NCBI GenBank assembly: GCA_950295325.1
Contig: OX485808.1
Coordinates: 12,030,501 to 12,094,500 of the forward strand
Source: Polytrichum commune
Taxonomy: Eukaryota > Streptophyta > Polytrichopsida > Polytrichales > Polytrichaceae
Length of the DNA stretch: 64,000 nt
Direction of reading: 5' to 3'
Made by a program: the position numbers and the translations under genes. The notes beneath the pieces were generated by a model. The model did not search any database, had not been told where the DNA came from, and worked only from the letters and a program-made list of their open reading frames with translations. Position 1 is the stretch's first letter. Every line of letters starts with the position of its first letter. Positions 1-64,000 of the stretch are shown in pieces.

Positions 1-3000
1 GTACTAAAGTGGAGGTAATAACTTGACCGCTCCATTGTTGACCTGGAGGTATAACTTACTTTGGTGGAATTCTTTTGTGACTCAATGCACCAATCTATTG
101 AGGGTATATGTTTACACAGAAGTCATCAAGTCATGAAAATCCTTGAATTCTCATTGGTTGAGAATCTCATAGCCCCCACTTTGGGTTTACATGATGCTAG
201 TTTTGGACTACAACCCATAACACTTTTGGTGAATGAAAAGTTGACATGGAATCCCACATTGCAAGTATGGATAATGTTGGCCAAGATTGTAGGGGGACTT
301 TCCAGGATAACCATTAAGGTAGGCCAAGGTGGAATGTGTGGTGGGCCTTGGGGGAGAGCCCATAACAACTTATTGAAATAAATATTCTAATATTATTCAT
401 GTTTGATTCAAAATATGATTGTTAGAGCTATTATAGAAGGTTGCTTTCTATGTAACCGATGTGCAATATACAAAGAATGCTTTTCTAATTCATACCCTAT
501 AAATAGATATTTGAATGCACAAACTTGCTAAATCAACATATACCAATGCATAAACAAAACTACAAACACTTTCTTTCTTCTCTCCTTCGTGTTGCATTCT
601 CATATCTAATTAAAATAATGTGAGGTCTTTTTTATGATTCCATTTGGATTTACACCAAGAGCTTGTGACCTCCAAAAGAATTTGGGTTATAGTCTATGGG
701 CTTCTCTATGCTCTAATTTGAAAAGCAAGACTCTATGGTCATTTAAGAGCCATGGCCTACTACCTTTAGTGTAAAATGCTCTTACATAATCTCCATGTCA
801 AGTTAGGGGACCTAAGGATGTTGTGAGGTGACGGTCGGAGCCTACAATATTTCTCAAATAAAGAGAAAAAAAGGAACTATCACATGAAAGCTTGACATTA
901 GATGCTATATTTATGTATTTTTAGCCTTATGAGATTACCACTTTTGTCATATCCTTGTCATATCCAACATTGTTTAGCTTTGGTTCTTTATTTCATATTG
1001 AAGAAAAATTGGACCTAGTCCTAGTTTTAAAATTACAACATGCTTAAGTTGTGTGGGTGGATTTGCCGATAGAATTGCATATATAAAATATGATTATCAT
1101 AAAATTTAAATTTGGATATTTGTATTAAACATTAGATTCTCATTATCTATTAGTTGATTGCATAGATTTAGCATTTAAAAATATAAAAATGCTCATAAGA
1201 AAATCGGAATCATAGAATCGACACAAACTTAGCCGTAAGTTGACTGAGTGCAACTGGTGTATCTTAAGTTTTATCCCTATAAGCGTTATAATTTCATACA
1301 TGTTAAGAAAATTTTACTCCCCTACAAAAACACAATTGGTAAGACTAGTGAGTGTTATGTGTTAAGTAATATAACATGCTCTACTCCCTTCTTTGTTAAT
1401 TGCACCTCCATAAGTGTTAATTTTGAGACAATCAAGGTAATATTACATGAGAGCATACACTTTAAACATGTGATCACATTTATCCCATATTCTTTGCGAA
1501 CAAGTAAAATATTCTCTCTTATTTAAAGATCCTTCCTCCTTGTGCACTTTCAAGCAATTTGGGAGAGGAGATGGCAGACAGAGAAGGTTTGGAAAGTGGG
1601 GTGCTTGCTGGGTGCTAGTTTGCTAGTTGGGGCTTACAATACTTGATATAGCATCTTTCAGGCGCAGTAATCAAGGTCATGCACAACAATCAGGGTCAGG
1701 CGCAACAATCAAGGTCAACAATCAAGCAGGTGCATGTACAATATGGAGCTTCTTTTTTGTCTTTCTTTTCATTCTTTTGAAAAAATTGCAAGCAAAGTGT
1801 TAGTCAACAAGTTTACAGATCAATCAAGGGTATGGAGATTGAACTTTATTTGATTTTTCCTTTTTTCCCCAAAAATTGCAATTTTTGTAATTGTAAGCAA
1901 ATTTATTTGTTTTTCAACCACGCATCAACAATCAAGCTAAGGTATAGGGTCTGATTATTTATTTGTTTATTTTTAAAGAAAATTGCAATTTTCATGATTG
2001 CAGGCAAGGTATGGAACATGATTTTAAACTTTTTTTCTTTTTTAGGTTAGTTGAGTTGGAAGAATCTTGTCAAGTTACTACTATATAGATTATTTCTTTC
2101 AATTTTTTTAGTTGAATTATGTATTATCATTTGTAATTTCATTTTTTGTTTTTATAAAACTTTATGCTCTTCATTTTTGGAATTTTTAAGTGTTATTTCT
2201 ATAAATGTTATTAATCACCGGTATGAATTCTATAAGTGTTACTTGTTATAATTCCATATATGTTATTTTTTTGCTTCTTCCGACCTGTAACATATATAGA
2301 GTCTTGCTTGTAATCCACCAACTTGTAACTTATAATAAACACCCCCTTGTTTATAGGAAGCCTTGTCAATATCCAGTGAAGAAGTCATCTTTGAGGCCCT
2401 TTTGGCAATACGATTAAGTTACATATTGCCAACAATACCACACCTGCTAAGGGGCTAGGGAATTGTGGAGTCTGCCTAAACTCATCCGTTAGCAAGGCAC
2501 TGAAAAACAACGAGCAGTTTTATAGTATGAAACAAGTAATTTAGATCATTTGACTCCAGAAATGACATTAGAGGCTCAAATTAGTCTAGTGGACTTTAGT
2601 TGGAATGAATTAGCCCTCAACTTTGCAAGGCACTTGTTTTTACTAGAACCCCTTCATCCACAGTGGATTAGTTTACATTGACGCCACAAACTCCAAACCC
2701 TTGTTAAAGTGCAAAGAGTATTGCATACAAACGTACGTACGTCTCGTTCATCCAAAGTACTTTCCTATCATAGAACATAGGTTAGAGGTCACCTTATTAG
2801 TATTGAAGATCCCTAATTAGTATCATAGTGAGCCACCTTGGAATAAATTAACTATAAACTTATTATAAGGGGAAAAATATTAACATGGATACAACTATAA
2901 TTTGTGAATATGTTCAATTTTCTTTCACTTTATTAACGACATCTAGAATTCTTATCTTGTAATGTTGTGCACTTCACCTTGCTATGTACCTTCATAGTGT

Positions 3001-3193
3001 AAGGCAGACAGGCCTAATTCAGTTACTCATCATCACAAACGGACATCTCCACTTTGAGTTGTGTGTGGTTAGGTGTGGATTTAAGAACCGACGCCGAAAA
3101 AGACATGGCGAGCATGTAAAGAGATTTGACAAAATCTTACCCCCAATAAGTTTGTGCCTAATTGATCCCAATTGCATGCCACTACAATGTATA
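1..3193. other. Gene-free AT-rich stretch
   Basis: Only short ORFs without recognisable domains are present. Apart from the TATA-like site near 500 and A/T-rich low-complexity sequence (1.75-2.2 kb), I see nothing that can be named. Confidence 0.5.
497..507 (+). promoter_or_regulatory. TATA box in a possible LTR
   Basis: CTATAAATAGA is followed about 30 bases later by an A-rich start-like region and a TTTCTTTCTTCTCTCC tract. No gene follows. The arrangement resembles the U3/R part of a plant LTR retrotransposon, but I cannot find the matching second LTR or a primer-binding site, so the LTR idea is inference. Confidence 0.3.
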
Positions 3194-3400
3194 TGGTATT
3201 TAGTGTCACTTACTATTCAAAGTTATGCAATGTATGAATTTTTATTATTGGTATAAGTTTTGACCAAGTAAATCTTGATGCTAATGTCTTTATAATGTAT
3301 AAACAACCAATTTTTACCTTTTTGGTTAAAAAAAATATGATCCATAGGAAATAAGTCATAGTATTGTGTAATTCCAAATAATAAGTGCCACTAAAGACCA
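3194..3400. mobile_element. MITE, TGGTATTTAGTGTCACTTA family, copy 1
   Basis: The left end reads TGGTATTTAGTGTCACTTAC. The reverse complement of the right end reads TGGTCTTTAGTGGCACTTAT. Both ends are flanked by TA, as expected for a Tc1/mariner-type target duplication. The ~207-base interior is noncoding, and a second copy with the same ends lies near 42.7 kb. Confidence 0.65.
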
Positions 3401-4019
3401 TAATGGTGTAGTTTAACTTTGGATCTCTAATAATAATCAATTCCGTGATCTTAAAAACATTAAAAAAAAACTAACATTTATAAACTGTACATGATTCCCA
3501 ACATTTTCACTATGATTACATGCATGGTCCAAAGCCATAGCAGACTACATGAATGGCTACTCCTAGTGAACTGCATTGATATATGCAAGTAGGTTGCCCA
3601 CGCTAACTTATTGACATTCCACACTATTTACAATATTTGCTACCACAATAACAAAACACAAGACTTAAAATTTATAATTCAATGTTCATACATACATGAA
3701 TATACAAAGTTATAAATTTTTATTGTTTGATTAAACCCCAAGATAAGTTGCATGGGTAAAGAGGCAACCTATTTGCGAAAGCAACCCTAATCGCGGCTCC
3801 TAATTACACATACCCATGTACTTAGGTGTTGCGGAGATTCTCGTATTCCCAATGACATAAACCATGCAAGGACTATAGAGGTCATACCTACATTGACACC
3901 CTAATGAGCCTCCAAAAGCATCGTCATCATAGTACTGATAATGTTGAATTTGTCTTTGAAGAGGGTCGGCCAGGCTCCTTGAGTCAGGCTATAACAGTAT
4001 AATGCATTTCTTTACTCCT

Positions 4020-4396
4020 AGCCTCTTAAGGAAGCCCGGGGCTAGATCACATCTTCATTCGGCTGGGCCCCACCTCTCTCACGCCTCCTTCACTGCCCGG
4101 TCTTCCTACCTGCACTTGCATGGGAACTTTTGCCTGTTGGGAACCAATGTGACAATATCTGGTCACTTAAGCCATTAAGGTCCTTTGGCATGTGAAGGAA
4201 CTTCATCAATTAACTTGGGGATAATGAAAGTGATGTCAACTTGAATATTTGTAATTTTGACCGGGTATTGTCACATTGGTTCCCAATGAGGAAGAGTTCC
4301 CACGCAGGTGCAGGCAGGAAGACCATGCAGTGAAGGAGGCATGGGAGGGGTGGAGCCCAACCGAATGAAGATGTGATCTAGCCCAGAGCCTTAAGG
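4020..4396. mobile_element. Foldback element with ~135-bp inverted arms
   Basis: The left arm (about 4020-4157) and right arm (about 4266-4396) are imperfect reverse complements. They share GGCTAGATCACATCTTCATTC, the CACTGC/GCAGTG region and GGGAACCAATGTGACAAT. The loop is about 108 bases and noncoding. Confidence 0.8.
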
Positions 4397-4670
4397 TAGT
4401 TTAGGGCTAGATGCCCACCTATTTTAGCTAGGCCCTTCCGTTGGTACCCAAGGTGAAGACACATGCAATTCTATTATAGCATATATATATTGAAAAAAAT
4501 GATCTCAAACTTAGCATTTGAGGTCCCAAATCAGTCTGGAAGGACCCGCTTAAGATGTATAAACCACAAATCTGTAGAGGTCATGTTTTTGTTGGGGCCC
4601 CTTTACGTGATTAATAGTGGTGGGGACCCTACGCGAAGAGGCGGGCATCTAGCCCTGGCCCTTAAGGTAG
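4397..4670. mobile_element. MITE, GGGCTAGAYRCCC family, copy 1
   Basis: Terminal inverted repeats read TTTAGGGCTAGATGCCC on the left and, reversed, CCAGGGCTAGATGCCC on the right. Both sides are flanked by the direct repeat CCTTAAGGTAG, a candidate target duplication of 9-11 bases as in Mutator-like elements. It abuts the foldback element at 4020-4396. Confidence 0.6.
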
Positions 4671-4841
4671 ACCTTAGCACTAAGGTAGATGGGTCTTGAA
4701 TGGTTCCTTCCCCTAGGATAAGAACCAGACAATTCGTGGGAGATGGTTAGCACATCTTCCAATGGTCCTTTGTCCCGTGGGCACCGGGCCATTAACACTT
4801 TATTCACGCCGGCCTTGCAAAAAGTCTGGAGTTTTTTATCT

Positions 4842-5045
4842 ATTTGGTTAGCACATCGAACTCAAGGCCGTAGCCACTTCACTTATAATTTTTGAAGCTC
4901 ATATGAATATCTTATTCATCAACAGAGTGAAGAATCTCGTGTTCATTAAATGATCATATAAGTGCCCCTGATTATGTTGACTATTGAGCCTAGAATAGCT
5001 ATTATATTTTAAGCAAAAAGTTTCATCTCTTTTAAACACATGTCT
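4842..5045. repeat. Dispersed repeat, copy 1 (second copy near 36.5 kb)
   Basis: This block shares an ordered series of matches with 36466-36680, including GGTTAGCA, TCAAGGCCG, AGCTCA, CATTAAATG and TATGTTG. Its class is unknown. Confidence 0.6.
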
Positions 5046-5479
5046 TTTTTAATAACCAAAATTAGGCACGCCAACCTAAGCCTTGCGTATGCTTTTGATA
5101 GCATTGTCATCACCCTTGGGCCATGTTGATCTGCAATGCGAAGCTTTAGCAAAACCTTTCATTGGAGGGCCCCCAACGCCCATCCTTATAGCTTGCTTGA
5201 GTCAAGTATTGGTCCTTGGAGTATCTATCCATACTAGAATTGCCTTGAATGTGGCTTTGGCTCTCGCTCCGTACTTGCATCACATCCAAAATACACATTT
5301 CTGTACTGCTTCAGATGAAATGATATGCAAAAGAAAAGAAAAGAATAATGCCCGTACCATGTACCGGCATGAATGCGAGCCTGTTAACCCGATACTGATC
5401 ATGTTACCCATGATGCAGTATGGGGCGAATTGATAAGCAAACAACAAAGTGCACACAACATGTGTGGATGCTGGAAATC

Positions 5480-5480
5480 T

Positions 5481-5516
<36 letters not shown>

Positions 5517-5540
5517 TTTGGGGGAGGAGGGGGGGGGGGG
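5480..5540. repeat. (GTT)n microsatellite followed by a poly-G tract
   Basis: About eleven GTT units pass into T6 and then a G-rich run broken only by two A residues. This could form a G-quadruplex on the + strand. Confidence 0.9.
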
Positions 5541-6817
5541 TTATAATATGTTTAGACAAGTGTGTATCGCATATTGTAAGGAGTAAAAGTCCACCCAAAT
5601 GAAGTTGTGCACTTACAATATGCGATAGACCAATAACAATTGGGGATTTTTATTGAAAATTTAAAGGCACATGATCGTAATACAAAAATATGGGTTTGTG
5701 ATAGGTATTGGAGTAGAAGTAGAGCTTAACTCCAACTACGGCTAGGTTTGCAGATAGGTAAATAATTTGCAAAAGTCAAGGTTGTAAGGGGGAGGGATGG
5801 GGAAGGTGGAGGTGAAGGTGGCCATAATCACATGGTAATGCAATACAGAGTGCATGGGAGGACTCACATTGAAGGTATAATTATCTTCACCTTATCTCTT
5901 AAACGTTGCCGTGACCAAATTAGGTTGTTGGTAGTTCTTTTAGGGGGTTAAATTCATGAATGGTCAGCCTAGTTGGGGATGGGGCCAACCCTCAACCTGC
6001 CTAAGGTTTCCTTGGGTTTAGGGTAGGCCTTTGGATTTTTTTTTAAAAGACCGAGAGTGTAGGGGGTGGGCAAGGTTGCCTAGTTGGGTGCAACCAAGAA
6101 ACCCCCCAAGCCCAAGATCTAGCAACAGTTGGGCCCAACTGACTCCTAGGAATTAAATAGGGTTTTTCCAATCAGGACCGTTCAATCGTTGCTCTTCGTT
6201 GGTTGAAACTATCTCTTGCAATCCACTCTCAAGGCTAATACATCAAACCCTCTTATTTACAATATCACCTCCACAACTCCAAATCATTTATACATCATTT
6301 CCTACTTGTTCAAAGCAATCCTCTTCAAGCCTACTCTCAAATGTATCAACCTTATTCACATTTACAAAATATGATCCAATAATCATTGAAATATATCTCT
6401 CTCTCTCTCCACGGGTAGATCACTCCATTGTCAAGTTGAACACCATGTGTGACCAAAAAAAATCTTCTTTTGGTAAGTTGCACCACCAAAATGGGTCAAA
6501 ATTTTATCAATTTTTTTTCATGAGTAGATATATACAGTACCTATGACATAGTCAAAAGTGGTAACTAAATTTGATGATTTTTTTTTCTTCATAAAACATA
6601 CCGTTTCTAACTAGAATGACACATAATTGAACTAAAACAATTACTAAAAAAAATAAAGATGACTAAAAATTTCAAAAAAGTATACAAAAGATACTATCAA
6701 TGGTTATGTATATGTAGAAAAAATATCATAAATTTTAAAATTATATATGGCATGTAATATAGGGGTAGCAAACTTTGTCCGCACGTGGTGTCAACTCGAC
6801 AATGAAGTGACCTCCCC

Positions 6818-6820
<3 letters not shown>

Positions 6821-6870
<50 letters not shown>
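6821..6870. repeat. (TC)25 microsatellite
   Basis: A pure run of 25 TC dinucleotides marks the left border of the first block of ~1-kb repeat units. Confidence 0.95.
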
Positions 6871-6873
<3 letters not shown>

Positions 6874-9800
6874 CTTGATCAAGGCTATGATATTAAACAC
6901 TTTGTGATTATAAACTTTCACATTAGTCAACTAAAAATTGTTTTCTTTACAAATAGATTACAATACAAGCAAGAGATCCTACATATACATACATGGAAAA
7001 TGGTCATACTTTCCATACCAGATATGTAACGAGGATGTAGATGAAAGAGGTATAGTAACCATGATTACAACCGTGAATCACGTATGTAACCCATGGTAAA
7101 AAATAGGGTTTGGAAGAATTTACCATAGGTAAGAACTCCAATATAAACCCCTAACCCTAAAAGAAGCCTCCTTTTCTTACCATTCATGCAAGCGCAAGGT
7201 GAGGTGACTTTGTGCATACTCACTAGAATAGTTGATACGTGTGGAAAGTGAGAGGAACAAGGACGAATCACCAAGAGGAGTATTCTACTTGGAATAACCT
7301 AGTCATGGCCAAGGATCATGTTTGAACACCCATATGTCATTTGGCAATGAGTGTTATAATTTGAAATACTGCAATGCATTTGATGTGGTTTATATGTGTG
7401 CGACATGGATAACAATTGGGTCCTACTGTTATTTACCTTGTGTATGTAACTAATCCTCAAATGTTTGTTGGTTGGTTGCATGGGCACATGTGAGGCAGGC
7501 CCTTCACACTCTCAATACGAGGATGTATTGTGATTATGGCATTTTAAGCATTTCTATGGGTTGATGTTTCTAGGGACTTTTCCTTTGTAAGCACTCCATA
7601 CATGGGATGGAGTAGATATATGTACTTTGTAGTGAAGCAAGAAGATAGGTGATTAAACCTCAAAGGTATAGAGCAGTCAAACTTAAACATTTGTTGTTGG
7701 TTACCATGTTATTACGGAAACCCTAAGTAAGGTACATAGTCTTGCAAAGCAAAGTGAGTTATAACACAAAAGGTCCAGGTTATACAACACATAGATGAGC
7801 ATGATTGCAAACAACTACACTATGCAAAATGCTATTGTGTTACCAAGTAGGACGATGCCAAGAGAATAGAAAGAGTCTTGTGGAAATTCCCACCCACCCA
7901 CCCTTGTATTGCAATGAAGAAGTTATTAAAGGATTTGGCCTCTGAAAAGAGGAAGTTCAAACTTTGTAAAAGTTTTGAAAAGTCAGCTCTCTATACTTTG
8001 TTCATACTGTGCCGTACATGAACATATTTGGTAAAAAAAGCATAACCCTAATGAACTTAGTGTTCTAGGGCTAAGTAAGTTTTACCTAACTGTTTTCAAC
8101 CATAGATCTTACACTAAGGATCTACGGATGAGAGCATTTACCTAATCATATATGAAGGGTGAGGAAGCATTGAGGCCTCCTTTCAAAGGTTAAAACCGCT
8201 TATGCAGTTTTACCCTAAGTAACTTCTCGGATAAGTGTAAGTTAGTGAGGACTTGTGGAAGGTGTACACTACCGGCCTCAGTGTTGTTACACACTAAGCT
8301 CAAATGGCCAAAAAACAGGTAGAGTACTTAATATGTTTAAGTATTCTTAGATACAAACCATATGGTTTTACCGTATTAATTTGTGTGACATAGATAACAA
8401 TTGGGTTCTACTGTTATCCAACTCGTGTACGTTACTAACCCTCTCTTTGGATTTGGTTGGTGGCCTGGGCACAGGTGAGGCAGACCCTTCACATTTTGGA
8501 CGGCCATCTTAGGTTTTGTATTCCATCTTCATGCAAAAATATTGTGTGTGCAAGGCTTATTACAAAGCCTCTTTTACTTGTGAATGAAACTTGAAGTATT
8601 TTTTGAATAAGAGGCACTTACTCGTTTGATAGTGACTTGATATGTATCGGATATGTTATGCATTATTTCACTTAAGGGTAGAAAAGCTTACAACCTTAGT
8701 GATGTGAATACTCAAAGGTTTTAGTAATGCTTTAGACACATACCAAGTAGAGACATTTTGAAAATACTTAGAAGTAATCTTGCAATGTTGTGATCAAGAG
8801 GGATGGTCCCACCCACCCTCCCGGGTTTTGGAAGGTTTATAGATATGTAATAGAATGATATGGCCTCTAAACAAGAGGATGTACTAAGAAGGAACTATGC
8901 TGGAAAGTAAGCATAGAATCTGTTCAAGCAATGCCCAACTCTCTCTCCCTTTCTAGTTCTGGTTCTTGACTAATGCCATGTTACATAAAAATTCAAGTTT
9001 AAACTTTTACATTAATAGACCTAGCAAAGGTCTCTTATGTAAAACAAATGATATAAACTCTGATAATACTATATCTACACACATGGAAAGAAGTCATACT
9101 TACCATGGAATGGATGTAATAGAGATATAGATGAATGAAGTAAAAATAGGGTTATGAGAACTTACCATACATAAATACTACAATATAAGCCCTTAACCCT
9201 AAAAAAGACCTTTTTTTACCATTCACGCAAGTGAGAGGTGCGGCGAGCTCTGGGTATACACATTAGGGTAATAGATACGTGCTTGAAGTAAGAGTAACTA
9301 GGGTTCATCACCAAGAGGAGTTTTCTACTTGGAGTAACCCAATCATGGCAAAAGAACAGGTTTGAACACCCATATGTTGTTTTACAATGAGTGTTGGAGG
9401 TTGAAAAATTTTGGTGCATTTGAAATGAACTAAGTGTGTGTGACATGGATAACAACTGGGTCTTGCTTTTATTTACCTTGTGTACGTAACTAATCCTCAA
9501 TTGTTTGTTGGTTGGTTCCATGGGCACATGTGAGGCAGGCCCTTCACACAGTCAATGCAGTGATGTATTGTGATTATGACATTTTATGCACAGATATTGG
9601 TTGAGGTTACTAGGTACTTCTCCTTAGTAAGTACAACATACATGTGGTGTTATAGGTAGATGTACTTGATAAGGAGGCAAGAAGGTTGGCAATTAGCTTC
9701 CAAAGCATGGGATAGTTAAAATCATACATGGGGAGATGAATACCATATGATAGCAAAAAATCCAAATAAGGTATGTATTCTTGCAAGGCAAACTAGGTAT

Positions 9801-10045
9801 GCAAAGTGTATATGTGTAGTACAACACATACTATGAGACATTAGGCAAATGACTCTATTATGCAATGTGGTACTATACCATCAAATAGGAAAAGGCATGA
9901 AACATGTATAGAGAGAGTCTTGAGGATGTTCCCACCCACCCACCCTTGTATTGCAAAGAGGAAGAAATCGAAGGATTTGGCCTCTGAAAAGAGGAAGTTC
10001 AAACTTTGTACAAGTTTTGAAAAGTCAGCTATGTATATATCAAAC
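6871..10045. repeat. Block I: three diverged ~1-kb repeat units
   Basis: Each unit has two modules. Module X (7401-7510, 8387-8500, 9441-9550) carries GACATRGATAACAAYTGGGT and later GTGAGGCAGRCCCTTCACA. Module Y (7889-7990, 8807-8890, 9930-10030) carries CCCACCCACCC and then a hairpin, GGCCTCTGAAAAGAGG in its best form. CT-rich sequence follows module Y in the first two units. Short ORFs in the units are frame-broken relative to each other, so the units are noncoding. Two more units lie at 37.0-39.1 kb. Confidence 0.75.
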
Positions 10046-10475
10046 AAGGTTTGGGTGGAAGCATGGTAGAGTGGACCAAAATTGTGCTTTGGTATACTAA
10101 AACCATAATCGTTTTGGTTAAATGCCTAAAAGTAGTAGCAAAATGTTGTTTACATTGGATTTTTTCCATGACAATAAAAACAAATCCAAGAAAAGTCTAC
10201 ATATTTTAGAAGATGGTGCAAGTGGTGTGCAAGTAAGTGATATTAAACAAGTAATTTATTAAATTTTATTTAAAATAAGAAAAAGTTACATTAAATTTAT
10301 GGTTTCTACAAAGATTTGTGATGATGACCTCAAGTATATAATGAATCCAAGGAAGATGGAAAAAAAATCCAACTTCGAAATATTGAAGGTCATGAAATTT
10401 ATGTTCAAAGCCAAATTCAACCATGTGCTTTTGAGCATCACTTTTTAATGTTATTTTTTGAAGATCTCGACTTGA

Positions 10476-10575
10476 TATTCCACATGCATCCCGATCAGAC
10501 AGAGATCATCATCACAATGTCAATTTCACCAAAAAGACTGAAAGAATTCCACATGCATCCCGATCAGACAGACTG
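10476..10575. repeat. Short direct repeat, 27 bp twice
   Basis: ATTCCACATGCATCCCGATC followed by AGACAGA occurs twice about 70 bases apart, near-perfectly. It may be a target-site or replication-slippage duplication. Confidence 0.7.
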
Positions 10576-11045
10576 GGAAACACTAAGTTAGATTATTGAC
10601 TGATTATGCCCAAAAATCTCCCCAGGCAGTACTGCTGAGATTGTTATGCATGCATGGACATGCATGATGGGTGCCAAGTTCTTCCCTCGCATATCTGGGT
10701 AAAGGATAAGGTCGGTCCTGGCACTGTTGATGAGGACAGACTCAGCTACTACTATAGCTGCGGACCCCAGCTTCTGAAAATTGTCAGTATAATAAGCTCT
10801 CAGTCTGTCATGGTGTTCATTCAGAGATAAGTTATTGTATATCTGTACGATATCTGGACTACACTAAACCAGTCCTATTACTGTGGGCCACAGTTCGTTT
10901 GCTGAGCCCACACTCATGTAACATCTACTAGAAAGATCAAAATATCAATATGGCTCCCGTTAATTCTCATTAAGTTGGTTGTTTTTTTTCTCAAAACATT
11001 AATGTGTGTGATCGTTGTAATGTGTGCTACTTCTGTCGTATGAAC

Positions 11046-11535
11046 TAATGGCCACTTCACACACGAGACTGAGAGCCCGTGACCGGTACACTGCAAGCAC
11101 TCTCATTGGTGGAAAAGGCGGAGCCGGTCCAAGTTCGCTTCACACTATCCTTGAGGGACCGACGGAGTATGTGAATGCAAGATGGGTGTACGTGGCATCA
11201 AATGGATCATATTTCATGGTCACTTGGACTGTTTTCAAAAACCACCTCTTGGAGGTAGGCCTAACACAAAACCGGGAGACCTTGACACTCCGAATGTTCA
11301 CTACCTTTTGGTTTATTCAATTTTATCATGTGTGAGGACCCGCATGAATAGAAATTCACCGAAATAGCATTTGGTTGAGGGCCCGGTCACATACGACTTC
11401 ACACCACACTTGAGGATCCGTGACCACACTACATGGTTTTGGAGGTGGTTTGGGACGGCCTTTGGACACTTTCTTTTGGGCTCTCCCAATTTCATAGTCA
11501 CGGCGGCTCTTGGCTCGTGTGTGAAGTGGCCCTAA
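11046..11535. mobile_element. MITE, GGCCACTTCACACACGAG family, copy 1
   Basis: The left end reads GGCCACTTCACACACGAG and the right end is its perfect 18-base reverse complement. CTAAT flanks both ends. The interior resembles the 43.6-kb copy just inside the left end (CTCTCATTGGTGGAAAAGGC against CTCTCATTAGTTGAAAAGGC). Confidence 0.8.
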
Positions 11536-11994
11536 TATGCAGTTATGTTGGTCGGAAGTCTTCATAAGACGTAGAGGATGACCCGGGGGTCTTGGACCCA
11601 CGTTATCTCCACCTTGCCTAGTAATTTCCACCCACACCGATACGACTGTTCAATGCACTTTCACACCTTGATACAGTATGTGTGTCATCATCCTACGTGA
11701 CGGTAGAACCGTTCAAGTAAATTGGCATATCACAACACCCCACGTTAAGATTGAGCTCGTCAAAACACACATATCCAAGAATGAAAATTCCTAGATTTCA
11801 TTTCGTTCAAACTCCTGCTACAAAGTTTGTTTATCTTTCCCTTATCATATAGGAGGCACTTGGTGTTAAAACAAGCACTGTTAGCTCTAACACCCACCTC
11901 TCTTAGGTTATCGAACAAAGCAATTCTCACATGGATTGGAACGATTCGGCTCGAATATTAGGTGTCCGATTGAGATGCTAAAGTAACCAGATTA

Positions 11995-12009
11995 GGGGGG
12001 GGGGGGGGG
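11995..12009. repeat. G15 homopolymer
   Basis: An uninterrupted run of 15 G residues; its length may be unreliable for sequencing reasons. Confidence 0.9.
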
Positions 12010-12765
12010 ACTCACACCTGAACACCAGAGTGATAAGTGCTCGCTCATCTTTCGCAACGCCCTCCCTCTTGACGACAGCAAGTCGATGTGGTGTCACCTG
12101 GTGCAAGATCGGACAGACATCTGGAATGCGCAAACTTCGAAGATACTCGGGGGAGGTGGACTGGGTTACTACCCACAGAGTACAGTGTTCACCTTTTTCG
12201 TCAACATATTCTTACGGCGTGATCTGCTGCTGCTCCCGAGTCGCCTCATATTCCTCGCTCAAGTGACGCATGAAGCATGGCATGGCATGGCAGGGCAGGG
12301 CAGGGCAGGGCAACATGTAAGCAGGACGACTGCAAGGAGCTGGGCAGAAATGCACCTCTCATGTAACTGAAGTTGGGCCAGTATTGTTTCTGCTTCAGCA
12401 AAGAATTGGTGCCACCCATGCACATTAATAAACGTGGCAGGAACCCAGCAGTCCTCCACTTGGAAGGACCCCTAAGTTGCTTTCTCCCCTGCCACACTCC
12501 GCTGTACATAAGGTAGGGAGACCTTCAATCCTCCAACATCTCGAACACATGATTTTATCTCAGGCTGCCACAATTGCCTCCACTGCGTCTGCAACCCATC
12601 GCATCGATCGGGTTAGTAGTACTGACTGCAGATAAAAGTTGGGTGTGTTTGGGACCCATTTTGTTCTTTCTGTACTGTAGAGGTGTTGGGGTTGAAGGTA
12701 GAGGACGGTGGAGTTTGAGTTTGAGTTCGAGAGAGGAGATTGGCGTGCTTCATCGGTGAGACATA
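12010..12765 (+). promoter_or_regulatory. Upstream region and probable 5' UTR of GAD
   Basis: About 750 bases between a poly-G tract and the GAD start codon. No long ORF with recognisable homology is present. It includes a short run of CATGG/CAGGG pentamers (12276-12312) and a purine-rich leader with GAGTTT/GAGTTC repeats just before the ATG. I see no convincing TATA box. The regulatory role is inferred from position only. Confidence 0.4.
12276..12312. repeat. Pentamer microsatellite (CATGG then CAGGG)
   Basis: Three CATGG-like units pass directly into four CAGGG units, about 450 bases upstream of the GAD start. The unit sequence changes by one base within the array. Confidence 0.8.
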
Positions 12766-15700
12766 ATGACGCTAACGACGGCGAAGCCTGCTGAGGAGGC
12801 GGAGACACACACTGTTGATTCCGTGTTTTCTTCCCGTTACGTGCAGGAATCACTCCCCAAGTAACTAATTCTCTCATCCCTCTTGCCACTACCTCGCTCA
12901 TTGAATTCTCGTCTCTGTTTTCACGAGTTGCGCAGTTCAGGTAGCGCAATCCAGGTTTAAGTGCTGGACGAAGCATCTAGTGGTCGGGGTCAAAGTTCTT
13001 CTTGTATGGGATTCTCTAGCTTGAGCAACAGGAGTGCACTGCAGAATACACCAGAGGTTTTGCCTCGGGATTCTATTAGATTAGTGAGAGCTGATGTGTG
13101 TATGTTCATGAGAGCTGAAATGCTTCGAGAACTTCGATCATAATGTCATCTTACTGGAAGAACAGACTCTACTAGCCCTTTTTCATATCCTTGTAGAGAT
13201 ATATAGCACTCAGCCAAAACTTCCTGCCAAAATTTCTGTATCGTAACGTGGATATCTTGAAGGAGAGACAATGGAGACGGAAGTTTTGGATATAAGATGG
13301 ACATCATTCATGAGATTGAGGTTTTCGTAAGAATGTTTGCCATGGAACTCAACTGATGCCTATTCCAAACGTTGTCAATCTGCACTCTTCCAAATTTGAG
13401 GTATGGAAGAGTGTAATCCTTGCCTTCTTTTCTTTATCTCATCGAATATTCGATGTCAGATGGACTCTACCCCGACAGGAGATTTCGAAGGATGCTGCAT
13501 ACCAGACCATTTTTGACGAGCTCATGCTGGACGGCAACCCACGCTTGGATTTGGCGTCGTTCTGCACCACATGGATGGAGCCCGAATGTGACAAACTCAT
13601 TCTTGCATCGCTCAACAAGAACTATATTGACATGGATGAGTATCCCATCACCACTGAGCTTCAGGTAAATTCCAACGCCTTGGTGCGTCGAACTCTAGAT
13701 TAATTAGTCGAATCAGAATGACGCCCGTCAGGTTACAGGACGAATCTGTGAATTGAGTTGAAGAGATGCATTGTGGCTGATTTCCCTGTAATTATCAGTT
13801 GAATGAGCTGGGAATTGTTTGAGGGCATAGAGTCTAGACGTGACGAGTGCGAAATGTGAAGGACTTCGAAACTTGATGGCATGTCTCGTCCTCGGACATT
13901 GTTTGATGTGGTTGCTCGATGTAGGATCGATGCGTGAACATGATAGCTCGCCTTTTCCATGCACCGCTGGAGAATGGCCAACAAGGTATTGGAGCAGGGA
14001 CAGTAGGATCCTCCGAGGCCGTGATGCTTGCGGGATTGGCCGCAAAGCGCAAGTGGAAGAACGAGCGCATGGCTGCCGGAAAACCGTATGACAAACCAAA
14101 TTTTGTGTGCGGCGCAAATGTCCATGTGCGACATCCTTCCCAACTACCATCTGTTGCATATGATATGACCAAATCACTTTCGAATTTCCAAATGCAAAGA
14201 CTCCTTCACCATGTCATTCTATATGTTTGTTCAGTCTTTGATTGTGAAGTCATCGAAACATGGCAGGTTGTGTGGGAGAAGTTTGCTTCTTACTTCGAGG
14301 TGGAGATTCGAGATGTCAAGCTGAGGGAAGACTTCTATATCATGGACCCCGTGAAGGCCGTCGAGCTGGTAGATGAGAACACGATTCTTGTATGCACGAC
14401 ATTTGGATCTACATACAACGGAGAGTTCGAAGATGTGAAAACACTCAACGATCTGTTGGACAAGAAGAATTCGGAGCATGGGTGAGCATTCTAAATCTCT
14501 GCACACTCCACTTGTCCGAACATAAGACAACAACAGGGGGCCACGATCCTGCCATGAAATCCTGTCCTAGCATTTCAATGACTGCTACGGGAAATATATC
14601 TCAGCGTTAATGTTCTTAATTGCGGGTGATTGATGTTACCTTGCAGGTGGAATGTTCCAATTCACGTGGATGCGGCAAGCGGTGGCTTCGTGGCGCCATT
14701 CATCTACCCCGAAATCGAGTGGGACTTCAGACTGAAGTGGGTGAAGAGCATCAACGCAAGTGGCCATAAGTACGGGCTCGTATACCCTGGCATCGGGTGG
14801 GTGATCTGGCGTAGCAAGGAGGAGTTGCCGGAGGAGTTGATTTTCCACATCAACTACCTCGGCACCGATCAGCCTACTTTCACCCTCAATTTTTCAAAAG
14901 GTATCCACCACCGCACGTATTCTCAGTCGCACCGTTTCACATTGCTCACCATTCATATTAAGACAATGACGCGCAATCAAACTGTGCGCCGTAGCATTCT
15001 TCGACAAATGTCTTACCTGCTATCTTGATGGTTGTGCAGGATCAAGTCAGATCATAGCGCAATACTATCAATTCCTTCGTCTCGGTTTTGAGGTACGTAC
15101 CTCGTCAATCTTTTCCCCGGTCTTGCGAATCATGTCATAATTTCTTGTGCGCGAGACTGGTCGGAGAAGAGAATTTGGGTATTGGAATATTCATCTGTAT
15201 CGCATGGAAGTTCATTTCGTCGATTTGGTTGCGCAGGGGTACAAAAAAGTAATAACAAACTGCCGAGCGAATGCGAAAGCCTTGTCAGACGGTATTGTCG
15301 CCATAGGAAGGTTCAGGCTTCTGTCGAAGCCCGTGGGCGTACCTCTTGTTGCGTTCTCCCTGTTGGACGACAGTGAGCATGATGAGCACGAAATTGCGGA
15401 GGCATTGCGAAGGTATGGCTGGACCGTTCCTGCGTACACCATGGCTCCCAATGCGCAGAGTGTGACACTCTTGCGTGTGGTGGTGAGGGAGGATTTCAGC
15501 CAGGGTCTTGTGGATAGGCTAGTAACAGACATCAAAAGAGTGTTGCAAACACTCGATGCGCGCCCCTCCAAGATCATTGAACACATCTCGGAGAAGGCGA
15601 AAGATAAGCACGACAATGTGGATCCTAAGAAGGTGACGCCAGCGCTTGTCAATGATGCTACGGAGCATGTGAAGGCCGGTAAGCACAAAGAGGAGAGGAA

Positions 15701-15815
15701 CCAGGACCATGTCTCTGGTACAGATGCTTCCGTCTTCGATAGGCGCCACAACGAGAAGGGTCACTTCAATGTACACAAAAAGCACGGCCTGCACAAAACC
15801 AATGGAGTTTGCTAA
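12766..15815 (+). CDS. GAD: Plant-type glutamate decarboxylase, 7 exons, 533 aa
   Basis: Cytosolic PLP enzyme converting L-glutamate to GABA and CO2. Exons: 12766-12860, 13460-13664, 13925-14125, 14267-14481, 14647-14900, 15040-15092, 15237-15815; all introns are GT-AG and phases match (1602 nt). The start at 12766 is chosen because this exon encodes the typical N-terminal [11 protein letters not shown], which joins in phase to [16 protein letters not shown] in exon 2. Seen motifs: [43 protein letters not shown], and the PLP-lysine motif SINASGHK (K280). Length is slightly above the usual 490-500 aa because of a longer Lys/His-rich tail. The tail ends KTNGVC, like the KTSGIC end of plant GADs, but has no tryptophan in its last ~90 residues. 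Since the usual calmodulin-binding segment needs that Trp, Ca2+/calmodulin control may be altered (inference). Family assignment is firm; the expression pattern is unknown. Confidence 0.95.
14126..14266 (+). other. GAD: Stop-free 141-nt intron of GAD (intron 3)
   Basis: The intron lies between exon 3 (ending GANVH) and exon 4 (starting VVWEKF). Removing it restores the family sequence GANVHVVWEKF. Its length is a multiple of three and it holds no in-frame stop, so retention would insert 47 residues without shifting the frame. The donor is GTGCGA and the acceptor GGCAG. Confidence 0.8.
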
Positions 15816-16028
15816 AAAGAATTTGTGCAGGCGGCTGGATTATGCACTTCGAATGTTAATACTCTTGCACACCTAGACGATACATACTTCTGTATATGTG
15901 TACACCAGACTGTAGCTGAGCTACGAGCTTGTAATGACAACGGCGCTTAAAGCTCCAAGCTCCCAGTGAGCTTTAAGCTGAGATGACGATATTTTAACCC
16001 TGCGACGACAAAATTTTCTGTGTGCTAC

Positions 16029-16034
16029 AATAAA
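16029..16034 (+). terminator. AATAAA poly(A) signal, GAD 3' end
   Basis: A canonical AATAAA hexamer lies 214 bases after the GAD stop codon on the same strand, in an A-rich context. It is the most likely 3'-end signal for GAD, inferred from position. Confidence 0.5.
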
Positions 16035-16671
16035 AATACCGTTGCGTCGAATAACAGTATTGGGTTGTTCTTCTAATACTCGGGATCTTAAGACCCTTAC
16101 CACCCGCTTCATTGCAAGGACCTGCTTTGCCATACTTGCACATTTGCCAAACTACTTGCATCAACTCTCTTCGTTGCAGCTATTGATTTGAACCGATCTC
16201 CTTGAACGCTTCGTACAAATCGAACCTAGGAGATGATTCAATCCGAGAATGCTTCCGTACTAACATTGTCTGAACACGAATTAAAAAGATAGACGCAAGA
16301 GAGACGCAAGATAGATGCATACGTGTACAAGCGTTGTTCTTTATATATGGTACACATAATCTCCGACTGAAACTATAGCGATCATAACACCTTGAAATCC
16401 TCCCAAAATCGATCCTTAAATCTGCTGTAAATATCTACTACAAGCTGTCATCCATCCTCAAAAACAATGGTCACACCGTTGATGACGGAATTATGCCGAT
16501 AGAAACCTCCCAGACTAGCTCAAGGATTCCCCTTCTAAAATATATGCACTGTCAATTGGCCTTCAATGCAACCTCCAAAAGACACATATTAGGCTGGCAC
16601 CATCCGACAACCCTCCCTTTCCTCCCCCCAAATGGTGCTCGCAGATCAAAAACTGGTTCAACTCGACCAGG

Positions 16672-16677
16672 TTTATT
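16672..16677 (-). terminator. AATAAA poly(A) signal, ABCG 3' end
   Basis: On the minus strand this reads AATAAA, about 290 bases downstream of the ABC transporter stop codon. Together with the GAD signal it suggests two convergent transcripts ending some 600 bases apart. No gene lies in the 15816-16966 interval between the stop codons. Confidence 0.45.
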
Positions 16678-16966
16678 CCGGCTGTAATCTCGTTGCAGAA
16701 AACATGTCTTTTCATCAGTGAGTTGAACTAGTTTTCGTCAATAGGATGCTCCGAGACACTGTCCACTCTAAATCTGAAAATTCTGAAAGTACCTGATTTG
16801 TGGTAAGTGATTTGTTGAAACCAGCCCTCATCTTCTATACACCAACATTGGATGGAACACAGCAGCGTACTAAGAAACGTCTTGAAAGAGTGACAGTTTT
16901 TGTAGTATACAGTTTCGCTTGTGTGTCTTTTCCGATAGCAAGTAAGAAGGCTATCTTCAGAACTGA

Positions 16967-19900
16967 TTACTGGGACAGACTCTTTCGCTTTTTGTAGCTC
17001 AAGGCTGCAAAGGTCCCAAGTCGAAAAAGTATGGCAAATAAAGCCAAGGCCAGCATGTCGTAAGGTATGCGAGCATTCTCCAAGGTCCGATTATACTTTA
17101 GAGTGGTCCAGACGAAAGCATTCTTTGCATCTATCAGGCGGTCACAATCACATCGTGGACAAGCTGTTGGATCGTTGAGGCATGCCATGTTGGTGCCGGA
17201 GTCTAAGCAACTGGGTTTGTCGGTATCACAGAAGAAAGCGATAGAGGTGAGAGCATTCAGTGCATACTGGAGAGGATTACTCCAAAAGACCCATATAACT
17301 GTCTTGAGAAGTTTGCGCTTCGGAACAACAGAACCTCCAGTGGAGGTCCAGAAGCCGATGATAACGGGAACAACACTAGCTGCAATCTGCACATTGGCAA
17401 TGTCACGGGTATGTATCAGCAACTAGAAGCAGGAGACAATCTACCAGCTGAATAGAACAGAACACACCATATCGCTCATTCATATAGGCTACAAAGTTGG
17501 AAACAATTCTACAGTTTTTTAGCTATCATAGCTTCTAAATCAGACATCGCATTGGAAACATCACAGTTCTAACCATGTAGAACTTTGTATACCCGTAAAG
17601 CACAGCAAGTATGATGGGCGGTGATCTAGAGGTCTCACTGAGAACGAGCAATTTATGACAGCTCACCTGAGGTTTGGGACTGATTATCACAATGAATATG
17701 CCCAAGAAAGTAATGGCCAGGCAGAATTCAAAGAGCACGAAGTAGAAACGGAAAAACTGGGCTGCTGAGTGTACTGCAATCTGTGCCATGAGGCAAAATA
17801 CAAAACAAAGAAGCATTGTTGACACTGCCAAATATGGTACCTGTCAATCAAACAACATGACATTATGAAAGGGGGGTCTCAAAATAGTAGGTACAAGAGC
17901 TTTTTTTTCAGCAGCTCAAAGATACTCATGAGAAACTACTACATACAAGTTTACCATGGTATGTTGGGAATAGAGGCGAGTGCAAAAGGGAAAATGTCAC
18001 AGGGTTGTCACAGAAACATTATTGAAAAAGGTTGAATTGACACTGAAAAGAAAGGTATGACCTCAAAGATCTCACATCAGCGACACAAATCAGAATAAGA
18101 GGTTCAAAAGTTTAATATGCCTTTAGAGAGACAAAGAAAGGAATACAAAACTCCACCACAGTCCACAGACCTGTTGCTGTTGCAATAAGATTCAACGAGA
18201 TTATGAGAGTTCACCTCTGCGAAAGTCCATGCAAGATTATGTAGGGACACGCTGTACTGATGGCTGGCCTGCTCCCTCTGGAAACTGGGGCTCATCCTCA
18301 AAACCTGGGGGATAATGTTTTGAGCACTACTGATTCCTAAGAGAATACAGGTTATGAAGAGACTTTGAGACTTGACATTCATATTCACAGTAGTGTGGGG
18401 ATTAATATTGAAGTAGACAGAGCCCAGTATAAGACCCATTAAAAGGGCGCTTGTCATTCGGTTAAAATTATAATTCACATTCCGCCAGTAGAACCGCTGT
18501 ATCTCCAGTATAATCTCCCAGGCCATCAATGAATAAGGGGCACGGTAACCAAATTCCAGCAGCTCCGGCCCATTCTGGCCTTTCGAACGGCGGAGGTTTT
18601 GTAATTGAATGTGATTGCGAAGGGCCATCTCACTCACACGATACTCAAAAGCATAATCCCTTTGACCCCTGCTGTCAGCAACCCCATCACCAATCACATC
18701 AATGGCATGTGACACAGGGCTCGTGCATGCAGGGCACAATGGAGTCCCTGGTATTGCTTCAAAATATTTCTGCACAAACCAAAAACATTTAGGTGCATCT
18801 CATATAGAAACTGCAGTGACCCATAAAGTACTCCTACAACTATTGTCAATAGCCAGGATACATGATACATCTTTTTTCTAATAGCAATTCATGAAGAGCC
18901 TGCGGTTTTCAAAGGGAAAGGCCCTTTTAACTGACAGCAGGTGGGGTGCTCTGAGATCAGAAACTAGTCTGGAAGTTCACGTTCGGATGGAAGTATACCA
19001 GAATTTGTGAATAGTAGAAACGTCTTTAAGATATCTCTAGGTTATTTCACGCCTTATAAAAAAGATAAACATCAATATCGTTCTGAAATCTTTATATCTT
19101 CTGCGCAAGTTGAGACAATATGAGAGGGGGCAACACAACGAGGTGAACATATTAATGGCTGACTCTTCTGCCTCAACACTCATACAAGGGTATAGCCCTC
19201 ACTGATTGTGAGATGCGAGACTGAATTGAATCCCTGAAACGCTTGCCACTGCCATTTCTAGTTTGTGAACAAGGAAAACAGAAAGATATAGCCTGATGCA
19301 CCAGATTACTTGGTCTTAGGACTTCGAATTAAGGTAGACTTGAATTGCTGCTATTTGACACCGATCATGCTGCTGAGAATGGCCTAAGAAATGGACCAAC
19401 ACCGATAGAGGCGAATAGACAAAGATACAAGAACAGGAACGGCTAAGTACTCACCCGAAGCAGCTCTGCGTTGGTTCCAACTGGACCAAAGTACACAGTT
19501 TCGCCTCCTCTTTTGAGAAGTTGAACGCTTGTGAAGGCCATCAATTGGCGGGGGCTAGGCTGTGTCAGAGCAGCTATGACAAGCCTTCCAGTGTCAGCAA
19601 TTCTCTGTATGCATGTTCCCACAAAATATTATGCCTACATAGAGTGTTCAATTTTTTAGTAAAGGCAAATCTCTGGTAAACCTCATTTTTTCACGTCTTC
19701 GTATAATTCCAACCAGTTCAGGAAGACAAGAAAAGAAATTGATTTTGGCCAGGATGATGGTTGTTATTGCTGCAGGAGCCAGCTATGTAGAGCAAGACAC
19801 AAGCTTCTCCCATAGACCCGCCCTGAGATTCTCTTATCAACTTCACAGATATTCTTCAAAAGCTGCAAGGATCGAGTAATTGTTGCACGTAGGATCATGG

Positions 19901-22900
19901 TATGCGAATTAGAAAGTCAACCACTTCGTGTATCAGATGGAACAAAAAAACTCACTGCCATGGCAGCAACTGCAAAAAGCTCTTAAACAATCCTGCCTAC
20001 CAATTTGTTCGCATTGAGAGAGAAGATCAGACCTTGAGGCAGTCAATAATATGACCAGAAGTATGACTGTCGAGTCTTTTAATTGGCTCATCCAGAAACA
20101 AGACGCTCGGGTTGCCAGCAAGCTCAGTAGCTATTGATAGACGGACAGCCGAATCTCGAGAAATCTCCTCATTACCTATAGAAAGTAGCAGGATGTCCGA
20201 AATATGGCCGATTCCCACTAATTGGATAACCTGCATTCCAAAGACTTGACAAACTTAATTTGTTGAGCTATCATTAAGTGATCAGGAACCCACACCCTAA
20301 TATTCAAAGTACCCATTTAGAATCTGATTGCCTGAGAACTTTATAAACTTTCTTCTGCTGATGCGATCAATTTGATGAGGGTGTTCCAGCACCATTAATA
20401 ATTGTAAACGAAAACCACTTCGGGTGCCCTCACTAGCGTGAATTAGCAGACCATGCTACCACTCAATTTCCATACTAATGAGGTTGGCCTGGAAATCATT
20501 CAACGCTCGAGCAAATCCACACATGCAATGACTTGTGGTGGTCATGATTGAGACAATCAAGTAGAGAGATGTCGGCCTGCTTTACTAGTTGTAATCTCCC
20601 CCACATTATATGTCACGCAACAAAAGGCCTTCAACTTAATGAAGAGGATACTGGGAGAGTAACCTACCTCTTCAACAAATGCCTTTCGTCTCTCAGTTGA
20701 AGCCTTTTTCCCCAGTCTCATCGCAGCACTTAACTCTACTGCTTCTCGAACGGTCATGAATGGAGCATATGAACCGATTTCCTCCACATAGCCCTCCACA
20801 TGGGTAAACGTTTTGTGCACCTTAGGATACCCATTCACCAATATCTGGCCCCCAATGCGAGCAAGCGCCACATTCCGCCCTAAATTGCAATTCATAGTCC
20901 ATAAAAAGCTGAACTTAAATCAGAATGAAATAAATTGAAATTGACCCAAATATACCAAATGCTTTAAATTACGTCCAAGACAATGATGTCAAAATACATG
21001 CTGAATCCTGGAATCCTGGCATGCACGCCTTGGGCTTTGCTTGAAAGCAGAGTCAAAAGCACCCATGCAGCCAAATTCAAAAAACTGGGGAAAGGTACAA
21101 AAGAAGTGCAAAAAAACATACTGCGAATTCTTTCAGCAACTGAATGTAAACCAGCACAAACATACTTTTGTGGAGAGGTTCAACTAGTTGTCATACCCGC
21201 AAGGCAGTTTAGTAATGTTGTTTTACCAGCTCCAACACCACCTAAGAAAGCAACCATCTCCCCAGTCTTTCCCCAGCCGGATACATAGTTTAGCATAGTG
21301 TATGTCTTCGCAATTGCTGGTATCATGATGTCATAACTCAGTTCATGCCAAGATAATGTTACAGGGATCGATGTAAAGCACAGCTTAATCTCTGGATGCC
21401 CCCACTCTTCATCTTTTATCTTTACCACATGTTGCTCCTTCGAAGTGAGCTTCATCTGCAGAGCACCACCTCCTCAATTTAGAACAGGTTTGATAATTAA
21501 TGCATCCTTACCCTCATGTTAAAGGACAGCCTCATGTTAACATGAAATAGGATTAAATTTGTAATCTATCATGTGCAGCAATAAAAGCTGCGCTGCTGGG
21601 AAGAGATTCGGAAGATCATCAGATGTTAATCATTACCTCCAAGGATGGCGCGAGAGACTGGGTTAGGTGTCTTATTCTTGCAAGAGCATAATAAGCTCCG
21701 AGATTTAGAAGCACAATCCATCCAACCAATACAGCAACAGCAACAGCTATCCAGCCGTTGCTTGTGTAGAATTGTCCTTTCGCTAAAAAGGCGTGGCCTA
21801 CTGAATTTGTTGATCGGCCAACACATTGAGGGATGTTTGCAATGTTTGGCACTTGACTGCACAGAAGACTGTAGTCTTTTGAGTTGTATTCGTTGATGAC
21901 CAATGCCGTTATGGCCCATTGTAGGGGGTCTATGTAATACGCCCAAATCCAGTAATGTGGTACATTGAAACGAGGCACCAGGAACCCAGCAAAAAGTATG
22001 AAGACTGCAATGAGCACACCTGAATCACAATGCAAGAAAATGCAACATGGTTCAGTTCGGACTCATTATACATCAGAGAGGAAGGTACTTTATCCATTTT
22101 TGCAAGTCAATTCGCAACATGATTCCTCTTACTTTATGCAGATAACCAAGGGACCTACTCTTGTTGAGAATCTGCGCTTCATTTAGACGTAAATGGAATA
22201 CATTTAAGTCGGCAAAAGTCGGGCTGTTGAGGCTTCATTTACTTGTATCAAAGTTGAGGGTAAAAAAGTAGTCGATCACCTATAAGAGCATTTGCAACAT
22301 CACGATCAGGAGCGAAGTACGCCATGAAACGAACTAGTGAAGCGCCATTTACGGCGGTCAAAGTTATGATGATGAGATAGACCCAGAAGTGCCAACCTCC
22401 ATCTTTGACAGAGAGACCAGTCAAAAAATATGTGATTAAAGTCCACAAGGTTGCCTGCAACAAACCAGAGTAAATATGTCAATAAAATTCTAGCATGTGC
22501 CAGTCAAACAGACTTATTCTAAGTGAAGGTGCAGATCGTGATTGATCATTCCTCTACTCAATTGTCACTCTCTAGTTGGGCAGAATTTGGTGTATATTAC
22601 TGTAGGTTTTAAGGGCTCAGAAGTTGTTTCTCATCCTTCATGTGTTTCTAAGTGTACACATTTTTAGCAGTTTCAACTCAAGTCTGAAAGATTGATTCTG
22701 TTAAAGCATGGGCCCTACTTTGTGCCAAAATGCTTGGACATATGTCATAGTTTACTAGCCCTACTTGGCCTTGACGTATTGAGATAGTGGGAAAAAGTCG
22801 TTCATTCTCAAAGCGGACGAGCAAAGGAACACAGAGAATCACAAAATAAAGACTGAAACCTCGAATATTGTCATCGGTAAGCCCCCCAGAACTTTTGCAA

Positions 22901-25900
22901 AGAAAAATGATTGAGGGCGATAGAAATGAGCCGATTGCTGTTTATAGTAGATGGAACGCTCCTCCATGAGAGCTGGTAGCTGACCCAAATTAAACATTGT
23001 CATGTTCAGGATGGATATAAAGAAAACACCACGAAGTAAGTTCATATCAAGCTGGTCCGGCTTATGCTGCACTCGAAAGAAGACCACTCCTGTATAAGCG
23101 CTCATAATCAGAACCTGCCACCACAACACCACATGCACTGAGAAAGATAAACAGAGAAAGAGAGAGGACAGGACTTAGAAGTTCAACCTGTGATTTCATT
23201 TCAATAAATGATGCAAGCATGTAATTTGATCAATTAAAACCTAAGGACCTTGGAATTTGAGATCTGAGGGAGGGAGAATACTACCTGAGCAACCCGTATT
23301 TGAAGAGCAATTTTGTTACGAAATATAACCTTCAACTCCCTTCTCAGAAGAACCCTTGCTTCTGGAATGGGATCCAAGACATAGTCTCTCTCAAATTGCA
23401 TGGAAAGATCCTTTGTGACCTGCAAACACACAGAAGCTGAATTGACATACTGGGACCATTGTGTCTTAATACTCACCTACCAAAAGCTCAAGTGGCATAC
23501 TTCTCCAAGTTGAGATCATACCAAGATACCATTAACCATCAGGAATCTCTTAACCAGTTGTAGCCTCTATATTGTGGACAATGTGTACACTCAAGTACTA
23601 GGCAACTATTTGTCAATATATGACTTGCCGGGGACATCCCAGTCATCCCAGTTATTCTTGTATCAAGCCAACTGGAGCTTATTTGTCATTACCAGCCATT
23701 TGTGCTATAGACAGACAGGTTCAACGTTCAACTGAGGATCGCATACATCCCTCTTTGTCTGCAAAAGACATGAATGTATATCTCTGAAAGAACAGTACAT
23801 GTGCTTTGTTGTGAGGTCTCTCGAGCTGCAACCGCACAGGTTCTGCAACCTCATCAATAGCCTCTGCAAGACGCCCTCCCACAATGTGATTGCCTTGATT
23901 ATCATCCGCTTTAAAATACTTCAGTATTTCGCCAGCCCCACCAACCGCCACAACTTCATCTCCAGGAGAAACAGTGGAAGTGTGATTCATTGATACTTCT
24001 GCAAGACTTCCCCCTTTCTCTATCACTCCTGCCACCAGGGTCGACAACGAATCACCCAATCCGATTCCATGGTTTGATCGACTCTCTGTGAAACCAAGAC
24101 CTAAAGGCTTGTTACCCTGCAATCGAGGTCAAACAAGACGAGGTGGCTTACTGACGCATTTACTTTCAAAATGGGGATAGATTATTCACTCACAAAACCC
24201 TCAAATCAAGAAAATCGCATAGCACTGACCAAGCACTGACCCTTTCACGTTACATTTTGCAACTCAGTTGTCACTTATCCGTAAAGATAACTGACTTCAA
24301 CAAATGAAGATAAATAAAATGGTGACAAGCAGTGGCAGTATGGATAACAAAAGTTTAGAGATTTTGTAGTCCTAGACAGGAAGTATATATAGGCCTTAGA
24401 AAGAAATCTGACCTGTAACCAAAGCTCCTGGACAAGATCAACACTGTCAACGACTCTGCGAATATCTCTAAATGTTGGAGACAAGAGGAAGCTAGCCACA
24501 AAATCATCACGCTCTAGACGTGGATACCCAGGTTGCAAGTAACGGACGCCCTCTGGCGTGGTGACCTCTTGCAAGAATTCACTTGTACTCAAATGATTGG
24601 GCTTGACATACCTGAACAAAGAGTGCAGGCAATGTAAGAATCTTCTCTAAACACAATCATCTAAGTGGCAAATATGAGTTACATTATATGGCATTTTCTG
24701 ACGTATACTGACAACATGGGAGCAGCATAGGTTCGTCTTTGAACCGCTTACCCGAGAGTCTCAAAGTATGGTAGTACATCTTGACGTGGTCCTTGAAACA
24801 TGACTTGACCGCCATCAAGAAGTATTATGCGATCAAAAAGAGCAAAAACTTCTGAAGGAGGTTGCAAAATATGTGCCAGCACAGCCGCCTGGCGAACTCT
24901 TGCAAATATGCGTACACTTGTCACCAAGTCGAAGTCCACCCCTGTGCAAGTATTTATATTGAAGCATCAAATCTCGTAAAAGAGAGACATACGAAGAACA
25001 ATACACCTCTTATCTTCACTGTAAGTTTGATGATGGTTGGATGTAAATAAACCTAATGACACAAAAACATAAACTCCTGGTAACAGAAACCAGATAAAGA
25101 GTGATCAAATTTGGTAAATGCTTTACCACCGGTAAGTTGATCAACTATGTACACTGCATAAGTTCCAGCGGTCATTTCAGCAATGGTTAGACGATGGCGC
25201 TCTCCCGGAGTTAGTGTTGGCATCGCTGGGCTTCCAACAGGTCTATCAGCAACTCGTTTCAAACCCATCATGCTTAAGTTCAATTCCAATTTAGGGTCTT
25301 GCTTCTCCTTGAGAGCCTCCCCCATAAGTGCCTTGAGTTCCTCACTATAATGCTTAGCTCGGTATGCCTGAGAACAATCCCGCGCAAATTCAAGTGTTTC
25401 ACGTACGGTAAGAGGAGGAAGATGAATGTCCACTGAGGATACCAAGGCTGCAAGGCGCTCATATCTAACATCACCAACATTCTTCCCATTATAAGTTACC
25501 GTGCCTGCAAGTGAATCGCCTGGACTAATTGGACGGCCTCCAAGTACACGCAGCAAGGCGCTTTTGCCAGCTCCTGGGGGCCCTGCAACAGTTTACTAAC
25601 CTCAATAAGCAATGCAGAAGTAACCGAAATGATGAGAAATAAAAACATTGTGTCTAGCAGATTTATATATATGGCAATTGCGAAGTTTTGGTCAGGGTCA
25701 ATGTATCCAGGGGAACCTTGTCATCAGCCTCAGCTTAATTTTATCTAGACTTTCTAATTTATTGTTTCATATTTTTATTGTAAAAAAGTTCATTGCAGAA
25801 ACAGAACACCTTCAAGGGGTTTGCAGATTCACATACCTACGATAAGCGTGAGGGTCCCAGGCATTAGATACCCCGTTACATCTTTCAACACTGTCACGTC

Positions 25901-27576
25901 CTCAACGTGAGCTCTTTGGAGAATGCCTGTAAGTAGTCCTTTTACCTGTAAATGAATCGTATGAAGATGCTCCAACATGGATCAGTGGTCACATCTTCGA
26001 GACCAGGACTATTACAGAATAATTGGGTCCAGAGAACAGTACCAGTAGTAGCGCAAGTATCTATTTGGCCGTCTCACAAGAATATAAAAAAAAACTGTAC
26101 CTTTGTAAGCATGGTCTCATAGCCCTTCTCCATTTTGACTTTAGTTGAGTATGTCAAGCCCTTGAACTTCACAATCTACGAACACAGAACAGGTGTGTCA
26201 ACCATGTTCCTCAATAAACCAGGAAAACAGATTCAATAAGATAAAGAAAAGTGAAACAAGAGACCCTTCACAACTGGGTAATGTTTTAGCAAAAAATAAA
26301 AGTAGCAATTACCTGGGAGGGTATTGGAGGTAAATGCGGCTGCACAGACGTTAGATACTTTAGCAGCCCTTCCTGCAACAGTAAGTCCATGCCTTTCAGC
26401 TCCTCTCCACTGATTGATTCTGCTCTAGTTGGAAAGCCAGCAAGAACGTTTGTAATCCTCTCAGCTTCTTCTAAAAGTCCGTGTCTCAAGAGTGCCTGGT
26501 GGTACAAGCTCACTAAATGTATGAGAGATGCTTGAGGAGCTTCAGCCAAGGTAGCGTAGAAATCTCTATTTAAATCTAAAGTTCTCCCTTCTTCCTCTGT
26601 TATTTGGGACTCGTACGGCATTCCAGCTCCCAATAAGATGTTTCCGGGAGTTTCAAATCCGGGGGTCGCCAGCCCCAATCTACCAGTACCTCCATACGTG
26701 CCATCCTCCGACGCCTCTGAGAACTGGAAGTTGTCTCCATCGCGTTCATCACCTTTATCAATGACGACCAGAAGCAATCGTGAATGAATGCTCATATTCG
26801 CTTAAGAAAAACTTCTAGACGCTTATGAGCGCTTGACCTGAGACCTGAGATTTCCCAGTTCTCTCCTAGTGAGACAGAACCGACTTGATTCATGCCAAAT
26901 TGTATTGAAAATGAAAGGAGATGCTGAATGCATTTTAAGTGTCCACAAAAGCAAGGGATCTCATTTAAAAATTTCACATAGATATGATATTTTCACCTGT
27001 ACTATATTGAATGGCACCCTGTGTTGATCCTTCTGTCTCTCCATAGCTCTCATGTGAACGTCGTGCTGACTGCTGTCTCTCAAAGAATCTGAATGAAGGT
27101 GTCTCTTCAAGGCCTCTGTATTCCCGTGCTTGGTTTCTCATACTTGAAGCCCTTCTTAAATTCTGAAGAGAGAGGGCACGATCTTGCCACTCGCTCAATC
27201 CCTCCTGGAGCAGGTCATCAGTATCAAATGTCAGGGTATCACTATCAACGCCCTGATCTCCTATCGTGACGGGCGCTGGCAGAGGTCGGATTCGAGACGA
27301 GCCAGTAGATCTTCCCCTCCGAAGAAGTGGTCCTGCTTTGTAAGGCAACTGTGAAGGTGTTCCTCTATCGCGTTCCGAAGGTGCTCTGCCATATCTGCCA
27401 ATATTAGGTCTGGGAACCCTGTCATCAAAAGTGCTTGTAGAATCCAAGCTCATACGAGACGCTGTTGACTCATCACCTGCCTCTCGTGCCATACCATCGG
27501 AACCTTCATCCTCTGTCATCATGGTATTATGTTCTTCCGAACCAGTATTGTTTATATGTGCCATCGCCATAACCAT
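16967..27576 (-). CDS. Full-size ABCG/PDR-type ABC transporter with embedded PDZ-like domain, 19 coding exons, 1760 aa
   Basis: Exons, high to low: 27576-26997, 26752-26313, 26175-26101, 25945-25837, 25582-25127, 24941-24752, 24611-24413, 24116-23799, 23419-23285, 23114-22860, 22454-22280, 22019-21637, 21455-21197, 20879-20668, 20230-20033, 19604-19455, 18769-18215, 17840-17667, 17386-16967. All have GT-AG borders and phase is kept throughout (5283 nt). Order: acidic, Ser/Arg-rich N-terminal region (~1-345); NBD1 with Walker A GPPGAGKS (K408); PDZ-like exon (684-789, GLGF at 689-692); TMD1 (~800-1105); NBD2 with Walker A GGVGAGKT (K1183) and FLDEP (D1309/E1310); TMD2 (~1380-1760). The reverse NBD-TMD order is ABCG/PDR-like. 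It is longer than usual plant PDR proteins (~1450 aa). NBD1 has LTPGE in place of the signature and VDQ in place of Walker B DE; NBD2 has ISRDSA at the signature. The start at 27576 is the first ATG after acceptor-like sites, so a 5' UTR intron is likely. Substrate unknown. Confidence 0.88.
23799..24116 (-). other. PDZ-like domain exon of the ABCG transporter (106 codons)
   Basis: This exon starts and ends in phase 0. It opens with GNKPLGLGF, which holds the GLGF carboxylate-binding loop of PDZ domains. It continues with AGVIEKGGSLAEVS and VSPGDEVVAVGG, the usual PDZ strand and turn pattern, and ends with VRLQLERP. PDZ domains bind C-terminal peptides and act as scaffolds. The domain sits between NBD1 and TMD1, so it should face the cytosol. 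The domain call rests on motif reading only. Confidence 0.75.
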
Positions 27577-29890
27577 GCGCCAGTTTAATTGAGATTCATT
27601 AGGCACCTGTTGCAGACCTGATTTTAACCCCAAGTAAAACAATGAGTACATCCTTGATCAATTGATAAGTCGTTATAGTTTCTAAGAACCACTGCTATCT
27701 TTAACTATGTACAACAGTTCTGTCTCACCTCTAAAATTAAGCACAAGCGCAAGACGCAATGATAGTTAAGAGATTGTATCAATATGCATACCAACGAACC
27801 CCCCAACATGTCAGACTCACTTTGCTACTCCCAGAGGTTTGTTTTAGTGCACGAAGCTCTAAAAATCAAGGTGTCATGCCGCCCAATCCAAATTTGCTTC
27901 AAGAGTCAAAAATTACTGAATTCCATTCTACTTAAAGAGCTTATAAACAATCAGAAAGCGGATATGACCTTTCAAAAACAACCAGAATCAAGATAAGTTC
28001 AGCTAAGATGATCTCGGCCAGCCTCTAGCACACTTATAGAACAACTTGTGATCCTATAGCACCGATATACAGGACTAGCTAAAAATCACTTATAACGTAT
28101 AATCAAATTTGTAACAGGATCCAGCCAGCATCCTTTCGCATGTAAACAATCCGTAAATCTGGCTATAAAATGGAAGTGAGACAATCAACGTATCCCTACC
28201 AACCATTTTGAGAACCTGTAACACAAAATCTTCGTCCCATACATGCAATGCGTGCTCTCCTTGGATACTTTCACGATAAGATTCATGTTGTGCACTGATT
28301 TCCTACATCAACTGTTCATTCTAAGGATTCGAGTTCTTGGTTCCAAAATAACTGTGGTCCCTTAACATTTTCTTACCAGCACTCACAAGTTTCCAGCAGC
28401 CAGCTCCTAGATTCCAGCCAGTCATTTGTAGGATGTGCTGATTAAATATGATGGTGAGGAGAAAGATCGTCATTAAGAAGCACTCTACGTTTGACGGATT
28501 GAGTTGTTTACGAATAGTGCAACTCTCGCGCGTATAGCAATATTAATTATAATCTCTGGCTTCCCGAACAAGAAAGCATAAATGAAAAGAGCCGTTTCGC
28601 CCGCAGGCTACTGCAGATAGCAATAGAGATACTCAGGTTTGAGTTAAAGAACGACATATCGAAGCGTAAGTCCATAGTTGTTTCAGTTTGAAACAATTAG
28701 CACAACGCCTGTAAATACGGCTCAACTTCTAAGATATGTTTAAGAAAAAAGACTGAATATCGGAGCAGACGAGGTGCATTCTGGGATACTAAGGATATGT
28801 AAAGCGCGTGCAAGACTTTAACACCAGAATAGGACACAGAAGACTCGAGCACTGCTCGTCCTGGTGCTAGACGTGAAAATTAAGCACGGAGCTTAACAAC
28901 TTTCTTCCACTCGTCTACGAAATGCTCCACTGGATTCGATAGTCACATTGATCATCGCAGCTTAGTCCTCCAACTCCGGAGCATCTTAGCTGCAAATCGG
29001 TAGTCTACAGCTCTTCCTCTCTAAAGAAACGAGTAGTCTTAGTATTCTCAGTTTTCACGCATTCATCAATACAGCCAACAACTTCCTGCTAGTCGTGCTC
29101 TATGTCCATCAAATCGACTCCAAAGTTGGTTCTTACACGAGCTGCGATACTTGATCATTTCAACCACTAGGAAAGCTTCAGCTATGGCAGAAAAGTCGCC
29201 ATTCCTGGATCCAAATTTGATCACAAGAACCTTACATTTTGTTTACTTACTCGGTCCTAGAGCTTCGTCCCTGTGCAAGAGTAGCTCACTCCTCGCACTC
29301 CTGGACTTGGCTAAGGACTACTAGACCTTAAAAGCTGGTCCAGCTCACACTAAGCACAGTGGTAGCCATTCACCCACAAAAAAAAGAACTCGCAATGCGC
29401 CAAAGACACACACTCCATCGAAGACCAGAATCTTAAGAAGAAGAAGAAGAATCTACAAACCTGCTCAAACCTTCACCTCTGCGCACATGAGCGCTTCTGA
29501 CCTCCTCCTTGAACTCCTCGAACAAATTCAAGCTCATCATAAGTCATCCTGAACGTACGCATCTCGCTCCTGCAACACGCTGAACGAGATCAGAATCTTC
29601 TAACCGCTCTCACACAAATTCTCCTCCCGAACAGCAAGAAGCACATGAGCTCCTGCACAAACGCACCACACGACCCTTTTTCTTTTTTTTAAATTACTTC
29701 TTTCAAACAAAAACACTGCAACTCCAGGGTAAGGTCAGTCTGCACTAGTGTACATAATCTTATAAATTTCCTGCCACGATTAAACTTCGCATTTTCCAAC
29801 GCGCTCCGGGCACCTCAAGTATCGTCAGACTGCTCCTTCTCCTGCTCCTTCTCCCCTGCGAATTTCCAGAGTACCTGAGGATAACAAATC
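27577..29890 (-). promoter_or_regulatory. Probable 5' leader, leader intron and promoter side of the ABCG gene
   Basis: No coding ORF of substance is present. On the minus strand, acceptor-like sites ending in CAG lie 40-75 bases before the chosen ATG, implying at least one upstream noncoding exon here. The right part (28.9-29.9 kb) has higher GC than the desert beyond it. Transcription start sites cannot be placed from sequence alone. Confidence 0.35.
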
Positions 29891-29893
29891 GTC

Positions 29894-30289
29894 ATGGAGA
29901 GCACGCACCTTAACTGCCAAACCCCGGCGATGGCGATGGCGATCGCTTCTGCAACAACGTCTTGCCAGGGAGAACAAAACTCTCAGTCCACTTTAGCAAG
30001 GGGCCGCATCTCCACGTTCTCCACGCTCCGAGTCGCTCCCGCCCTCGTTCCTATACGGTTCCCGTGTTCCCAATGGCGACTTAACAAATTCAGCCTTCGG
30101 GGACGTGCATGGCATAATGCACCGCTCACATGGGCCCGCGCTCAGAGCGTTCCCCGCACGTTCCTTTCGAGTTCTCCAAGAGTTCCCCAGATAGTTCTCA
30201 GCCCCTGGTTCCCGACGACGACCTTCGCCAAAAGGCCCAGGCGTGGATCGCGTTCCCCTAGCGCTCCCAAAGCTCATCAGAGCGTATAG
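29894..30289 (+). CDS. Short ORF with a transit-peptide-like start, possibly a truncated gene
   Basis: A 131-codon ORF begins in good context after a TC-rich leader. The first ~45 residues are rich in Ala, Ser and Thr with few acidic residues (MESTHLNCQTPAMAMAIASA onward), as in plastid transit peptides. After about residue 50 the composition becomes Arg/Pro/Ser-rich and matches a stretch of iterated GTTCCC words, so that part is probably not a true protein. It could be a 5' fragment of a plastid-protein gene cut by an insertion, or chance coding in a GC-rich island. It would be divergent from the ABCG gene. Confidence 0.22.
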   Translation: MESTHLNCQTPAMAMAIASATTSCQGEQNSQSTLARGRISTFSTLRVAPALVPIRFPCSQWRLNKFSLRGRAWHNAPLTWARAQSVPRTFLSSSPRVPQIVLSPWFPTTTFAKRPRRGSRSPSAPKAHQSV

Positions 30290-30375
30290 CAGGAGGATTT
30301 CCGACAAGTTTTCGGGAACCAGGACTCCGTGGGAACGTGAGGGAACAGACGTCCCCGGGCGTGCGGCGTGGACAT
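30000..30375. repeat. GC-rich island of iterated GTTCCC / GGGAAC words
   Basis: About ten GTTCC words and several GGAAC words occur in ~370 bases, with GC content well above both flanks. Parts of the right end are reverse complements of the left. It ends abruptly at about 30380, where AT-rich sequence begins. Confidence 0.55.
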
Positions 30376-33300
30376 TGGGAAGCATTTAATAACATGCTTG
30401 CTTTAAATAACTTCAATCAATTAGGTCATGTATCATAGGTTGATAGTTGAGCTTTGAGGAGTCCCAACTCCTTATAAGCTTGCTTACACACATTCATGAT
30501 TTTCCATCTCATAGACTTATCCGTAAAGTTCCTCAAAGTGGAGGATGAAATTGTGGGTTGCATTCTTTTTTGAGAAAACTCTCTGTGGGGATTGCTATTT
30601 CATGAGCACCTTGACATGAGCATGCTCATGTCAAAGTGCAGGGTCATAGGTTCCATAGATATCTGACACATGGATGCAAGTGGCGCAAGTGTATCGGGCA
30701 AGGTTGTCCTGAATAAATAATTTTTTGTCAAGACTTCCAACTGGAGTATCTTACAAAAGGAATGATTTGGGAATATGTATAAAAAAATTCTTCGGTTTGT
30801 TTGTCTTTTTAAGCAAGTTGTTATAAAAGGATTCCAACATTGAAGTGGCCAACTTTGTTTTTAGCGTTTGGCTACTAGTAATCTTTTGTAACTAGTTGCA
30901 TGCAAAGTTCATAGTATGGGGAGCATGCTTCCTTATGATACTAAAGCATGCACTTATGATAGGTTGATTTATTTTTTATTGAGCAACATGTTATGAGGTG
31001 ATCTAGTGAAGTCATGTCAAACTAGTTTATTAGTAACACATCATAGAGCCATAGTTCAACCTTCTAAGTTTCATAGAAGGTCCAAACAAATTTCATCTTT
31101 TAATTTCTTTAAATATTCATGAAATCCTTTCATCTACACATATATGAGCTTTGTCCTTCAAGACTAGTATTGTGGAGTGCTAGGGCCGAGCTCAAAGCCC
31201 TCAACCTTCAAAATTTTACAAAAAATGCAAAACAAATTATGATTTCTTATTATTTTTCAATATTCATGAAACTCGCTAATCTACATATATATGAGCTTTG
31301 TCCTTCAAGACTAGTAATGTGCACTACTAGGGTATACACTTTGTCTTAAGTTTCAGATCGGTTTACACAAGGGTAGTTTGGCTCACCCATCCTAGTAGGA
31401 TAAGCTAGAAAGCAATATTTTAATAGCCCAACACCACTCTTTTTGTATGGTAATTCAAGCATTAAGAAAACTTGGGTGACTTTGCATTAATTCTCATAAA
31501 CTCAAGGTTTGGGACTAAATTCATGGTTTCATCTACTTTAGTTTCCACATAACACTAATATGAACCAAACTTTTCATGGAAACCAATTCTAAAGTCCTCA
31601 ATCATGTGATCAATTGTTGTATTTTTGTTATTTTGAGAACAAAGATCAAGGATGATCGGAGAAGGCAAGAAAAGATAAAGAACATTCATAACATTATTCA
31701 ACCATGTGGGTCGGCTCCATGACCCTAGAATACGTCAATTATATTTCGCGAGCTACCTGAACAAAATAAGAATGTTTATCTACTATTCATACACTCAAAA
31801 TGAACTTGGACATTTTTTATGGAGTTATACTCCCATCACTATGCACATGAAACATTGTTCATTCCAGTAATATTCGTAGGAAACACTGCTTGTCCCAGTA
31901 TTATTCCCTAAAAATACTATTCATAGAAGCACTATCAAAAAAATACCAACACTATTCATAATATTCTTACTGTTCATTATTCGTATTAGCATTAGTTTCT
32001 TCCTACCTTCTAAGATTTCTTCCCATGGAGTAAGATAATGGAGGCCCCAAGAATGCTATTTCATGAGCATGCTCATGTTTGATAGATTTTAATTTTGTGG
32101 ACTAGGACCCCAAGATTGTGGATTGTTATTTCAAGGGTTGATATGTAGTCTTTATTGTTAAAACAATTTCAGGTAGGTCACATTTATTTTCCAGGTTGTT
32201 CAAGTTGCCTATAAAAATAATGGAGTTATGTACAATGTATGTAAATGCTTATGCCAAACAATTATATGCTTATATCATATGGAAGCCATACACTTAACAC
32301 ACATGAGATAAGTGAGTGAGGGGAGAAATGTTGATTATATATTAAGCACATACTACATTTGGGCAATCGGTTTATAATTTCAAAGATGCATTTAAGCATG
32401 TGGGAAGGGATAAGGCATGGAAGATATTGTATAGTGCTAGTCCAATAGAAGAATTATGCAAGAAATAGGATATTGACAGAGGAAATTTCATGTGGACATG
32501 GAAATCAAAAACCAACCACACTAAGGCAATAACACATGAGCAAACATGTGCAAATATATGCATATCTCCTAGCTCACACCTTCGATGGAGGTGTTCTTGA
32601 GCATTAAAGAATTCAAACAGCATAAGCTACACATAGCTCATGGCCTTACCCTTGTGATTCCTAGTCTTTGTGGGTGGGAGGCGTTCCCTACGCCATGGGT
32701 CCTCACCCACACTAGGATCACTTGGGCCCTCTCACCAACAGCGCCACAAGTCCCAGGTGTCACTCCAGGGTCCCCCTTGTGCCTATGGTGTATCAGACAC
32801 TCCTCGTGGAGAGGTGCACAACAAAAGAGCAGCCTTTTTCAAGAGGTATTCTCCTTTACACTACAATAATGGATCACAAGTTTGCACTTGAACCAGGTCA
32901 GTGGGGAATGCATGTTGTTGTTGTCATTGTTGTTACGTTGTTTTGTTTTCCATTTATTATATTTTTTTGCATGGGAGGGGAGTAGAAGTGCTAATGAACC
33001 AAGCTACAAATGGGGATTCAAAATCAATAGGGCACATATAAATATCTGGCCACTTTGGTTCACAAATTTTGTATCCAAGAGGAAAACATCAAAATCCAAA
33101 CCAAAGACTGGGCAATCAAGGCCATGTCATGCTTACATGGGGCATACATCATGCTCCGTTGCCATTCTCAATGCTTGACTTATGACTTAAGCATTGACAT
33201 TTTATGTTGTTTGTAAGGTCTTGTACAATAGCATCTTATAAGACATGTGCACTTTATGTGGTCACTCTTTTTAAACCCTTGAATGTATTTGGGGTCATAT

Positions 33301-33559
33301 ATGACTCCATGTTGCATAAAACTCTTGTGTTGTATAAGTAGTTTAGATAAATTATCCAAAATGATACAAATTTTGGTCAAAACTTACTGTAGATATCATA
33401 ATCAATAATCCTTTATTGAAATATATATATATATATGATAATAAATTATTGAGTGGCCTAGGGGAAGCCTTTATGTCGAAAGAAGGTCCCATCAAGCTAT
33501 CAAGTTTGACTCTAATAAATATAGGTCAACAAGGTATGCGGCGACACCTTACCAAAGCA
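30376..33559. other. Gene-free stretch with CATGAGCA palindromes
   Basis: No coding region is supported. CATGAGCA...TGCTCATG palindromic motifs occur near 30601 and 32051, related to sites near 45821 and 51271. A short AT microsatellite is at 33420-33437. Confidence 0.45.
31114..31330. repeat. Tandem duplication of ~65 bp
   Basis: The segment TATTCATGAAA...ATATATGAGCTTTGTCC... through CAAGACTAGTA occurs at 31114-31180 and again at 31260-31320. The second copy differs at a few bases. Confidence 0.75.
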
Positions 33560-33567
33560 ATGACAAT

Positions 33568-33766
33568 ATGGTATGAGATGACCTTAAACTACCCGATGAT
33601 GGTGGAGAGATACCCAAATCTCAAGGAAGTAGTTGGCGGTTCGAATCCCGGTTGTGAAATCTCCTCTCTACTTGACGGAAAACTTGCCAGGTGGTCAACT
33701 ACCTCCTGTGCTTTGGCGTTGGCCTGTCGGCCTTCTGTCAAAAAAAAAAAAAAAAAAAAAAAAACG
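33568..33766 (+). mobile_element. tRNA-derived SINE with poly(A) tail
   Basis: A perfect RNA polymerase III B box, GGTTCGAATCC (33638-33648), lies about 30 bases after an A-box-like TGGTGGAGAGA. The element ends in 25 A residues (33740-33764) and is bracketed by the direct repeat ATGACAAT (33560-33567 and 33767-33774), a likely target-site duplication. The ~200-base length fits plant SINEs. SINEs are transcribed by Pol III and copied by LINE enzymes. Confidence 0.8.
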
Positions 33767-33774
33767 ATGACAAT

Positions 33775-34974
33775 CTACGACATGTAACTTTTTAAGGTGT
33801 GGGCTTGTCAGAATTTGATTTCACATAGCATTTTTGGATTGATTAAGTTGCAATTTTGTAAGGTAATATTGATTGGCATTTAAAGAGCATCTACAGTTGG
33901 GATTTATTTTCAAATTTTTATGGGCACATGAGAGAGGCAACATTCACAGTTAGGGCATTGCAAGCATCAGCAAAAACCAAGAAATTAAAAAATCAGATTC
34001 AAGTGAATTGTTCTTTGTTTTTGGTAGTGCATTGGCAGACTTTACAAAATATGTTAATTTGACAAGGACGTTTTTATTTTCTCCACTCCTACATAAAGTC
34101 GCTTATGCTACATGTTTTACACCACCTCCTATTAAATTGTTATGATCTACCTAAGCATGACACGTGCAAAACCACAAAAAATCCACACATTCTACAAACT
34201 ACAAATGCGAAATGACAATCTTCGTGATTTTTGTATTTTAAATAGATGAGATAATCCCCACTATGATCCATCGACAAAAATTACCCTAAAATTGTCGAGG
34301 GAGTTGGAAGTGCCCACATTGGGGCCATATGATGTGGATGAGGCTAATGTGGGCACCTCCAAGTCATTGGAAATCATCTAGTTGGTGGATTTGAGCATAA
34401 GAAGCTTGAGCAAGTTAGCAATTGCAAATCAAGACCAAAGAATTTGAAATTGCTGACAATAGAGTTAAGGAAGGTGTTGATCTAGGCTCCGGAATCAAAT
34501 ATTATGTGCTTCCCAATCCGGTGTTATAGGGGGCAACTCTTTTATTGTTCAAAATTGTGTAAGTGGACGACATCGTTAGCAAATTCTACATGGGTCAATT
34601 GCCAATGGAATATCTAAAGTGGTCATGGGTAAGATAAAATATTGCCAGACTAGCTTTTCATTACAAAATACCCACAACACAAGTTGGTCGACACCTCACA
34701 GTCACATGCCACCTCCTAGTTTGCCCAAGTTGCCCACCTCGCCCACAAAAATCAATTGTGTCATAGCACGATTGATAGCACTCCTAATTATGAAGGATGG
34801 TGGGTATTGTTTGATTTTTGCAAAGGTGACTAACCCAAATATCATCAAGGTGGCATGTAAATCATCATGTACTACTCGCCCACCAATTTAGAGTGATTGT
34901 ATCGCCAAATAGAAGCCAAAAACATGTGTCCAAATTAAGGAAGCTAAACGAATTAACCTCATCTAAGGGGTTGC
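33775..34974. other. Gene-free stretch
   Basis: No recognisable gene or clear repeat structure. Only short ORFs with no domain are present. Confidence 0.4.
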
Positions 34975-35947
34975 TTACACTATGGACCATGAAGTCGTCC
35001 CAAGGCCCTGTAAAATCTGTGATTAGTTGTTGAACTCATCCCAGGGCCACTTCAGTTTACACCAAGGAATGAATGTCAAAGTGACCATGAAGTTCGAGGT
35101 CCCCAAAAGTCATCTTTTAAGGCCTACATTATCCACTGACATGGTCCAATGGGTTTTGCGGTGGGAGAGGCAAAAGAGGTGCTTTAGTAGGAAAAAAACA
35201 AGGGCCCATGGCAAAGAATGTTTTTATGATAATGTTTTTGGGGGATGAGAAGATGAAGACAAGAGACTGGTCAAACTTGAATTTTTTTTGAAACTATCCC
35301 TTTTGGGCATATATTAAAAAAAATAAGCACATTGGCTTTTTGGTGCACGATTATTTCCTCTTCGTCCACATTCGATTTACACCTAGTGAGGGGTCCAAAA
35401 GCTTTCAGACCTTGGACAACTAACCAAATATCTCAACTATTAGTTAACTAGTTGCCTTCATAACTAGAATTGTTCGCGATTTGACCTACCAACAAATGTA
35501 GTTAAATATCGTTGTTCTAAATTCAGTCTGCCCAAATATCTAGTTAACTATAGTTTATCTAGTTGACTAAAGTTGAGCGCATCCTATTCACATAATTCTA
35601 TTGTAATGTTGTAGTGTCACTAGTGTGTTATTTGTGTTGGTGTTGTACATGGAGGTTGTTCCAGAGCCCATCACTGTGAGTGATCTTACAAAATCATTTG
35701 TTGATGAGCCTCAATGGCCCGAGCAAATTAAAGACCCTTCACTGTCAAGAGGCGAAATTCTTTGAATATATAATAAAACTTTGGAATTTTTCTAGTTAAC
35801 TAGAGTTTTTCCCTAAAACGTTTTGAAAAATATCTAGTTGACTATAATTCTTTTGACAATTGTCCAAGATCTGAAGGCTTTGTAAATTAATTTCTGTAAG
35901 AAACCGGACCATGGAAAAAGGCCATCTTACATAGTCCATGGTGTAAA
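34975..35947. mobile_element. Non-autonomous DNA element carrying a nested insertion, copy 1
   Basis: The left end TTACACTATGGACCATG and the reversed right end TTTACACCATGGACTATG form inverted repeats. The interior (AAGTCGTCCCAAGGCCCTG onward) is shared with 40165-40715. That second copy lacks the 484-base insertion found here at 35398-35881. Confidence 0.65.
35398..35881. mobile_element. Nested MITE, AAAGCTTTCAGACCTTGGACAA ends
   Basis: Terminal inverted repeats of about 22 bases are seen at both ends. The interior is rich in TAGTTAACTA motifs. It interrupts the element at 34975-35947, and relatives of its left end occur at 55309 and its right part at 56395. Confidence 0.7.
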
Positions 35948-36087
35948 CTAAGCAAAGTGACTGCCATTATCGAAACTTCAAATTGTCGCTCAGTAACGCA
36001 TTGCAAGTACTTAAAATTCACAGCAATCTAAGCTCAATGTTGCCTTGAAGATGGAAAGCTGGGTTGATTCGTTGAAGCTACAATAAA

Positions 36088-36106
36088 GAAACCCTAAACC
36101 CTAAAC
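36088..36106. repeat. Short interstitial telomere-like repeat
   Basis: Two to three units of the plant telomere heptamer (AAACCCT on this strand). It is too short to be a telomere remnant with certainty. Confidence 0.5.
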
Positions 36107-36465
36107 ATAAGCTTTCAATGATGGAGGAGAATGTGCACACTAAAAACCACTTCGTCCTCAGCTTCAAAAGGATTACACATCAGTAGTTTGCAAACGATGG
36201 TGCTCGTAGTTGTGTGGATAACTAAGGTGGATGACTCCTTTTTAATTTCTTACAATTCTTTCATTTCAACTAGCCCTCTTCTCCTAGGATATGAAACATG
36301 TGATTATAGTAGAGCGCTCTTTATTTCATCTTTACATGTGTCATAACGTAGTTTTCACGTGGGATACAAGTGGGTCATGGCAAATGTGAGAATGACACAT
36401 GACAAATTTCAAGGAAAAAATAATTATTTTGTTTCAGAATAGAGAGCCCTCTATGATAGTACAAG

Positions 36466-36680
36466 ATGGTTAGCAAATCCAAATCAAGGCCGCAACCACT
36501 TTCCTTGTAATATTTGGAGCTCACATAAATATACAATTCATTATCAAAGCAAAGATTCTCTTTATTAGAGATGCTCATTAAATGGTCGTCCAGGCACCCC
36601 TTCCCAATTATGTTGGCTATTGAGTTTAGAATGGTTATCCTATTTTGAACACGATCTCTTTTCGACACATGCCTGTTCAT
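36466..36680. repeat. Dispersed repeat, copy 2 (first copy near 4.85 kb)
   Basis: Ordered matches to 4842-5045 in the same orientation. Noncoding. Confidence 0.6.
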
Positions 36681-36923
36681 AACTGCTCTTGGAACCACAC
36701 CAAAACACATACCACTCAAATGTGGATGTCCTAATATGAAAAGAGATTGAATAAGGGTTGTCAACCTTATTAGGTATTTTGGGGTTGATCATTTGCAAAT
36801 TGTAGGTTATGAGGGCTCAATTGTAATATGAAGGTCATAATTACCTTCAACATCTTGGAGGTTTTGCCATGTCAATTTGAAGCGAAGCCTCCTAATTGAT
36901 GGTGTTGAAAGAACATGGGATAT

Positions 36924-36925
<2 letters not shown>

Positions 36926-36999
<74 letters not shown>
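36926..36999. repeat. (CT)37 microsatellite
   Basis: A long pure CT run at the left border of the second block of ~1-kb units, matching the placement of the CT run at 6821. Confidence 0.95.
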
Positions 37000-37001
<2 letters not shown>

Positions 37002-39130
37002 GCTTTGCTCTAGATTTTGCCATTGAGATGTACTTAAATGTAACAGTCTTGAAAATTTGATTAAGACCTTATACTAAGACTAAGACACTTAGTATAATCT
37101 ACACCACAGTTAAAACAATAAACGAAACCTAACCATGAGTTACCATGCTCCACGTTTTAGGGTTTTCAATGACCTAAAGCGGCCACTATAACTTACTAAA
37201 CCAATACTTAAACCCTAAGCCCCTCCATGTGAAAACTCTTTTACATGCTTGGAGGAGCAAACTCTTGGCTTAGAAGGTGGATACAAGAATAGTGTGGAGG
37301 TGCATGGTGTTTGGTGTACTACAAATTGTTACTATCCAAGAAGTTACACAATATGGCAAAAGAGCAGGTTTGTATACTCATTGTTTTGTAGTGATGTTTG
37401 GTAGTTACAAACATTCAATGGACTTTACAGGTGAGGTAAATGTGTGATATGGATTGCAACTGAGCTTAGCTGAAGACACCTGACACACGCCTTTCTAACA
37501 CACAATTGTATGTTTGGGTTGGCACAGGTGCAAGTGAGGCTAGCTCTTCACATTTTCAACACCAACAATAGTACATTACTCATGTTTGGAGATTCTTTCA
37601 CTTTATGTCTTATATTTGTGAAAGTTATTATTTTACTTTGAACTAGTATGTTGGTATGTACACAAACTATGGAAAGTAGTTGAGATATTGAGAATACATA
37701 CAAATGAGGTATGTAAGTTTACACATTACATCCTTAACTTATTACTTGGTTGAAACAATAGTTGTTATGTACAATATAGTGACATACTAGACTATGTTTT
37801 GAGCTTAGCTGCCATATGTAATGTTTTTGTGAACATGACACACACGAGGACACACATCATTACATTTTAGTACTTTATGCTATCAAACTTTGATTTGAAA
37901 GCAAGGAAACTTGATAACATATATGACCACTCTAATGAGAGTACATACTCGTTGTTGAAAGTTCAAACTAAGTATTTATGATGTAGAACATATCACTACA
38001 TTCATCGCTACAATGACAGAGACTATGTTTTGGTGAGAAATAGACTTGTGATGAGAGAAAATCCCACCCACCCACCCTTGATTTATTTTGATGAAGAATA
38101 GTATGGAAAAGGCCTCTGAAAAGAGGAAGATCAAGCTTTGAAAAAAGACAACTCTCTCTCTCTCTCTCTCTCTCTACTTTGTTTTTACTTTGCCATACAT
38201 AAATTACTAAGCTCAGTAAACATAATCTTTAAAGGGTAAGTACCCTAGGGTTAAAAGAGCTCTACCTAACTATTGTCCGCCATAGATTCTGATCATTGCA
38301 TCTACGGACAAGATTGAAAACCTAATCGTATAATAAGAGCAAGGGCTTGAGAAAATACCCTTTCACTCAAAGGTAAAATTGCACTAGGCGTTTATCTTTA
38401 GTAAACTTTGCGATTAGGGTAGAGGAAGTTAACTAGTGGGAGAGTCAAGCTAAGTGCTTCAATCCGGCCCCACAAGAAACTTCAATGGCAAAGGAACATG
38501 TAAAATACTCTTTTAGGAGTATGTGGTAATGCAAAATCAATAGGTGTATTGTTGTATGATTGTGTGACATAGATAACAATTGGGTTCTGTTGTTATTCAC
38601 CTCGTGTACGTGACTAATCCTCATTTCTTGTTGGTTGGTTACATGGGCACAGGTGAGGCAGACCCTTCACAATTTTGAACGACATCCCTAGGTTTTGCTT
38701 ATCTTTTTGGGTTCATACACTTAGTGCTCGTATATTGTATGTATTCCACGATGAAGAAAGTGAATACTTACACATATATTTTTTATTGGGTTATATTTTG
38801 AAGTGCACTTGATGACAAAGGTTCTTTCGAGTTTTTGACTATAAGTTGTTTAGTACATACAAGGTTATTTCAAACAATGCAAGGGGTGTAGAGTTAGGTG
38901 AGTATGGACTGCATACAATAGATGGTGCTAACCCATGATTACACCATATGATAGAGTTACTAAGACATGCATGGTATTGAAATGAGGAGGGATCCCACCC
39001 ACCCACCCGGTTTTTTTGTTAAAAGTACAAAGATATGTATATGAATGGAATGGCCTCTGTATGGAGGATGTTTTTTGAATATGACTATGCTTGAATATAA
39101 GCTTAGTTCTTACCAAGAAATGCCTAGCTC
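37000..39130. repeat. Block II: two diverged ~1-kb repeat units
   Basis: Module X occurs at 38566-38675 and, degenerate, at 37443-37550. Module Y occurs at 38062-38175 and 38992-39080. A CT run (38152-38175) separates the units. Unit order and internal flanks match units 1 and 2 of block I, so this looks like a copy of the same composite. Confidence 0.7.
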
Positions 39131-40164
39131 TCTCACTCAACAACAAAACCTCAATATGTTACTTCTAGGAGGTGTGGCCACTTATGATGTAGAATAATTC
39201 CCAAATCAAAAACTAGTTAATTAGTTCAAGTTTATACATATCCAACCCCATAAGATCAAGATCATGGTGACAAAATGGTGATTTGTGACAAATTTTTCAA
39301 GAGCAAGTATACAATCTTCTCAAGTGGTTATATAAGTGTGTAAATGGATGTTGATTATTGGCTTGATGGCTACTTCAACCAACAGGGCATAGCCTTGACC
39401 TTTACATCAATCTTGAAATTGTTCGTTTCGGGATAATATGGAATCATTGTACACAATACAACATGTCTACTTTAAGAACTCTGAAATCTTCTTGAAAACT
39501 GCTAAGTTGTGTACGTACGATCTAAGAGGACAATTGTATGTGTTGGTCAAGTCAACAATCTACTTAGTAAATGACAACTTGTCCACATGGAAACCGTGCG
39601 CTTACTCCTACCTAGCACATGTCAATAGTCAATGTCTAACACAATTCTAGCTAGGGAGAAGTGAATTTTAATAAGGGAGAAAGGCCTGGGAAGGGGAATC
39701 GCCTTTCTGTGTAGACCTAGAATTTGATTACAGTATGACATATGAGAGAGAGAGAGATGATGTTTTTTGTTCATTATGTTGAAAACCCATAATACATGGG
39801 TCGATAATTTAAGTATAGGATGACATCAAGGCTAGTGATTGAGTGATTGATGTTAGCCTCTCTATTCGATATGAACATCTCAAATTTTATGTTGATTTGT
39901 ATAATGTATGTTTCCAAGTTCGCTCTGACATCGAAGGTCTTTGTTATGTGTTTGGTATATGTATAGTTTGCTCAAATTTCGTTTGCGGGAGACACATAGA
40001 TGCTCCTAGATACAGCCAAAATGCACGATGTTTAATGATAAGCTTGCTTCAAATTGTTTAAATGGAATCGAAGCAGGTTTTGATGGAATTGAAGAATCTC
40101 GTTTCAACATACTTGCACAACCTTGGATATCATCATTGTATTTACATACATACTTAGGGGATGT

Positions 40165-40715
40165 TTATATCATGAAGTCGTCCCAAGGCCCTGTAAAATA
40201 TGTGATTGGTTGTTGAACTCGTCCCGGGACCACTTCGGTTTACACCAAGGAAACATGTCAAAGTGACCACGGAGTTCAAGGTCCCCAAAAGATATATTGT
40301 AAGGCCTACATTATCCACTCACCTAGTCCAATAGATTTTGCAGTGGGAGAGGCCAAAGAGGTGCTCTGGTAGAAAAAAAAAAACAAAGCCCATGGTAGAG
40401 AAATGTTGTTATCATAATTTTTTTAATGAACTATTGTTTGGGCAAGAGAAGACGAAGAGAAGAGGAAAACAAGAGAATGGTCAAACTATAATTTTCCAAA
40501 ACTGCCCTTTTTGGGCACATATTGAAAAAATGGGCAGATTCATTTTTTAGTGCATGGTCATTCCCTCATGATCCACATTCGGTTTACACCTAGTGTAAAT
40601 TAACTTTGTAAATTGAATCCTAAAGAAATCGAACCATGGAGGTTGGACCATCAGGTTGGACCATGGAAAAAGTCCATCTTCCATAGTCCGAATTGATGGT
40701 CCATGGTGGAAACCG
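40165..40715. mobile_element. Non-autonomous DNA element, copy 2
   Basis: Shares the AAGTCGTCCCAAGGCCCTG start, the GGTGGGAGAGGC-like middle and the CCATGGAAAAAGTCCATCTT end with the 34975-35947 copy. It lacks the nested insertion and so shows the pre-insertion arrangement. Confidence 0.6.
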
Positions 40716-42103
40716 GCCCTTAATATACCTATAATTGCTCATCAATGTCTCATGTGACTACCTATATGATAACATAAGGAGAGAGAGAAAAAGGTACTAA
40801 ATAAAGCCACAAACACACAAATACTTGTTAAAAAAATCACAAGACTTGATGAGAGCTCGTGCGATAGGAGCCGTTGATAAGCAAAGGCCGGCCGTACATG
40901 AAAGGGTTAAGGCCGTGATGGGGCTCTCTCTCTCTCTCTCTGGGGTGCAACGTGGTCAGCTGTAAAGTAATGACATAAAGCTGTGAAGCTAGACCATTCA
41001 TGTTCTTTGCAAGGAAGGGATGGTACTCAATTGTCAGTGCCCAATACATTATAATAACTAAGGTAGAAATACCATAACCCGTGAACATATATAAGGTGAT
41101 TCGCATTGATGATCTGGTCTGACAATCATGAAATAATTTTCCAAGATAGACGAGAAGGATTCATGAAGAATGCAAGTTGTTTCGTATTTTCCTGTCCTAT
41201 ACAACAAATGTTACACTTTTTTAAAGTGGAAAGTGGTCTAAACCCCTACTCGTTCACTAGATTCTCCCTACACCAAACACGGTAATATGCATTTCCATAA
41301 AGAACATCGCCTAAATCGGTTACCTCATGAGTATATTAATACATGACTCCCATTGGCTACACTAAGTGTACACGCATTGAAGTTGCCGCTGAGTCATGAT
41401 CCGTTTTAGAAATGGCAATTTACCATTAGGTCTAGTGCACGGCTAGAGGGTGGTTAATGGGTTATGGTATTTCTACCTTACTTAAAGCAATGATCGGGAA
41501 GAACTGACCACTACACTAAATATTGTTTGATACATTAAATACGAATGCATACACTAAATATCACTAACCCTATGAAAGTAAGTAGCATTAAATGTAAACT
41601 CAAACACTAAATATCAACGATGGTAATATGTGGAAGTTACATGCACGAATTTGGTGTCAATAAGGAGAAGGTTCAGTTTCTCATTTCTTGATTTATTGCA
41701 AGCATGGATACATGGCTTGGACACATGGCTCTTGAATCCCCTCAACAAATAATCACATGTATTGCACATGACCTCGTATTCATCTCCAACAAACAAGCAC
41801 ACAATTTCCACTGACAAAGCAAATGAACAAGCACAATGCACTCTTATGAGTCTTTGACGAGATTCCGCTCAACCCACACATCTTAGATCGCGAGGGTTTT
41901 GGGTGAATGGAAGCTTAAGGAAGTGAAGAGGACGAGAGAGAGAGAGACTCTTGAAGCAATCGAAGAAGAGTGTTTCACAAGAAGGGAAGTGGTAGTCGGG
42001 AAGGTGGCGGCGCATTTATGTCTATCACTAGTTGTCAAAGAATTGAAAATCAGTGTTGAGCAGGGTAGGTTGGTAACAACACTAAATATAATCAAACACT
42101 AAA

Positions 42104-42665
42104 TATCATATTTAGTGTAGTTACACATGAACCGGTCAAAGTTCACCAACACTTTATGATAACTGCCCATCGTTTTAGAAGATTCTATGGAACGTACCTT
42201 GAATTAATAAAGAAAACCGAAAGATCATAACATGTAACCGGTTGGACTTGGAAACAACACTAGGATTTTGACTGATTGATTATGCCCAAAATCCTCCCAG
42301 GACACTAGGTTTAAGGTAGTTTAGACTTAGTTCCAGTGTCTAGTGTCACTGGAACTAACGTCACTACCCTTGGGTGTGACTAAGGATGTTTTATGAACAT
42401 ACACTCTATTCACTCCGGCCTCCCCCGGAGACCGGAGTTCTTCTTCTTCTTAGTTCCAATGTCTAGTGAGGTTTTTGGGCCTCACCGGTCGAGATCATAG
42501 TGTTTCCAAGTCCAACGTACCGGTTACATGTTAACATCTTTCAGTTTGTTTGTTTATTTATTAATTTTGAGGCATGTTCTCTAAATCCATCTAAATGATC
42601 GGTGATTTTCCTAACGTCTTTGAACTCTAGCCGGTTATTTCGCAAACTCAACTGGTTCATTTGTG
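42104..42665. mobile_element. Large imperfect foldback element
   Basis: The left arm (about 42110-42300) contains AACATGTAACCGGTTGGACT. The right arm (about 42465-42655) contains its reverse complement with the same flanking order (AATTAATAAA, GAACCGGT/ACTGGTTC). A single related arm is at 45640-45815, and part of it is at 10590-10625. Confidence 0.65.
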
Positions 42666-42679
42666 ATTACACATGATAT

Positions 42680-42877
42680 TGTATTTAGTGTCACTTATTA
42701 TTTGGATTTATGCAATGTTATATCTGTTTATTGTAAGATCTCATATTTTATTAACAAGTGTCAAATTGGTTGTTTAGACATTATAGAACATTAAAAAAAT
42801 TTCGGGTAATAAAGTACATCAATATTAAAAAGATATAGCACTATATAAGTCCAAAAAGTAAGTGACACTAAATATCA
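42680..42877. mobile_element. MITE, TGGTATTTAGTGTCACTTA family, copy 2
   Basis: Ends GTATTTAGTGTCACTTATTA and, reversed, TGATATTTAGTGTCACTTAC. The length is close to copy 1 at 3194-3400 and part of the interior (TATGCAATG) is shared. Confidence 0.65.
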
Positions 42878-43641
42878 TATTTTAGTGTTGTGGCCTTGTC
42901 ATTGCATAGTTCAGGCCAACACGTACAGTCTGGGCCACTTTTTCACACAGACCGATGCCTGGGACACTTACAATTTCTTAGCAGACCAATCTCACATCAA
43001 GATTCCCACAAACTTTCATCTAAATTTATCAAGTATTATATGTTTCATAATATTGTTCAAGGAAGAGTCCATGCTTGCTTTTGGCATAACTAGTTGTGCA
43101 TCTATTTTTACTTTATTTTAAAATATGCATTTCAACATGAATTTCAAAATACTCAGCAAATTTTGAGGCATTTTGTATGTTTTTATTATTAGAAATCCAC
43201 TTTTACAGTTAGTCCAGGCCAGTAGGGTGAATATAGACATGCGCAACTTCGCCAATTGTTTCATATTATCATATAGCATTAGTACATTCAAACTCTGAGC
43301 AATTACGCCGAGATATGAAGAATGACGATGGTGATGTTGTGCAAGACGAATTTCACATCAACACAGTCTTGGATTAATACTTGGGTGGAGAAGAGCTTGA
43401 AGAACTAATCATGGAAAAGGGGGATGTTTTTGATAATGATTTACCATAAAGGACCTCATGGATTGATGCCTACGATGATTTTCAATAAAACAAATCATTC
43501 AATTTTTTGAAATGTTTTGAAATGTATTTTATAATGTTGCTTCCAACCTCTAGAATAAAAAAATGCAACACTAGTAGGCATAACACTACTCAACAAGTTC
43601 CATACGATATGTGAAACCTGAGAAGACTACTTGAGCTTGAC

Positions 43642-43998
43642 TTAGGTCCACTTCACACATGAGACTGAAGGCCCATGACAATTGCATTCTAAGATCTCTC
43701 ATTAGTTGAAAAGGCCGAGACCGTTCAAGATCGCTTCACACGAAAAGGTGAAGGTCTAAATGCTTAAAGAAATTATCATGAATGAAAAGTTTACATAGAT
43801 TTCTACATGGCAAACTATGAATATCATTTCATGGTTTGCTGGAATATATGTTAGGCCCACCTCCAAATGGTAGGTTTGACGCAAATTCTGGCCACACCAT
43901 GTCAAAGTCAAGGGCCTTAGACATGGGCATTTGGATGAGAGTCAAGGCCCCTCACAATTACATGGTCACAATCCTTGGCTTGTGTGTGAAGTGGCCCT
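43642..43998. mobile_element. MITE, GGCCACTTCACACACGAG family, copy 2
   Basis: The left end TTAGGTCCACTTCACACATG pairs with the right end TGTGTGAAGTGGCCCTAA. It is shorter than copy 1 at 11.05 kb and shares its left interior. Confidence 0.75.
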
Positions 43999-44152
43999 AA
44001 TACCCATGTTACCTTGAGTGTTCTCCTTGTTTCATTTCAAGTATGAAATGGGCATGGTATGGGTCTTGAAATAGAAGTAGAACAAACCACTATTGAGTAG
44101 TGTTGTGTATTTGTAGATATTCACTATAATACTATAATAACCTACTCCAGAT

Positions 44153-44420
44153 GGTTAGGGCTAGACACCCACCTCTTTGAGCTAGCCCCCCCCGCAAACA
44201 TGATTCAAGGTGAAAACGCAATCAATTATAATATACCGTGTGTTTTTGTTTTGAACAATTTGGCCTTGGAGTTAGTACCAAATATGTCGAATTAGTTTTA
44301 TGGGCACCCACTTGAAATAAATTAACCAAATATACGGGAAATTAAGTTGTACTAGACATCCTTTACCTCAGTATCGTTGGTGAGGGCCCCACTCAAAGAG
44401 GTGGGTGTCTAGCCTTGGCC
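44153..44420. mobile_element. MITE, GGGCTAGAYRCCC family, copy 2
   Basis: A perfect 23-base inverted repeat, GGCTAGACACCCACCTCTTT plus GAG, lies at 44159-44181 and in reverse at 44392-44414. The ends and size match the 4.4-kb copy. Confidence 0.8.
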
Positions 44421-46689
44421 GATCCAAATTACCCTTTGATCTTCTCTGTTCAAAGGAGATTAACGCCCCGCAATGGCCTAAACATCTCAAAACGAGACTC
44501 TCAATTTTAGACGAGTCAATCTTGTTAGAAACAAAGTTTTGATTCCATTTTAAGATAGTGAAACAGACACCTATATTCGAGTTGTGAATGGCTAGGTGTA
44601 CCTAAGAACAGAGTCCAAAAAGACATGCGTTGGAAAGATCTTGGACTACGTGGTAGAAGCTTATGAACCATAATTCAACTTAATTGGGGGGGGCGGGGGA
44701 CCTATATTTTTAATCTAAGTAACACATAGAAAACTCACTTTGACTATGATTCAATAGGATATTCATACGAGCTCCAAGAATCATGAGGGAATTGGCTATG
44801 TGCACGAATTTGGATTGGTTGACCATCTCGCACCACTTGCATGTTCCATATATACCTCCCAAGAAAGTGGTAAGGAGAGGATGGTGTCGGTTTAAGAGCC
44901 GCTTATTACCATGGGAGGTACCCCACCCAATCCGCTCTAAGGCGCTCATCTTATCCTTTCAAGCCCACCATTAATATTTTGTGGCATTTGGGACGGAGAG
45001 CCTCAACTTTGATGGTTCCAACGTCCAAGCCATTAGGATAACCTATAAATACATAGTATATTTTTTGTCACCCAATTGGCCATACAATGTGGCAGGCACA
45101 GGTAGCTTTATGAACTTAAAACCCGGATTCGGGCAATTTCGGGTGAGGCTTCATACCTTGAGTTATTCTTTCTTAGATGTCTTAATTCGTGGTAGAAGTT
45201 GTTGCTAGAGAACCTCTTTTGCATGGAATGAACAGGGAGCACCGACAGTTACACGAAACCGTCCTATTAGTGTGTGTGAAAAAATAATTAGTGTGGGCCA
45301 CACTAATTTTCTAGTTAAGGTGGAATTAATGTTGGTTCAAGGGTGCAGGTTTTTCCCTAAGTCTTTGTGATGACTTTCGACCAAGATGTTGAATATCAAT
45401 TATAGGAGAAGAGTGGCACAAGATAAAATAATCATCCACATTAATTTTCTAGAGAAACAATTGTTGTGGGTCACACTAATTTTCTACTGGAAATATAGAG
45501 TGTGGGGTGGAAATTAATGTGGCCCGCATTACTTCTCATTGCAAGAATTAGTGTGGGCTCTAAGAAATTAACATGATCTATAGTAATAGGACTATTTAAT
45601 GCGCTGATTATAAATGAATTGGTTGCGTTTGAAAAAAACCAGTTGACGTTCAGCATGTCGAGAAAATTACTGATCATTTTAGAGGAATGTATAGAATATA
45701 CCTCAAATTGAATAAAGAAAAACTTTAAAAATCACAACATGTAACCGGTTGGACTTGGAAACACCAAGATTTTGATCGATGATGCCCAAAAATCTCCCCG
45801 GACACGGGGTTGCTAAATCATGAGCACCTTGACATGAGCAAGAGCATGTCCGAGAGCACGGACATAGATTTCATAGGCCTCTGACACATGGATATAGGGG
45901 GTGATAGGGTTTTGGGTAGGATTTCCCAAAGAAACTTATGATGTGAGATTGGTGTATTGCAACATGGTTGAAATAGAAATGCAAAAGGAAAGCCCATATC
46001 TAGAAGTTGTTGAGATCACGAATTTATGAAGAATACAAACACTTTGCATCATGATTGAATGCCAACGATAGATCTCTTATATCTAAATGCTTCAATGCCA
46101 AATACACCAATCGACAAAGAAGATTACAATGAAGAAGTTGAACAACTAAACACCTCAGTTGAACCCCCCTGCTTTAAACCTATGACATACATGATCAAGG
46201 ATTGGTGTTAGTCTAATGACATGTGTGCAACTTGTTTTGTCCATGATGGAAGAATGTGATAGAGGATGGAGATCTAAACACGATCCTACAAGCACAACAC
46301 AAGGAATATACTAGTATTATTTAGATATTGTGTACAAAAGAGAAAACTCCTCTTCTAGTCCTAAATGTAGTACTCATTCTAGGGTGGAACCACATCACCA
46401 AAACCAGAGTGAGGTACATGAGGACCATCGGGGTACATGAAGTCATACAACACAACACAACACAAGTATGACACCCCCCTTGTAAAAATCTCAACACATT
46501 AATGCAACCCTGGAAAATATATTAATACTAATACAAACAAAATCCAAGTACAAAATGACACTGCCCACATATATGACAAAACATGCAAACACCTTATCAC
46601 CATTTCCTACAATAAACGTGTATGGTTATGGAACCAATACAATTGAATGCTACACCAACCACACGACTTAATACCCCCCTACCCAATCA

Positions 46690-48262
46690 TTTGAAACTAA
46701 AATAACTTGGCTATATCAAAGATATAAACACAAAATCCCAAAAAATGACCCACTCAAAAACTCACACCAAGCCCTATCCAAAGCACTACAAGACTACATC
46801 ACAACGTCCATTAAAATTACACACTCCTACTTCTCCTTTCCAATCACATGCTCAACTCATCTAACAAAGTTATTTTTGCCATTTCCTAGAGATAAAATCT
46901 TTGGGTATGTTGGTATCTCATTCTCACATAGGTGGCAAGGAATATGTTAAGCTCACCCTCACGATGAAACTGAAGCCCAAACAACCATCCACTAGACCAG
47001 ACTAGCAGCTAAACACGACCCACGTACCACCACAATACTTACCATCCCATATTTAATTTGGTATCAAAATTTCACCCCGCATTCAGGCCCTTTCCTATAC
47101 ACACATGTAATTACTCATATACCAACATACACCACTAAATACAAGGAACCAACAAAACCACAAGAATTCAACGAGCCACGTATAGAACCACTTAGTATAA
47201 AAATCATTTGCGTACTTCACCAAAATAATAGTATTGGTACTACAAAATAAATAGATACAATAAAAATATATATTCAACAACCTTAAGAGATGAATGGCCA
47301 TCAATGAAAACAACTCCTAACAAAGGACCTATTAGATTCCTAGAAAAACATCTCACGAAATACGATAAGAATATAAATCTATAATTGATCTATATACTAT
47401 ATCCCAACATAGATAAATTGATAGCCAACGTAAAAATAGATAATGAGCTATCAAATAAATTTTGGACAAACAAGAACATAATTGACTCTCAAAACACATG
47501 TCTTCTAAAACTGAGACACAATCAATACATGGGGAATGCTAGGAAACAATCGTTCTTTGGTAGGGAAGCCTTTTCATCAATCACGTGCCCCATATGTAAC
47601 TCTCCAGACCCTGATACATGGCTACATGTATTTCTAAAGTGCAAACTATACATGCCCTCCAAACCAAAAGACACAATAAAGCAATATGGGAATTAAGAAA
47701 ACTTATAGTGGCATTAAAAATAAATAAAGATGCTATGTTCTCATGAATACAAGCACATTCAATAATGGACCCCCCCCCCCCATAAAACACCGTCTTTCCT
47801 TGGCTATTACCTTGCACGTGTGGGCAACAAAAATGCCATTGCAATACAAATTCAAACAAGACCTTTTATTTGTGAAATGACTACCATATCAGTCTCCACC
47901 ACCAACATAACCTAATGATAACCTAACAATACAATTCATTGAATTAACATACTATAATGATAGAATACCAGATGAAACTATAATCCAAAAAATAAAAACA
48001 TATAAACCACTAATAGATAATGTTATCAACAAAGTTTGGAAGGTAGGTCCACTAATAGTCATCATAGCAGGTGCTAGGGTAGCCACACACATTCCTTCTA
48101 TGGAAAATATTGAAACAACATTCAAAATCCCTTAGCTAAGCATCAAATACATATTTGAGGCAATCAACGTCATTGCTATACAACTTGCTATGGCCATAAT
48201 GCTACACAAAAGGAGGATAGAAAACAACAAACCACTACCAATAGACACACAACTACCATAGC
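46690..48262 (+). pseudogene. Decayed LINE-type reverse transcriptase, C-terminal part
   Basis: Frame-broken coding remnants on the + strand. The largest open piece (47385-47696) contains LLKLRHNQYMGNARKQSFFG followed by CPICNSPDPDTWLHVFLKC, the zinc-finger-like motif found after the reverse transcriptase/RNase H of plant non-LTR elements. Downstream come PCTCGQQKCHCN, then VGPLIVIIAGARVATHIPS and AMAIMLHKRRIENNKPLP before a stop. Several stops and frame changes show it is inactive. Upstream pieces (LIWYQNFTPHSGPF region) probably belong to the same element. Confidence 0.7.
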
Positions 48263-48479
48263 AACCCCAAATATCCACATGTTAGTGACCATGATGACTA
48301 CAGTGCCCACCCCAAGAGGGGTTAGTAGTCCCGCACCACTGATATTATGTTCATTGGACATAATACCAAGGGTGGGTCGAACGGGCATTTCAATCACACT
48401 GATCCCACTAAGGTCAACGTTTCTTCTCTCTTTCTTCTTTGCGTTTTACTTTTGTTTGAATGTATTTTTGATGCAAAAA

Positions 48480-49640
48480 GTGTTGACTTGTGAGCCTTGA
48501 GGGTTGAGAGGCTTATTTGAAAGGTTTGGAGGTGTTTAGACTTCCAAAGGATGTGACTTGAGTGTTTTGAGTGTTTAAGGGTGTACTTAAGAAGTTTGGA
48601 GGTGTTTAGAGTTCAAAAACATTTGACTTGAGTGATTTGGATATTTAAAGGCTTATTTGTTAGGGTTGAATTTTGAAAGGTTTGTTTGAATCATTCAAGG
48701 TATTTTGAGTTGAAGAAAGTGTTTTTTGAGTGCCTTGAGTGTAGAAAGGCTTATGTGAGTGCATTAAATATGATTTGAGATAAAAATAAATTTGGCTTGG
48801 GTAATTGGAGAGTGCAAAGGGCACATCCGAGAGAAAATGCATTCATTTGAGTGAAACAAAATCTAACTTGAATGATTTAAATGCCTAACATGTTTTTGAA
48901 AGCAAGTGGACTCGTTGGAGGTGTGAGAGATATGACTTGAGTATTTCGAGTGCATTTAGGCACTTTGGAAAAGAAGTGGACTTGTTTGAGGTGAAAAATA
49001 TGTGATTTGAGTGAACTGTTAGTTGTAGGGCATATTTGAGAGTAAGACTTCTTAACTATTTTGAATTAGATTTGACTTGAATGATTTGAGAGTTTAAAAG
49101 CCCATTTGACACCACGAGAGCATTTTTGAGGCCAAATAGACTTTATTTGAATGGATTGGAGCAAAACCACTATGTTTGAAGGCAAGATGATTTCTTTGAA
49201 GTTTGGAATGATTTGACTTGGTTATTTGAGTGTTGTAACACTAACTTGAGGGATAGGCTAGTCATTTGAGCTTAAGAGGAGCATACTTGAGTGTTTTGAG
49301 TGATTTGAGTGTTGGAAAGAATCTTCAAGGGATAACGCCAATCATTTTAGGTACAAAATAACTTGTTTGAATGATTTTAGTATCTTAAGACTTCTATTGA
49401 GGAGTAGAGGATCCAACTTGATGTATTTGAGAGGGTAAGACACGTTTGAAATGAAGAAAATATGATTTGAGTGATTTAAGTGTCTTAAATACTTCTCTTG
49501 AGGTGGAGAAAATTTGACTTGAGGTGTTTGATAGTGTAAGGCATATTTGAGATGAAGTAGATTAAATTTTCAATGATTTGGATATCCTAAGTTCTTATTT
49601 GAGGTGAAAAAGGTTTGATTAGAAAGTCTTGAGTGTACAA
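48480..49640. repeat. Degenerate minisatellite built on TTTGACTTGAGTGATTTGAG
   Basis: For about 1.16 kb the sequence repeats variants of TTTGA(C)TTGAGTGATTTGAGTG, a short spacer, then AAGGCATATTTGAGG(T)GAAGA, with a period of roughly 45-70 bases. Units are heavily diverged. It ends where the copia gag fragment begins. Confidence 0.7.
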
Positions 49641-49660
49641 ATATATTATTCAAGTGGAAG

Positions 49661-49957
49661 ATGATATATCTTGAAAGCGAAGGAACTCAAGTGATGGACA
49701 AGCTCCACAAAGAGATACTTAATTGTTGGAAGTTCAAAATGAAGATGATTTTGGCTTCCATGGACCTTTGGGACATTATAGACGGATCCGAGAAGGTTCC
49801 ACATTCCAACGCGGATCCCAAAGTGCTGAAGGAGTACCAAAGACATGTGAAGAAGGCCATATCCATCATTGGCTTCAACTTGGTGGACAACAAATTTGCA
49901 CACATCAAAAGTTGCAAAGGACTTGCAGAAGGAATTTTTTGGTTGCCCTTGAAATAA
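49661..49957 (+). pseudogene. Copia-type retrotransposon gag fragment
   Basis: A 98-codon ORF with WKFKMKMILASMDLWDIIDG, then a Lys/Val-rich helix and KSCKGLAEGIFW. This matches the gag N-terminal region of Ty1/copia elements (W-x-F-K-x-K-M, LW-x-I-x-G). It is cut after about 98 residues and no intact pol follows, so it is a relic. Confidence 0.75.
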
Positions 49958-50105
49958 TATGTGTGGATTTAGGCTAGTTAATGTATGTAGAAGGTTATAT
50001 GTTTTGGGCCCCGATGAATCAATGTGCTATGAACATTACATATAATAGCATCAAACAAATATGTAATTTTGCAGTTAAGTTATAGGGTTGTGATTCTCAT
50101 GGATT

Positions 50106-53100
50106 ATGGTTTCCAGTTGGCCTTCATTCTATTGCACATACAACAATCTCATGACGATGTCCAACAACAAACAACACACACTTCACGCAAACAATGAGCA
50201 ATGTATTCAACTTCCATATTCCTTAAGTGAGATGGAATGGCACACAATGTCCACATCGTGCCTAATAAATGACTTACTACCTCAAAAGAGTACCAAGTGC
50301 TCGCAAGAACAAAATTGGCACACATTGAACATCCCAAAAATGTTGCTCCCTCACTAAACTACAAACTCTAAGCTCCAACCACAGATGAAGATCTAAAGAT
50401 GCTATGTTGTAGTAGTAACAACCTTAAGAAAAATTCAAAGAACCACGTCTGCATCTCTAGCTAATTCTTCATATATTGGGATGGAATAAATGTAAAATTC
50501 CAACTCTTGCATTTCTTGTTCGTGGTTGGGGTTGGATTCCAAATTATCCCCCAATACATACAAACCGAAAACAGTTGCATGCGTTACATTGTGTCAGTTG
50601 GCTCACATTGCGTGAAAATGGTTAAGCCCTTCTAGGTGATTTCCAATCATGCAGCTCCAAACAATGTTCACAAGGTGGAGCTCATACAATTGGGTAGTAA
50701 CCTCATCGAATGTGCCATGTAGAATCACCTTCAAAATGTGTTCCAAGACTATATCATGTGGAATGAGGGCAAGACAAAGCTCATGTTGATACTACTTTGT
50801 TAGGTGCTACGAGCTCAACAATGAGGCCAATGGGAAGAATAAAGTGAAGAAATGTCCACGTTTTGTTCTAATGGATGTGGTTGCCCACATGTGACTAGCA
50901 AAGATATTGTGTTATTTCGTATCTCTGTACTTTGCACATGAGACTAGGAAAAAATCTTCATGTATGGTTGACAATGCAAGTACATCAAGTCATGTCGTCA
51001 TGACACATGTGCAAACATAGAGTTGGGTACAATCATCCAACAAATAAATCATTGTTGAGAAATGGTCAACCATAGGTTGCACTTGACAAACTACCTTATT
51101 GTGCCCCAAACCCCAAGCTTGAGTCTTTCATTTTTTTGAAATTTTTGAGTTGATTCCAAGGTTGTTGGGCACCCCAAGGGTGGGCTCAAGTGTCATATGG
51201 CTGCCCCTCATGACTTGAAATCATGGATTATTCATGAAATTGTTCACTAAAGCCCAAGGATCATTGTTTCATGAGCAAGCTCATGTTTGGTGATTCTATT
51301 TCTATGGAGTGGCTTCCTATGACCAATTTTTTTTTTCAAGGGCAAGTTAAAAACTAAAAAACTAAAACTTCAAACTTCATGTAGTTAAATGTTTTATGGG
51401 TTGCCCAAACTACCCAAATTGCATGGGGACAAGATTACACTTTGGTACAATACTTCACAGGTTGAATTTCTACATTGGTATGTGGAATTGGGTTGCCTTT
51501 GAAAATAAATTGCTTATTTATCTATGTAAATTGCCTTGGTTAAAACTATATCACAAAAATATTTCTCTTCAAGTAAATTAGTGTAAGAAGATCAAAAAAA
51601 AAAGATAGTCCATCAAGGCTAACCTTTTTCATTGGGATGTGTCATTTCTTTAATAGACATATTCTTCTAAAACAAAGGTCAAGTCCAATGATAATAAGGA
51701 AGCTTAATGTAGTCCTAGAACATAATTTAAATCAAACCTAAGAATACTTGATTTCAATGAGATTTCAAATATTCCAATAGGTTAGTAATGACAAGGATAC
51801 TTGCACCCTTTGAGGCTATTTTCCGAGAATTTGGATATGGTGAATGCATCATAATTTCTATGCAAAGTGTGGTTTCTAGCAACAACAACTTGGAATTGCA
51901 AATTTAATTTTACCAGTGTAGTTAATTTGACTATTTAAAAACATTCTCTTTCTAGATTTCTATTTAATTTTTGAATACGTGCAATTTTGCATTAATTTTC
52001 CATAATGAAACCCAATTACTTGCAATTGCTTGAAAGTAGATAACCGTTGTAACATATTCTTCTCCCAAATGCTTACATGTGATGCAACATGCATACAAGT
52101 ACAAAAGACTAAATGAAATGAGATTTGTGGATGCCGAAGAAAATTTGTTTGAAGGATGGTTAATAAAGGCGCCAAGGGTGGGGAAGCTATGTAATTTTTC
52201 AAAAACTATGGTATTCTATTGAGCACAGTGGCCATGCAGACATAGTCCAAAATCTTGAGAATGTCAAATTTAAGAGGCCATAGGGTTGTTAGATATTATG
52301 TAACAACAAAAATGATTGGCCGCCTCCACCCAATTGTTGTCAGCCCTCCTCCCAAGTCAGACCTCCTCAAACTGTCACAAAAAAAAAAAGTCAGACCTCA
52401 ACCCTTTAAAACAATCTTCCACAACATGCCATCAGCGTGCATTTGTGTTTGTTGACCTCTGACTCTGCCCTATGAATTTTGTACATTCGAAGCAACTATT
52501 GCCAAAAGTGTGCCAACAAAGATTTGGGACCTCCGAGGACCTCGATTGATTTAGTGGTAGGTGGGGTTGTGATTTGACTCGGATGAAAGGTAAAGAAAAT
52601 GTAGAATGTGATGACCAATCATTTGTTCTTTCCTCTAAGCTCATACATATTACCCATGCCCTTCTATAAAATCAGGAGGCCACAAGCCCCCTTAAAATTC
52701 ATTTGACCTCACTAAATTTGCATCATGCTCCATGACCTTGCTGTCAATATTTGAAAATTCTTTCATCATGCATGAAACAAGTTTTGGGTTGCGGAACGAA
52801 ATCGATGTCTATTAACCAAAGTAGATAGACATGCCCAATAATGTTTAGAAAAAATAAGAGGGGTTAGACTCGTTATTGGAAACCCAAATGATGTGTGTGG
52901 GTCTCTATGAAATTAACCTCCAATATACGAGAAGTTTATAGAGGAAAACAATTGCATACATACTAACGGCATGCTAGAAAATGGACTCATGTATTTATAC
53001 TAAGCTTTTCAATTTTAATGTGATAAACGCTTGCATTACATATTCAAAATATAAAAATGAAATAAAAATGCCTTTTTTACATATAGATCCACTTTCACTT

Positions 53101-54660
53101 TCCAATTAGAAAGTCATTGAATGTTTTCTTCATTCATAGCATGTAACTCAAAGATTGCTTCAAACAAAGAAAGCAAAACCACAGTAACTTAGCCACACTT
53201 TGGAGAGCAAGACTCAAGGGAACCCATGAGCGCTCCAAGAGCCTCTAGCTTATTAAAACCTAGAAGCCAAATGAAAACCCAATCAAGAATGGAGAGTATA
53301 GTCATGAGGATTATTGCCATGTGATAACAATGGATGATAACGTGAATTGGATGAAACTAACATATCTATTGTCAATTTCTTTTGAACCTTAGGGCCCTTT
53401 TGTACATCTACTTTCATATCAAAATTCTTGAATAATGTGAATTCGCAAATAATTAAGAAAAACAAAGTGAGTTAGAATTGAGGCCATTAAATATTAGACT
53501 CTGAGTTCAAATAAAAAATTGTGAAGTGATTTCATCCCAATTGCACACATTCCAATCATATGTAACAAAGTGTTTGTGGAAAAACATAGAGATCTATTTT
53601 TCTAATCTAATGTAGGGTTAATGGATAATGTGCCCTAAAATGTTCTTACTTTTGGCTTTGTAGTAAAAGTATTTAACATTATTAGGGAGTCGTTTTAAAA
53701 TTCTATATGAATTGTTTTATGTTGTAACTGTGTTGTGGTTTGATCATACTTTGTTAGTGTGGAGCCTAGGATTTCTTAACACTATAGGCAAACAAAGTTG
53801 TGCGTTGCATGCTAGAATTTCCTACTATTTGATTGTCATGTTTATGTATACATGTATTTATTTTGTTTAAGTAAATACCAATGCTTGCTACCTTGTTGTT
53901 AAAGTGTGCTCATTTTTATGAATTAATTATACAATTTTTTAGGTTGGGATCAAACTTTTCTCGGTCTTTGTAAGAATGTTGCATCTAGAATAAAAAGGCC
54001 CAAACTTTATGAGTAATCCATGGGTACTCATCAACCATCACCATTACCAATGTTGGTTCACGATGTTTATGTCCAAACTTTTTCTTGGATCATGGTGGAT
54101 TACCATAGCACCATAGCTGGGTCGTGCACCTTGAAACGAATATTTATTTGTTTTTTGAAAAATAAGGTTTCGTCAACTAAAAATATAATTTACGAAATTT
54201 TGTCAGTCCTGTGATTTTTTTAAAATAATTCCTTTTTTTGGTAAGGTCTAGTAGTATTCAAAGTAGGTTGGTGTTTTTTTCATTCATTCGTGGCGGCTTC
54301 TTGGCCTTAAACCTAAGTATCCACCTTAACCTTACTTAGTGTGGCTCTTGTTTGTCTTTGCATAATGTATGTGTTAGGTCTTTTGTATGTATTTGTACTT
54401 TGACATTTGTGAGAAGAGTGTTAGAAATGGCACCAAAACAACGACGGGTTGATTTTGCTTTTATCCCTGTTAGCAAGGAGGAGAGGGAGATGGATATAGA
54501 AAGAGAGTTTGCCGCTTTGAGTGAGCCAGGCGCTGAGTCATTAACGCTTTGGCATGTAGCCTTGTATGGCGCGTTGACATGGTTGGAGCTAAGAAGAGTC
54601 CAAAATTTCCAATAATTAGTTTTTTTCCTAATATATTCTTTCACTTATTCGTTTGACTGG
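50106..54660. other. Gene-free stretch
   Basis: No supported gene. The ORFs here are short and carry no recognised domain. The 50.7-51.0 kb part could be decayed copia sequence but no motif is convincing. Confidence 0.4.
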
Positions 54661-54763
54661 GTTCATAATTTCCAATTTTTTTTGGTTTTTTATTTGGGAA
54701 TTATTTTTGCACGAACAAGCTATATATGGTGCTACGGTAGTAAGTTGTATATGAGGCTAGGAG

Positions 54764-55055
54764 GGGACCCAAAATACCCATGGCCACCAGCGTCCATACA
54801 TTTTGGCCTTCCTTCCCAATGTTGGAAGCGGCCCTCAAAACCGCCAATGTTGGTTTATGGCATTTTGGTCCAACATTATTGGGGTCTTTGTGGCTTTAGA
54901 CATTAAGTAGGATTCTAGAAAGGGACCCAAAAAAACATGGCCGCAGGCAGCTATACATTTGTACATTTCCTTTCAATGTTGTAAATGGCCTTCAACATTG
55001 CCAACATTGGTTTATGGGGTTTTGGTGCAAATGCTTTTGGGTGAAAGTGGATTTA
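54764..55055. repeat. Tandem duplication of ~150 bp
   Basis: GGGACCCAAAA...CATGGCC...TACATTT...CAATGTTG...GGTTTATGG...TTTTGGT occurs twice in the same order (about 54764-54880 and 54926-55030). Confidence 0.7.
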
Positions 55056-55147
55056 AAGTTTAATATGATGGATTTATTAATTTTTTCTTTTTCAAAGTTT
55101 TACTTGTTGTGATGATATGCTTTTCTTTTTATTGACTTTTCACCACC

Positions 55148-56640
55148 AGAATGTTGGGTGGAATTATTGGTTGTGTCTATAGGACAGAGACTATGCATCG
55201 ACTTCTTTGTTTCAAGAGCAAATTTCCTAACCACTTTGCATTCACACTTGGACGTTACTTGTTCTTGTTGTTTTTGGTCAAGTTTATTTAACATGCATGG
55301 TGAAAGCTTGCATACCTTGGACAACTAACCAACTAAGTCAACTACTTGTTGACTAGTTGACTTTCATAACTATAGTTGTTCGCAATTTGACCCGCCAAAA
55401 AATGTAGTTAACTATATATATATACAAAGTTAACTATAGTTGTGCCCTAAAATGTATTGAAAAAAAATCTAATTGACTATAGTTGGTTGTAGATATGATA
55501 AATAGCCATGGACTGGCATGAGTAAAGTGTACAACTATAATTATAGTCTTTCATAAGAAATGACAAAGCCTCACATTTCTACCGTTTTCTTGTTAATATT
55601 TTCTTTCATATATGTTTCATCAATTTATGTCTTTGGATGCTTATTGACTTGGGTTGGAGGTAAGGCCATGCATTGGGAGGGAAGGAAAAATATCACGGTT
55701 CATGGTAGCTTTACAAAATATCCCCCCTCCCAAGGGTTTCATATGACAGAGGAGAGGGGGTTAGGAGATTCAAGATTGGCGGACGATAAAGTAATCCCAC
55801 ATGTGCACTACCAAGGATTGAGCATTTTTTGTGTGGGCGACTCTTCTTCACATGTACTATCATACTGCTAAGGTGACCATATGTGCATCATTTATCTTAG
55901 ACAAATCAATTTCAATCATTTACCTACATTATTTAAATAATAATAATGTAAGTTTGAGAGAATTACAAATGTTATTTAATTTGTTATATAATGTTTTGTT
56001 GTCAAAGGTCATGGGTGTCACAAATCCAATTTGTTTAGCATGCATGATAGGGAAATACACGACTAATATTACTAGAAATATGCAAAGTGTGTGCTTAGGA
56101 AACTAAGTGAAGGAAAATCTGAGTGCAACTTCACCAATCTAATCTAATAAATCCATTACTTTCATTATCCTTGACAACTCAAACAAGAAAACAATAGAAC
56201 CGTGAGGCTTTGGCCTTTCTTATGTAAGACTACAACTGTAGTAGTCCACTTTGCTTATGCCAGTTCATGGCTATTTACTACACCTATAACAAACCTTTCT
56301 TGGATTTTATGCACCTTCTTCTCAAGTGCGGATCAATGACTGAAGCTACTCATTTATCACCCAAAAATTTAAAATTTTAAAAATAATTTTAAAAAATAAA
56401 ATCAAAATAACTATAATTAACTAGATTTTTTCCAATACATTTTAGGGAGAAACTATAGTTAACTAGATATATATAACTATACTTGACATCCACATTGAAT
56501 AAAATGAACCAAAAATAACAGGAACAAGCAACGTCCAAGTGTGAACACAAAGTGGTTAGGAAATTTGCTCTTGAAATAGAGAAGTCGATGCATAGTCTCT
56601 CTCCTACAGACACAACCAACAAAATAGATGAACCTTATTT
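55148..56640. mobile_element. Long-inverted-repeat element (~440-bp arms, ~610-bp loop)
   Basis: The left arm (about 55148-55585) and right arm (about 56195-56640) match in reverse: CAAGAGCAAATTTCCTAACC, ATAGCCATG(G/A)ACTGGCAT and the GTCTAT(A/G)GGA region are all found in mirrored order. The loop ORFs show no transposase. Long arms with noncoding cargo fit a non-autonomous Mutator-like or foldback element (inference). Confidence 0.7.
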
Positions 56641-58272
56641 CCAACTCTTAAAAACCCCTCAAAACATTATGTGGACAAATAATTATAATTTTGATTGGTT
56701 TGTTCACAATGGTGTTAAGCACGTTCATAACCTTACTTAGCCTTGAGATTTTGCACCCTTCCCGAAAATACAAAGCTCCGATGCCGTTGATTAAAAACGG
56801 ATTCATTTAATGTAAGTGTGAAGCATGTTGGGGTGTCAGCTTTTGTGGCAAGCTTCGAGAAATCGATGTGGGCCTGCCACATGATGTAACTTACATGTAG
56901 GTAGCATGGGCTCATGTGAGGGAATAAAGGGGGACAACTATGGTGAAGTGGTGGGTCACTAGCCCCAACTAGGAGGTCACAAATACGTGTGTTGTGGGGC
57001 ATGAAAATCATGGAATCATTTCCCTAGGCATGTGGCAAAAAATACACAACTCCCGAGCTACAATACTCAACTCCCGAGCTCAATTTCCCGATCACACCAA
57101 AATTTCCATTCGGTTCCAGCCGTAAAATTTCTGGGGATCATGTTGAGAAATAGATGTTGGTCCACCATTTTTCACACTATTACAGCTGGAGATGCCGACG
57201 ATGGTGTCAGTACTGGCCGATGTGATTAGCCCCTCATGCTAAGTGTGCGAAAAAGATGGGCATCCGATGGACGATCCATAAGTGATTCTTGATAGAGCAT
57301 GACTAAGGGGTTGAGTAAAGGTAAGTTACCAATTCCAAGTGTAGGAAGGAACATACTTTAAAGAAGGGAAAGAAAAACAAACTTTGAAAAAGTATCTTTG
57401 GAAACACTTGTAACCACTTTTTGGTCTCTTAGGCAAGTGGGGGTTAATGACAATGCGATTTTATGGACACATTTCACAATAGCAATAGGTCCTAGTAGTG
57501 TACACATGTTTCACAGATTCGGGCTCCCAATGGTAAGTACACGAGGTGTAATAAAAGAGTCTAGTATTTTGTATAAAAGCCCTGTAAAAGTGTCAAATAG
57601 ACCCCAGTTTCCTTGTTGTTTAATTTTACACACCAGCTAACACACATTGCCACTAACTAAGTGCTCCACGCTAACTAAGCACTCCACATTAACACTCACT
57701 ACTTAGCTAATTCTCCTGACAGTTTTACGCTTAGGCCTTTGAGGAGAAGTCATTTTTCAAAAACCTGTTTGGATCGCAGCAAAATCAAGTTTCACTAAGA
57801 TCACAACGCTGAGATCACTACAAATGGTTCCATGCGCCATGGTTGCACAGAATTCCACAAAAGGAGTCCAAATCATCCAGAGATTGAGCTCAATTTACAG
57901 CGGCAACTAAACTTCTAGTAGTGTAGTAGCAATTGCAATTTTCGAACAAGCTTGTCGTGCATTTGCCTGGATTGAACTTAACTTTGCTACAATCATCATA
58001 CTCAACTGCAAACTGCGTTTGCAACTCGGTTTCCTACTGTCTCAATGAGATCCCCCTATATTGCGTCCGAACTACTTGTATTGATGCTCATATGTACAAT
58101 GACGCAGAATCTCTGTCGAGAAGCGCCTCTTAAAGGGGAGAGAATGTTTTGTCCAGTTCGCTGCTAAGATTCGCCGAAACTTCAATTTCAGCGAGTTAAG
58201 CACATATGTTTGTCGATTTGTCAGGGTTCAGGATTTGGGAGAATGTTGACATAAGTTAGTGATGTGCAGAGT
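56641..58272. other. Gene-free stretch including the CHX 3' flank
   Basis: No coding region is supported. A short direct repeat of ACTCCCGAGCT occurs near 57046 and 57070. The right end should hold the CHX 3' UTR; I see no clear poly(A) hexamer. Confidence 0.4.
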
Positions 58273-61200
58273 TTAAGGCGATGAGAGCTCTCCACCGAGA
58301 TCGTGAAGAGCGCTCACCATGCCATCCCTGGAAATGTTCCTAGGATCTTTGTCGTCGCTATATACGTAACCTTCTCTCTTGAGGGGTGCATTCACATCGC
58401 TCTCGCCACTCCATCTTTGTGGAGCAGAGTTAGAGCTTGAGGAGTTTAGCTCAATCTCCTCACCCGCATCAGCAGCAGCGAGTTGATGCGAATCTTTATT
58501 GGACTTTGGTTCAGTGGTGGACTGTTCTTGAGAGATCATCAGATGGCTATGCCTCTTAATGACCAGCACGGATGGTTGTTGTGTGCCTTCGATGTCTTTG
58601 GAAACAAGAACATCGCCTAGAGCTCCTAACCCTTGTTCGACTTTGGAATTTACAAAGGCGCCTGATTGTACAACCGGGCTATGTTCGTGCATGTGCAGCC
58701 CGACGAGAAGCAATTTGTAATGGTGCGAGTTTGCAATGTCCAGGACAGCTTTCTGAGGGTCCGCCGTCTCACAGACACTCAATGTTAAATTGCTGGCACT
58801 AGCTGAGTCCAATTCCATCACTTCATCATTTGTGTTGATGATGTTTGAGTCTTCATGAATTTCGTTGCCATTCTTGTGGCCATGGTCGCTGACTTCTTGG
58901 TTTAATGATTTTGTTGCAGCCAAGATGGGAGCCAAGGCTTGCCTGTCCAATTCCTTCTCATGTTGAAGCTCCACTTCATCCATCGACACATAAACTTGTC
59001 CTGTGTTCATGTCCTTTTCTCCACTTTGACCTTGTGCACTATTGTGATGATGAGTTTCGTGACTACTGTCTGTGATTACCGCAACCTGTTTGCGAGCAGA
59101 CCACGGAGCTTTGAAGAATGCCATCACTCTACGAGCTAGTGGTTTGAAAAAATCCCATCCTCGCATCACAACCGATTTCTTTTGAAGACGAGATAGCAAT
59201 GATTTGCTCGAGAGTCTTGGAACAGTGCTGTACATGTATGACTGCTGCCCGAGACATTGGATTACAAACTGGATGACGGTGACCTTGACATTGTTGTGCT
59301 GTGCCATGCGACGAGCCAGCAATAGGGCTTCCCGATCATCTGGCCCTCCGAAAAAGAGCACACATATGTGTAGCATAGCTTTGTCAGAGGGATAAATGCA
59401 GGTCGATGATTCAGCAAATCCATTGTCAACCAGCAGTCCTACAGAGCAAGGAGCGTCTAGTAACACCTTCGCGAACACATTCTTCAACCCTGATTGCACA
59501 TGTCGCAGGGAAAATGGAAGCAGTATGAGATTAACCCGATTTGTGTATGCAGCATTGCAAATATCTTCGTGCATGTTGTGGAAGGCACTGATGGCTATGG
59601 CGGTTTTCACCCGCACTTTATTCTGTTCCGAATACGTCCGGAATGCAACCTGAACTGTGTCCAGCTCTGAATTTCCCTGGAATCATCAAAACAAGTGCAC
59701 TGGTTATACCAGCAGGTAAATTGAGCTGCAATGCAATCAACTTCAGTTAAGTCTCCTAAACAACCAGAAAAAAGATGACTCTAATGTTGCCACCCAGTGC
59801 CTGTATTTATGGTGTTGATGCTTCCTCTTCAAATTGGTCTATAAGTCTGGATGCAATTCCAAAATGGGCATCACGAGAATTAGAGGACAACCGGAGACTA
59901 CTGCCTTCTTTCGAAGGTGAACACCTTGTACAGGCGCGGGCGACCTATCTCCCCAAGCCCTTAGGTGGCAGCCGTTTCGTTCCTCACATCGTTGGTTGAA
60001 ATTATCCAGTTCAGCTCGATACACCTCTATGATTGGGTGGACCGTTGGAAATCAAGTGCTAAGAAGGTTACCCATCCGAGCACTTAACCAAGTGTTAAGG
60101 CCTTGGGTTGAAGCTGCCCTTTAAAATTTCAAAGATTCTCGAAACACTTTCTGTAATACTTTCGGGACATTTACAAAATGCATGTGCTAGGGCACGACTC
60201 ATCACCTCTTGCCAAAATTTTTTTGTTTCCCGCCTCGAGAAGGAAGCCATGCGAATCGATGACAAGCGTTCTGTGTATTCCGTAAGGTGCAGAAGATAGG
60301 GTCGGAGAGATTTCCGTTCTTTCCCTCTTGTGATTTCAACGAAGTTGATCATCGCTTGTACGTTCCAGGATGCGGTGGTGCATACAAGCAATCGCAGCTG
60401 ATCCTTCACTCCTCCCGAATCAATTATGCTGCGTCGGAGGTAGGGTGGCATGTCGCGCGCTGGTGTGTACAGCCACATAACAATTGGCGTAGTCATGAAT
60501 GTTGTCACAATGGCCATAATTACCATAATAGCAAACAGCTCCTGATTGATAACCTTCACAAGATGCATCGTGCAAATGTCAATTGGTATCAACTGGTTGT
60601 CTTTCAGGCAAGGAATTGGAAACACTCGAGAAGAATCATGTTCTGCAAATCTTCAAACAAAAAGCACAAATGATAACTCCAAGCGCAGCAAACTGAGTGT
60701 CATAATTGAGCGTTACCCCTTTCGACAGGCCAATATTGAGGACGATAAGTTCTACGAGACCTTTGGTGTTCATTAGAAATCCGAGGGCCACAGCTTTCCG
60801 GCGCTCCATGCCCCAAACCTTGGCCACAATCACTGTACCCATCACCTTGCCCAGACACGCTGTTGCTAAAACCATGGCAAGAATCAACACTGCACACGAC
60901 AACCAGAAGTTATTACTGTGAATTATGCTTTCTGCAACGACATGGAAATCATATTCCCGACTTTGAGTTTCGTGGACATGGCCGCTTGTTTAAATCAAGG
61001 TCGAAAGTAAATACAATCAAAACAGATGCGATGTCCTTTTAGGCAGATGTGGATACCTGCAGTCCAATTGCTGATGGCTGAGAGATGTGTTTTGAGTCCA
61101 GATGATGCGAAGTAGAGGGGCAAGAAGAGGATGCTCACATAATCTTCAATCTTTTCAATCAATATACCTGCATTGCAGGAGCATCATCCAGAATTTAATT

Positions 61201-63869
61201 TCCCAGTGCATGTCAATTGATGATGGCTCAATCCAATCTATTTATCAAAGCTGGAACTGAATTTTATTGATGAACTGAGAGCAGATTTGAGAATTAACCT
61301 GCGAATGGACCATCCTTGGGGATGATCAGGCCACATACAAACGCCCCAAAGATCACGTGAATTCCGATGGCGTCGGTGAGGAATGCCGCTCCCAGCACCA
61401 GAACAAGTGTGATTGCAATAACGGGCTCTGGAATGGGCTGGTGATAGTGAGCCAGGGCATAGGCGACTGGCTGAACAAGGAGGAACATGAAGATTAGAAA
61501 TGCTAAGCCCAGGAGAAGCACCCACGCCGCCACCAGGGGACTCGATCCTGTGTCTGTGATGGCTACTGAGAGAGCTAAGAGGACCCAAGCAACAACATCG
61601 TTCAATGCAGCTGCAGACATCGCCACCTGACCAACCTGAAGGTATGCACACAGCATTGAAATTGATTAAAGGCTGAGAAAAATTTCATCACGTAGTGAGT
61701 GCCTCCAACTAGTACTTCTATTGCAGAAGGCCTTTACTATGCTGGAAGGATCGGTATCAGATATAGTGAGTTGGAACACGCAACGCAGAGATGGTAATCA
61801 AATTCTTTGCACACTCATACGATGCTATCTACAGTGACTTCACTCAATAGATTCAAATTTGTCAATGGGAACTTCTGGTCTGTTCCACTGGTCGACCAAC
61901 CATGCATATGGTGCAGAATTCCCAGGAGCAATTCAACTGTTTGTGGTGAGAAACTATGTGAAAAGTTATTTGAAGATTTCACGTTGTAGTACTATCAAAA
62001 TTTAGCAAACTAGCATCTATTTGGTGCCTCTGGAGTTAGTACCCTTACCTGCTGAAACTACAAAATTTCATGGAGGAAGGTATAGATATCGAGTTTGGGA
62101 CGAGCCAAATTTGTGTGAGTTGGATGTAGAGTGTGCTACACTGTCATAGGCACACTGTGAAACATCTCTCGGTGACACTAAACAATGAGTTTGCTCCTTG
62201 CAGAACTCAATCATGATTCAAATTGGCCAACTACCAATTTAGCTCTGGAGTTGAAGGGTTTAGGGCACATATTGTAGTACCTCAGTGTTGAGAAGTTTGC
62301 GCTCTGTGAGAATGCGGGCGAGTACGGGGAAGGCAGTGATGGAGAGCGCTACGCCCATAAACAATGTGAAGGCTCCAAAACTGACATGGGGCTCCACAAG
62401 AAGAAATTTGAGGATGACAGAAGACACGATGGCGCTAAACCCAAACGGGAGAATGATGCCTGCTGCTGCCAACCATAAAGCCATCGACCCCATTCTGCAA
62501 TTTTGATGCAGAAATCAGTACAGTGTTCCACAGCAAGTCTAACAATCTAGGAACGACTTGCGCAATTTTGATGTTTTAAACGTCACAAACCTGGTGTACA
62601 AACTTGACTTGAAGTCTTATACAATGCTAAGGTGAATATGCAGTGAGCACTGGTGGGGAATCAGAGCAGAGGAGGGAATTTACTTGCTAATTTTGTGAAT
62701 GTCCAGTTCCAGGCCCACAAGGAAAAGGAAGAAGATGAGTCCCAGGTCGGCCAATGTCTCCAGCACAGCCACGGAGCTTTGAGGGAAAATGGTTGCAGTG
62801 AAGCCTGGGATGTATCCGAGAGCCGTCGGCCCCAACAAGATGCCTCCCAAAATCTCTGCAAAGTTGTTGCCATGTCCATTGATGGCATTTGTCAAGGCTT
62901 TTACAAAAACAATCCATTGGCAGGCTACCCTATCCTGGCTAAGTATTGATTCACCACATCACTTCAACAAAACGATTCCTCGAAACCTCGTGGTTTTGTG
63001 CCACCCTGAACAGCTCTCTTCGGCAGCTATTCCAGATAACCACGAGTCCGAAATGAGGACGACAGAAAACTGTCATGAGTCCAGCAGGTAATCATGGAGT
63101 CAGTTGGCCATAGCCCCTCCACGAAGAAATTCTGCAAGCGATTTTCTTCTATGGGTGACAAAGGCACATTGGAATATTTTCCAAACGTAGCTCTAACAAC
63201 GTTGTTCTGGTTCCTCGAACGCGGTGAAATATAGGACTGAGGACAACAATGATGTTTACTCAATGTAAAAAATAAAAAATCTCCAGGTTGAGTATTACTG
63301 GCCCAGTAACCCAGATTGGGTTGGAGACACTCCACATTAGCATTTGGTCACCTTGACTGTCCTCAATTGCGAAGCAGTACGAGAGGATGGCCAGGGAGTT
63401 GGGGATTTTACCATTACCCCCGTCAACAAGAAATTCTGTGAGCCATTCTCTCCTATCAGTGACAAAGGCACGTTAGAATATCCTCCAAAGTAGCACCGAC
63501 GTCATCTCAACTGGTAATTCCTCGAACATGGTGAAACATACGTGTCTACGACTGGGCAAGAATACATAGAATTCAGAAATCCTCAAGGTCGGGTAATATT
63601 AATTAATGGCCCAGTAGATTGGTTCGAGACAGTTCAAATTATCATTTGGTCATGTGGACATGTCCTTAACAGGAGTTGGGTCATGTGAGGTTACCTGCCA
63701 CAACGCGTGGTTGTCTGAGGGGGCGAAGGAGAAACGCCACTAATCGCGAGAGGGAGATGATGACTGCAATTTGGACAATGAGGAGCAGAAGCGAATGGTG
63801 GATGGGATTGTCCCCCGTCACCACCCCACTCGACGTCACTGACTCACTTGTGCTGCTGCTCGGCGCCAT
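58273..63869 (-). CDS. Cation/H+ exchanger, CHX type (CPA2 family), 8 exons, 997 aa
   Basis: Predicted monovalent cation (K+)/proton antiporter of the plant CHX group. Exons: 63869-63695, 62855-62684, 62494-62281, 61635-61299, 61167-61057, 60889-60717, 60553-60146, 59676-58273; phase is kept throughout (2994 nt). The N-terminal part is a Na+/H+-exchanger membrane domain with [37 protein letters not shown] (164-178) and the ion-site pair N199-D200 in AALNDVVAW. Further on are [19 protein letters not shown] and [16 protein letters not shown]. The C-terminal half is the soluble CHX tail ([32 protein letters not shown]), longer than usual because of a Ser/His/Asp-rich insert, giving 997 aa against the usual ~800-850. 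The exon 6/7 border is chosen to give [15 protein letters not shown]. The exon 7 donor (GTTTCG) is weak and less certain. Confidence 0.93.
62856..63694 (-). other. CHX intron 1 with an internal ~250-bp direct duplication
   Basis: The 839-base intron contains two related segments, about 63100-63357 and 63405-63657. Both carry a block reading AAGAAATTCTG, then GTGACAAAGGCAC, TTCCTCGAAC, GGCCCAGTA and CATTTGGTCA in the same order. No ORF is shared between the copies. Confidence 0.75.
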
Positions 63870-64000
63870 CTCTGCAATTGCGATGTCTCCTTCACCACAA
63901 CGTGATCACCACAACCGCTTACGAAAGTCGAATGTTAGCGAGCCACGTCAAAACCTTTTCGGGCATTCTTGGTCCTCACTGGATGTAGAAAGATGTCATC
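63870..64000 (-). promoter_or_regulatory. 5' UTR or proximal promoter of CHX, cut by the window edge
   Basis: This covers the 131 bases upstream of the CHX start codon. No clear TATA box or start site is visible, and the promoter mostly lies outside the window. Confidence 0.3.

Follow-up and report, generated by a model that had tools for sequence, protein, structure and literature searches.

Full-size ABCG transporters of the PDR type, such as fungal CDR1 and Pdr5, follow the domain order NBD1-TMD1-NBD2-TMD2, and ABCG topology puts the linker between NBD1 and TMD1 on the cytosolic side of the membrane. In fungal PDRs of the Pdr5 type, some of the ATPase motifs are degenerate, and one good composite site is kept. 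ABC transporters may also be served by PDZ domains: the animal transporters CFTR and ABCC2 use NHERF PDZ scaffolds, in an arrangement where the C-terminal peptide belongs to the transporter and the PDZ domain to its partner. Most plant proteins with PDZ domains of the LSF1/ZKT-like kind are plastid proteins. At the level of listings, the open-access literature offered us no description of a PDZ domain within an ABCG/PDR transporter, and a survey of non-canonical regions in ABC transporters (PMC13257379) has, by its listing, no mention of PDZ; domain databases may already list a PDZ-ABCG architecture in other plants or algae.

The gene described here lies in a stretch of 64,000 nucleotides from the genome of Polytrichum commune, referred to as the window in the following. 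By descent and architecture, it is a full-size ABCG transporter gene of the PDR type. With a canonical PDR of the same genome on C4 and with CDR1/Pdr5, it shares the domain order and the PDR_assoc region after TMD1, and the linker motif of canonical PDRs (DFLQEVT/EFLQEVT) is likewise found before its insert. Compared to CDR1, about 94 extra residues extend from the linker to TMD1, as counted in a paralog that we call PARA, and catalytic motifs are missing from both NBDs of the window copy. Between linker and TMD1 lies a unit that has a KPLGLxF loop, a GD turn and a closing strand in common with LSF1, with chain G of PDB entry 9iiu and with the PDZs of two other genes of this genome (L026/L027 and L028). 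Unlike these LSF1/ZKT-like PDZs, however, the unit sits inside a membrane transporter, has longer loops and falls below Pfam detection. Degenerate ATPase motifs are a trait in common with the Pdr5-type PDRs, but in the window gene key residues are lost at both sites. If the unit binds peptides, the PDZ docking of an ABC transporter would be an element in common with CFTR and ABCC2, with the difference that the PDZ domain is here found inside the transporter. A PDZ domain in the linker of a full-size ABCG is an unusual architecture, common to two old paralogs, of which the window member is probably ATPase-dead.

The gene model runs on the minus strand from 27576 to 16967 and comprises 19 exons, which encode 1760 residues with no internal stop (Table 1). 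It is based on reading frames, splice dinucleotides and homology; its exon borders are predicted, and its start codon is uncertain. All 18 introns have GT-AG borders, and 12 of them are in phase 0. The order NBD1-TMD1-NBD2-TMD2 follows from Pfam matches together with the order of the exons. In the Pfam scan, ABC_tran matched two stretches (E = 9.2e-31), of which the one displayed is NBD2, while P-loop families matched the Walker A region of NBD1 at residues ~396-415. ABC2_membrane also matched two stretches (E = 1e-70), one of them at residues 811-1022, and a partial match to ABC2_membrane_7 lies ahead of the PDZ-like unit (residues 580-629). After TMD1, PDR_assoc (PF08370) scored 27.2 bits at residues 1047-1098, against a cut-off of 24.9. 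The first exon (26997-27576, minus strand) encodes a charged extension of ~193 residues, to which no Pfam family matched.

Table 1. Predicted segments of the ABCG/PDR-type gene, in window coordinates.
Segment	Position	Strand	Phase
Exons 1-3: N-terminal extension, of which PARA shares the later part	26101..27576	minus	
Exons 4-6: NBD1	24752..25945	minus	
Exon 7: last part of the NBD1 linker (YVKP...SEFLQEVTT...) and probable first strand of the PDZ-like unit	24413..24611	minus	
Exon 8: residues 684-789, the bulk of the PDZ-like unit (GLGF loop through closing strand VRLQLERP)	23799..24116	minus	0/0
Exons 9-12: linker/elbow and TMD1, followed by the PDR_assoc region	21637..23419	minus	
Exons 13-16: NBD2	19455..21455	minus	
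Exons 17-19: TMD2, then the C-terminal end (...KKRKSLSQ, with the stop codon at 16967)	16967..18769	minus	

Exon 8, which holds the bulk of the unit, stays open for 106 codons when read on the minus strand from 24116 to 23799. Its translation begins with GNKPLGLGF and terminates in VRLQLERPHNKAH, and its borders, marked here by a slash, are an AG acceptor (GATTGCAG/GGTAACAAG) and a GT donor (GCACAT/GTACTG). The NBD1 linker (SEFLQEVTT...) ends ahead of the unit, and behind it the chain leads up to TMD1. The initial annotation had described a single exon with phase 0 at both ends, located between NBD1 and TMD1, and on both points it was right: with its AG acceptor and GT donor, the exon fits a continuous reading of 19 exons and 1760 residues, and the ABC2_membrane match begins downstream of it. 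The GLGF loop, which had been called perfect, is present in GNKPLGLGF, but its counterpart in PARA reads GLKI. The donor of exon 8 (CAT/GTACTG) is weak, being the sole donor among 18 without a G at position -1. As the length of the exon (318 bases) is divisible by three, so that a transcript without it would stay in frame, an isoform that lacks the PDZ, or regulated skipping of the exon, is possible.

The paralog was found in a search of the 408 Mb genome with exon 8, which revealed a relative of the unit on another chromosome, at 19.786 Mb of C2, with 32% identity and E = 1.3e-4; the reverse search with the PARA unit reported the same two genes. PARA is another full-size ABCG, with the unit at the same place as in the window gene. 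The PARA unit reads DTEELWLEAAKPLGLKI...GTVVVDEV...QVQAGDQITAIG...VRLQLERP. The two units agree letter for letter in ELWL, in the KPLGL loop and in the final strand (VRLQLERP) and have diverged elsewhere, and over the NBD1-TMD1 half of the proteins 249 of 646 aligned residues are identical. Because the unit occupies the same place in both genes, its insertion should be older than the split of the pair. The stretch between the flanking aligned blocks counts 166 residues in PARA and 72 in fungal CDR1 (9iuk), a surplus that fits one inserted domain of about the size of one PDZ. Only in the NBD1-TMD1 half is the kinship of the two genes clear, as the window gene's TMD2 exon is closer by score to the C4 gene for the canonical PDR (E = 1.8e-8, 25% identity) than to PARA, which it matches in two short pieces (E = 7.2e-4 and 0.004, 35-36% identity). 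PARA also has a likely GC-AG intron (CAG/GCAAGT) after the exon with the NBD1 signature, at C2:19784108 (6108/6109 of L003).

In our reading, the unit is a diverged PDZ domain akin to the LSF1/ZKT-like PDZs of plants, an assignment that is more certain in PARA than in the window gene. A PDZ-like identity had been proposed by the initial annotation; it is supported by a profile comparison with its shuffle and sliding controls, but not by a Pfam call, and structure prediction gave low confidence. In Pfam, a profile search of the exon against PDZ families, which had been suggested as a check, gave no PDZ match, and the same holds for the whole window protein, for the unit with its first strand included and for the PARA unit; in NCBIfam, no PDZ family matched either unit. 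The Pfam PDZ profile appears to be insensitive for PDZs of this kind, since two related units from the same genome straddle its cut-off of 23.2 with scores of 19.9 (under) and 23.4 (just over). These units were assembled from genome matches to a plant PDZ stretch, and one of them matches solved chains in the PDB, namely chain G of 9iiu (E = 9.6e-20), which is named a 'PDZ domain-containing protein', and LSF1 of the chloroplast (8j5d; E = 2.3e-6). For the unit itself, a PDB sequence search with exon 8 gave a single match (E = 0.46), and a search with the two-row profile of the window and PARA units gave nothing better than E = 0.4.

Compared by hhalign to a reference set of four plant PDZs (LSF1, 9iiu chain G and the two units from the same genome), this two-row profile reached a probability of 95.3% (P = 2.2e-8, score 47.6), with profile columns 8-110 aligned to columns 6-85 of the 87 PDZ columns. 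None of 300 column shuffles attained this score, the best one yielding 20.5, and leaving out each of the four PDZs in turn gave scores of 40.5-45.0. When the rows were compared singly to the PDZ set, PARA scored 42.9 (94%) and the window unit 24.2 (24%), so that the PDZ call for the latter leans on PARA. Against single PDZs, the profile scored 31.8 with 9iiu and 26.3 and 22.5 with the two PDZs of the same genome, each over 40-47 columns, and 16.6 with LSF1, which is at background level and covers 13 columns. As a control, 250 real open frames were scored in the same test. The top three (~33) are copies of exon 7 of the window gene, which score through nine residues (DLVQELWLQ) inside the profile itself, and the fourth, at 24.4, is a real PDZ, a piece of sequence (L021) with GMLVVESVVPGGPAYKQLEPGDVLIRANGE in a frame that Pfam PDZ matches too; the remaining frames, among the matches listed, scored 16.9 at most. 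Likewise, a window of 115 columns slid along the aligned transporters gave one peak (48.05), located at the PDZ-like unit, with partial overlaps at 17-42 and positions beyond the unit mostly at 7-13. The features that the unit shares with PDZs can be summarized as KPLGLxF ... GD ... LxLERP, and a chance open frame as its source was rejected in view of the paralog and the profile match to PDZ.

The predicted structures are less informative. AlphaFold was given each of the two exons with the other as sole further row and with the first strand left out, and returned low-confidence models in both cases (pLDDT 52.5 for exon 8 and 60.0 for the PARA exon). In the exon 8 model, the order of strands and helices would be compatible with β3-αA-β4-β5-αB-β6, as in a PDZ domain devoid of its first strands, but our reading places no weight on this order. 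Foldseek and VIA-align found no reliable match between these models and solved structures; among the Foldseek matches listed, the PDZ chains are two DVL entries and LSF1, at ranks 25, 32 and 43 (E = 1.7-2.2). With models of this confidence, such a lack of PDZ matches is no argument against a PDZ fold, with its five or six strands and two helices, which the unit is presumed to adopt.

Within this genome, the unit appears to be confined to the pair. Whole-genome searches with either unit reported no third copy, only the window gene and PARA, and an HMM built from the two units found nothing with E < 1 beyond these two genes in 6913 open frames of 26 sequences. This sample consists of the window and 25 loci, 15 of which (L005-L019) are pieces of other ABCG loci, each covering the stretch from NBD1 to TMD1 and together representing a subset of the ABC2_membrane matches. 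A PDZ hidden in all PDRs of the genome was rejected on the basis of the HMM and the whole-genome searches, and the unit is not a general trait of the PDR genes covered. The canonical PDR at C4:9.76 Mb (L005) has an ordinary linker; it is among the nearest NBD1 relatives of the window gene, with 44% identity over 80 residues, and another place on C4 has a better E-value. In viral contigs and prokaryote genomes, 32 and 27 stretches fit the pattern of the unit, respectively, and none was confirmed as a relative, which is expected for a plant gene.

The second unusual trait of the window protein concerns its ATPase motifs. Walker A is intact in both domains (GPPGAGKS in NBD1, GGVGAGKT in NBD2). 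In NBD1, the signature reads LTPGE, Walker B has become YIVDQ by a change of E to Q, and the D-loop is lost (VDQLTGG). In NBD2, the signature reads ISRDS and Walker B is intact (FLDEP), with a D-loop of KRLD (DEPIKRLD) and an H-loop, ALTQP(S), in which H is replaced by T. The Q-loop is replaced in both domains, by S in NBD1 and by E in NBD2. By motif reading, the window protein thus has no composite ATPase site with Walker B glutamate, signature, Q-loop and H-loop. Both sites should be impaired, and judging by this loss the protein would not be filed as a working pump.

Among its relatives, PARA has intact motifs in NBD1 and NBD2, and NBD1 motifs are intact at 14 of 15 other loci, three of which (L017-L019) look half-size. 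At the remaining one (L011, C1:66.9 Mb), regular expressions found no NBD1 signature; these expressions favour intact motifs, so that another broken copy could be missed. The NBD2 survey covered the 16 best places of the genome search, 13 of them in full-size genes and three (L043-L045) half-size-like. NBD2 motifs are intact in PARA, in 11 of 12 other full-size loci and in L043-L045. At C1:66919130-66919441 (L031; part of the L011 gene, judging by its position), NBD2 reads MDKPTSGMD and TINQPS and contains an in-frame TGA, and this locus at 66.92 Mb looks like a decayed ABCG copy. The window gene and this locus are the two loci found with degraded motors, and only the window gene is free of stops.

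We favour the view, at a probability of roughly 0.6, that the two genes form an old pair of PDZ-bearing full-size ABCGs, whose window member has lost powered transport and would act as a docking or regulatory protein. In both proteins, a diverged LSF1/ZKT-like PDZ domain would be part of the linker that joins NBD1 to the TMD1 elbow helix, on the cytosolic side if ABCG topology applies. There, it could dock a partner protein beside NBD1 and thereby tether the transporter or couple its gating to the partner. In PARA, such docking would act on a working pump, whereas the window protein, its powered transport lost, may persist as a PDZ-bearing partner, perhaps of a working ABCG. The idea of the initial annotation that the transporter gains a peptide-binding scaffold of its own is plausible, but peptide binding cannot be assumed for a PDZ of the LSF1/ZKT-like kind. 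Self-docking by a C-terminal tail is unlikely, since neither tail (...KSLSQ in the window protein, ...KYDRR in PARA) is a classical PDZ-binding one. More tentatively, and with the odds rather against it, some land plants might have a distinct class of full-size ABCGs with a PDZ domain, in which an ATPase-dead member docks or senses and possibly acts on its intact sister.

How the unit came to its place bears on its origin, and the answers overlap with the functional readings. The initial annotation held that the symmetric exon matches the domain exactly and that this is a sign of exon shuffling; neither part is supported. A conserved probable β1 strand (LVQELWLQ, aligned to TEELWLEA in PARA) falls at the end of exon 7, at 24436..24413, and in the alignment of the two genes ELWL directly precedes KPLGL, in one exon in PARA and split by an intron in the window gene. 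The 5' phase-0 intron of PARA lies eight residues farther upstream than that of the window gene, an additional phase-1 intron interrupts the PARA unit, and the only intron at the unit common to both genes is the phase-0 intron at its 3' border. Moreover, 0-0 exons are ordinary in the window gene (8 of 17 internal exons), so the symmetry of exon 8 is no sign of shuffling. A recent shuffling event that brought in a complete PDZ module in one exon would account for the 0/0 phase of exon 8 and for the phase-0 introns that also enclose the two-exon unit of PARA. We nevertheless regard it as very improbable, given the β1 strand beyond exon 8, the unshared 5' intron, the extra PARA intron and the abundance of 0-0 exons, and it could hardly be recent, as the unit is older than the paralog split. 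Since the whole PARA unit, β1 included, lies between phase-0 introns, an ancient insertion via introns could still have taken place.

Other explanations concern what the unit is and what the window gene still does. The unit could be a structural spacer derived from a PDZ, which has kept the fold, binds no peptide and stiffens the linker, with the window gene still encoding a transporter, albeit one with unusual motifs. The units of the two paralogs are just 35% identical and differ in the loop (GLGF versus GLKI), and LSF1/ZKT-like plant PDZs often have no known ligands; but the identity of ELWL, the KPLGL loop and VRLQLERP in both suggests constraint, and we consider the spacer unlikely, if a serious contender. 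We give a small chance to the gene being a decaying copy, with broken NBDs and a drifting unit, on its way to a functionless pseudogene. Each NBD has suffered several motif losses, the donor of exon 8 is weak, the window unit has moved farther from the PDZs than its PARA counterpart (24.2 versus 42.9), and the locus at C1:66.92 Mb illustrates that ABCG copies may decay. Yet the gene runs through 1760 codons with neither stop nor frameshift and has canonical splice dinucleotides at 18 of 18 introns, and the identity of 249 in 646 residues implies that there was time for neutral stops to arise, as at C1:66.92 Mb; the stop-free frame thus favours a protein that was kept in a non-pumping role over a decaying gene. 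Finally, the absence of PDZ matches in Pfam and NCBIfam and the poor AlphaFold models would be accommodated if the unit were another small α/β domain, or an insert specific to the lineage, with PDZ motifs by mimicry. This appears distinctly unlikely in view of the end-to-end alignment to four plant PDZs, which is stable to leave-one-out and far above the shuffle and sliding controls.

If the preferred reading of an old PDZ-bearing pair is correct, a PDZ domain within the pump, placed by the joint that passes the motion of NBD1 to the membrane, would reverse the animal arrangement, and a built-in PDZ would equip a plant transporter with a docking site of its own. With intact motors in one sister and broken ones in the other, such a pair would, in addition, make a docking role testable apart from pumping. 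Further along the window, a neighbour that converges on the ABCG gene was seen as open frames at ~13320-15815 on the plus strand; it reads like a glutamate decarboxylase, which we presume it to encode.
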